From NCBI GenBank assembly GCA_905479835.1, contig CAJQNZ010000044.1, positions 1-42,532 on the forward strand: 42,532 bases of DNA. Reading direction: 5' to 3'. Positions 1 to 42,532 of this stretch are shown piece after piece. Position numbers and translations under genes: made by a program. How positions within the stretch are numbered: the first letter of the stretch is position 1; each line of letters opens with the position of its first letter. Origin of the DNA: an uncultured Flavobacteriaceae bacterium. Its GTDB lineage: Bacteria > Bacteroidota > Bacteroidia > Flavobacteriales > Flavobacteriaceae. The notes beneath the pieces are model-generated. The model was not told the origin of the DNA, made no database searches, and saw only the letters and a program-made list of their open reading frames with translations.

Positions 1-1334
1 ATGTTGTTTTGGAAATGTGAGGGATCATTAAAATCATATTCTGGAATTCCAGCATAGCTCATATTAAAATCGTTGAATTGTATCAAGTTGTTTTTAAAGT
101 TATAATTGAAAGTAGAACCTTCAACATTTTCCAATAATAATTCGATATTATTATTTCCATAAATAATACAATTGGTAAAATTAGCCTCAGTTAAATCTCG
201 AGTTTCAATAATTTCAACATTTTCATTAGTATAAGAAAAGTAATTATTCACAAGAACCGTTGGAAATTGGCGTAAACTATTCGACCAATAATTGGCAAAT
301 GTAGAATGCGTAAAATTATATTTTCCTCCGATAATACAAGCCAATGAAGAAATTCCTGCGTTGTTAATCACAATATTTTCTCCTAGAATATTGGTTTCTC
401 TACCCAATATTCCATAATTGGAAAAATTATATAACTGTGTATTTTTAATGGTGAGTGTAGGAGTAGAGTTGTTTCCTATCGAATCCAGTAATATTCCAAC
501 ACTACCATTTTTAATGGTTGTATGATTGATGGTATGATTTTTACTTCCAGCGCGTAACCATATTGTTCCCCATTGGCCAGGTATTTCAGAAAATCCTGGT
601 TCTAGTCGATCTCCTTCTATAAGAACTGGATTGTTTAATTCTCCATTAATGTTTAAAGTTGCATCTTTTTCTACAATGAGGCCTGAATTGGCATGAAAAT
701 AAATCTGTGCTCCAGCATTTATAGTCAATGTTTTGTTTTCAGAAACAGCTGCATAACCATAAATGACATAAGGTTTTTCATCCGTAAATGTAAGTTCGCT
801 ATCTTCAAGAAAACGACCTTTAATTGTGGTAGGTTCACTATTCAATGTTAATGAATCTATTTTACGGGTTAATGGATTTTGATTAGGTTTAATAAAAATA
901 GCGTCTTGAACTAAGGTAACCAATTCCACTTTTTGTAGTTTATTTCCATTGTCAAATTCTATTTGGTCGGTATACAAAGGGTTTGCAATTTGGTTGAAAT
1001 CTATTGTTGTTTCAATAAAAATATAGATGCTGTCTTTGGCTAGAATTTCAATATTTTCAAATGTTTTCCCAGTCAGACCGTCTACATTCAATCGATAATT
1101 AGAGTTTTCACCATTTCCAAGTTGGATCGAAGGAACGTAAATATCACTACTGCTTTTATTGTAGACTTTTAAGTTATAAGTACTTGAACCAATAGTAGTA
1201 AATACTGTATCTAAAAAAATAGTGTCTCTAGAAAAACTAAGTTCTCCACTGCTTGCAAAGGTTTCAAAGTCATCGCGACAAGAAGAAAGTAGTACGATAA
1301 AAATAAGCGTAACAACAAGCCAAGTATTTTTCAT
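1..1334 (-). CDS. Partial lipoprotein with right-handed beta-helix character (C-terminus beyond window edge)
   Basis: The gene is open from an ATG at 1334 down to the window edge, about 444 codons with no stop, so its C-terminus lies outside. The N-terminus is a lipoprotein signal peptide ending in a lipobox with the lipidated Cys at residue 19 (LLSSC), so an outer-membrane lipoprotein is likely. After about 200 residues the sequence turns into short repeated strand-turn units rich in N, G, T and I (for example residues reading NHTTIKNGSVGILL), as in pectate-lyase-like parallel beta-helices. I see no catalytic motif. It starts 51 bp after the stop of the glutaminyl cyclase gene on the same strand, so the two probably share a transcript. 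Such lipoproteins are common in flavobacteria but their function is unknown to me. The beta-helix call rests on repeat texture only. Confidence 0.7.
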   Translation of the reverse strand, partial: MKNTWLVVTLIFIVLLSSCRDDFETFASSGELSFSRDTIFLDTVFTTIGSSTYNLKVYNKSSSDIYVPSIQLGNGENSNYRLNVDGLTGKTFENIEILAKDSIYIFIETTIDFNQIANPLYTDQIEFDNGNKLQKVELVTLVQDAIFIKPNQNPLTRKIDSLTLNSEPTTIKGRFLEDSELTFTDEKPYVIYGYAAVSENKTLTINAGAQIYFHANSGLIVEKDATLNINGELNNPVLIEGDRLEPGFSEIPGQWGTIWLRAGSKNHTINHTTIKNGSVGILLDSIGNNSTPTLTIKNTQLYNFSNYGILGRETNILGENIVINNAGISSLACIIGGKYNFTHSTFANYWSNSLRQFPTVLVNNYFSYTNENVEIIETRDLTEANFTNCIIYGNNNIELLLENVEGSTFNYNFKNNLIQFNDFNMSYAGIPEYDFNDPSHFQNN

Positions 1335-1384
1335 GAAAAGAGATAAATTATTTCGTGTAAAAATATAACTTTTATAGGAAGTTA

Positions 1385-2413
1385 TTATTGTTTTATAAGT
1401 TCAATTTCAAATAGTTTACTCCAGTTTTTTCCAGTAACATATAATTTATTGGCTACTTTATCATAAGCAATTCCGTTTAAGACATCCAGTTTAGAATGTT
1501 GCTCAACTTTAGTTCTCAACCCTCTTAAATCGGCAACACCTTCAATTTTTCCAGAAGAAGGATTGATTATTAATAATGAATTTTCGCCATAAATATTGGA
1601 GTAGATCTTATCGTTAATATATTCAAGTTCATTCAATTTTTCCACTTTACGCTTGTCCGTATAGGCTTCAATAGAACTTTCTTCTGCTTGTGTTTCTGGA
1701 TTTAAAAACCATATTTTCTCTGTTCCGTCAGACTTGATTAATTTCTTACCATCATTGGTCAATCCCCAACCATAACGACTGTTTTTATATTTAAAAGTTT
1801 CTTTTTCTTTAAATGTTTCAAAGTCATAAACAAAACCAATCCCATTCTGCCAAGTTAACATGAATATCTCATCGCGAAATCGTGTGATTCCTTCACCAAA
1901 ATATTGCTTGTCAAGATTTATTTGTTGTAGAACTTTTCCAGTCTTTAATTCTACTTTTCGAAGTGAAGAGCTTCCATTTTGTCCTGTACTTTCGTAAATA
2001 AATCCATTATGAATTTCAAGTCCTTGTGTATAAGCATTTTTATCATGAGGATAAGTGTTGATAATTTTATAATTATAAATTGCAGGTGCTGTATCTGCCA
2101 GAAAATAAACAGTATTTGTTATTTTTTTAGTTTTATTGGCATAAAAAACGAGTGCATTTACAGTATGTCTTCCTAGTTTATAATCGGAAATATCTATAGT
2201 AGTTGAAAGGTTTTTACCAGTTGTTATCTTTTTATTTCCTATTGAAAATTGAACCGAGTCAATAGGATTATCATTTTTATCGGAAAAAGATATAGATAGT
2301 TGATTGCTGATTTTTAGTTTTTTAGGTGTTTTTAAAACAAAATTATATTCTGACTTACAAGAAATAAGTAACAATAGTGTGAATCCGAGTATAGCGTTAT
2401 TTTTAAAATGCAT
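1385..2413 (-). CDS. Glutaminyl-peptide cyclotransferase (glutamine cyclotransferase family lipoprotein)
   Basis: The protein has 342 residues and a lipobox with Cys at residue 19 (LLISC), so it is probably anchored in the periplasm or outer membrane. The first ~110 residues look like an immunoglobulin-like or beta-sandwich extension. The C-terminal ~230 residues match the bacterial and plant-type glutamine cyclotransferase family (a five-bladed propeller): YPHDKNAYTQGLEI, GQNGSSSLRKVEL, YFGEGITRF, WQNGIGFVYD, GWGLTNDG, ELEYINDKIYSNIYG and LNGIAYD are family landmarks. The enzyme cyclises N-terminal glutamine to pyroglutamate. Secreted Bacteroidota proteins often start with Gln after signal-peptide removal, so they are plausible substrates (inference). 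The beta-helix lipoprotein gene follows on the same strand. Confidence 0.9.
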   Translation of the reverse strand: MHFKNNAILGFTLLLLISCKSEYNFVLKTPKKLKISNQLSISFSDKNDNPIDSVQFSIGNKKITTGKNLSTTIDISDYKLGRHTVNALVFYANKTKKITNTVYFLADTAPAIYNYKIINTYPHDKNAYTQGLEIHNGFIYESTGQNGSSSLRKVELKTGKVLQQINLDKQYFGEGITRFRDEIFMLTWQNGIGFVYDFETFKEKETFKYKNSRYGWGLTNDGKKLIKSDGTEKIWFLNPETQAEESSIEAYTDKRKVEKLNELEYINDKIYSNIYGENSLLIINPSSGKIEGVADLRGLRTKVEQHSKLDVLNGIAYDKVANKLYVTGKNWSKLFEIELIKQ

Positions 2414-2465
2414 TTGTATTTTTTATGAGAGTTAGTTAATATACAAATAAAACACTTTTTATTAT

Positions 2466-2494
2466 TTGATATATAAAAAATATCGTTAAATTTG
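2466..2494 (+). promoter_or_regulatory. Promoter of rpmE2 (Bacteroidota primary-sigma type)
   Basis: TTG at 2466-2468, an 18-nt spacer and TAAATTTG at 2487-2494 fit the Bacteroidota consensus TTG-N19-TAnnTTTG. It lies about 50 bp before the L31 start codon. Confidence 0.75.
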
Positions 2495-2543
2495 CAGACT
2501 TAAAATTAGCAACGTCAAAAAGCGTTGTGTAAAATATTTAAAA

Positions 2544-2795
2544 ATGAAAAAAGGTATACACCCAGAAAATTATAGAATGGTAGCATTTAAAGACATGTCC
2601 AATGAGGATGTGTTCTTAACACGTTCTACTGCTAATACTAAAGACACACTTGAAGTTGATGGTGTTGAATATCCTTTAGTAAAACTAGAGATTTCAAGAA
2701 CTTCTCATCCATATTACACTGGAAAATCTAAATTAATAGATGCTGCAGGACGTATTGATAAGTTCAAGACTAAATATGCTAAGTTTAAAAAGTAA
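2544..2795 (+). CDS. rpmE2: 50S ribosomal protein L31 type B
   Basis: The protein has 83 residues, the usual length for the type B (YkgM-like) L31. The start MKKGIHPENYRMVAFKDMS and the tail with HPYYTGKSKLIDAAGRIDKF are characteristic. It lacks the CxxC zinc ligands of type A L31, so it is the zinc-independent form. In many bacteria the B form replaces the zinc form when zinc is scarce; in Bacteroidota it is commonly the only L31 (from family knowledge, not shown here). It is a single-gene transcript with a consensus promoter upstream and a strong hairpin terminator downstream. Confidence 0.97.
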   Translation: MKKGIHPENYRMVAFKDMSNEDVFLTRSTANTKDTLEVDGVEYPLVKLEISRTSHPYYTGKSKLIDAAGRIDKFKTKYAKFKK

Positions 2796-2815
2796 TATTT
2801 AAGCATTATATAAAT

Positions 2816-2845
2816 AAAAAACCTCAACCTATGTTGAGGTTTTTT
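2816..2845. terminator. Bidirectional rho-independent terminator between rpmE2 and the AlkB-like gene
   Basis: A perfect 8-bp stem (ACCTCAAC 2821-2828 and GTTGAGGT 2833-2840) with a 4-nt loop is flanked by an A run and a T run. It can serve both convergent genes. Confidence 0.9.
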
Positions 2846-2861
2846 ATTTTATAGCAATTAG

Positions 2862-3473
2862 TTATTTTTCTACAATGGTTCTAAAAGTTAAGTTTACTCT
2901 TGGTGTTGAAATTTTTGTAGTAGGAGGCAATCTATGTAACCAATGTGATTGAGTCTCGCCTTTCATTACAAGTAAGCTTCCATGTTCTAGCAACAATTCA
3001 ACTTTATCTTTGTGTAATTTATGCTTAAAAGCAAACTTTCGAGTTGCTCCAAGACTTAAAGAAGCGATGGCTCCATTCTTTTTTAAATCTTTTTCGCCAT
3101 CACTATGCCATCCCATTCCTTCATTACCATTATGATATAAATTGAGCAAGCAAGAATTATATGTTTCGCCTGTTTCTTTTTCTATAAATTTTTTCAATTC
3201 CAATAATTCTTTACTCCAAGGTAGTGCAGATTTAGTTGTTTTAGAATAAGTATATTTAAATGCTTTTTCTCCATACCATGCAACTTTCCGTTTTGTAATT
3301 ATTTTCTTACCATAAATGATTGCTTCGTCATGCTTCCAATTGATAGTTGTAATTAATGCTTGGAAGTAGTCATTTGCTCTGTTGAGGTTAAGAATTTTCC
3401 CATAATAATGTACCGTTCCATCTTTGGGAAGTAGATTAAGAGTAGCATCCGTTTTTATATCAAATAATTGCAT
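2862..3473 (-). CDS. AlkB-like 2-oxoglutarate/Fe(II)-dependent dioxygenase
   Basis: The protein has 203 residues, a normal length for the AlkB/ALKBH2-like family that oxidatively removes alkyl groups from DNA or RNA bases. The iron ligands are visible as the HxD motif (H123, D125 in GMGWHSDGE) and the later His (H180 in LHRLPP), followed by the 2-oxoglutarate-binding arginines in PRVNLTFR (R192, R198). YNSCLLNLYHNG before the HxD is also typical. It stands alone, convergent with rpmE2 and sharing its terminator. A direct role in alkylation repair is inferred from the family; tRNA or protein substrates are possible in some members. Confidence 0.9.
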   Translation of the reverse strand: MQLFDIKTDATLNLLPKDGTVHYYGKILNLNRANDYFQALITTINWKHDEAIIYGKKIITKRKVAWYGEKAFKYTYSKTTKSALPWSKELLELKKFIEKETGETYNSCLLNLYHNGNEGMGWHSDGEKDLKKNGAIASLSLGATRKFAFKHKLHKDKVELLLEHGSLLVMKGETQSHWLHRLPPTTKISTPRVNLTFRTIVEK

Positions 3474-3733
3474 GAGAGTGTTCTAATTGATATGAATTAC
3501 AAAAGTAATATGGTCTAAAGTTAATGAATTTTCACTTGTTTTAGTATAGTTTCGTTTTGAATAATCAATTCCATTTTTAAGCACGAAAGTTACTCAAATA
3601 AAAATCAAATCTAAACTCAGATGCAAATTATTTTGGCGAACAGGTATAACAATTTCCTTGAGTTTTTCCTGAATCTAGCAGCAAGTTAAGTTAGAAACAA
3701 GTAATTAATTAAACACGATTTTATGATATCATT

Positions 3734-4696
3734 TTATTGAGGCGTTCCTTTGAAACAGCCAATATTATAAGGAAAATCATAGGTCCAGTGATAGTGATAT
3801 AGATCTATCATTTCTCCATCCCAAAGTACAGGATGTGTGTGTCCATGACATTCGTCTAAATCTGAAGAAGTAAGTACTTCTCCATTTTCACCTTGAGGAC
3901 CATATATTCCAAAACCATCAAGCATATAGCCCATAATTGCTGCGTGACCAGAATCGTGCTCATGAATATGTTCTTGTAGGTCTTCTGAAGGGAAATGATA
4001 ATGGTACCTTTCTGTTCCATCCGTATGTCCACCAAATCTATCAAGCATCTCGTGCGCTGCAGCGTCAGTTCCGAGAGTTGAGGCTCCATGGTAAATAGCA
4101 GCGCCAGTTACAGAAAATCCTGCAGGTCCAAAAAACACACAGTTAACTTCATCTGCAATCTCTGGTAATTCAGGTAATGTATAATTTACGACTTGTTCAG
4201 AAATAATGTTTGGATTTCCATCGTATTGATATGCTGTAGTTCCAGGCTGTATTGGAAATATTCCAGTAGGATGGTCTGGTAAATTATTACCTGTAATAAT
4301 TCGGTTTCCATTTCCATCTAAACTAATGTCAAATACGTGATTCCAAGTAACATTACCTTCAACTTGAGGTTTTCTTGTATAATCCCAAGTGCCATCAGGA
4401 TTTGTCCAATCACTTGCGTTATTTGCACCTGCACCATTTGAAGGGAGCCCGCAAAGCCATAAGGATAAAAAATTTGGAAATTGATCGCCTTGATTTCTAA
4501 TTAAAATTTTGGTTTCTCCGACACCTCCAAATGGTAAATTAGTAAGATCAGAAGTTTCATTTACTACTGGATCTTCTATTTCAATGATTTCTTCTGAATC
4601 GGAATCGGTATCTTGACAACTGAAATTTGTAAAAAAAAGAGATAGTATAAAGAATAATCGTATGTTTCTAGTAATTAAATTCTGTTTGATTTTCAT
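3734..4696 (-). CDS. YHYH domain-containing lipoprotein
   Basis: I chose the ATG at 4696 because it puts a good lipoprotein signal right at the start, with Cys at residue 27 (FFTNFSC); the frame stays open to an ATG at 4741, but that start would bury the signal. The mature protein begins with an acidic linker. The body carries paired YHYH signatures, GTERYHYHFPSE and DLYHYHWTYDFPYNIGCF, plus more His-rich segments (LQEHIHEHDSGHA, ECHGHTHPVLWD), typical of the YHYH domain family found in marine bacteria. The many His, Asp and Glu residues suggest metal binding (inference); no enzymatic role is established to my knowledge. The neighbours give no functional hint. Confidence 0.85.
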   Translation of the reverse strand: MKIKQNLITRNIRLFFILSLFFTNFSCQDTDSDSEEIIEIEDPVVNETSDLTNLPFGGVGETKILIRNQGDQFPNFLSLWLCGLPSNGAGANNASDWTNPDGTWDYTRKPQVEGNVTWNHVFDISLDGNGNRIITGNNLPDHPTGIFPIQPGTTAYQYDGNPNIISEQVVNYTLPELPEIADEVNCVFFGPAGFSVTGAAIYHGASTLGTDAAAHEMLDRFGGHTDGTERYHYHFPSEDLQEHIHEHDSGHAAIMGYMLDGFGIYGPQGENGEVLTSSDLDECHGHTHPVLWDGEMIDLYHYHWTYDFPYNIGCFKGTPQ

Positions 4697-4806
4697 AAGT
4701 AGATTTGAGAATGTTTTTTTATTTGACTTTTTATAAGTCAAAAGGTTTAAAACAAATTATTTTTTTATAAAATTCAACTCTTAATTTATTATTGAAAATT
4801 CACTTA

Positions 4807-5457
4807 TTAATTTTTCTTAACCTTTTTTAGGGTCATTTTTCTTTTCCAGTAGATTATATATCCAGTACCAAGAATTGTAGGCAACATCCATGTACTTAAA
4901 GTTGAAATCCCTAAACCGGCAACTATAAATGCTGTAATTGATGCTATCAATGCTCCCATCATTTTTCCAATATGAGAGATCAAATAAGCATTTTTTGGTT
5001 TGTTTATTTTTTTATAAAATAGAAAATCTTTGCTTGAGAGTATCAATCCGAAACTACCAAAAAACAAATATAAAATGCTAAAAGAAGCCTTGTTTATTAC
5101 TCCATATAAGCCTAATAAAATCATACTTAAAGAAAAAAACAGCATAGTTCCAGAAATGATTTTATCTAGCCTATCTGCTTTTTCTTTTGTTTTGAATGTT
5201 AATGCTCTATTTCCTGCTAAGACTAGATATATGGTAAACAATCCAATTAAAAATAAAAATAAATTTTCATGATTTGGCATCCAGGAAATAGGAATTGAAA
5301 TAAGAGAACTTGTAATCATTCCTATAGAGAAGAGTTTTCCCATTCTCTTGTGAATTGCACTTCCTTTTTTAACAATTATACTTCCTATTCCAGTAATCAA
5401 TCCAACTCCGCCAAAAAATGCGTGGATATAAATTAAAATCTGTACTGCTTCTCCCAT
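4807..5457 (-). CDS. DUF2306-like multi-pass membrane protein
   Basis: The protein has 216 residues with about seven hydrophobic segments (roughly 5-28, 41-58, 63-81, 103-120, 126-143, 158-180 and 184-200). The N-terminal segment contains IHAFFGGVGLITG and then SAIHKRMGKLFS, an arrangement of His residues and glycines similar to the DUF2306 family of predicted membrane proteins. I see no enzymatic motif. It lies downstream of htpG on the same strand but is separated from it by the htpG terminator, so it is probably transcribed separately. The family assignment is tentative; function unknown. Confidence 0.55.
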   Translation of the reverse strand: MGEAVQILIYIHAFFGGVGLITGIGSIIVKKGSAIHKRMGKLFSIGMITSSLISIPISWMPNHENLFLFLIGLFTIYLVLAGNRALTFKTKEKADRLDKIISGTMLFFSLSMILLGLYGVINKASFSILYLFFGSFGLILSSKDFLFYKKINKPKNAYLISHIGKMMGALIASITAFIVAGLGISTLSTWMLPTILGTGYIIYWKRKMTLKKVKKN

Positions 5458-5558
5458 AAATATTTTATAAAATAGTAAGATATAAAAATCAGCATTTATT
5501 TTGATGTTCGAAAGAGAAAACTTCTGAATTGTTATTTTTTAAGGATGAGGTGTGCCAT

Positions 5559-5597
5559 AAAAAAATCGTTTCACTGGAAAGTGAAACGATTTTTTTT
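5559..5597 (-). terminator. Rho-independent terminator of htpG
   Basis: A perfect 10-bp stem (ATCGTTTCAC 5565-5574 with GTGAAACGAT 5581-5590) is flanked by an A run on one side and a T run on the other. It lies just past the htpG stop. Confidence 0.9.
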
Positions 5598-5662
5598 CTT
5601 TACATTATAGAAGAAAAAGTGTGAACTTGCTATCAATTTCTCTCAAACAGACACTTATCAAT

Positions 5663-7567
5663 TTATTTGATCAACTCGTAACTACGCTTGATAAAGTCAG
5701 TCAGTTCTTCTCCATGTAATAAATTCTGCGATAATCTAGCAAGATCAAATGTTTGTTTAATTAGACGCTCTTGTTTTTTATCAGTTTTAGTATTTAATAT
5801 TTCTCCAATTAGTTCGCTATTGGTATTTACAACCAAGTTGTACATATCTGGAAAATTACCCATTCCCATCATTCCACCACCACCAGACGCTTGCATTTCT
5901 TTCATTCTACGCATAAATTCCGGTTGCGTAATGATAAACGGATTGGCAGTAGAATCCATCGCTTCAAGTTGGATAGAATACGTTTCTTTAGGGATTTTTG
6001 TTTCCAATATTGTTTTTAAACTCGTTTGTTCTTCATCAGATAACTTGCTTATTTTTGTTTCGTCCTTTTTAATCAAATTCTCAATATGATCTCCATCTAC
6101 TCGGACAAATGAAATATTTTCTTTGCTCGTTTCTAGTTTTTGAATCAAGTGAGAAATAATAGGAGAATCTAATAATAAGACTTGATATCCTTTTTCTTTT
6201 GCATCTTGAATATAACTATGTTGTGCTTTTGCATCAGAAGTATATAATATGACAGTCTTTCCATCTTTATCCGTTTGATTGTCTTTGATTTTTGCAATCA
6301 ATTCATCATATACAAATGCTTCTCCTTCTACAGTAGGATATAGAGCAAATTTTTCTGCTTTTTCAAAGAATTTATCTTCCGACAACATACCGTATTCGAT
6401 AATTACTTTGATATCGTTCCATTTTTTTTCAAAATCTTCTCGGTTGTTTTTAAATAACGAACTTAACTTATCAGCTACTTTTTTAGTGATATAGCCAGAA
6501 ATTTTCTTTACCGCTCCATCTGCTTGTAAACCAGATCTAGAAACGTTTAAAGGAATGTCTGGAGAGTCAATAACACCCTTAAGCATTTGTAAGAAATCAG
6601 GGACAATCCCTTCTACATTATCAGTTACAAAAACTTGATTTTGATACAATTGAATTTTATCTTTTTGCATATCCATAGACGGACTTAACTTTGGGAAGAA
6701 TAAAATTCCAGTTAAATTAAATGGATAATCTACATTTAAATGAATGTGGAATAAAGATTCTTCAAATTGCATTGGATACAATTCTCTGTAGAAATTGTTG
6801 TAATCCTCTTCTTTTAAATCTGAAGGTTTTTTAGTCCAAGCAGGACTCGTATTATTAATGATAGCATCTACTTCAATCTGTTTATGATTTTCAGTAGTTT
6901 CTTTACCATCTTTATCTTTGGTTGTTTTTGGCGTAAAATCAGGATCGTTTACTTTTTTAGTTCCAAATTTTATTGGTACTTGGTTGAATCGATTGTATTT
7001 ATTTAACAACCCAGAAATCTTTGATTCTTCTAAAAAGTCTAAAGAGTCTTCTGCAATGTGTAAAATAATTTCTGTTCCTCTGTCTGTCTTATCATGTACT
7101 ACTAAAGTGAATTCTGGTGAGCCATCACAAGTCCAATGAGCAGCTTTTTCATCTTTAAAAGATTTAGTAATCAATTCTACTTTATCTGCAACCATAAAAG
7201 CAGAGTAAAAACCTAACCCAAAATGACCAATGATTCCAGCTTCATTGTCTTTGTATTTATCTAAAAATTCCTCAGCACCAGAAAAAGCAATTTGATTGAT
7301 GTATTTTTCAACTTCTTCAGCAGTCATTCCTAAACCTTGATCTTTTATAGTCAAGGTTTTCGCTTCTTTATCAATACTCACCTCAATCTGTGGATTGCCA
7401 AAATCAACTTTTGCTTCACCAATAGCAATTAAATGTTTTAGTTTTGATGTTGCATCAGTTCCGTTAGAAATAAGTTCACGTAAAAAGATTTCGTGATCAG
7501 AGTATAAGAATTTTTTAATCAGTGGGAATATATTTTCTACTGATACATTTATATTTCCTTTTGCCAT
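5663..7567 (-). CDS. htpG: Molecular chaperone HtpG (Hsp90)
   Basis: This is the full-length bacterial Hsp90 (634 residues) from the ATG at 7567, giving MAKGNINVSVENIFPLIKKF. The frame runs up to 7594, but the extra nine codons lie in the leader and are not conserved in the family. The N-terminal GHKL ATPase domain shows FLRELISNGTDA (the usual SNASDA, with Asn and Asp retained), DQGLGMTAEEV and GHFGLGFYSAF. The middle domain has the catalytic-loop Arg in PLNVSRSGLQ, and the C-terminal dimerisation domain ends in LARLSQNLLHGEELTDF. An ATP-dependent cytoplasmic chaperone. It is a single gene with a hairpin in its leader and a strong terminator. Confidence 0.97.
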   Translation of the reverse strand: MAKGNINVSVENIFPLIKKFLYSDHEIFLRELISNGTDATSKLKHLIAIGEAKVDFGNPQIEVSIDKEAKTLTIKDQGLGMTAEEVEKYINQIAFSGAEEFLDKYKDNEAGIIGHFGLGFYSAFMVADKVELITKSFKDEKAAHWTCDGSPEFTLVVHDKTDRGTEIILHIAEDSLDFLEESKISGLLNKYNRFNQVPIKFGTKKVNDPDFTPKTTKDKDGKETTENHKQIEVDAIINNTSPAWTKKPSDLKEEDYNNFYRELYPMQFEESLFHIHLNVDYPFNLTGILFFPKLSPSMDMQKDKIQLYQNQVFVTDNVEGIVPDFLQMLKGVIDSPDIPLNVSRSGLQADGAVKKISGYITKKVADKLSSLFKNNREDFEKKWNDIKVIIEYGMLSEDKFFEKAEKFALYPTVEGEAFVYDELIAKIKDNQTDKDGKTVILYTSDAKAQHSYIQDAKEKGYQVLLLDSPIISHLIQKLETSKENISFVRVDGDHIENLIKKDETKISKLSDEEQTSLKTILETKIPKETYSIQLEAMDSTANPFIITQPEFMRRMKEMQASGGGGMMGMGNFPDMYNLVVNTNSELIGEILNTKTDKKQERLIKQTFDLARLSQNLLHGEELTDFIKRSYELIK

Positions 7568-7586
7568 AATTTTAATTTTATTAAAG

Positions 7587-7605
7587 ACTCTCATTAATAG
7601 AGAGT
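7587..7605. promoter_or_regulatory. Inverted repeat in the htpG leader
   Basis: ACTCTC (7587-7592) and GAGAGT (7600-7605) form a dyad with a 7-nt spacer, about 20 bp before the htpG start. It might be an operator or an mRNA hairpin. It is shorter than the CIRCE element and does not match it fully. Confidence 0.3.
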
Positions 7606-7729
7606 ATGTTGATTATTTTATTTTTGTTTAAATACCTATAGTCAAAAAAAATACCAAAAGAAGATTTGTGACAAGATGACAGAAAAATTTATCAAAGTAT
7701 TATTCATAGCATAACAAATAATAATTTTG

Positions 7730-7737
7730 TAAATTTG
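7730..7737 (+). promoter_or_regulatory. Putative -7 element of the fabH-like gene
   Basis: TAAATTTG matches TAnnTTTG 27 bp before the start codon. I see no clear TTG at the -33 position. Confidence 0.45.
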
Positions 7738-7763
7738 ATTTTAAGAAAAACAAAAAATTATAG

Positions 7764-8771
7764 ATGTATAGTTCAAAAATAACAGGGCTCGGATATTATG
7801 TTCCTGACAACATTGTGACCAACAATGATTTAAAGGAATTTATGGATACTTCAGATGAGTGGATTCAGGAAAGAACAGGGATTAAAGAGAGAAGATGGAT
7901 AGACCCTAAGACTGAAGATACAACTTCAGTTATGGGTGCAAAAGCAGCAAGAATTGCAATTGAACGAGCTGGATTGACTAAGGATGATATTGATTTTATA
8001 GTATTTGCAACCTTAAGTCCAGATATGTATTTTCCAGGAGGAGGTGTTCAGGTTCAAGATATGCTTGAAATGGATACAATAGGTGCACTAGATGTAAGGA
8101 ACCAATGTTCAGGATTTATCTATGCAATGTCAGTTGCGGATCAGTTTATAAAAACAGGAATGTATAAAAATATTCTTGTAATAGGTGCTGAAAATCATTC
8201 TGGAGGATTAGAGAGGTCAACCAGAGGTAGAAATGTTACTGTGATATTTGGAGATGGAGCAGGAGCAGCAGTTCTCTCCAGAAGTGAAGAAAAAGGCAAA
8301 GGAATATTATCTTCTCATCTTCATTCGGAAGGTAAACATGCTAAAGAGCTTGTCTTAGAAGGACCTTCAACTGGACGGTGGGTTCCAGAAATATTGGAAA
8401 AGAATGATCCTAATGATATTTCTTACTATCCTTATATGAATGGACAGTTTGTTTTTAAACATGCAATAGGCCGTTTTTCAGAGGCCATTATTGAAGGACT
8501 AAAGGCAAATAATCTTGAGAAAGAAGCTATTGATATGTTGATTCCTCATCAAGCGAATTTGCGAATTGCTCAATTTATTCAAAAGAAATTTCAATTAAGT
8601 GATGATAAAGTGTATAATAACATTATGAAGTATGGAAATACAACTGCTGCTTCAGTAATTATTGCATTGACAGAAGCATGGGAAAAAGGTAAGATAAAAG
8701 ATAATGATCTAGTTGTATTGGCAGCTTTTGGAAGTGGATTTACTTGGGGAAGTGTAATTATCCGTTGGTAG
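7764..8771 (+). CDS. fabH: 3-oxoacyl-ACP synthase III family protein (FabH/KAS III-like)
   Basis: The protein has 335 residues, typical of the KAS III thiolase fold. The catalytic triad is complete: Cys115 in VRNQCSGFIYA, His262 in IPHQANLRIAQ and Asn292 in YGNTTAAS. The N-terminal TSDEWIQERTGIKERRW and the GDGAGAAVL motif are also diagnostic. Classical FabH condenses acetyl-CoA (or a branched acyl-CoA) with malonyl-ACP to start fatty acid synthesis. This copy stands alone, without plsX or rpmF beside it, and Bacteroidota carry several KAS III paralogues, some in secondary pathways. The initiating role is therefore likely but not proven. It is followed by a strong terminator. Confidence 0.88.
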   Translation: MYSSKITGLGYYVPDNIVTNNDLKEFMDTSDEWIQERTGIKERRWIDPKTEDTTSVMGAKAARIAIERAGLTKDDIDFIVFATLSPDMYFPGGGVQVQDMLEMDTIGALDVRNQCSGFIYAMSVADQFIKTGMYKNILVIGAENHSGGLERSTRGRNVTVIFGDGAGAAVLSRSEEKGKGILSSHLHSEGKHAKELVLEGPSTGRWVPEILEKNDPNDISYYPYMNGQFVFKHAIGRFSEAIIEGLKANNLEKEAIDMLIPHQANLRIAQFIQKKFQLSDDKVYNNIMKYGNTTAASVIIALTEAWEKGKIKDNDLVVLAAFGSGFTWGSVIIRW

Positions 8772-8793
8772 TAATAAAATCATTCCTAGAATT

Positions 8794-8829
8794 AAAAAAA
8801 ATCCAAATCCTAAAGGATTTGGATTTTTT
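8794..8829 (+). terminator. Rho-independent terminator of the fabH-like gene
   Basis: A perfect 10-bp stem (ATCCAAATCC 8801-8810, GGATTTGGAT 8815-8824) with a TAAA loop, preceded by A7 and followed by T5. Confidence 0.92.
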
Positions 8830-8871
8830 AGTTTATGGAATGCTACTCATTTTCTCAACAATTCAATTAAT

Positions 8872-8911
8872 AGTGGTTTATAGGTTTTTTTATTAAAAAC
8901 AATAAACCGCT
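8872..8911. repeat. Long inverted repeat next to the small RNA candidate
   Basis: AGTGGTTTAT (8872-8881) pairs with ATAAACCGCT (8902-8911) with one wobble, and an inner GTTTTT/AAAAAC stem extends it. It is not followed by a T run on either strand, so it is not an obvious terminator. Confidence 0.5.
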
Positions 8912-9037
8912 AAAAAAATAAAAGCCTTCAAATTTCTTCGAAAGCTTTTTATTAAATAATTTAAAGAACCCCAAATACTCCAAATCATTTAATGTCTTTG
9001 TTGATAATGCTATTGTATGAATACATGCTTCATTATT
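8912..9037 (-). ncRNA. Candidate small non-coding RNA (about 125 nt)
   Basis: A consensus Bacteroidota promoter on the minus strand (TTG at 9074-9072, 20-nt spacer, TAAATTTG at 9051-9044) predicts a transcript starting near 9037-9040. It runs to a hairpin whose arms (8949-8940 and 8929-8920) make ten pairs only when read on the minus strand: the one imperfect position is a U-G wobble there but an A-C mismatch on the plus strand. A U-rich tract follows (8919-8912). The longest ATG-initiated frame inside is only about seven codons, so it is unlikely to be protein coding. I cannot assign it to a known RNA family. Confidence 0.5.
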
Positions 9038-9043
9038 ACATGT

Positions 9044-9074
9044 CAAATTTACAAAACAAAAATATTTTTTACAA
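9044..9074 (-). promoter_or_regulatory. Promoter of the small RNA candidate
   Basis: On the minus strand, TTG (9074-9072), a 20-nt spacer and TAAATTTG (9051-9044) fit the Bacteroidota promoter. No annotated gene lies downstream of it before the convergent fabH end. Confidence 0.6.
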
Positions 9075-9143
9075 GTTTTTTAAGTAAAAATAACTAAATA
9101 TCACGGAAAACCGTTAGATGAAAAAAAGTGAATTGAAAGCAAT

Positions 9144-9177
9144 AAAAAGAGGCTATTAAACTAATAAACAACCTCTT
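9144..9177 (-). terminator. Possible terminator downstream of rnz
   Basis: On the minus strand, AAGAGG (9177-9172) pairs with CCTCTT (9152-9147), with an inner TATTA/TAATA stem, followed by a short U run. It lies about 175 bp past the rnz stop, so it may serve rnz or an unseen transcript. Confidence 0.45.
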
Positions 9178-9353
9178 ATTCAACTTAACTAACTATTTTT
9201 TAATAAATTTTTCTGTTTTTGTATGTTTTATACTTTAATTGTTAGTTTTAAGCATATAATGATAAGACTGCTATTGAAGAAAATTGTTACATCCTTTAAA
9301 ATAGTTTTACAATACTTTAACTAAAAACGAAAATTGGTAGCGTATGTAGTCTG

Positions 9354-10268
9354 CTATATAATGAAAGTCTTGCCTTCTTCAGCAAGATGAGTGTTTAAGA
9401 AAATAGTTGATGCTTCTTTTTTAAAGTCATTAAGATTTTCATATCTACTGGAATAATGACCGAGAATCAGCATGCCGACATTTGCAAGTTTAGCAATTTC
9501 TGCAGCTTGTTTTGCAGTGCTGTGTTTGGTTTTTATAGCAAGATCTCCTCTGTCTTCTAGAAAAGTAGACTCATGGTATAATATGTCTGAATTTTTAATG
9601 ATTTCAGCAATTTCAGGTTTGAATGATGTATCACTACAATAGGCATAACTCAGAGGTTTTTGTGGGTCGTGAGTTAATGATTTATTTGAAATAATTGATA
9701 GGTCACTTCGAACGAAATCTTTTCCGTTTTTCAAATTTTGATAATCGCATATTTCAATTTCTGGATGCTTTACTATTGCATCCATATTTAATTTTCGTTC
9801 TCCTATTTTCTCTTGAAATAAAAATCCATTGGTATAAATTCTATGTTTTAAAGGTATTGTGGAGACTTTTACTTTTTTATCTTCATAGATCAATTCACTT
9901 TCCTTCGAGTCAAGTTCATGAAACACTATAGGATAATTGGCGTAGGATTCAGTGAGTTTTAGTTGTACGCATATAAATTCTTTAATTCCAAGAGGTCCGT
10001 AAACGTTTAAAACAGTTTCTCTATTCAGTAATCGAAAAGTTGATATAAGACCTATCAACCCAAAAACATGGTCTCCATGTAAATGTGAGATAAAAATATG
10101 CTTTATTTTAGAAAATTTTACTTTGTATTTTCTTAGTTGAACTTGAGTGCCTTCTCCACAATCTATAAGGAAAAAGTTATTTTTTATTTCTAGAAGTTGG
10201 GAAGTTGTATGTGTCGATGAGCTAGGTATAGCACTGTGACAGCCTAAAATTTTTAATTTCAAACTCAT
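9354..10268 (-). CDS. rnz: Ribonuclease Z (tRNA 3'-end processing endonuclease)
   Basis: The protein has 304 residues, the length of the short bacterial RNase Z (ElaC). It is a zinc metallo-beta-lactamase-fold nuclease that cuts tRNA precursors after the discriminator base. Visible motifs: LGCHSAIPSS at the start, FLIDCGEGTQVQLRK, the zinc motif SHLHGDH (H62, H64, D66, H67), the later Asp in YCSDTSF, ILYHESTF, the HST motif in TKHSTAKQAAEIA, and LILGHYSSRY. The start codon overlaps the stop of the upstream small sorting-domain gene by four bases (ATGA), so the two are translationally coupled. It ends the pyrR-pyrB gene run. Confidence 0.95.
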   Translation of the reverse strand: MSLKLKILGCHSAIPSSSTHTTSQLLEIKNNFFLIDCGEGTQVQLRKYKVKFSKIKHIFISHLHGDHVFGLIGLISTFRLLNRETVLNVYGPLGIKEFICVQLKLTESYANYPIVFHELDSKESELIYEDKKVKVSTIPLKHRIYTNGFLFQEKIGERKLNMDAIVKHPEIEICDYQNLKNGKDFVRSDLSIISNKSLTHDPQKPLSYAYCSDTSFKPEIAEIIKNSDILYHESTFLEDRGDLAIKTKHSTAKQAAEIAKLANVGMLILGHYSSRYENLNDFKKEASTIFLNTHLAEEGKTFII

Positions 10269-10618
10269 TTAATAACTAGCCTTTTGGAAGTAATTCCTGA
10301 GTCAGATTGTATAGAATAAATATACATTCCAGCAACTAGATCATTTTTATAAAAAGGAATGATTTTTTTTTCTTTTTTTAAAACATATTCTTTCTCAAAT
10401 ACAGTCTTTCCTAATAGATTCTTAATTGAAAAAATTACATTTTGATCAACGGAAGAAGTAAAAGAAATGGTTGTTTTATCTATAAATGGATTGGGTGAAG
10501 CAGAAACATTTTTAATAGTTTTTTCAACAGTAAAATTGTTACTCTTTGTTTGTTCTTGCTGAGCAAAAACAAAAGAAGTCATTAAAAAAGTTGCTATTAA
10601 AAGTAGTTTTTTCATCAA
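10265..10618 (-). CDS. Small secreted protein consisting mainly of a T9SS type A sorting domain
   Basis: The protein has 117 residues: a Sec signal peptide (cleavage expected after SFVFA near residue 19), a linker of about 20 residues, then a complete type IX C-terminal sorting domain (ASPNPFIDKTTISF, IFSIKNLLGKTVFE, LVAGMYIYSIQSDSG, SKRLVIK at the end). Such domains are normally fused to a large secreted cargo; here there is essentially no cargo. It sits between the STAS-like gene (18 bp away) and rnz (ATGA overlap). Its retention in a housekeeping operon suggests a real function (inference). Alternatives are a decayed remnant of a larger secreted protein or a periplasmic beta-sandwich. Confidence 0.85.
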   Translation of the reverse strand: MMKKLLLIATFLMTSFVFAQQEQTKSNNFTVEKTIKNVSASPNPFIDKTTISFTSSVDQNVIFSIKNLLGKTVFEKEYVLKKEKKIIPFYKNDLVAGMYIYSIQSDSGITSKRLVIK

Positions 10619-10636
10619 TAAGCGTGTATATTATTT

Positions 10637-10972
10637 TTAAAAATCCATTAAATCTCGTTCCATTGCATCCATTTCAAGAACGTCAATTGCTTCTGTTAAA
10701 GTCGGAACAACATTAATTTCATCTGGAATATCATCAATGTCAATTCCTTTAATTATAACAACAAATGATGTGCCACTTTCTCGTTTATCATTTGCAATAT
10801 TCAAAAATAAATGAATTTCATTGATCGAAATGTTAATTTTATCAGAAAAACGAATAAGTAAATGCTCTTCTTTTAAAGAATTTAAAGTGTTGTTTAAATT
10901 TTTAAAGAATTTTTCAAAATTATTTTCGTCAGCGATTACTAGCGTGTAAGAATCTTCTTTTTCAATAAGCAT
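10637..10972 (-). CDS. Small STAS-like conserved protein of the pyr-rnz cluster
   Basis: The protein has 111 residues, is soluble and acidic, and has no signal peptide. The pattern of strands and helices (SYTLVIADENNF, HLLIRFSD, LFLNIANDKRESGTSFVVIIKG, VVPTLTEAIDVLEMDAMERDL) resembles a STAS or anti-sigma-antagonist fold, where DKRESGTSFVVI would hold the loop bearing the phosphorylatable Ser. Homologues next to rnz in flavobacteria are sometimes labelled RNase Z, which the sequence does not support because it has no metallo-beta-lactamase motif. It lies 3 bp after pyrB on the same strand. Function unknown. Confidence 0.6.
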   Translation of the reverse strand: MLIEKEDSYTLVIADENNFEKFFKNLNNTLNSLKEEHLLIRFSDKINISINEIHLFLNIANDKRESGTSFVVIIKGIDIDDIPDEINVVPTLTEAIDVLEMDAMERDLMDF

Positions 10973-10975
10973 TTA

Positions 10976-11905
10976 TTATCTTTTTATTTGTTGTGCCAAT
11001 AAATAGATTACTGCCATTCTGATTGCAACACCATTTTCAACTTGATTCAATATAATCGATTGATCAGCATCGGCAACATCACTAGTAATTTCAACACCTC
11101 TATTTATAGGTCCTGGATGCATGATTACAATTTTCTTGCCAAGAGAGTCAAGAATAGATTTATTTATCCCAAATAGTTGTGTGTATTCTCTGATAGAAGG
11201 AAAATATTTAATATCCATTCTTTCGTTTTGTACTCGAAGGACATTTGCAACATCACACCATTCCAATGCTTTATGAATGTCAGTTTCCACAGTAACTCCA
11301 AGACTTGTAATATATTTTGGAATAAGAGTTGTAGGGCCACATATTTTAACTTCAGCACCTTGTAATTTCAGAGCAAATATATTGGAAAGTGCAACTCTTG
11401 AATGTAAAATATCACCAATAATCACAACTTTTTTCCCTTTGACACTTCCTAGTTTTTCACGAATAGAATAAGAATCTAGTAAGGCTTGAGTTGGATGTTC
11501 ATGTGTTCCATCACCTGCATTTATGATTTTAGCATTTACATGTTGTGACAGAAATACTCCAGCACCGACATTGGGATGACGCATCACGATGATATCAACT
11601 TTCATGGATAATATATTGTTGACAGTATCGATTAAAGTTTCTCCTTTTTTTACGGAAGATTGACCTGCAGAAAAGTTAATAATATCAGCAGATAATCTTT
11701 TTTCTGCCAATTCAAATGAGAGTTTGGTTCTAGTGCTATTTTCAAAAAAAAGATTGGCAATTGTAATATCTCTTAAGGAAGGAACTTTTTTTATGGGACG
11801 ATTTAAGACTTCTTTAAAATGATCTGCTGTTTCAAAAATTAAATCAATATCATTCTTGTTGAGGTATTTTATCCCAAGAAGATGTTCAACACTTAATGGA
11901 TTCAT
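10976..11905 (-). CDS. pyrB: Aspartate carbamoyltransferase catalytic subunit
   Basis: It catalyses carbamoyl phosphate plus aspartate to carbamoyl aspartate, the committed step of pyrimidine synthesis, in the cytoplasm. About 309 residues from the ATG at 11905 (MNPLSVEHLLGIKYL); an in-frame ATG at 11914 would overlap pyrR by 8 bp and add MIK. The carbamoyl-phosphate motif STRTKLSFE is at about 57-65, followed by RHPNVGAG, HEHPTQALLDSYSI and MHPGPINRGVEI. No pyrI is adjacent. pyrR lies directly upstream, which is the usual arrangement for coupled pyrimidine control. Confidence 0.96.
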   Translation of the reverse strand: MNPLSVEHLLGIKYLNKNDIDLIFETADHFKEVLNRPIKKVPSLRDITIANLFFENSTRTKLSFELAEKRLSADIINFSAGQSSVKKGETLIDTVNNILSMKVDIIVMRHPNVGAGVFLSQHVNAKIINAGDGTHEHPTQALLDSYSIREKLGSVKGKKVVIIGDILHSRVALSNIFALKLQGAEVKICGPTTLIPKYITSLGVTVETDIHKALEWCDVANVLRVQNERMDIKYFPSIREYTQLFGINKSILDSLGKKIVIMHPGPINRGVEITSDVADADQSIILNQVENGVAIRMAVIYLLAQQIKR

Positions 11906-11906
11906 T

Positions 11907-12449
11907 TTAATCATTTTTTATAAGATAAATTGCGTCTTTCCCATTTTTTTCTTTCCAATTTACAACTACTTTCTCATTATTTATTACATCAATCTGTCTT
12001 CCTAGATAATCAGGCTGAATAGGTAAATCTCTACTGAAACGACGATCAATAAGTACTAAAAGTTCTATTTTGCTAGGTCTTCCAAATGATTGTATGGCAG
12101 AAAGACCTGCTCTGATACTACGTCCAGAAAAAAGAACATCGTCAATAAAAACAGTGTTTTTACCTTCAATTTCGAAATTTATTTGAGTTGAATTGGCTTC
12201 AAGGGGTTCTTCTCTACGTCTGAAATCATCTCGATAAAATGTAATATCTAGCGCACCTGATTTAATATTTTTTATTCCGTAATCATCTTTTAAAATGGCT
12301 GTAAGTCTTTCAGCAAGAAATACTCCTCTAGGTTGTAAACCAATCAATACTGTATTAGAAAAATCATTATGGTTTTCGATTAACTGACATGCCAATCGAT
12401 GTAATATGATGTGAATTTCGGTTGAATTTAAGATCTTTTTTTGACTCAT
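11907..12449 (-). CDS. pyrR: Bifunctional pyrimidine operon regulator / uracil phosphoribosyltransferase PyrR
   Basis: The protein has 180 residues, normal for PyrR. The PRPP-binding motif of type I phosphoribosyltransferases is visible as VFIDDVLFSGRSIRAGL (residues 100-116), and IGLQPRGVFLAERL and DITFYRDDFRRR are typical of PyrR. In other phyla PyrR binds pyr mRNA with UMP to cause attenuation; whether the flavobacterial protein does so is not shown by the sequence. It heads the run pyrR-pyrB-STAS-like-sorting-domain-rnz, with a -7 element 30 bp upstream of its start. Confidence 0.94.
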   Translation of the reverse strand: MSQKKILNSTEIHIILHRLACQLIENHNDFSNTVLIGLQPRGVFLAERLTAILKDDYGIKNIKSGALDITFYRDDFRRREEPLEANSTQINFEIEGKNTVFIDDVLFSGRSIRAGLSAIQSFGRPSKIELLVLIDRRFSRDLPIQPDYLGRQIDVINNEKVVVNWKEKNGKDAIYLIKND

Positions 12450-12478
12450 AAATTTTTTACACAGCGAAGTTTGCTTTG

Positions 12479-12486
12479 CAAATATA
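12479..12486 (-). promoter_or_regulatory. Putative -7 element of the pyrR operon
   Basis: On the minus strand this reads TATATTTG, a match to TAnnTTTG, 30 bp before the pyrR start. The -33 box is not clear. Confidence 0.5.
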
Positions 12487-12581
12487 CACTAATTGTTAAT
12501 TAAATTGTTAAAAACAATTGACCTATTTTTATATTCAAGTATATTCTTACTGTACTTTTAAACTGTAAGTGAAATGAATAT

Positions 12582-13976
12582 ATGAATAGAAACTCCAATC
12601 ATAATAATAGGGTATCGCTTTCAAAATTTGAATCAATGTTAAAGACCAATAATGTCTATTTCTTTGATTCAACAGAATTTGAAGAAATTATCCAACATTA
12701 TCTTGACAGTGGTCGCCAGACACTTGCTCACAAAGCAATAAATTTAGGATTAGAACAACATCCAGGTTCTGTAAGTTTAAAAATTCTACTTGCTGAATTG
12801 TTTATTTATGAAGATAAATTTGATGAAGCGGATATCATATTAACTGCTTTGCATGCAATTGAACCTCATAATGAAGAAGTATATATACAGAAAGCTACTA
12901 TTTTTTCAAAAAGAGACCAACACCAAAAGGCTATAGATTCACTTAAAATTGCCTTGGTTTATACAGATGATAAAGTTGATGTATTGTCAATGATAGGAAT
13001 GGAGTATTTATACCTTGACAAGTTTGACGATGCAAGGTTAAGTTTTGCTAAATGTCTTGATGTTGATTTCGAGGACTATTCATCTTTATACAATGTTATT
13101 TACTGTTTTGACATGCAAAATAAGCACAAAGAAGCGGTTACTTACCTTGAAAAGATAATAGATCAAGATCCTTACTCTGAAGTTGCATGGCATCAACTAG
13201 GACGTCAACATTATATTTTGGAAGAGTTTAGTGATGCTTTAAGAGCTTTTGATTATGCAATAATTATAGATGATCAATTTATAGGTGCTTATCTTGAAAA
13301 GGCAAAAACTCTTGAGCAATTGAATTTTTATCAAGAAGCGATTCAAAGTTATTTGATCACTAATGAGTTGGAAGATCCTACAGCATTTTCATATTTCAGG
13401 ATAGGTGAATGCTATAAAAAACTTCATAAAAATGAACTTTCAATTCAATTTTATAAAAAGTCAGTTAAAGAAGATCCTTTATTAGATAAAGGATGGATTG
13501 CAATCACCAATGCATATTGTGAAGAAGAAAATTATCAAAAAGCATTGTATTATATCAATAAAGCCTTATCAATTGATGAGGCAAATACAATGTATTGGAG
13601 AAGATATGCTGAGATCAATTTAAAATTAGATTTTTTCAAAGAAGTCATTAAGGCATTTTATAATTGTATTGAATATGGTGACTCTAACCTGGATATATTC
13701 ATAGGACTTGCCGATGTATTGAATTTTATCGGTGAATTTCAAGAGGCTTCAGCAGTGTTGATTAAGGCAAATAGATTATATCCTGATACTTCTGAAATAA
13801 TATATCGTTTAAGTTGTGTCTATTATATCCTTGGAGAAGATGGTAAGGCTGAAAAATTATTGAGAAAAGGTCTAGAAATTGACTTCGAATATCATGAGGT
13901 AATTAAAGAGTTGTTTCCTGCAGTTTTTGAACTAAATACTGTTGCAGCAATAATTTTTGAATTTAATAACGCCTAA
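12582..13976 (+). CDS. Tetratricopeptide repeat protein
   Basis: The protein has 464 residues, no signal peptide, and is built almost entirely of 34-residue TPR units. Repeat landmarks are spaced regularly: AHKAINLGLEQHPG, DEADIILTALHAIEP, QKAIDSLKIAL, DDARLSFAKCLDVD, KEAVTYLEKIIDQDP, SDALRAFDYAIIID, QEAIQSYLITNELED, NELSIQFYKKSVKEDP, QKALYYINKALSID and KEVIKAFYNCIEYG, roughly ten to eleven repeats. It is therefore a cytoplasmic protein-interaction scaffold; partners are unknown. It starts a plus-strand run leading into the two DUF368 genes 78 bp downstream. A divergent region with pyrR lies upstream (TTG 19 bp before TATATTCT is a weak promoter match). Confidence 0.88.
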   Translation: MNRNSNHNNRVSLSKFESMLKTNNVYFFDSTEFEEIIQHYLDSGRQTLAHKAINLGLEQHPGSVSLKILLAELFIYEDKFDEADIILTALHAIEPHNEEVYIQKATIFSKRDQHQKAIDSLKIALVYTDDKVDVLSMIGMEYLYLDKFDDARLSFAKCLDVDFEDYSSLYNVIYCFDMQNKHKEAVTYLEKIIDQDPYSEVAWHQLGRQHYILEEFSDALRAFDYAIIIDDQFIGAYLEKAKTLEQLNFYQEAIQSYLITNELEDPTAFSYFRIGECYKKLHKNELSIQFYKKSVKEDPLLDKGWIAITNAYCEEENYQKALYYINKALSIDEANTMYWRRYAEINLKLDFFKEVIKAFYNCIEYGDSNLDIFIGLADVLNFIGEFQEASAVLIKANRLYPDTSEIIYRLSCVYYILGEDGKAEKLLRKGLEIDFEYHEVIKELFPAVFELNTVAAIIFEFNNA

Positions 13977-14054
13977 TATATTTCGTCTTTTATCTTATTA
14001 AAACTGTATTTTCTTTATAGAGAAATATTACATTTGTGAAAACAAGAAATTGAA

Positions 14055-14981
14055 ATGCAGAAAAGGAGAATTAAGGATTATTTTATCATTTCATTAAAAG
14101 GACTAGCAATGGGAGCGGCAGATGTTGTTCCAGGTGTTTCTGGTGGAACGATTGCTTTTATTTCAGGAATTTACGAGGAATTGCTATCATCCATAAGTGC
14201 AATAAGTTTTAAGTCAATAAAATTATTAAAATCGGAAGGTGTAAAAAGTTTTTGGAAAGTAATCAATGGAAATTTTTTAGTATCACTTTTAGTAGGAATA
14301 TGTATTAGTATTGTTTCATTAGCTAAATTAATTTCTTGGTTGCTTGAAAATAAGCCTATTTTATTATGGTCATTTTTCTTTGGACTCGTTTTAGCAAGTA
14401 TCCTTTATATAGGAAAGCAAATTACCGATTGGAAATTCATTACATTTTTTTTACTAGCCTTAAGTTCTTTTATAGCCTATTGGATTACAACTTTAGAACC
14501 TTTAGTTTCTGATGATACTTCACCAGTTTATTTGTTTTTTGCTGGTGCAATTGCAATTTGTGCCATGATATTACCTGGAATCTCTGGTTCATTTATCTTA
14601 GTGATTTTAGGTGCCTATAAACCAGTTTTTGATGCTATTAATAATAGAGATTTTAAATTGTTAGCAATAATAGGAATAGGAGTAATTGTTGGATTACTTA
14701 CTTTTTCAAGAGTTATTAAATGGTTGTTTACTCATTATAAAAACATGACTTTAGCAGTTTTAACCGGTTTTGTAATAGGTTCTCTAAATAAAATATGGCC
14801 ATGGAAAGAGACTTTAACTTGGCGAATAAATTCTCATGGTCTTCAAGTTCCTGTTAATGAACAGAGTATTTCTCCATACGCTTATCAGGGAGATCCGCAA
14901 TTACTATATGCAATTCTACTATCAATTGTAGGATTTTTAAGTATTCTGATTTTGGAAAAAATTGCGGTTAAGAATGAGTAA
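14055..14981 (+). CDS. DUF368 membrane protein, polyprenyl-phosphate transporter family (first of a pair)
   Basis: The protein has 308 residues and about eight hydrophobic segments. The DUF368 signature appears twice as an internal repeat: KGLAMGAADVVPGVSGGT near residues 15-32, and the related MILPGISGSFILVILGAY in the middle. DUF368 proteins (called PopT in recent work) recycle undecaprenyl phosphate across the cytoplasmic membrane, which supports peptidoglycan and polysaccharide synthesis. The next gene is a paralogue overlapping by 8 bp. Substrate and direction are from family knowledge only. Confidence 0.9.
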   Translation: MQKRRIKDYFIISLKGLAMGAADVVPGVSGGTIAFISGIYEELLSSISAISFKSIKLLKSEGVKSFWKVINGNFLVSLLVGICISIVSLAKLISWLLENKPILLWSFFFGLVLASILYIGKQITDWKFITFFLLALSSFIAYWITTLEPLVSDDTSPVYLFFAGAIAICAMILPGISGSFILVILGAYKPVFDAINNRDFKLLAIIGIGVIVGLLTFSRVIKWLFTHYKNMTLAVLTGFVIGSLNKIWPWKETLTWRINSHGLQVPVNEQSISPYAYQGDPQLLYAILLSIVGFLSILILEKIAVKNE

Positions 14982-15984
14982 AAAACGTAGTTTTTTAGAT
15001 AAAATACTACTCTTCTTAAAAGGGTTGTCTATGGGTGCTGCAAATAAAGTTCCTGGTGTTTCTGGAGGTACCGTGGCATTTGTTTTAGATTTCTATGTGG
15101 AATTAATTTATTCTTTTCAAAAAATAAATGGCAAAGCATTAAAATTGCTTTTTAACGGTAAATATAAAACTTTTTTCAATTACATCAATGCTCCTTTTTT
15201 AATACTAGTAATGGGAGGGAGTATGTTCAGTTATTTCAGTATTTCTATTGTTTTAGACTATCTAATTCAGAATTACGAACTCTATGTGTGGAGTACGTTT
15301 TTCGGAATGATTATAGGTTCTATTTATTATATTTCAAAAGGATATAAATGGTCAAAAACAAATCTATTATTTACTTTAATGGGTATTGCAATTGGGATTT
15401 CAATAAGTTTTATGAATCCTGCTAAAGAAAACACAAATTTATGGTTTGTATTTTTCTGTGGAATTGTAGGTGTCTCTGGAATGACATTACCTGGACTTTC
15501 AGGCTCTTTTATACTTATTCTATTAGGAAATTATGTGTTGTTACTGGTTGATTCAGTAACGATGCTTTATAAGACTATTGTGGATGTTTTTTCTTGGAAT
15601 TGGAGTTTTTTGCAGGATCAAATTCGGATTAAATATTTGAAAATAATTACTGTTTTTACAGGAGGATCCGCATTTGGACTGGTTGTAACATCACATATTC
15701 TGGGTTATATTTTAAAAAGATGGGATCAGCTTGTTACAGCAATTATTATTGGTTTTATTACTGGTTCTTTGGGAATAGTGTGGCCTTGGAAAAAAGAAGT
15801 TTATGCTTCAGAGAATGGAATAATTTTAAAAGATTTTAATGACGATAGAATAATAGAGAATTATCAACGTTTTTTTCCTGATTATCATTTAAATGAAACA
15901 TGGATTGCAGTTTTTTTTATTATCATGGGTTTTGGATTGTTGTTGGTCTTAGATAGATACTCTATAAGTAGAAATAAGTTATAA
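14974..15984 (+). CDS. DUF368 membrane protein, polyprenyl-phosphate transporter family (second of a pair)
   Basis: I chose the ATG at 14974 (MSKKRSFLDKILLFLKGLSM); the frame is open to a TTG at 14962, a less likely start. The protein has 336 residues and the same layout as its neighbour: LSMGAANKVPGVSGGT in the first half and MTLPGLSGSFILILLGNY in the second. The first signature has AAN-K where the upstream paralogue has AAD-V, a charge change at a conserved spot. The 8-bp overlap with the upstream gene indicates translational coupling. It may form a heteromer with it or serve another lipid carrier (inference). Confidence 0.9.
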   Translation: MSKKRSFLDKILLFLKGLSMGAANKVPGVSGGTVAFVLDFYVELIYSFQKINGKALKLLFNGKYKTFFNYINAPFLILVMGGSMFSYFSISIVLDYLIQNYELYVWSTFFGMIIGSIYYISKGYKWSKTNLLFTLMGIAIGISISFMNPAKENTNLWFVFFCGIVGVSGMTLPGLSGSFILILLGNYVLLLVDSVTMLYKTIVDVFSWNWSFLQDQIRIKYLKIITVFTGGSAFGLVVTSHILGYILKRWDQLVTAIIIGFITGSLGIVWPWKKEVYASENGIILKDFNDDRIIENYQRFFPDYHLNETWIAVFFIIMGFGLLLVLDRYSISRNKL

Positions 15985-15989
15985 TATAA

Positions 15990-16736
15990 ATGAGTACAAT
16001 GAAAAAATATGGATTGGTAGGTAAAGATATTTCTTATTCTTTTTCTAGAAATTATTTTGCTAAAAAATTTACGGAATTAAATTTAAAGGAATGTTCTTAT
16101 CGAAATTTTGATATTCCGGAGATTGAAGAATTTCCATTTTTACTATATCAGAAAGAGCATGAATATTATGGATTAAATGTTACTATTCCTTATAAAGAAT
16201 CTATTATGAATTACTTGTCTGAAATTGATGAAATAGCTCAAAAAATAGGTGCTGTTAATACAATTAAGATTACAGAAGATAATAGATTAATAGGGCATAA
16301 TACTGATGCTTATGGTTTTAAAAAATCTTTGCAGACGGTATTGAAGAATCATCATAAAAAGGCTTTAATTCTAGGTACTGGAGGAGCCTCAAAGGCAATT
16401 GCATATGTTTTTGAGAATTTAAATATCAAATATAAATTTGTTTCAAGATCGCCTACCACTGATCAACTTTCTTATGATTCTTTAAATGAGGCGATTTTAA
16501 ATGAATATCATTTAATTATTAATTGTACTCCTTTAGGTACTTTTCCGGATATAGAATTGTTTCCTGATATTCCTTATAATTATTTGAATGAAAAGCATTT
16601 ATTGTTTGATTTAATTTATAACCCTGAAGAATCTACATTTCTTAAACTAGGTAAAAAACAAGGGGCTATTATAAAAAATGGTTCCGAAATGCTTAAATTT
16701 CAAGCTGAAAAGTCTTGGGAAATTTGGAATGACTAG
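15990..16736 (+). CDS. aroE: Shikimate dehydrogenase
   Basis: NADPH-dependent reduction of 3-dehydroshikimate to shikimate in aromatic amino acid synthesis. The protein has 248 residues. Substrate-binding and catalytic residues are present: SYSFSRNYF (the usual SxS), the catalytic Lys69 in NVTIPYKE, GAVNTI and Asp106 in HNTDAYGF. The Rossmann motif LGTGGASKAIAYVF follows at about 128-141, and FDLIYNPEET-like and NGSEMLKFQ elements come later. The start at 15990 lies 5 bp after the DUF368 stop; an ATG three codons on (15999) gives MKKYGLVGK and matches relatives equally well. It is the last gene of a tight plus-strand cluster. Confidence 0.94.
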   Translation: MSTMKKYGLVGKDISYSFSRNYFAKKFTELNLKECSYRNFDIPEIEEFPFLLYQKEHEYYGLNVTIPYKESIMNYLSEIDEIAQKIGAVNTIKITEDNRLIGHNTDAYGFKKSLQTVLKNHHKKALILGTGGASKAIAYVFENLNIKYKFVSRSPTTDQLSYDSLNEAILNEYHLIINCTPLGTFPDIELFPDIPYNYLNEKHLLFDLIYNPEESTFLKLGKKQGAIIKNGSEMLKFQAEKSWEIWND

Positions 16737-16767
16737 TTCCTGTAGAATAATAACGCAACTTTTTGCC

Positions 16768-16775
16768 TAAATTTG
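16768..16775 (+). promoter_or_regulatory. Putative -7 element of the DUF349 gene
   Basis: TAAATTTG matches TAnnTTTG 87 bp before the start codon, implying a leader of about 80 nt. No clean TTG box. Confidence 0.4.
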
Positions 16776-16861
16776 TATCTATATTTTAGAAAGTATTTAC
16801 TTATAAGTTATTCTTATCTAATTGACCAAATTTATTACGGACCCTTAAACATTAATTTAAA

Positions 16862-18814
16862 ATGTTAGACACTAAAGACGAAAACCTTCAAAAACCTGAA
16901 GAAAATTTAAAAAAAATTGAAGAAGCACCATCCACACTTGTTGAAAAAGAAGTCGCTCAAGAGAAAATTGATACGGAGCCTTCTTCGCTAGTTGAAAAAG
17001 AAAAATCTAATGAAGATGCTCTTTCCGAAAAAGAAGTTATTGAAGAAATTGATGATCAAATAGCATTTAATTCTGAGGGAGATCATAATGATGAAGAATT
17101 AGAAGTTAATTATGAAGAATTAGATTTGGAATCTTTAGTGAAAGAGTTGAATTCTCTTATAAGTGAACAGCCTATCCAAAAAATTAATGATAAAGTTAAT
17201 AGGATTAAAAATTCATTTAGCAAGCAATTTTCAGTTTTATACGATGAGAAGAAATCAGCATTTATTGAGCAAGGAGGAGAAAGTATAGATTTTAAATATT
17301 CCAACCCTATAAAAGTTGAATATAATAATTTAATGAAGGGTTTTAAAGAAAAGCGTGGAAATTATTATAAAAGTTTAGACGTTCAGTTAAATACGAACCT
17401 TGAATTAAAATTAGAAGTTATAGACCAATTAAAGGAATTGATTAAAAATGGTGATGCTAAGACAATGTATATTCAATTTCGATCGATTCAAGATAAATGG
17501 AGGGCTATAGGACCTATATCAAGGGATAAATACAACAATACTTGGAGGACTTATCATCATCATGTTGAGCGTTTTTATGATTTATTGCATTTAAGTAACG
17601 ATTTACGAGATCTTGATTTTAAACATAATCTTGAAGAAAAATTAAAACTTGTTGTTAAAGCACAGGAACTTGGTGAACATCATGATATCAACTACGCTTT
17701 TAAACAATTACAATTGTTACATAAAACATGGAAAGAAGAAATAGGTCCAGTTTCTAAAGAATTTCGTGAAAAAGTTTGGAGCGATTTTAGTTCTGCTACT
17801 AAAAAAATTCATGATAAACGTCATGATAATTTTAGAAATATGAAGAGTGATTATCAACAAAATATTGATAATAAAAATGAAATTATTGAACTTATAAAGA
17901 GTATTGATGTGACTAAAAATAATAGTCATAGTGACTGGCAGAAGAGTATGAAAATTGTTGATGAACTGCGAGATTTATTTTTTAAAGTTGGAAATGTTCC
18001 TAAATCTCAGAGCGAAACCATATGGCAGAATTTTAAAGTGGCAACTAGAGAATTTAATCAACATAAAAATAATTTTTATAAAAAAGCGAAAGGAGAGCAG
18101 AGCGTCAATTTAGATAAGAAATTAAAACTTATTGAAAAGGCGAATTCTTTAAAGGATAGTGACGATTGGGAAAATGTTACAGAGATTATGAAAAGTATTC
18201 AGTCTGATTGGAAAAAAATAGGGCACGTCCCAAGGAAACATTCTGATAAAATATGGAATGAATTTAAAAATGCATGTAATCACTATTTTGATAGGTATCA
18301 TAAATTTAAGGATCTAGGAAGTAAAGAAGAGCAAGAGGTGTATTCTAAGAAGAAGGATTTATTGGAATTGATAAAAGTTCAAGCATCAGAAAAAGAAAAT
18401 AAAGTAGATATAGAAACGATTAAAGATTATATAGAAGAATGGAGAAGTCTTGGAAATGTTCCTTTTAATTTGAGACATATTGAGTCTAAATTCTCTAAAG
18501 TTCTAGATACACTTTTTTCTAAACTCTCTATTGATCATAAAGAAAAAGAGATGATCAAGTTTGAAAATAAAATGGAAGGTTTAATTGCTCAGAATGATGT
18601 TCGAAAATTGGATGAAGAACATTTGCTTATCAGAAAAAAGATTGATGAATCCGTTAAAGAAATTCATCAATTGGAAAATAATATTAGTTTTTTCTCGAAT
18701 GCTAAATCTGATAATCCTTTATTAAAAGGCGTTCTTAAAAACATAAGTGATCATAAAGAGATTCTTGAAGTTCTTCAGGACAAACAGAATTTTCTAAAGA
18801 ATTTAACGTATTAA
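16862..18814 (+). CDS. DUF349 domain-containing repeat protein
   Basis: The protein has 650 residues. The first ~85 are acidic and low in complexity (many E and K, with the phrase LVEKE repeated). The rest carries repeated DUF349 units recognised by a W...G.v.....d..W..F pattern: KWRAIGPISRDKYNNTW, TWKEEIGPVSKEFREKVW, FKVGNVPKSQSETIWQNF, DWKKIGHVPRKHSDKIW and EWRSLGNVPFNLRHIESKF. That makes at least five units of about 70 residues, followed by a coiled coil. No signal peptide, so probably cytoplasmic. The function of the family is poorly known. It is monocistronic with a strong terminator. Confidence 0.9.
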   Translation: MLDTKDENLQKPEENLKKIEEAPSTLVEKEVAQEKIDTEPSSLVEKEKSNEDALSEKEVIEEIDDQIAFNSEGDHNDEELEVNYEELDLESLVKELNSLISEQPIQKINDKVNRIKNSFSKQFSVLYDEKKSAFIEQGGESIDFKYSNPIKVEYNNLMKGFKEKRGNYYKSLDVQLNTNLELKLEVIDQLKELIKNGDAKTMYIQFRSIQDKWRAIGPISRDKYNNTWRTYHHHVERFYDLLHLSNDLRDLDFKHNLEEKLKLVVKAQELGEHHDINYAFKQLQLLHKTWKEEIGPVSKEFREKVWSDFSSATKKIHDKRHDNFRNMKSDYQQNIDNKNEIIELIKSIDVTKNNSHSDWQKSMKIVDELRDLFFKVGNVPKSQSETIWQNFKVATREFNQHKNNFYKKAKGEQSVNLDKKLKLIEKANSLKDSDDWENVTEIMKSIQSDWKKIGHVPRKHSDKIWNEFKNACNHYFDRYHKFKDLGSKEEQEVYSKKKDLLELIKVQASEKENKVDIETIKDYIEEWRSLGNVPFNLRHIESKFSKVLDTLFSKLSIDHKEKEMIKFENKMEGLIAQNDVRKLDEEHLLIRKKIDESVKEIHQLENNISFFSNAKSDNPLLKGVLKNISDHKEILEVLQDKQNFLKNLTY

Positions 18815-18817
18815 AAT

Positions 18818-18850
18818 AAAAAACTCTCAAATTATTTTGAGAGTTTTTTT
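18818..18850. terminator. Bidirectional terminator between DUF349 and YceI genes
   Basis: An 11-bp perfect stem (18821-18831 with 18836-18846) with a TTAT loop, flanked by A and T runs. It serves both convergent genes. Confidence 0.92.
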
Positions 18851-18853
18851 ATT

Positions 18854-19468
18854 TTATTGAATCTTTAGATAAGTGACGATGTCTACTTTCACTTCAGACC
18901 ATGTTTTACTGACACCATCAGCGCCTTTATGCAATTCAAAACAGGCAATATTAAGACTCTCAAGCGCTTTTTGAGCATTCCAGTCTTCAACGTTTAATAC
19001 GCCAGAAAAAGAAGCCATCTGTCCGTTTAATGTATATTTCATAGGAAATGACTCTGTAATATTATTCATTTTTATAGTTGCTGTTGCTTCAGTATCAGAA
19101 GTGAGTTCAATATTTCCTGAAAGAAACTCTGTATTATCCATTACACCAAAAAATAGATTCATTAATTTAGAATCTCTATCTTCATTATTGGTAAAAAGGC
19201 TTGAGATAGGTATAGAAAATTCTGTTCCATTCAGCGCCTCTCTAGGAGTAAGACTTTTTTTAATATTAGTAAAGTTCACCTTAGTAAACTGACCTCCAAC
19301 ACCTATTTTCTCTGTTGTTTTATAGGCTGTAAAACTTACTTTGGTGGTACGAGGTTCTACAGAATAGAATTTTTCAGTACTATTCACTTCGTTTTTTTTG
19401 TCATTTTTACAAGAAATAGTTGTTATACTTATTAGTGCAAGAATTGTAATTAATGCTATTTTTTTCAT
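18854..19468 (-). CDS. YceI-family lipid-binding lipoprotein
   Basis: The protein has 204 residues with a lipobox Cys at residue 20 (ISITTISC). The YceI lipocalin-like beta-barrel pattern is visible: FYSVEPRTTKVSFTAYKTTEKIGVGGQFTKVNF early on, then FSIPISSLFTNNEDRDSKL and a C-terminal KTWSEVKVDIV. YceI-like proteins bind isoprenoid or fatty-acyl chains in the periplasm. It is the last gene of the rsfS-ftsH-LUD-cdsA-psd-ACBP run, 13 bp downstream of the acyl-CoA-binding protein, which fits a lipid-related role (inference). Confidence 0.88.
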   Translation of the reverse strand: MKKIALITILALISITTISCKNDKKNEVNSTEKFYSVEPRTTKVSFTAYKTTEKIGVGGQFTKVNFTNIKKSLTPREALNGTEFSIPISSLFTNNEDRDSKLMNLFFGVMDNTEFLSGNIELTSDTEATATIKMNNITESFPMKYTLNGQMASFSGVLNVEDWNAQKALESLNIACFELHKGADGVSKTWSEVKVDIVTYLKIQ

Positions 19469-19481
19469 TACGTGAATTTTA

Positions 19482-19751
19482 TTAATTATTGGAATTTAAA
19501 TGTTTTTTTACCAGTTTTATATATTCCTTTTTGGCATCTTCTTCAGATACATGACTTAATTGAAACCAGGCATTTAATTTGAAAGCATTTCTTACATCTT
19601 CATTACTGCTAGATTGTTCGTAATTATTCCCTTTGGTTGCTTGTTTGTAATATGCGTAGAACTGTAACATTACATCAGCAGGAAGTTTATCTTTGGTTTC
19701 CGAAGCAAGTTTATAAGCTTGGTCGAACTTCGTATTTAGTTTTTTTTTCAT
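19482..19751 (-). CDS. Acyl-CoA-binding protein
   Basis: From the ATG at 19751 the protein is 89 residues (MKKKLNTKFDQAYKLASE), which is the canonical length of the four-helix acyl-CoA-binding protein. The frame continues up to 19799, overlapping psd, but that adds a non-homologous N-terminus. Family residues are visible: LKL-type helix LPADVMLQFYAYYKQATKG, then AFKLNAWFQLSHVSEEDAKKEYIKLV. It binds long-chain acyl-CoA in the cytoplasm. Its place after psd and cdsA suggests a role as a carrier for phospholipid synthesis (inference). Confidence 0.9.
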   Translation of the reverse strand: MKKKLNTKFDQAYKLASETKDKLPADVMLQFYAYYKQATKGNNYEQSSSNEDVRNAFKLNAWFQLSHVSEEDAKKEYIKLVKKHLNSNN

Positions 19752-19785
19752 TATAAAATAACTATTCAAAGATATGAAAAAGAAA

Positions 19786-20436
19786 TTATAATGAGGCAAC
19801 TATTTGTTGTCCGCCTTTCACTTTTTGATTTAATTCTACATTAATTTTCGCATCCAATGGAAGAAATAAATCAACTCTAGATCCAAATTTTATAAAACCT
19901 GCATCTGTACCTTGTTCTACAATTTCGCCAACAGTTGCATAGTTTACAATTCTTCTAGCCAATGCTCCAGCAATCTGACGATATAAAACCTTACCTATTG
20001 TTTTATTTTCAATTACTATAGTAGTGCGTTCATTTTCCTCAGAAGCCTTAGGATGCCAAGCGACTAAATATTTTCCTGGATGGTATTTACTTAACACTAC
20101 TTTTCCACTTATAGGATAACGAGTTACATGTACATTTAAAGGTGACATAAAAATCGAAACTTGTAATCTCTTGTCTTTAAAAAATTCAGGTTCATAGACT
20201 TCTTCTATGACAACGACCTTACCATCTACTGGTGAAATGATATTATTTTCATTTAGTTCTGTAACCCTTTTTGGATTTCTGAAAAACTGTAAGATCAAGA
20301 TAAAAAGCCCAATAAAAACTATTGAAATAATTTTACGTAACCATCCAATCTCAATAAACGTATCAATTGCTAAAATGGAAACTAACAGAAGAACAACTGC
20401 TATTAAAATAATTTTATAACCTTCTTTATGGAACAT
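19786..20436 (-). CDS. psd: Phosphatidylserine decarboxylase (short PSD-A type)
   Basis: Decarboxylates phosphatidylserine to phosphatidylethanolamine, the main membrane lipid. The protein has 216 residues, the size of the short type. Two N-terminal hydrophobic segments (about 8-24 and 34-51) anchor it. ISPVDGKVV (Asp71), FMSPLNVHVTRYPISG (His103), KYHPGKYLVAWHPKASEENER and the self-cleavage site FGSRVDLFLP (Gly185-Ser186; the Ser becomes the pyruvoyl group) are all present. It is 3 bp downstream of cdsA, which makes its precursor CDP-diacylglycerol. No pssA is in the window. Confidence 0.95.
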   Translation of the reverse strand: MFHKEGYKIILIAVVLLLVSILAIDTFIEIGWLRKIISIVFIGLFILILQFFRNPKRVTELNENNIISPVDGKVVVIEEVYEPEFFKDKRLQVSIFMSPLNVHVTRYPISGKVVLSKYHPGKYLVAWHPKASEENERTTIVIENKTIGKVLYRQIAGALARRIVNYATVGEIVEQGTDAGFIKFGSRVDLFLPLDAKINVELNQKVKGGQQIVASL

Positions 20437-20439
20437 AAC

Positions 20440-21252
20440 TTATACGATTTGTAAATAAATAAAAATAAATGGAGCTGCAAAAATAACACTATCAAATCGA
20501 TCTAGGAATCCTCCATGACCTGGAATTAAATTACTACTATCCTTGATTCCAGCCTGGCGTTTAAACATCGACTCTATTAAATCTCCTAAAACTCCAAAAA
20601 CACTTACTAGACCTGCCAATACAATCCATTGAATAGGTGAAAGCATTGTAAAGTATTGAGCAATAAAAAAACTCATAATAAAACACGCAATCATTCCTCC
20701 AATAAACCCTTCAACAGTCTTGTTTGGCGAAATACGTTTTAATAATTTCATTTTTCCAAAGTTCTTCCCAATTAAATAAGCGAAAGAATCATTACTCCAA
20801 ATCAGAATAAAAACACCTAAAATGGTTGTTTTAGCATAAGAGTCATCAGCATTCAAAAAAGGAATTTGAACCATTAAAACGAATGGAACGATAATGTATA
20901 CAACGCTTAGAAATATTTTCCCTAGATGGCTTACAATTTCTTCTTTTTTTGCTAATAAAATCCAGGCAAATGAACAAAAGATAGTCAGAAATAAAAGAAC
21001 TCCTGCATATTGAAATATAACCTTAGAAGGTACATCTTCAACACTTAATATGTTTCCAAATATATAGGCTAAAGTTCCAATTATATATGGGAAAATACTT
21101 TTTAATTTGATCATTTTCATGAATTCATATAAGCACAATAGCATCATCACAAAGAAAAGAGTTAAAAAACTAATCTTACTGTATAAAATTGAGCTTATAA
21201 GAAAAAAAACATATACAATACCAGAAACTATTCTTGTTAAAAAGTTATTCAT
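20440..21252 (-). CDS. cdsA: Phosphatidate cytidylyltransferase
   Basis: Makes CDP-diacylglycerol from CTP and phosphatidic acid. The protein has 270 residues, about eight membrane segments, and the CDS signature near the C-terminus: SNDSFAYLIGKNFGKMKLL, ISPNKTVEGFIGG, GDLIESMFKRQAGIKDSS and IPGHGGFLDRFDS, with the metal-binding Asp residues intact. It begins 1 bp after the LUD gene ends and is followed 3 bp later by psd, so phospholipid synthesis steps are adjacent in one operon. Confidence 0.96.
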   Translation of the reverse strand: MNNFLTRIVSGIVYVFFLISSILYSKISFLTLFFVMMLLCLYEFMKMIKLKSIFPYIIGTLAYIFGNILSVEDVPSKVIFQYAGVLLFLTIFCSFAWILLAKKEEIVSHLGKIFLSVVYIIVPFVLMVQIPFLNADDSYAKTTILGVFILIWSNDSFAYLIGKNFGKMKLLKRISPNKTVEGFIGGMIACFIMSFFIAQYFTMLSPIQWIVLAGLVSVFGVLGDLIESMFKRQAGIKDSSNLIPGHGGFLDRFDSVIFAAPFIFIYLQIV

Positions 21253-21253
21253 T

Positions 21254-21847
21254 TTATAAATCTTCTAATAGAAGCAAATATAGGTTTTTAGAATTATTAG
21301 TTCCATAATTCATGAAGTTTTCGTCACTATTAATATGAGTAGTGTAGTTTTTTATGGGACTTATGTTTGTCGGTAAATCTTTACCCGAATATTTATTTTT
21401 AATTCCGGTTAAACTTTCTCCCATATTTTTCACAATCTGACTTGTGGTTGCCAATACAATAAAATCATTAGTAAGAGTTGAAAGTCGTTTTTCTTTTATT
21501 TGGTTTGAAGAAAAAAGCAAACTTCCATTTTCTGAAATTAAATACTCACAAGTTGTAAATAATGGATTGATAGGATTAAATTTGGAGTCAGTTTTTATAT
21601 CTATTGAAGCGATATAAGAACCTAAATCTTTATTAATAAATGTTATTGAATTCCAATTATTTTCTTCAATAATATTTAAAAGACTCTTTGTTACATCTTC
21701 TTTTTTTAAACAATATAAAAACTTCCCACCTCTTTTAATAAAGTTATGTACAAATGAGTCATCTAAAGATAATACAACGTTTTGTTTATTTATTTCATCT
21801 TTAGAAGATTCATCCGATGTTTTAAATATTTTTTTTAAAAAATTCAA
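21254..21847 (-). CDS. LUD domain-containing protein (LutC/YkgG-like)
   Basis: The protein has 197 residues and no signal peptide. The end of the domain carries TSQIVKNMGESLTGIKNKYSG, PTNISPIKNYTTHI and LYLLLLEDL, a pattern I know from the LUD proteins lying between ftsH and cdsA in flavobacteria. LUD proteins elsewhere act with iron-sulfur subunits in lactate oxidation (LutABC); no LutA or LutB is present here, so a lactate role is doubtful. The N-terminal ~40 residues are charged and divergent. Function in this setting is unknown. Confidence 0.75.
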   Translation of the reverse strand: MNFLKKIFKTSDESSKDEINKQNVVLSLDDSFVHNFIKRGGKFLYCLKKEDVTKSLLNIIEENNWNSITFINKDLGSYIASIDIKTDSKFNPINPLFTTCEYLISENGSLLFSSNQIKEKRLSTLTNDFIVLATTSQIVKNMGESLTGIKNKYSGKDLPTNISPIKNYTTHINSDENFMNYGTNNSKNLYLLLLEDL

Positions 21848-21872
21848 GGTAGTTTTTTGTTTTTAAAAATTT

Positions 21873-23900
21873 TTATTCTTTTTCTGTTGAAATTGTTTCT
21901 TCATTTTCTGAAACTTTAGGTTTTTTTTCAACTTTAGTTTCCTTTTTTGTTTGCTTTTTCTTTGATTTACTTGGAGCAATAGGTGATTTAGTAAAAGGTC
22001 TTTCTCCAAATATCTTAACTAAATCATCTCCAAAAATAACTTCTTTTTCTAAAAGTAATTCTGCCAGTTCTATTAACTTATCTTTATTTTCTGTAACAAC
22101 TTTAATGGCTCTTTGGTATTGATTTTCAATTAATAAAGAGATTTCTTCATCAATAGTTTGAGCCGTTTTCTCACTATATGGTTTTGTAAATCCATATTCT
22201 CCTCCTCCTGACGAATCATAATAACTTAAGTTTCCAATTTTGTCACTCAAGCCATAGATGGTAACCATCGCTTTTGCTTGTTTGGTTACTTTTTCTAAAT
22301 CACTTAACGCACCTGTAGTTATCACGTCAAACATTACCTTTTCTGCAGCTCTTCCACCCAAAGTCATACACATCTCGTCAAACATTTGTTGCTTTTCTAC
22401 AAGCATTCTTTCTTCAGGTAAATACCATGCAGCACCTAAAGATTGACCACGAGGAACAATAGTAACTTTAACCAAAGGAGCAGCATGCTCTAGCATCCAA
22501 CCTACTGTTGCATGTCCTGCTTCGTGATAAGCAACGGTAGTTTTTTCTTTAATAGTAATCAGTTTATTTTTTTTCTCTAAACCGCCAACTATTCTGTCAG
22601 TAGCATCCAGAAAATCTTGATGATGTACGGATTTTTTATTTTCTCTTGCAGCCATTAATGCCGCTTCATTACAAAGATTGGCAATGTCTGCTCCTGAAAA
22701 TCCAGGAGTTTGTTTAGATAAGAAATCTAAATCAACATCTTTATTTAATTTTAATGGCTTTATATGAACTTTGAATATTTCTTTGCGCTCATTTAAATCT
22801 GGTAAATCAACATAAATCTGACGGTCAAATCTTCCTGCTCTCATCAATGCTTTATCCAGTACATCTGCTCTATTGGTTGCAGCAAGAACAATAACGTTCA
22901 CATCTGTACCAAATCCATCCATTTCTGTAAGTAATTGATTCAGTGTGTTTTCACGCTCATCATTTCCTCCTGTCATGTTACTTTTTCCTCTTGAACGACC
23001 TATTGCGTCAATCTCATCTATAAAAATTATAGATGGAGATTTCTGAGCAGCTTGTTTAAATAAATCTCTTACACGAGAGGCTCCAACACCAACGAACATT
23101 TCAACAAAATCAGATCCTGAAAGAGAGAAAAATGGAACGTCTGCTTCACCTGCAACAGCTTTGGCCAATAAAGTTTTTCCTGTTCCTGGAGGTCCTACAA
23201 GTAAAGCGCCTTTTGGTATTTTTCCACCAAGTGCTGTATATTTTTCTGGGCTTTTTAAGAAGTCAACAATTTCTTGAACTTCTTCTTTGGCACCTTCAAG
23301 CCCTGCTACATCTTTAAAACTAGTTTTAACTTTTTGATCTTTGTCAAAAAGTTTAGCCTTTGACTTTCCAATACTAAATATTTGACCTCCGCCTCCTGCA
23401 GATCCTCCTCCAGACATTCTTCTCATAAAGAAAATCCAAAGCCCAATAAGCAATATAAATGGTAACCAACCGATTATTTCGGCCATAATGTTGGCCTGTT
23501 TTTTGCTTTTTTTGTCAAAATCTAAAGTTAATTCTGACTTTCTTGTGTTTAATTCGTTTTCAAAATTTTGAAGATCTCCAAAATCATAGATGTAATGGGG
23601 AGCACTTGCATCTTTAAAAAGAGAAGGTTTTCCTATCTCTTTATATTTATCTTTTTGAAGAACATCATTTTTTAAAATGATATGTGCAACATCTTGATTT
23701 ACAATAATAATATCTTTAATATCATTATCAATTAACATCGTTTTGAAATCATTCTCAGAAAGATCGTCTGTAATATTACTCACTCCTTTGATAAACTGGA
23801 ATCCAATAAGTAATACAAATACAATTCCATAAATCCAATAAGAATTAAATTTTGGAAAATTACCTAAGTTTTTTTTATCTTTATTTTCTTTAGTACTCAT
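21873..23900 (-). CDS. ftsH: ATP-dependent zinc metalloprotease FtsH
   Basis: A membrane-anchored AAA+ protease that degrades membrane and short-lived cytoplasmic proteins. The protein has 675 residues. Two membrane segments (about 21-38 and 140-159) flank a periplasmic region. The AAA domain has Walker A GPPGTGKT (226-233), Walker B IIFIDEID (281-288), and the second region of homology with arginine fingers in [11 protein letters not shown]. The zinc site HEAGH is at 449-453. The C-terminal tail is lysine- and glutamate-rich (about 50 residues) and probably disordered. It is 25 bp downstream of rsfS in one transcript. Confidence 0.97.
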
Positions 23901-23925
23901 CTATAGTGTTGTAAAATATATATTC

Positions 23926-24297
23926 TTAAACTGTTGTTGTAATGGTTGTGATTTTTGCATCTCCCCAAAGGCTTTCTATGTCGTAATATTCTCGAATCTC
24001 TTTTTGAAAAACATGAACTACAACATTTACGTAATCCATTAAAACCCATTGAGCATTTGTTTCTCCTTCTATATGCCATGGCTTGTCTTTAAGTTCTTTA
24101 CTCACCATTTTTTGAACAGATTGCGTTATCGCTTTCACTTGAGTATTTGAATTACCGGTACATATTATGAAATAATTTGTTACAGTATTTTCAATTTCTC
24201 TTAAATCAAATAACTGTATATCAGCACCTTTTATTTCCTCAATTCCTTTTATGATAACTGCTATAAGCTCATCTTCACTTACTCTTTTTTTAGCCAT
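23926..24297 (-). CDS. rsfS: Ribosomal silencing factor RsfS
   Basis: Binds L14 on the large ribosomal subunit and blocks subunit joining under starvation. The protein has 123 residues. Family motifs: ADIQLFDLREIENTVTNYFIICTGNSNTQVKAI, then KPWHIEGETNAQWVLMDYVNVVVHVFQKEIREYYDIESLW. It is the first gene of the rsfS-ftsH-LUD-cdsA-psd-ACBP-yceI run. A -7 element lies about 23 bp upstream in the divergent region with birA. Confidence 0.96.
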   Translation of the reverse strand: MAKKRVSEDELIAVIIKGIEEIKGADIQLFDLREIENTVTNYFIICTGNSNTQVKAITQSVQKMVSKELKDKPWHIEGETNAQWVLMDYVNVVVHVFQKEIREYYDIESLWGDAKITTITTTV

Positions 24298-24319
24298 TAA
24301 AAATTATTTAGTTTTGTGA

Positions 24320-24349
24320 CAAAGTTATTGTTTTTTTATGAGTAATTAA
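24320..24349 (-). promoter_or_regulatory. Promoter of the rsfS-ftsH operon
   Basis: On the minus strand TTA (24349-24347), a 19-nt spacer and TAACTTTG (24327-24320) match the Bacteroidota consensus with TTA in place of TTG. Confidence 0.55.
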
Positions 24350-24383
24350 CCACATAAAAATAATGATTATATTTAATATTATT

Positions 24384-25118
24384 ATGAAGATAATCAAACT
24401 TAATGCCATTGAATCGACCAATACATTTTTAAAAGATTTGTGTCAAAGAAATGAGTTAGAAAACTTTACGGTTGTGTATGCTGAGAATCAATTAAAAGGA
24501 CGAGGTCAAATGAACTCTAAATGGGATTCCGAAGTAGGTAAAAATTTAACATTCAGTGTGTTAATTAAATATTCTTCCTTCGCAGTAAGCAATCAATTTT
24601 ATATCAGTAAATTCATATCATTGGCTATTTATGATGTTATAAATTCCATTGTTGAAGTTCCAGTTGCAATAAAATGGCCAAACGACATATTGACAGAAAG
24701 GAAAAAAGTAGGCGGTATACTGATTGAGAACTCGGTCAAAAGGTCAGAAATTCAATATTCTGTTGTAGGAATAGGTATTAATTTAAACCAAGAATCATTC
24801 GATAATTTGCCAAATGCTATTTCTTTAAAAATGATAACAGGTCAAGTGTATGATTTGGAGTTGTTATTAAAAAAAATAGTTGAGTCAGTTAAATTAAATT
24901 ATGAGTTGATTGTTGATGCTAAATTTGATAGTATCAATAAGCGCTATTTAAAATATTTGTATAAATATCTTAAGCCTTCAATGTATAAAGATGTAGTAAA
25001 AGGAAATTTATTTTTAGGAAAAATTGTAGGTGTTTCCGATGATGGGAGATTGAATGTTGAATTGGAAGATGAAAAGATAAAAGTATTTAACTTAAAGGAG
25101 ATTGAATTTATAAATTAA
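24384..25118 (+). CDS. birA: Biotin--[acetyl-CoA-carboxylase] ligase (BirA without DNA-binding domain)
   Basis: Activates biotin with ATP and attaches it to the biotin carrier protein. From the ATG at 24384 (MKIIKLNAIESTNTFLKDL) the protein has 244 residues; the frame opens at 24363 but the extra seven residues are not needed. Catalytic motifs: ESTNTFLK, GRGQMNSKWDSEVGKNLTFSVL (biotinyl-AMP binding), IKWPNDIL and KKVGGILIEN. The N-terminal winged helix of E. coli BirA is absent, so it is a ligase and not a repressor. It overlaps the convergent prmC by 11 bp. Confidence 0.95.
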   Translation: MKIIKLNAIESTNTFLKDLCQRNELENFTVVYAENQLKGRGQMNSKWDSEVGKNLTFSVLIKYSSFAVSNQFYISKFISLAIYDVINSIVEVPVAIKWPNDILTERKKVGGILIENSVKRSEIQYSVVGIGINLNQESFDNLPNAISLKMITGQVYDLELLLKKIVESVKLNYELIVDAKFDSINKRYLKYLYKYLKPSMYKDVVKGNLFLGKIVGVSDDGRLNVELEDEKIKVFNLKEIEFIN

Positions 25119-25959
25119 TTGCTTTAATCATTCTGTCATTATTAAAAATATCTTTTCGGAGTTCAATATTTTTTAATTCTTTTTTTTCTAATAAATCCAT
25201 AGTTTCTTTCCCTAAATATTGATTTATTTCAAAATACAAATTTCCATTTGGCATTAAATTTTTTTTAGCAAAATCAGTTATTTTATCGTAAAAAAGTAAA
25301 GGGTTGCTGTCTTTAACAAACAATGCTAGATGCGGTTCATTGTCTAAAACATTATTTTTAATCTCCTTTTTTTCAAGATCTCTTACGTATGGAGGATTAC
25401 TTACAATACTATTAAATTGAGTAGTTAATTCATCTAATTGTAAGATGTCTTCATTGATAAATTTAATTTCAATATTGTTTAAGATTGCATTTTCTTGAGC
25501 AATTTTTAATGCTTTTTTTGATGTGTCCAATGCCCATATTTCAGCATTTGGAATGTTTTTAGCTAGTGAAATAGCAATGCATCCACTTCCAGTTCCGATA
25601 TCTAATATTTTAATTTTGTCAGAATTTTTTTTCACATCTTCAATGATCCAACTCACCAGTTCTTCTGTTTCAGGTCTAGGAATCAATACGTTTTTATCAA
25701 CTTTGAAAGGCAATCCGTAAAATTCAGTTTTACCGATAATATATTGAAGGGGTATTTCTTTTCTTAATTGAACTAGAGAATCTGAAAAATAGATTTCATC
25801 ATCAGGAGTTAACTCTTGGTTTGGATTTAAAGCAAGGTCAATTCTTTTCAATCCAATTTTAAATTCAATTAATTGAAAAAAGAAACTTTCGATTTCAGTT
25901 ATAGGGTATAAATCCTTTAAATGAATTTTAAAAATATTTTTTAAAGAAGTAATTGTCAT
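25108..25959 (-). CDS. prmC: Peptide chain release factor N(5)-glutamine methyltransferase
   Basis: Methylates the Gln of the GGQ motif in release factors RF1 and RF2. The protein has 283 residues. The N-terminal helical domain contains PLQYIIGKTEFYGLPF; the Rossmann-like domain has IPRPETEELV, DIGTGSGCIAISLA (S-adenosylmethionine site, about 120-133) and the NPPY motif (188-191). The start overlaps the stop of the upstream GNAT gene by one base (TAATG-type junction), so the two are coupled. In many bacteria prmC follows prfA; not here. Confidence 0.95.
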   Translation of the reverse strand: MTITSLKNIFKIHLKDLYPITEIESFFFQLIEFKIGLKRIDLALNPNQELTPDDEIYFSDSLVQLRKEIPLQYIIGKTEFYGLPFKVDKNVLIPRPETEELVSWIIEDVKKNSDKIKILDIGTGSGCIAISLAKNIPNAEIWALDTSKKALKIAQENAILNNIEIKFINEDILQLDELTTQFNSIVSNPPYVRDLEKKEIKNNVLDNEPHLALFVKDSNPLLFYDKITDFAKKNLMPNGNLYFEINQYLGKETMDLLEKKELKNIELRKDIFNNDRMIKAINL

Positions 25960-26450
25960 TACAAAGTTTTAATCATCCACATGTTACAACTATAATGACC
26001 AGTATCTCCTAATGGTTTTTCTAAAGATTGAAATCCTACTTTTTTATATAGTTTTCTCGCATCAGTCATATAAGGAAGTGTTTCTAAATAACATTTATCA
26101 TAACCCAATTCTTTTGCCTTAAGTAAGCAAGTTTCCATCATTTGAAATCCCAATCCTTTTCCTCTTGCTTCGGGAGAAAAATACATTTTTTGTAATTCGC
26201 AGATGTTTTCAGTTGAATTTTCCAATTGTGCAATTCCAGCACCTCCTATTATTTTATTTTTATCTGATACGATATAGTATGTTGAAGTATTTTTTTTATA
26301 CGTTTCATACATCATATCAAGCGATACATCTTCATAGGCTGTGCCTACTTTTGGTACTCCCATTTCTATAAGAACACCTCTGATTACTCTGGCAATTTGT
26401 TGATTGTCATTCTGTTGAATCTCACGGATTGTATAGTTATTCATACTCAA
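25959..26450 (-). CDS. GNAT family N-acetyltransferase
   Basis: The protein has 163 residues and no signal peptide. The acetyl-CoA-binding motif of the GNAT fold is visible as MYFSPEARGKGLGFQMMETCLLKAKELG (the R/Q-x-x-G-x-G/A loop), preceded by strand IIGGAGIAQL and followed by CYLETLPYMTDARKLYKKVGF. The start could be the first Met (26450) or the third residue (26444). It is coupled to prmC by a one-base overlap. The substrate cannot be read from sequence. Confidence 0.88.
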   Translation of the reverse strand: MSMNNYTIREIQQNDNQQIARVIRGVLIEMGVPKVGTAYEDVSLDMMYETYKKNTSTYYIVSDKNKIIGGAGIAQLENSTENICELQKMYFSPEARGKGLGFQMMETCLLKAKELGYDKCYLETLPYMTDARKLYKKVGFQSLEKPLGDTGHYSCNMWMIKTL

Positions 26451-26472
26451 TTTAAAGTCTTATTTTTGTGTT

Positions 26473-27519
26473 GTGAAGATACATGAAAAATATATAAAAC
26501 GTTGCATTGAATTGGCAAAAAAAGGATTGGGAGTTACTATGCCTAATCCGATGGTTGGTTGTGTAATTGTATCTAATGATGTTATAATAGGGGAAGGTTA
26601 TACTAGTGCTTATGGCGGGAATCATGCTGAAGTAAATGCTATAGAATCTGTAAAGAGGAAAGAATTACTTAAAGATGCTATATTATATGTGAGTCTTGAG
26701 CCTTGTTCGCATTTTGGGAAAACACCTCCTTGTGCAGATTTAATTATTAAGTATCGTATTCCTAAAGTTGTTATAGGTGTTATTGACGATAATAGTTTGG
26801 TTTCAGGTAAAGGAGTTAAGCGTTTACTTGAAAATGATTGTGACGTTACAGTGGGAGTTCTTGAAAAGGAATGCCGAGAAATAAATAAACGTTTTTTTAC
26901 TTTTCATAAAAATAAGCGCCCTTATATTGTTTTAAAATGGGCAGAAACTAAGGATGGTTTTATTGATGTTATACGTGATAATACATCTGATAGGAAGCCA
27001 AATTGGATATCAAACAAGTATTCTAGGCAATTGGTTCATAAATGGAGGAGTGAGGAGCAATCTATTTTGGTAGGAACAAATACCGTTATTGCGGACAATC
27101 CTCAATTGGATGTGCGCAAATGGACTGGTGAAAACCCTATACGATTGGTATTGGATAATTCTATGCGGATTCCTCATGATTATCATGTGTTTGACGGAAA
27201 AGTTAAGACAATTTTTTTTACAAGTTCTAAATCTTTATTTGAAGAAAAAGAAAACATACAAGTTGAATCAATCGATTATTCTAATAATGTTCCAGAACAG
27301 TTATGTAAACTATTGTATGATCATAATATTCAATCCGTTCTTATAGAAGGAGGAGCTCAAACATTGCAAAGTTTTATTAATGAAGGTTTGTGGGATGAAG
27401 CAAGAATATTTATAGGAGATGTAGCATTTAATAAGGGTATTTCTGCTCCAGAAATTAATGGAAAATTGGAGTATATGGAGAGTATAGAATGTGATATTTT
27501 GAAAATAATAAAGCCGTAG
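26473..27519 (+). CDS. ribD: Bifunctional riboflavin deaminase-reductase RibD
   Basis: Two consecutive steps of riboflavin synthesis: deamination of the diaminopyrimidine, then NADPH reduction of the ribosyl chain. The protein has 348 residues. The deaminase domain carries the zinc ligands His51 (HAEVNAIES) and Cys78 and Cys87 (EPCSHFGKTPPCAD), plus MPNPMVGCVIV. The reductase domain starts near 147 (RPYIVLKWAETKDGFI) and has VGTNTVIADNP, LVLDNS and ILIEGGAQTLQSFI-type motifs. The start is a GTG at 26473; no ATG lies in frame upstream and the N-terminus MKIHEKYIKRCIELA aligns with relatives. No other rib gene is adjacent. Confidence 0.95.
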   Translation: MKIHEKYIKRCIELAKKGLGVTMPNPMVGCVIVSNDVIIGEGYTSAYGGNHAEVNAIESVKRKELLKDAILYVSLEPCSHFGKTPPCADLIIKYRIPKVVIGVIDDNSLVSGKGVKRLLENDCDVTVGVLEKECREINKRFFTFHKNKRPYIVLKWAETKDGFIDVIRDNTSDRKPNWISNKYSRQLVHKWRSEEQSILVGTNTVIADNPQLDVRKWTGENPIRLVLDNSMRIPHDYHVFDGKVKTIFFTSSKSLFEEKENIQVESIDYSNNVPEQLCKLLYDHNIQSVLIEGGAQTLQSFINEGLWDEARIFIGDVAFNKGISAPEINGKLEYMESIECDILKIIKP

Positions 27520-27521
27520 GT

Positions 27522-28130
27522 TTGAGTATTATCGATACATATAATACAGTTGTTGATTCGCTGGAAGGCGAAGTGTTTAAAGATAGAGGGAGTAAGTTTA
27601 TAGGATATGTTTTTCCTGTTTCTAATGAAGATCAAGTAAAGTCTTGTATAGAAAAATTGAAATCTCAGCATCATAAAGCGCGTCATTGGTGTTATGCTTG
27701 GAGAATAGGGATGGAGCAAGACAAAATTAAATTTCGAGTTAATGACGATGGAGAGCCCAATAATAGTGCAGGTCAACCCATTTATGGTCAATTGTTATCA
27801 TTTGAAATTACAAATGCTCTAGTAGTAGTTGTTCGTTACTTTGGAGGAACTAAACTTGGAGTAGGAGGGCTGATAAATGCGTATAAATCATCAGCTAAAC
27901 TTGTGCTTGATGAGGTTTCAATTGTTAAAAAGACCATTAATATTACTTTTGAAATTACATTTGATTATGAGCATATGGATAAGGTAATGCGAATAATTAA
28001 AGAAAAAAAACTAAAAATACTTAGTCAGCAAATGGAGTTGAATTGTGTATTTCAGACATCAGTTAGAAAAAAAGAGGCAGAAAGAGTTAAAAAAGCATTT
28101 CAAGATTTACGTTGTTTAATGATCAAATAA
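27522..28130 (+). CDS. YigZ/IMPACT family protein
   Basis: The protein has 202 residues from a TTG at 27522, two bases after the ribD stop. No in-frame ATG lies near, and the N-terminus SIIDTYNTVVDSLEGEVFKDRGSKFIGYVFPV is the family start. The IMPACT signature is clear: HKARHWCYAWRIG, NDDGEPNNSAGQPIYGQL and VVVVRYFGGTKLGVGGLI. Family members in E. coli and yeast are linked to translation or stress signalling, but a biochemical role is not settled. The 3' end overlaps the convergent thioesterase by 15 bp. Confidence 0.92.
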   Translation: MSIIDTYNTVVDSLEGEVFKDRGSKFIGYVFPVSNEDQVKSCIEKLKSQHHKARHWCYAWRIGMEQDKIKFRVNDDGEPNNSAGQPIYGQLLSFEITNALVVVVRYFGGTKLGVGGLINAYKSSAKLVLDEVSIVKKTINITFEITFDYEHMDKVMRIIKEKKLKILSQQMELNCVFQTSVRKKEAERVKKAFQDLRCLMIK

Positions 28131-28526
28131 TGGGTTTATTTTTTTTTGCAAATATTCTGGACAACGAGTAGGTCTATTTTTTTTCATATCAAAAAAAACC
28201 AAACTGGTATAACCAGTTGTTAAAAGTTCATTTTCTTCATTAAAAATCTCAAAATTAAATTCAATTTTCACACCAGGTTTTTTTATTAAAGTAGTTTTTA
28301 GTTTAAGTAAGTCATCATACTTTGCTGGCTTTAAATAGTTTATATTTAAATTTAAAACTGGCAGCATAATTCCGCTATCTTCCATGTCTTTGTAAGACAC
28401 CCCAAAGTTGCGTAACCATTCTGCTCTTCCCATCTCGAAATACTGAGCATAATTGCCATAATAGACATAACTCATTTGATCAGTTTCTCCGTATCTTACA
28501 CGTATTTCTTGAAGATGTGTTAACAT
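28116..28526 (-). CDS. Acyl-CoA thioesterase (YbgC/4-hydroxybenzoyl-CoA thioesterase family)
   Basis: The protein has 136 residues, one hot-dog domain. The active-site segment is RYGETDQMSYVYYGNYAQYFEMGRAEWLRNFG, with the Asp of the family (usually D-x-x-G-x-V-x-x-x-x-Y) and Tyr residues; here the motif reads DQMSYVYYGNY, so the glycine is replaced by Ser. VYFGPVKYDD-like features appear as LKPAKYDDLLKLKTTL. It is a cytoplasmic acyl-CoA hydrolase; the natural acyl group is unknown. It lies divergent from dnaA. Confidence 0.9.
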   Translation of the reverse strand: MLTHLQEIRVRYGETDQMSYVYYGNYAQYFEMGRAEWLRNFGVSYKDMEDSGIMLPVLNLNINYLKPAKYDDLLKLKTTLIKKPGVKIEFNFEIFNEENELLTTGYTSLVFFDMKKNRPTRCPEYLQKKINPLFDH

Positions 28527-28608
28527 ATGTTATGAGTTGTAATTTTTTCGGAGTATACGCATAAAAAAATTAATAATCAATAGCTAAATAATTTTTTTAT
28601 ACTAAAAA

Positions 28609-28617
28609 TTATGCACA
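28609..28617 (+). promoter_or_regulatory. DnaA box upstream of dnaA
   Basis: TTATGCACA matches TTATNCACA, 80 bp before the dnaA start, and overlaps a -7-like element (CACTTTTG, 28616-28623). This suggests autoregulation by DnaA, as in many bacteria. Confidence 0.5.
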
Positions 28618-28696
28618 CTTTTGTAAGGCTAAAAAGAATACATGTTCTCATATCTTTTTGGTAACCTAATTAATCAAAAAACACCAACTATTAAGA

Positions 28697-30124
28697 ATGA
28701 CTAAAACTGCTGATTCAGTTTGGAATAAATGCTTGAGCTTTATTAAGGATAATATAAAACCACAAGCATATAAAACATGGTTTGAACCTATCAAGCCAAT
28801 TAAAACTTCTGAGAACTCTCTTACAATACAAGTGCCAAGTAAATTTTTTTATGAATGGCTAGAAGAACATTATATTAAATTATTGCGTGTTGCCTTGGTG
28901 AGAGAATTAGGTAAAGATGCTAAATTGATATACGATGTGAGAATGGAGAATACTTACAGTAGTAGTACACCTCATACAGTTAAAATACCAAGTTCAAATA
29001 GAAATCCAATAAACCCTCAAGGAATTACGGTTCCATTAGAAATTAATAAGCGTGAATTAAAAAATCCTTTTGTGATTCCAGGAATTCAAAAGGTTAAAAT
29101 AGAGTCTCAATTAAATCCAAATTATAATTTTGATAGTTTTATAGAAGGAGATTCTAACCGTCTTGCACGTTCAGCGAGTATGGCTGTTGCGAATAAGCCT
29201 GGAGGAACCTCTTTTAATCCATTAATGATATATGGTGGAGTAGGATTGGGAAAAACACATTTAGCGCACGCTATAGGAGTAGAGATTAAAGATAAATACC
29301 CTGATAAGACGGTATTGTATATTTCTTCTGAAAGATTTACACAACAATTTATAGATTCTATAAAGTCCAATACTAGAAATGATTTTATTCATTTTTATCA
29401 AATGATAGATGTCTTAATCATAGATGATGTGCAATTTTTATCCGGTAAAACAGGTACGCAAGATGTGTTTTTTCACATTTTTAATCATTTGCATCAGAAT
29501 GGAAGACAGGTAATCATTACTTCTGATAAAGCACCTGTTGATATGCAAGATATCGAACAGCGATTGTTGTCAAGATTTAAATGGGGATTGTCTGCTGAAT
29601 TGCAAGCTCCAGATTATGAAACTAGAATTTCTATTTTACAAAACAAACTTTTCAGAGATGGTGTAGATATGCCAGAAGAAATTATAGAGTATATAGCTAA
29701 ACATATTAAAACCAATGTTCGTGAGTTAGAAGGTGTTTTAGTTTCTATGATCGCTCAAGCTTCTTTTAATAGAAAAGAATTCACACTTTTATTGACCAAA
29801 CAGATTGTAGATAAATTTGTCAAAAACACTAAAAGAGAAGTATCAATTGATCAAATTCAAAAAGTGGTTTCTAGTTATTTTGATTTAGATGTCGCTACCT
29901 TACAATCAAAAACCAGAAAAAGACATATCGTTCAAGCAAGACAATTGGCTATGTTTTTTGCAAAGAAAATGACCAAGGCCTCACTTGCAAGTATAGGTTC
30001 TCAAATAGGAAAACGTGATCATGCAACAGTATTGCATGCTTGTAAGACTGTGGATAACTTAACAGAGACCGATAAACAGTTCCGTAAATATGTTGAGGAT
30101 TTAACGAAGAAACTCACCTATTAA
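28697..30124 (+). CDS. dnaA: Chromosomal replication initiator protein DnaA
   Basis: Binds DnaA boxes at the origin and opens it in its ATP form. The protein has 475 residues with the four standard domains: an N-terminal DnaB/DnaA interaction domain (WNKCLSFIKDNIKPQAYKTWF), a linker (about 85-140), the AAA+ domain with Walker A GGVGLGKT (180-187) and Walker B VLIIDDVQFL, the sensor 2 region, and the C-terminal DNA-binding helix-turn-helix with IGKRDHATVLHACKTV. The domain IV signature is intact. A DnaA box lies upstream. The phosphatase and methyltransferase genes follow on the same strand. Confidence 0.98.
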   Translation: MTKTADSVWNKCLSFIKDNIKPQAYKTWFEPIKPIKTSENSLTIQVPSKFFYEWLEEHYIKLLRVALVRELGKDAKLIYDVRMENTYSSSTPHTVKIPSSNRNPINPQGITVPLEINKRELKNPFVIPGIQKVKIESQLNPNYNFDSFIEGDSNRLARSASMAVANKPGGTSFNPLMIYGGVGLGKTHLAHAIGVEIKDKYPDKTVLYISSERFTQQFIDSIKSNTRNDFIHFYQMIDVLIIDDVQFLSGKTGTQDVFFHIFNHLHQNGRQVIITSDKAPVDMQDIEQRLLSRFKWGLSAELQAPDYETRISILQNKLFRDGVDMPEEIIEYIAKHIKTNVRELEGVLVSMIAQASFNRKEFTLLLTKQIVDKFVKNTKREVSIDQIQKVVSSYFDLDVATLQSKTRKRHIVQARQLAMFFAKKMTKASLASIGSQIGKRDHATVLHACKTVDNLTETDKQFRKYVEDLTKKLTY

Positions 30125-30135
30125 ATTTTCTTGTT

Positions 30136-30588
30136 ATGACTAGAGTATTGATGGTATGCCTCGGAAATATATGTAGGTCACCATTGGCTGAAGGTATTTT
30201 AAAAGCGAAGACTTTTTTAAAAGGTGTAATTGTAGATTCTGCTGGAACTTCAAGTTATCATATTGGAAATCCACCAGATAAGAGATCGGTTGAAATTGCT
30301 AAAAAGAACAATATTGATATTACCGAGCAGAGAGGTAGAAAATTTATAGTTTCAGATTTTGATAATTTTGACATTATATATGCGATGGATTCCTCCAATT
30401 ATCGCAATATATTAAGTTTAGCTAGAAATGAAAATGACAAGCAGAAAGTTAGAATTATTTTAAACGAATTATTCCCAAATGAAAATTTAGATGTTCCAGA
30501 TCCATATAATGGAGGCGAACATGGTTTTAAAGTGGTATATGATATGTTAAATGAAGCATGTGATGAAATTGTCAAAAAAATCATTTAA
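30136..30588 (+). CDS. Low-molecular-weight protein-tyrosine-phosphatase
   Basis: The protein has 150 residues, standard length. The P-loop CLGNICRSP puts the nucleophile at Cys8 and the phosphate-binding Arg at 14; the general acid Asp122 sits in VPDPYNGG. VDSAGTSSYHIGNPPDKRS is another hallmark. Cytoplasmic, removing phosphate from tyrosine or from small molecules such as phosphoarginine in some members. It lies 11 bp after dnaA and one base before the methyltransferase start, so dnaA, this gene and the next probably form one transcript. Confidence 0.95.
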   Translation: MTRVLMVCLGNICRSPLAEGILKAKTFLKGVIVDSAGTSSYHIGNPPDKRSVEIAKKNNIDITEQRGRKFIVSDFDNFDIIYAMDSSNYRNILSLARNENDKQKVRIILNELFPNENLDVPDPYNGGEHGFKVVYDMLNEACDEIVKKII

Positions 30589-31301
30589 TGTCTCAACAAG
30601 GAAAATTATATTTAATACCAACTACTTTAGGAGATAATGAACCTCTTGAGGTACTGCCATTATCAGTTAAAAAAGTTGTAGAACAATTAGACCATTTTAT
30701 TGTTGAAAATGAGAAAACAGCAAGAAGGTTTATTAAAAAAATTACTCCAAAAAAATCACAACCTTCACTTGTTTTAATGCCTATTGATAAATATGCAGAT
30801 GCTCTAGAAGTGAGTAAGTATCTTAATGTATGTGATCAAGGAATTTCTGTAGGGTTATTGTCTGAAGCAGGAGTTCCAGCAATAGCAGATCCAGGTGCAG
30901 AAGTCGTAAAACTTGCACACTTAAAGAACATTCCAGTTGTCCCATTAGTAGGGCCATCTTCTATTGTTCTAGCAATGATGGCTTCAGGAATGAATGGTCA
31001 GAGTTTTGCTTTTAATGGATATCTTCCTATTGATAAGGCAGAAAGAAAAAAAACTATAAAACAATTAGAAAAATTATCTTTTGATAAAAATCAATCTCAA
31101 ATATTCATTGAAACACCTTACAGAAATGAGAAGATGATGATTGATTTAAAATCAACATTATCGAATGGTACGAGTCTTTCAATAGCATGTGATATAACCT
31201 TACCAACAGAATACATTAAAACATTACCTATAGAAAAGTGGGGGAAAGAAAATCCGGACTTACATAAAAGACCTACAATTTTTATTATTCATAGGACATA
31301 A
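30588..31301 (+). CDS. SAM-dependent methyltransferase of the tetrapyrrole-methylase/RsmI superfamily
   Basis: The protein has 237 residues. It starts with GKLYLIPTTLGD, the first strand of the tetrapyrrole methylase fold, and has SVGLLSEAGVPAIADPGAEVV, PLVGPSSIVLAMMASGMNGQSFAFNGYLP and IFIETPYRNEKMM, all typical of RsmI-like 16S rRNA methylases. It is shorter than full RsmI (about 280) and lacks the RsmI C-terminal extension, as do the short Bacteroidota paralogues. The target is not known from sequence. Its ATG shares one base with the stop of the phosphatase gene. Confidence 0.88.
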   Translation: MSQQGKLYLIPTTLGDNEPLEVLPLSVKKVVEQLDHFIVENEKTARRFIKKITPKKSQPSLVLMPIDKYADALEVSKYLNVCDQGISVGLLSEAGVPAIADPGAEVVKLAHLKNIPVVPLVGPSSIVLAMMASGMNGQSFAFNGYLPIDKAERKKTIKQLEKLSFDKNQSQIFIETPYRNEKMMIDLKSTLSNGTSLSIACDITLPTEYIKTLPIEKWGKENPDLHKRPTIFIIHRT

Positions 31302-31345
31302 TAATACTTTAAAGTGAGGGTTTTAATAATTTCTTTAGTAAGAAT

Positions 31346-31969
31346 TTAAATTAAAGGATTTTTATCAGCTTCAATTGATGACACATCAAATCCAGAAAAT
31401 TTTTTCATATAATATCTTATCGAAGTTCCATTCGCATCACTAAAATTAGTATCACCACTACTTCTTAAAAATTTCTTTACATTTCCAGCTCCACCAAGAT
31501 GAGCAGCAGCCAATATGCCTGATTCAGTAATTAAAACTCCATTTATTTTATTACCCACACTTCTGCGAATATCTTTTCTTAAAATATATTTATTCAATGA
31601 ACATAATGCCTTAAAAGCTCTCTCTTGTTGCTCAGGATTATTCAAAAAATTTTCTGTATTGTAAACCTTTAATCTCCTTAAAGTTGATTTTCCAAATTGA
31701 TATTTCCCTAAATAACCAAGACGATTAACTATGTCATATCTATTTCTTGATTCTTTAAAGCCAAGAGCTTCTTTAAATCCTACATATGAATTTCCAGTAA
31801 AGGGAACCATGATGTCGTTTCGCATTTCAGTGACTGAAGGAACAGTAACCACTTCTACTGAACGGAAACAGTTTTGGTTATCTGCTTTTTTGCTTTTAGT
31901 TGATCCTGAAAAAACAGGTGTAGAAACAATAATTATTACTAATCCAACTATTAAAAATACTTTTTTCAT
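31346..31969 (-). CDS. Exported lysozyme-like (lytic transglycosylase-type) protein
   Basis: The protein has 207 residues with an N-terminal signal peptide (VFLIVGLVIIIVSTPVFSGS, cleavage near residue 20-22). The domain shows FKEALGFKESRNRYDIVNRLGYLGKYQFGKSTLRRL, where the Glu in KES is in the position of the catalytic Glu of lysozyme-like transglycosylases and YLGKYQFG matches the GxxQ-type second motif. Next come GILAAAHLGGAGNVKKFL and a helix (SIRYYMKKF). So it likely cuts or binds peptidoglycan in the periplasm. It is monocistronic, with a perfect consensus promoter. Confidence 0.75.
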   Translation of the reverse strand: MKKVFLIVGLVIIIVSTPVFSGSTKSKKADNQNCFRSVEVVTVPSVTEMRNDIMVPFTGNSYVGFKEALGFKESRNRYDIVNRLGYLGKYQFGKSTLRRLKVYNTENFLNNPEQQERAFKALCSLNKYILRKDIRRSVGNKINGVLITESGILAAAHLGGAGNVKKFLRSSGDTNFSDANGTSIRYYMKKFSGFDVSSIEADKNPLI

Positions 31970-32025
31970 ACGTAATGGTTTTTTATTATAATTCTATAAT
32001 GTGAACCTTCTCATATTTCAGCATG

Positions 32026-32055
32026 CAAAATTAGACACTAATATTTATCTGACAA
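32026..32055 (-). promoter_or_regulatory. Promoter of the lysozyme-like gene
   Basis: On the minus strand TTG (32055-32053), an exact 19-nt spacer and TAATTTTG (32033-32026) match the Bacteroidota consensus fully. The start codon is 57 bp downstream. Confidence 0.75.
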
Positions 32056-32103
32056 TAAAAATTTCATTTATTAATTTATTTTTGATATAAATATAAATAA
32101 CGT

Positions 32104-32133
32104 ATAAAAATACTGATAATTGTGTATTTTTAT
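32104..32133. repeat. Inverted repeat, 10-bp arms
   Basis: ATAAAAATAC (32104-32113) and GTATTTTTAT (32124-32133), perfect, with a 10-nt loop. Confidence 0.5.
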
Positions 32134-32151
32134 GATCATCTTGATATATAA

Positions 32152-32220
32152 TATACTTAATATTGATATTTTAATTTAATTATACATAATCACAGTATAA
32201 ATATCAGTCTATTAAGTATA
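32152..32220. repeat. Inverted repeat, 11-bp plus 7-bp arms
   Basis: TATACTTAATA (32152-32162) pairs with TATTAAGTATA (32210-32220); inside, GATATTT (32165-32171) pairs with AAATATC (32199-32205). Confidence 0.45.
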
Positions 32221-32333
32221 TACTATTTCCTGATTTATAATGTAATAGATTGTTTTCTTTAATTTGTTTTATGTTGTAGAAATATAAATCAATACTGTAG
32301 AAAAGTCAATACTTTATAAAGTCTTTCTTTTTT

Positions 32334-32374
32334 AAATCTGTTTCTATAAATAGAATTATTTTATAAACAGATTT
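32334..32374. repeat. Inverted repeat, 15-bp arms with a bulge
   Basis: AAATCTGTT (32334-32342) and TATAAA (32345-32350) pair with TTTATA (32360-32365) and AACAGATTT (32366-32374), giving 15 pairs with a 2-nt bulge. No T run follows on either strand, so a terminator is unlikely. Confidence 0.6.
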
Positions 32375-32380
32375 AATTAT

Positions 32381-32408
32381 TGTAAAAATCTTCAAAACAA
32401 TTTTTACA
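32381..32408. repeat. Inverted repeat, 9-bp arms, overlapping a DnaA-like box
   Basis: TGTAAAAAT (32381-32389) and ATTTTTACA (32400-32408), perfect with a 10-nt loop. The right arm continues to TTTTACACA, a TTWTNCACA match. Confidence 0.45.
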
Positions 32409-32500
32409 CAGGGTTTAAGTATATTTTTAATTTTTTTGAAAGGAGTTGTGTTTTGTATTAGAATCTTAGATAAGATACAATTGTATTTATTAGTAATCGA

Positions 32501-32809
32501 TTAACACAATGCGATTGAAGAACCTTGCTTATTGTCAGAACTATTTAAGAAATTTATGATGTTCTTTACTTTAGATCTTCTAGAAGTTGATTTAAAAGTT
32601 TTATGTTTAACAATAATACTAACTTTAGTATATTCAATAGATTTAAGGGCTTCAAAATTGATTTTAAAGTCTTGATTAACACTTATCTTATTTTCAATAC
32701 TCAAAGTTGATGTTTCATTAATAAAGATTTCTTTTTTCTCATTTTGAGCGAATCCAGAAATATATGCCAATAAAATTAATAAGATTGTTGTTAAAGTTGC
32801 TTTTTTCAT
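32501..32809 (-). CDS. Small exported protein of unknown function
   Basis: From the ATG at 32809 the protein has 102 residues and starts with a clear Sec signal peptide (MKKATLTTILLILLAYISGFAQ, cleavage near residue 21). The frame is open upstream to 32905, but that would bury the signal. The mature part is about 80 residues, basic, with alternating strands (FINETSTLSIENKISVNQDF, EYTKVSIIVKHKTFKSTSRRS) and ends in Cys. I do not recognise a family. It is flanked by the AT-rich gap downstream and by mltG upstream on the same strand (234 bp away), so it is probably transcribed on its own. Confidence 0.65.
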   Translation of the reverse strand: MKKATLTTILLILLAYISGFAQNEKKEIFINETSTLSIENKISVNQDFKINFEALKSIEYTKVSIIVKHKTFKSTSRRSKVKNIINFLNSSDNKQGSSIALC

Positions 32810-33043
32810 TTCAAATACTAATGTTAATTTGTTTTCTGAAATTGAGCCCTTAATTTGATAAATTGTTAAATGATATGAGGGGACAAATTTCAAGCGAATA
32901 TACAACCAATAATCAATTACTTTTTTATCAAATAAACAACTGTAAGAAAAAAAACAACAAATGGCATGTTTTTAGCAACGAATTGCAAAGCAGTTACTGA
33001 AATAAATTAACATCCACATTATCAATAATTTAACGTATTTTAT

Positions 33044-34078
33044 TTATCTATTTACACCTTGTTTGTTAAGCCATTGTTGGTATTTTGCTGCATTTCTATT
33101 ATGCTGACTAAGTGACTTCGCAAAAGCATGCTTACCTATATCTTCAATATTTGCACACATATAAAAATAATCGTGCTTCTCAGGTTTTAATACAGCATCG
33201 ATAGAAGATATATCAGGCATACTTATAGGTCCTGGAGGTATGCCAATATTTCTATAAGTATTATACGCTGAATTAATTTTTAAGTCTTTAAGCAATACTC
33301 TTTTAATAATTGCATCTTGACCTAATTGTTGCTTTAAAATAAATATAATTGTAGGATCGGCTTGTAATGGCCATTTGTTATGATATCTATTTAAATAGAG
33401 TCCTGCAACTCTTGGTCTTTCCGATACAGTTGCTGTTTCCTTTTGAACTATAGAAGCTAAAGTTATTACTTGATTAATAGTAAGACCTTGTTTTTTAGCT
33501 AAATTCTTTCTTGAAGAATTCCAAAACGTATGATAAGCTTGCAACATCTTATGTCTAAATTTTTCGGGAGTTGTATTCCAGTAAAACTCATAGCTATTAG
33601 GAATATACATTCCCAATGCTGTTTCTTTAGTGAAGTTGTTCTCTTTTAAAAATTGTCTATTTTTAAGTACTTTCAAAATTGTAATAGAATCAGGTTCAAT
33701 CTGTTCTGATATTCTACCAGCCAATTTTTCAATAGTTTCTTGATTGTTGAAAGACAATTTTATAGGCGTTTGCTTTCCACTTCTGAGTAAGTTTACAAGC
33801 TCATTATTGTTCATTCCTCCTTTAATTATATATCTTCCTGCTTTAATTGTATTTGGATAATTTTTCTTTTCAGCTACCCATTTAAATGATTTTTTATTTT
33901 TTAATAATGGAGAAATTTTTTCCATAACTGAATTGAAATCACTCTTTGAAGAAATATAGAATTCTGAATCTGAGTATGTATTGGAAGTATAAATTTTAGT
34001 ATAAAAATTAAACACGATTATTCCACCTACAATGAGAAGTGTAGTAAAAATTAGTAGAAAAAGTCTTTTTTTATTCAT
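33044..34078 (-). CDS. mltG: Endolytic murein transglycosylase MltG
   Basis: Cuts nascent glycan strands at the membrane and helps set peptidoglycan chain length. The protein has 344 residues with one N-terminal membrane helix (about 5-26), a LysM-like region and the YceG domain. The catalytic Glu is Glu214 in ASIVQKETATVSERPRVAGLYLNR. Other hallmarks are LQADPTIIFIL, INSAYNTYRNIGIPPGPISMPD and the end YFYMCANIEDIGKHAFAKSL. It overlaps the upstream GNAT gene by 8 bp; order dapF, GNAT, mltG suggests a shared transcript. Confidence 0.96.
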   Translation of the reverse strand: MNKKRLFLLIFTTLLIVGGIIVFNFYTKIYTSNTYSDSEFYISSKSDFNSVMEKISPLLKNKKSFKWVAEKKNYPNTIKAGRYIIKGGMNNNELVNLLRSGKQTPIKLSFNNQETIEKLAGRISEQIEPDSITILKVLKNRQFLKENNFTKETALGMYIPNSYEFYWNTTPEKFRHKMLQAYHTFWNSSRKNLAKKQGLTINQVITLASIVQKETATVSERPRVAGLYLNRYHNKWPLQADPTIIFILKQQLGQDAIIKRVLLKDLKINSAYNTYRNIGIPPGPISMPDISSIDAVLKPEKHDYFYMCANIEDIGKHAFAKSLSQHNRNAAKYQQWLNKQGVNR

Positions 34079-34595
34079 GGATTAATTGATATAATAATTC
34101 GTTTTTATAATTTCCATTTATATAAGTCCAATCTTTTTTCACTCCAACTTTTTTAAAATTTGATTTTTCAAATAACGCAATACTCTTAACATTATCTTCG
34201 GAAATATTAGCATATAATTGATGAAAATCCAGTCGTGTAAACGCGAAACTTACCATTTGCTTTAATGCTTCAGTAGCGAAGCCTTTGTTTTCATAATCTG
34301 GATGAATCAATATGCCTATTCCTGCTCTACGATGTTTGGGTTCGAAATCGAACAAGTCAATTAATCCGATAGAAATATTGTTTTTGCTTTCGGTAATTAA
34401 TAGACGGAGTTGTTTAGCTTCATATATATCTTGTTGAGCATTTTCAAGATATTGTTTCAGGAGAAATTTGGAAAAAGGTTTCTGGGTATTACTTACCGTC
34501 CAATTTATTTCATCATTTTCAATCTGATAAAGGAAAGTAAGATCTGTTGGCTCGAGAGCTCTTAATATGATATGTTCTCCTTTAAGTGTTGTCAT
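34071..34595 (-). CDS. GNAT family N-acetyltransferase (RimJ/RimL-like)
   Basis: The protein has 174 residues. The layout LRALEPTDLTFLYQIENDEINW, then IGLIDLFDFEPKHRRAGIGILIHPDYENKGFATEALKQMVSFAF and LDFHQLYANISEDNVKSIALFEKSNFKKVGV matches the RimJ/RimL acetyltransferase group, with the acetyl-CoA loop at about 100-110. It sits between dapF (one-base overlap) and mltG (8-bp overlap), so its expression is tied to peptidoglycan genes. The substrate is unknown; ribosomal, antibiotic or amino-acid targets are all possible. Confidence 0.9.
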   Translation of the reverse strand: MTTLKGEHIILRALEPTDLTFLYQIENDEINWTVSNTQKPFSKFLLKQYLENAQQDIYEAKQLRLLITESKNNISIGLIDLFDFEPKHRRAGIGILIHPDYENKGFATEALKQMVSFAFTRLDFHQLYANISEDNVKSIALFEKSNFKKVGVKKDWTYINGNYKNELLYQLIHE

Positions 34596-35365
34596 TAAAT
34601 TGTTATTTGTCCACTATATACGAATGTTGCAGGACCTTTTAAAAAGACATCTGTATATTTTCCATTTTTTTCGGAAAAAGATACTTCTAGAATTCCACCT
34701 TCAACATTTATAGAAACGATATTACTAGTTGTATTTTTTGTTTTATGCATCGCTATAGCAACTGCAGTTGCTCCTGTTCCGCAGGCCAGAGTTTCATCTT
34801 CAACGCCTTTTTCATAAGTTCGTACTCTAAAAGTTTTTGAGTCTATTTGCTCAACAAAATTAACGTTACTTCCAGGATGCTTATATTGATTTCTGATTTC
34901 TTTACCTTTTTCAAAAACTGGAAATCTATCTATATCATCTACCAATTCAACATGATGTTGAGTTCCAGTATAGGCAAATACTGAATTTTTATTTATTATA
35001 ATTTCAGAAACATCTATCATTTGTAATGATACAATATCATTATTGATTTCTGCATAATGCGATCCGTCAATAGCGTTAAAAGTAGTTTTTAAATCAATAA
35101 TCCCTAATTTCTTGGCAAATGAAACGGCACATCTTCCACCATTGCCACACATAGTTTGACTTCCATCTGAATTGTAATAGGTCATTTTAAAATCTAGACG
35201 AGTGTCATTTTCTATTAAAATAACTCCATCAGCACCAATCCCAAATCTTCGATCGCACAATTTACTTATTATTGAGTTATTTCCTAACGGGAAAAAGTGA
35301 TTTCGATTGTCTATGAAAACAAAATCATTTCCTGTTCCTTGATATTTAAAAAATGGAATATTCAT
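34595..35365 (-). CDS. dapF: Diaminopimelate epimerase
   Basis: Converts LL-diaminopimelate to the meso form, needed for lysine and peptidoglycan. The protein has 256 residues. Both active-site cysteines are present: Cys73 in TMCGNGGRCAV and Cys195 in ETLACGTGATAVAIA. FKYQGTGNDFVFIDNR at the start fixes the start codon. The next two genes overlap it in series. Its consensus promoter ends only six bases before the start codon, so the mRNA may be leaderless. Confidence 0.96.
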   Translation of the reverse strand: MNIPFFKYQGTGNDFVFIDNRNHFFPLGNNSIISKLCDRRFGIGADGVILIENDTRLDFKMTYYNSDGSQTMCGNGGRCAVSFAKKLGIIDLKTTFNAIDGSHYAEINNDIVSLQMIDVSEIIINKNSVFAYTGTQHHVELVDDIDRFPVFEKGKEIRNQYKHPGSNVNFVEQIDSKTFRVRTYEKGVEDETLACGTGATAVAIAMHKTKNTTSNIVSINVEGGILEVSFSEKNGKYTDVFLKGPATFVYSGQITI

Positions 35366-35370
35366 TAAGA

Positions 35371-35400
35371 CAAATGTACAGTTTTAGGATGAAAAGACAA
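35371..35400 (-). promoter_or_regulatory. Promoter of the dapF operon
   Basis: On the minus strand TTG (35400-35398), an exact 19-nt spacer and TACATTTG (35378-35371) match the consensus. The start codon (35365) is five bases past the box, which predicts a transcript with almost no leader. Confidence 0.7.
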
Positions 35401-35513
35401 GTGTCAAACTGTATTTTACAAAGTCTTTTTATATAGTATAAAAGTCTAGTTAGTAGACTGGAACAGGAATGTTAAAGTTCCGTTAATCTGTTTTTAACAA
35501 GACAATAAATCAA

Positions 35514-35521
35514 TAATTTTG
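35514..35521 (+). promoter_or_regulatory. Putative -7 element of the HtrA protease gene
   Basis: TAATTTTG matches TAnnTTTG, 33 bp before the start. The -33 region is T-rich without a clear TTG. An inverted GGAAC/GTTCC pair lies about 35 bp further up (35460-35480). Confidence 0.4.
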
Positions 35522-35554
35522 AGTGTTAAATAATAAATCTAAAATAGATATAGT

Positions 35555-36970
35555 ATGAAAAAAGTTTTAAGTTTAGTTTTAGTTTCAGCATTGGGAGGAG
35601 CAATGACTCTAGGTGCTTATAAACTTTTTGTTGAAAAAAACGATGTTGTTTATGAACATCAAGAGCAAGAAAGTTTAAATAATTTTCAGGCTGCTTTTGT
35701 AAATACTCCAACAATCAATAGTGAGCCTTCAGACTTTACAGAAGCTTCTGAAAAAACATTGAGTACTGTTGTTCATGTTAAGAATAAATCTATCTCTACT
35801 TCTAGAAATTCATTTGAAGAATTATTTTTTGGTCCAAATGGTAGAGTAGAGAGGAAGCCAAAAATTAAAATTGGTTTTGGAAGTGGCGTTATCGTTTCTT
35901 CAGATGGATATATTATTACTAATAATCATGTAATTGATAATGCCAATGACATTGAGATAGTACTTAATAATAAGAAATCGTATAAGGCTGAATTAATTGG
36001 AACAGATGCAAGTAATGATATCGCATTGGTTAAGATAGATGCAAAAGATTTACCTTACATTACTTTTGGAGATTCAGATAATGTTAAAGTTGGTGAATGG
36101 GTATTAGCAGTTGGAAATCCTTATAATTTAACAGCAACAGTTACAGCAGGAATTGTAAGTGCCAAAGGAAGAGATCTTTTGCGTAATAATAACACTACCG
36201 AATCTTATATTCAGACAGATGCAGTTGTTAATTCTGGAAATAGTGGGGGAGCACTTGTGAATACTTATGGAGAATTGATAGGTATTAATACAATGATTAC
36301 ATCAACTACTGGTTCATATATCGGATATTCATTTGCAGTTCCTTCTAATATTGCAAAAAAAGTAATTGAAGATATTATGGAGTTCGGTAATGTCCAACGA
36401 GCTTTTATAGGGATTAACTACAGAGAATTGGATGGAAATATCAATAAAGATTTTGATGTTTCGAATACTGAAGGAGTTATAATTACCAATGTATTGGAAG
36501 ATAGTGGAGCAAAAAAAGCAGGGATTAGAATTAATGATATTATTGTAAAAGCAGATAATGTTGATGTATCTACTTTTGCTGATTTAAGTGGTTTTTTAAG
36601 TGCTCAAAGACCTGGAGATGTAATTGATTTTACAATTATAAGAAACGGAAGTCAAAGTATTATCCCTGTAGAATTGTATAAAAACGAAACTACCACAGTA
36701 AATCGTCTAGGACTAAACTTAGAACCATTAAATTCATTAGAATTAAAAAGTAATAAATTAAAACAAGGAGTAAAAATATCAAGTATCATTAATCCTAAAC
36801 TTGCATATTTGGGGTTAAAAAGAGGTTATATTATTACAGGAATTAATGGGCAAGTAATTCAAACAGTAGAAGATGTAAGTACTCTTGTTAATAATTTAAA
36901 TTCTGATAGTAGACTTGTGCTTGAAGTTCTTAATGAAAATGGAGTTACAGAACGTTATATATATGAATAA
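35555..36970 (+). CDS. Do-family serine endopeptidase (HtrA/DegP-like)
   Basis: Periplasmic quality-control protease. The protein has 471 residues: an N-terminal signal or anchor (LSLVLVSALGGAMTLGAY), a trypsin-like domain with the complete triad His125 (TNNHVIDN), Asp155 (SNDIALVKI) and Ser230 (NSGNSGGALV), then two PDZ domains (about 270-370, with GVIITNVLEDSGAKKAGI, and 385-470, with GVKISSIINPKLAYLGLKRGYIITGING). Length and layout match DegP/DegQ. It is a single gene with a promoter and a strong terminator; envelope-stress control is plausible but not shown. Confidence 0.95.
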   Translation: MKKVLSLVLVSALGGAMTLGAYKLFVEKNDVVYEHQEQESLNNFQAAFVNTPTINSEPSDFTEASEKTLSTVVHVKNKSISTSRNSFEELFFGPNGRVERKPKIKIGFGSGVIVSSDGYIITNNHVIDNANDIEIVLNNKKSYKAELIGTDASNDIALVKIDAKDLPYITFGDSDNVKVGEWVLAVGNPYNLTATVTAGIVSAKGRDLLRNNNTTESYIQTDAVVNSGNSGGALVNTYGELIGINTMITSTTGSYIGYSFAVPSNIAKKVIEDIMEFGNVQRAFIGINYRELDGNINKDFDVSNTEGVIITNVLEDSGAKKAGIRINDIIVKADNVDVSTFADLSGFLSAQRPGDVIDFTIIRNGSQSIIPVELYKNETTTVNRLGLNLEPLNSLELKSNKLKQGVKISSIINPKLAYLGLKRGYIITGINGQVIQTVEDVSTLVNNLNSDSRLVLEVLNENGVTERYIYE

Positions 36971-36992
36971 AAGTGATGTTTTTTTAATGCTG

Positions 36993-37024
36993 AAAGTCGA
37001 TACAATTTGTATCGACTTTTTTAT
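36993..37024 (+). terminator. Rho-independent terminator of the HtrA gene
   Basis: A long near-perfect stem: AAAGTCGATACA (from 36993) pairs with TGTATCGACTTT (to 37019), followed by a T run. Confidence 0.92.
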
Positions 37025-37059
37025 TTTAAAATAAATCTACGAAAACGTTTTAGTTTTCA

Positions 37060-37067
37060 TAAATTTG
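37060..37067 (+). promoter_or_regulatory. Putative -7 element of the GAPDH gene
   Basis: TAAATTTG matches TAnnTTTG, 33 bp before the ATG at 37100. No clear TTG box. Confidence 0.45.
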
Positions 37068-37099
37068 CAGAAAATTTATAAATTTTTAATTCAAAAATA

Positions 37100-37432
37100 A
37101 TGGATAAAAAAACATATGAACAAGAATTAACTTTCCAGACAGATAGAAGAAGGGCTTCTGTCGAATTTATGAAGTTAATAAGTGATTTATGGTATGATAA
37201 CACTATTGAATTGGTATTCTTTAGAAATCAATTGATTGATAGAAATGTAAGTGAGATATTAAATTTATTAGAATATGCAACAGAATTTGTAGGGAAATCA
37301 ATTTCAATTTTTGACGCTGTAGAGATTGCAAATACGATAAAATTATTGAACTTACCTCCATCTAAACTTGATATAGGAAAATTGGTTTATGAATATCAAT
37401 CGGATAATTCAGATAATATTTATGGTTTTTAA
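37100..37432 (+). CDS. gap: N-terminal domain of glyceraldehyde-3-phosphate dehydrogenase, cut off by a frameshift
   Basis: The 110 residues match the N-terminal extension of the long (~480-residue) GAPDH found in flavobacteria: FQTDRRRASVEFMKLISDLWYDNTIELVFFRNQLIDRNVSEILNL and FDAVEIANTIKLLNLPPSKLDIGKLVYEY. The frame stops at TAA (37430-37432) right after a run of five T. If the run had six, the reading would continue from YGF into LSEKLKEAHATELIQPKDV, joining the catalytic part with no gap. The combined length would be 479 residues, as expected for the family. So this is either a true mutation, a recoding site or a sequencing error. Taken alone, it could be annotated as a hypothetical protein. 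Confidence 0.85.
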   Translation: MDKKTYEQELTFQTDRRRASVEFMKLISDLWYDNTIELVFFRNQLIDRNVSEILNLLEYATEFVGKSISIFDAVEIANTIKLLNLPPSKLDIGKLVYEYQSDNSDNIYGF

Positions 37433-37440
37433 GTGAAAAA

Positions 37441-38538
37441 TTGAAAGAAGCACATGCTACAGAATTGATTCAGCCAAAAGATGTAGTTCTTTATGGATTT
37501 GGTAGAATAGGTAGATTGGTTGCTAGAGAATTAATGAGTAAGACTGGAAAAGGTCAACAGATGCGTTTGAGAGCCATCGTAACAAGAGGTAAAATAGACA
37601 AGACGGTATTGGATAAAAGAGCCTCATTATTGAAAAGTGATTCTGTACATGGAGATTTTTCTGGAACAGTACGTGTTGATTTAGAAAAAAATGCATTGGT
37701 AATTAATGGTACTACTGTACATGTCATTTCTGCGAATGCTCCTGAAGACATTGATTATACACAATATGGTATTAAAGACGCATTGGTAATTGATAACACA
37801 GGTGCTTTCAGAGATAAAGAAGCTTTAAGTCGTCATCTAGTTTCTAAAGGTGTCAATAAAGTTTTATTAACTGCTCCTGGAAAAGGAATTCCTAATATCG
37901 TTTATGGCGTGAATCATCTTGAGCATACATCAGATTCTACAGATATATTCTCAGCAGCTTCTTGTACTACCAATGCAATTACTCCTATTTTAAAAGTTGT
38001 TGAAGATAATTTTGGAGTAATAAATGGGCATCTAGAAACGATTCATGCATATACCAATGATCAAAATTTGGTTGATAATATGCATAGTAAATATCGTAGA
38101 GGTAGAGCGGCAGCTTTAAACATGGTAATCACTGAAACCGGAGCAGGAAAAGCAGTTTCAAAAGCTTTACCTTCATTAGAAGGAAAATTAACTTCTAATG
38201 CGATAAGAGTTCCTGTTCCTAACGGATCATTGGCAATATTGAATCTCCAATTAGAAAAATCTGCTGGATCGGATACTATGAATTCAATGATTAAAAAATA
38301 TGCATTGGAAGGAAATCTAGTTGAGCAAATAAAATATTCTTTGGACAATGAATTGGTTTCTTCTGATATCGTTGGGTCATCTGCTCCTGCGATTTATGAT
38401 AGCAAGGCAACTATTTCAACAGAAGACGGAAAGACAGTTGTATTGTACATATGGTATGATAATGAATATGGCTATAGTCATCAAGTAATTCGATTAGCTA
38501 AACATATTTCTAAGGTAAAACGTTTTACTTATTATTAG
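37441..38538 (+). CDS. gap: Glyceraldehyde-3-phosphate dehydrogenase, catalytic part of the frameshifted gene
   Basis: Oxidises glyceraldehyde 3-phosphate to 1,3-bisphosphoglycerate in glycolysis or the reverse in gluconeogenesis. The NAD(P)-binding start VLYGFGRIGRLVARELM and the active-site Cys (SAASCTTNAITPIL, residue 175 of this fragment) with its partner His (LETIHAYTNDQN) are present, as is the C-terminal WYDNEYGYSHQVIRLAKHI. The listed TTG start at 37441 is an artefact of the frame; the reading frame is open upstream to 37417 and joins the N-terminal domain if one T is added. All catalytic residues are intact. Confidence 0.93.
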   Translation: MKEAHATELIQPKDVVLYGFGRIGRLVARELMSKTGKGQQMRLRAIVTRGKIDKTVLDKRASLLKSDSVHGDFSGTVRVDLEKNALVINGTTVHVISANAPEDIDYTQYGIKDALVIDNTGAFRDKEALSRHLVSKGVNKVLLTAPGKGIPNIVYGVNHLEHTSDSTDIFSAASCTTNAITPILKVVEDNFGVINGHLETIHAYTNDQNLVDNMHSKYRRGRAAALNMVITETGAGKAVSKALPSLEGKLTSNAIRVPVPNGSLAILNLQLEKSAGSDTMNSMIKKYALEGNLVEQIKYSLDNELVSSDIVGSSAPAIYDSKATISTEDGKTVVLYIWYDNEYGYSHQVIRLAKHISKVKRFTYY

Positions 38539-38555
38539 TAAATAATTTTATAAAT

Positions 38556-38587
38556 AAAAAGCCGAAGTAATTGCTTCGGCTTTTTTT
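38556..38587 (+). terminator. Rho-independent terminator of the GAPDH gene
   Basis: GCCGAAG (38561-38567) pairs with CTTCGGC (38574-38580), flanked by A5 and T7. Confidence 0.93.
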
Positions 38588-38646
38588 ATGAATGAAATAG
38601 TTGATTTATAAGTTGTAATTTTAAAGTCAATTTAAATCAAAATTTC

Positions 38647-39243
38647 ATGAAAAATATAGTTCTATTTTTTTTATTAACTTCATTAGTTATACCATCAATT
38701 GCTCAACAACAAAACACAATGAAAGATGTGCCTTATTATGAAATGCCAGAATACTATGAAACCTATACAATAGGAACAGTTATGGCTAGAATGCTTGATG
38801 GATTGGGATTTCGTTATAGATGGTCAACTGAAGATTTAAAAGAAGAAGATTTACGATATAGACCTAGTGAAGATGCGAGAACAACAATTGAAACAATAGA
38901 TCATATTTATAGTCTTTCAAATGTTATTTTTAATACTGTAACTGGAGTTTCAACAGATTTTACAATTGAAAATACTGAATTATCATTTGTTGAGAAAAGA
39001 ATCAAGACACTTCATAATTTTAAGAAAGCTAGTGATATTTTAAAAGGAGTGACAGATTTAGAAACGCTTAAAATTAAATTTATTTCTAAAAAAGGTGCGT
39101 CTGAATATCCTTTCTGGAATTTGATAAATGGACCTATAGAAGATGCTATATGGCATTCAGGACAGTTGGTTTCTTTCAGAAGATCTTCTGGAAACCCAAT
39201 GAATTCAAAGGTGAGTTTTTTAACTGGAAAAGTCAGAAATTAA
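38647..39243 (+). CDS. Exported DinB-like protein
   Basis: The protein has 198 residues with a Sec signal peptide (NIVLFFLLTSLVIPSIAQQ, cleavage near residue 20). The mature part is a four-helix bundle of the DinB/YfiT type: a metal-binding His in ETIDHIYSL and another in DAIWHSGQLVSFRRSSGNPM. The second segment is the typical C-terminal motif of DinB-like proteins (W-H-x-G-Q-x-x-x-x-R). No enzymatic role is known; some members act as bacillithiol- or mycothiol-dependent transferases. Export is unusual for the superfamily. The 3' end overlaps the convergent thioredoxin-like gene by 24 bp. Confidence 0.82.
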   Translation: MKNIVLFFLLTSLVIPSIAQQQNTMKDVPYYEMPEYYETYTIGTVMARMLDGLGFRYRWSTEDLKEEDLRYRPSEDARTTIETIDHIYSLSNVIFNTVTGVSTDFTIENTELSFVEKRIKTLHNFKKASDILKGVTDLETLKIKFISKKGASEYPFWNLINGPIEDAIWHSGQLVSFRRSSGNPMNSKVSFLTGKVRN

Positions 39244-40635
39244 ACGTTTTTGATTTTCAAGTTTTTTCAATTGTCTCTCTAGGAATGGAGAGGATAAGAA
39301 GGTGAAACTATTAGAAATAATACCATCATCATTAATTAAAATGGTTCTTGGTTGAAGGCTTCTAATGTATTTTTTTGCACTACTATTTTCAGTAAGAATA
39401 TATTGATTGTTTAAATTTTTATTAACTTTTGCTTCTTTATTTGGATGGATATTGATTCCTACAAAAACTAATGAAGGATGATTTTTCTGCAAATTTTTCA
39501 CTCTTTTAATAAGAATATCTTGGCTCATCATTTCCGGAGACCAAAAATAAATCACGGCTTTTTTATTTTTTATAATCGATTTAATAGTCGTTGTAGTATT
39601 ATTCAAGGATATTAAATCGAAATTTTCAAGAGGTTTGTGTGTTTTTATACTTTCACAATCTGCTGCCAATTTTTGAATTCTATCCATATGATATTTATTC
39701 GTAGAGTTTGCATTAAATATTTCTAATGCTTCTTTATTAATTGCACAAGAAGACTGATTTTCTCTAAAATCATTAAAAATGGCTTGGTATAACAATTGGT
39801 TTTTAAATTCCTCTATAGTGATTTTTTCTATAATCGTATTTAAAAGGTGTACCGTTAAATTATTTTCTTGTTCAGAATAACTTTTCGAATAAGCTAAATT
39901 ATACAATTGGCTACTTACATAATTATGGTAAGTGAAAAATGAAAGTAAATCCTCATTATTGAGATTGATATCTTTTCTATAATTATAATAAGATTCAGAA
40001 ACCTCGGGAAATGAATCCAAATGCATTCTATTTTTATGGATATAAGGATACATTTCCTTGCGTCTATATATTGGATAATTTATTGCAACGTCTACTAATT
40101 TATTAAATCCATCTGATAAAATTATTTTTGAATTTTTTAACCTTGTGAATTGTTCTAAATTGATCTTCTGTACAGAGTCTATTTTTTTTTCAAAAACAGG
40201 ACTTTCAAAATCTGAAAACGTATGAAATTCATAATTATCTTTCTCGTTTTTTAAATATGAAGAAATTAAAAAATTGTTTTTTTCTGCACCTTTCCCATTA
40301 AATACAAGAGATTCGTCAAAATCCCACGTATTCAACCGTATAATGATACTATCGGTAGGTTCTATATAAACATATTGAAATTCGAATCCTTTTTTATAAG
40401 ATCCATGCTTGAAAGAGTACAAGCCTTCTGAAATTGAGTCAAATCTCATCAAAAATGAATTGTCAGGTTTCAGCCATATAGTATCTAATGCTTTTTCATC
40501 TTTATATAAAATAACATTATTGCTTTTTGGATTGACAATCTGACCTCCAAAGAATGTTGGTTGAGTAGTTTTATCAGTATTACTACAACTGAAAAAAGTA
40601 AAAATAACAATCAATATTAGTAAAATATTTTTCAT
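39220..40635 (-). CDS. Lipoprotein with a thioredoxin-like C-terminal domain lacking CxxC
   Basis: From the ATG at 40635 the protein has 471 residues with a lipobox Cys at residue 17 (FTFFSC). The frame opens at 40683 but the start there has no homology to a signal. The N-terminal ~110 residues (FFGGQIVNPKSNNVILYKD, KPDNSFLMRFD) resemble the beta-sandwich found at the start of Bacteroidota TlpA-type lipoproteins. A helical middle follows. The C-terminal ~120 residues have a thioredoxin fold (KAVIYFWSPEMMSQDILIKRV, FVGINIHPN, PRTILINDDG), but the redox motif CxxC is absent: the site reads FWSPEMMS (364-371). So it is not a disulfide reductase; a binding role is possible. Confidence 0.8.
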   Translation of the reverse strand: MKNILLILIVIFTFFSCSNTDKTTQPTFFGGQIVNPKSNNVILYKDEKALDTIWLKPDNSFLMRFDSISEGLYSFKHGSYKKGFEFQYVYIEPTDSIIIRLNTWDFDESLVFNGKGAEKNNFLISSYLKNEKDNYEFHTFSDFESPVFEKKIDSVQKINLEQFTRLKNSKIILSDGFNKLVDVAINYPIYRRKEMYPYIHKNRMHLDSFPEVSESYYNYRKDINLNNEDLLSFFTYHNYVSSQLYNLAYSKSYSEQENNLTVHLLNTIIEKITIEEFKNQLLYQAIFNDFRENQSSCAINKEALEIFNANSTNKYHMDRIQKLAADCESIKTHKPLENFDLISLNNTTTTIKSIIKNKKAVIYFWSPEMMSQDILIKRVKNLQKNHPSLVFVGINIHPNKEAKVNKNLNNQYILTENSSAKKYIRSLQPRTILINDDGIISNSFTFLSSPFLERQLKKLENQKRLISDFSS

Positions 40636-40680
40636 TTCTTTATGAGGTAAACTTTGCTTTAAATTGTACGGACAAAAATA

Positions 40681-40688
40681 CAAATATA
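40681..40688 (-). promoter_or_regulatory. Putative -7 element of the thioredoxin-like gene
   Basis: On the minus strand this reads TATATTTG, a TAnnTTTG match, 45 bp before the chosen start codon. It also supports the start at 40635 over 40683. Confidence 0.45.
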
Positions 40689-40813
40689 CCTTTGCACTCT
40701 TGTTAAACAGATGTTAAAAAATATTGAGTATAATTATTACTTAATGATTGATTAATACATACTTTAAATAAAAATCAGCCTATTTTTATGTGCTTTAAGT
40801 CTGTTATTTTTCA

Positions 40814-40821
40814 TAATTTTG
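40814..40821 (+). promoter_or_regulatory. Putative -7 element of the ABC-F gene
   Basis: TAATTTTG matches TAnnTTTG, 29 bp before the ATG. No clear TTG box. Confidence 0.45.
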
Positions 40822-40835
40822 CCAAAAATTAATAA

Positions 40836-42532
<1,697 letters not shown>

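Follow-up and report, generated by a model that had tools for sequence, protein, structure and literature searches.

The window, a stretch of 42,532 nucleotides from a draft genome of an uncultured Flavobacteriaceae bacterium, carries a gene of the long GAPDH type (NF006139) whose reading frame is broken by an offset of one base. The break is confirmed in the sequence as given, and it stems either from a recent mutation or from a single error of assembly. We place about even probability on a real and recent loss of an accessory, GapB-like gene. The finding is ordinary, because an intact GAPDH, by its context the glycolytic one, was found elsewhere in the same genome. A broken GAPDH is thus no paradox: the broken copy appears to be the dispensable long type, the type I gene linked to pfkA is intact, and our result is mainly a correction. 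It also carries a caution: where a draft genome shows an isolated break of one base, recoding should not be read into it.

The N-terminal region of the gene (37100-37432, + strand) begins with ATG, encodes 110 aa and matches positions 3-104 of the NF006139 profile. The catalytic frame (37417-38538, + strand) is 373 aa long from stop to stop and matches positions 123-477 of the same NCBIfam model, together with Pfam Gp_dh_N and Gp_dh_C. The profile search therefore placed both pieces in order on a single model. The two frames overlap over 16 bases (37417-37432, + strand), which hold the site of the -1 offset and include a run of five T (37426-37430). The upstream frame ends with GGT TTT TAA, the TAA stop being located at 37430-37432. 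Both the offset and this arrangement around the T run are as the preliminary description gave them. It also let the catalytic part begin at 37441; the frame is correct, but it is already open from 37417, and TTG 37441 is no more than a putative start, the first start-like codon met in this frame (365 aa from there). Apart from the offset, both pieces are open. They are adjacent and offset by -1, where members of NF006139 have one continuous frame. A single GAPDH-type gene of about 479 residues interrupted by a one-base offset, as first proposed, is borne out by the two profile matches and by the continuity of the gene in relatives.

The relatives' loci consist of 29 loci from a search of 60 genomes (own genome included) and of the best 80 of 590 from a named genome collection. 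In all 109 of them, the N-terminal and catalytic parts lie in one frame, and each locus has a single open frame exceeding 400 aa (three loci are exact duplicates). A split or offset gene at the site was found in none of these 109 loci (29 plus the best 80 of 590), nor were the separate ORFs that had been put forward as the sign of a true split gene. Within the genus, the long type was detected in 12 out of 14 genomes; none of the 11 copies besides that of the window is broken, with one extending up to the end of its contig. The disabling lesion is therefore absent from the orthologs, as expected of a pseudogene, both in the 109 loci (including the best 80 of 590) and in the 11 genus copies. 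Upstream of the broken gene lies a conserved neighbour encoding a Do/HtrA-family serine protease (35555-36970, + strand; model match). An HtrA gene is found at most 1.2 kb upstream and in the same direction in 99 of the 106 loci with at least 900 nt of upstream sequence (including the best 80 of 590). This conserved neighbour marks the window copy as the usual ortholog rather than a stray duplicate. In its own genome, which is 81.8% complete, the N-terminal piece occurs at a single place.

The preliminary description attributed the break to one T lost from the run. The one-base offset stands, but the identity of the base does not follow, as the codon before the run fits equally well. A Phe occupies the aligned column in 109 out of 109 relatives' loci (29 plus the best 80 of 590), and in the same set the T run is mostly shorter than six, with six T in only 4 loci. 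Ten printed genus-mate copies have five T (6 copies), six T (3 copies) or two T (1 copy) at the site. Because most of these genus-mate copies have five T or fewer, a base of the T run is not the sole candidate: the loss may have struck either the run itself or the variable codon that precedes it. The homopolymer reading of the lost base is therefore plausible, as one fit among others.

We then considered which GAPDH is affected. The catalytic piece scores 603.3 bits against NF006139 (curated cut-off 431) and narrowly misses the type I GAPDH model TIGR01534 (363.7, cut-off 367.2). The genome encodes a second, intact GAPDH of 333 aa on contig C28, which scores 440.5 against the same type I cut-off of 367.2 and lies directly downstream of the 6-phosphofructokinase gene pfkA (426.1, cut-off 371.35). 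By this context, the C28 copy is predicted to be the glycolytic GAPDH. The upstream neighbours of the long GAPDH in the window are of the HtrA, DapF and MltG types, not the context of a glycolytic gene, and the window gene is best assigned to the long type of about 480 aa. The designation 'glycolytic' given to it at first has thus to be withdrawn, while the possibility of a second GAPDH elsewhere in the genome, raised in the same description, proved right. The two enzymes share 40% identity, residues 16-359 of the TTG-started catalytic frame aligning with the type I protein. It had also been stated that all catalytic residues survive; this holds for the SCTTN cysteine and the next conserved histidine, which we take to be the catalytic residues and which are present in the window enzyme.

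The cofactor site reads IND in the C28 copy and IVTRG in the window enzyme (a pair placed by eye, the automatic alignment of this stretch being loose), and at a second cofactor site the window enzyme has N-M where the type I copy has G-P. In a study on Escherichia coli GapA, replacing the Asp of the cofactor site gives NADP activity, and the choice of N for the second site followed the NADP-linked GapB of Bacillus subtilis (PMC9145139). An NADP-GAPDH that accompanies an NAD-GAPDH is described as serving mainly gluconeogenesis (PMC4518329). On these residues, the window gene probably encodes an NADP-linked, gluconeogenic accessory enzyme, both cofactor and role being predictions.

Across the family, a long-type copy over the cut-off was found in 151 out of 199 genomes (own genome included). 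Among the other 48, 32 are listed as at least 90% complete. In the genus, the two genomes with no long-type copy above the cut-off are 97% (G006) and 77% (G004) complete. Because 48 of the 199 family genomes and a 97%-complete genus-mate have no above-cut-off copy, the long-type GAPDH appears to be dispensable in the family, and the expectation that the gene is essential does not hold. A glycolytic and essential gene is ruled out by the pfkA-linked copy on C28 together with the absence of the long type in many genomes. An open frame of at least 470 aa is present in 149 of the 151 genomes over the cut-off, the exceptions being this genome (G000) and G194.

The G194 copy belongs to another genus and to a one-contig genome (C1, 1330003-1331440; locus L206), and is also frame-broken. 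Its pieces match profile positions 3-142 and 137-478, compared with 3-104 and 123-477 in the window; its break lies further downstream, inside the Rossmann loop as judged by eye. In the same order, a GAPDH that is about 40-44% identical to that of the window (G052, contig C113, 8674-9859) gives two separate matched pieces, and is possibly another broken copy.

We also looked for signs of decay in the gene. The mean dN of the catalytic part to five more distant relatives is 0.124, compared with 0.131-0.148 for six genus-mates. For the N part the mean is 0.171 compared with 0.135-0.167, i.e. marginally the highest. These values come from a Nei-Gojobori dN/dS script; dS was near or at saturation and dN alone was used, with rows L010-L014 (themselves among the five distant relatives, and mis-averaged by the script), L015 and L016 left out. 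From dN and from the open frames, neither the relaxed constraint nor the further lesions that would mark a pseudogene were found in the window GAPDH. This fits a gene under normal constraint until very recently, whether the break is a fresh mutation or an error.

The reading to which we give about even probability would run as follows. One base would have dropped out of the weakly conserved linker that joins the N-terminal region to the Rossmann domain, so that translation from ATG 37100 would end after 110 residues and no full-length enzyme would be made. The mutation would be recent, and fixed or segregating in the sampled population. The loss would be tolerated because the pfkA-linked type I GAPDH is intact and would cover glycolysis, and because the long type appears dispensable in the family. 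We infer, on this balance, that the break is a true feature of the organism and not a local assembly error, and that no useful product is made.

The most serious alternative, which we hold to be somewhat under even probability, is that the gene is intact in the organism and that one base was dropped in the draft, e.g. through low coverage or strain mixing in metagenome assembly. Several observations agree with it: the lesion is single, with no rise of dN in the catalytic part; the preserved SCTTN cysteine and conserved histidine are equally compatible with an error and with a very recent mutation; and no break was seen in the 11 other genus copies. The assembly is fragmented, a draft in 76 contigs, with a possible misjoin elsewhere (C23), and the broken long-type copy of G194 indicates that isolated breaks occur in the collection, from error or from mutation. 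General proneness to indels is not seen, however. The sequence taken for a homology scan comprised the window, a further 312 kb of its genome and about half of one genus-mate. In the own genome, relatives' proteins at 55% identity or more covered 99.5 kb, the window accounting for 31.2 kb (an earlier scan with fewer queries covered 25 kb). Within these 99.5 kb of conserved coding sequence, A/T runs of at least five number 981, of which 369 reach six or more, and no frame break came to light apart from that at the GAPDH site. The scan recovered 151 out of 196 simulated single-base losses, so that about a quarter are missed and other breaks may have escaped it. Because only one break was found in 99.5 kb with 981 A/T runs, widespread homopolymer error in the assembly is unlikely, and an assembly riddled with such errors is ruled out by the same sample. 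A homopolymer sequencing error, first named as the most likely cause, is therefore possible and not favoured, on a detector that misses about a quarter of the losses.

A second scan used a codon-phase Markov model to search for frame jumps in 354.5 kb of the genome, a total that includes the window. It gave 60 junctions, of which 8 were inspected (the 7 without a nearby ATG and one more). Apart from GAPDH, the inspected junctions look like two different neighbouring proteins, a judgement made by model for RibD/YigZ, partly by model for locus L124 and by eye for the rest. This detector is weak, with a junction in 95 out of 150 simulated losses and only 52 out of 150 passing the no-ATG filter, and we therefore relied on the homology scan instead. 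At the RibD/YigZ junction, a YigZ-family gene of the window (27522-28130) directly follows ribD without a nearby ATG; its first start-like codon is a TTG two bases after the ribD stop. In L124 (778-1617 on contig C23), a LETM1-related remnant is joined in frame to a DUF1697 domain. The remnant comprises the last 85 matched residues (profile 308-392 of 396) directly after the end of another gene, and the joined frame looks like a deletion remnant or a misjoin.

It could be that the sequence has the true number of bases and that the cell nevertheless makes the enzyme, through a slip at UUU-UAA or through re-initiation at TTG 37441; we regard this as improbable. Under re-initiation, the core would start at TTG 37441, eight bases after the TAA, and the N-terminal region would be made separately. 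The TTG-started frame does hold a complete GAPDH core (the 16-359 alignment to the own type I enzyme), the catalytic part is constrained and the TTG is preceded by five A. As a start codon, TTG is generally weak. The AAA-TTG sequence encodes Lys-Leu, the same residues being found in most printed fused relatives, and needs no role in initiation; moreover, none of the 109 relatives' loci (29 plus the best 80 of 590) is split. In Flavobacterium johnsoniae, A at -3 and at -6 promotes initiation (PMC6847099); the five A before TTG 37441 include the favoured A at -3, while position -6 is a G. Re-initiation is thus unlikely; if true, it would represent a young gene fission in central metabolism, with a two-chain GAPDH newly arisen from a fused gene.

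Weakest of all is slippage, either -1 on the ribosome at TTT before UAA or transcriptional on the T run, to yield some full-length protein. With T TTT ahead of a stop codon, the sequence allows re-pairing in the -1 frame, but the offset is conserved in 0 out of 109 relatives' loci (29 plus the best 80 of 590), which are continuous at the site. No stimulatory stem-loop was found downstream of the stop, where the RNA folds no better than shuffles (z +0.46). The run is T5 only, and transcriptional slippage usually needs longer runs. In addition, the G194 copy breaks elsewhere, which argues against a recoding signal tied to one site. No evidence was thus found for the ribosomal or transcriptional slippage listed among the first explanations, which we judge very improbable. 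A conserved programmed frameshift is ruled out by the continuous relatives, the lack of a stem-loop and the position of the G194 break.

Downstream of the GAPDH gene, the ORFs at 38647-39243 (198 aa) and 39220-40683 (487 aa) have no NCBIfam or Pfam match. Within the limited flanks covered, a relative of the 198-aa ORF occurs at just 5 of the 110 GAPDH loci (loci including the best 80 of 590).

Finally, we compared the window gene with known systems. Literature searches on the Flavobacteriia GAPDH pair, on 8JB1 and on indel errors in metagenome assemblies returned no relevant paper; among solved structures, the chain closest in sequence is 8jb1_A (488 aa). With the long-type GAPDH of about 480 aa (NF006139 / PRK08289), the window gene shares the ordered match of its two pieces and the upstream HtrA neighbour common to most relatives (99 of 106 loci, including the best 80 of 590), but it is one base short at the linker and so lies in two frames instead of one. 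With type I GAPDH (TIGR01534, GapA), it has the catalytic core and the SCTTN motif in common. It differs by its long N-terminal region, by having no pfkA neighbour and by lacking the IND stretch, whose Asp favours NAD. A further parallel concerns the GapB/GapA pair of B. subtilis, as presented in PMC9145139: the window gene would likewise be a second isoenzyme beside an NAD-type GapA and, like NADP-linked GapB, its product lacks Asp at the cofactor position (IVTRG) and carries N for G as the first residue of the second site. According to the same study, the next residue, position 189, is K or R in NADP-type enzymes, and the window enzyme has M there; the window gene also belongs to a longer protein family, and its role and cofactor are predicted from sequence.
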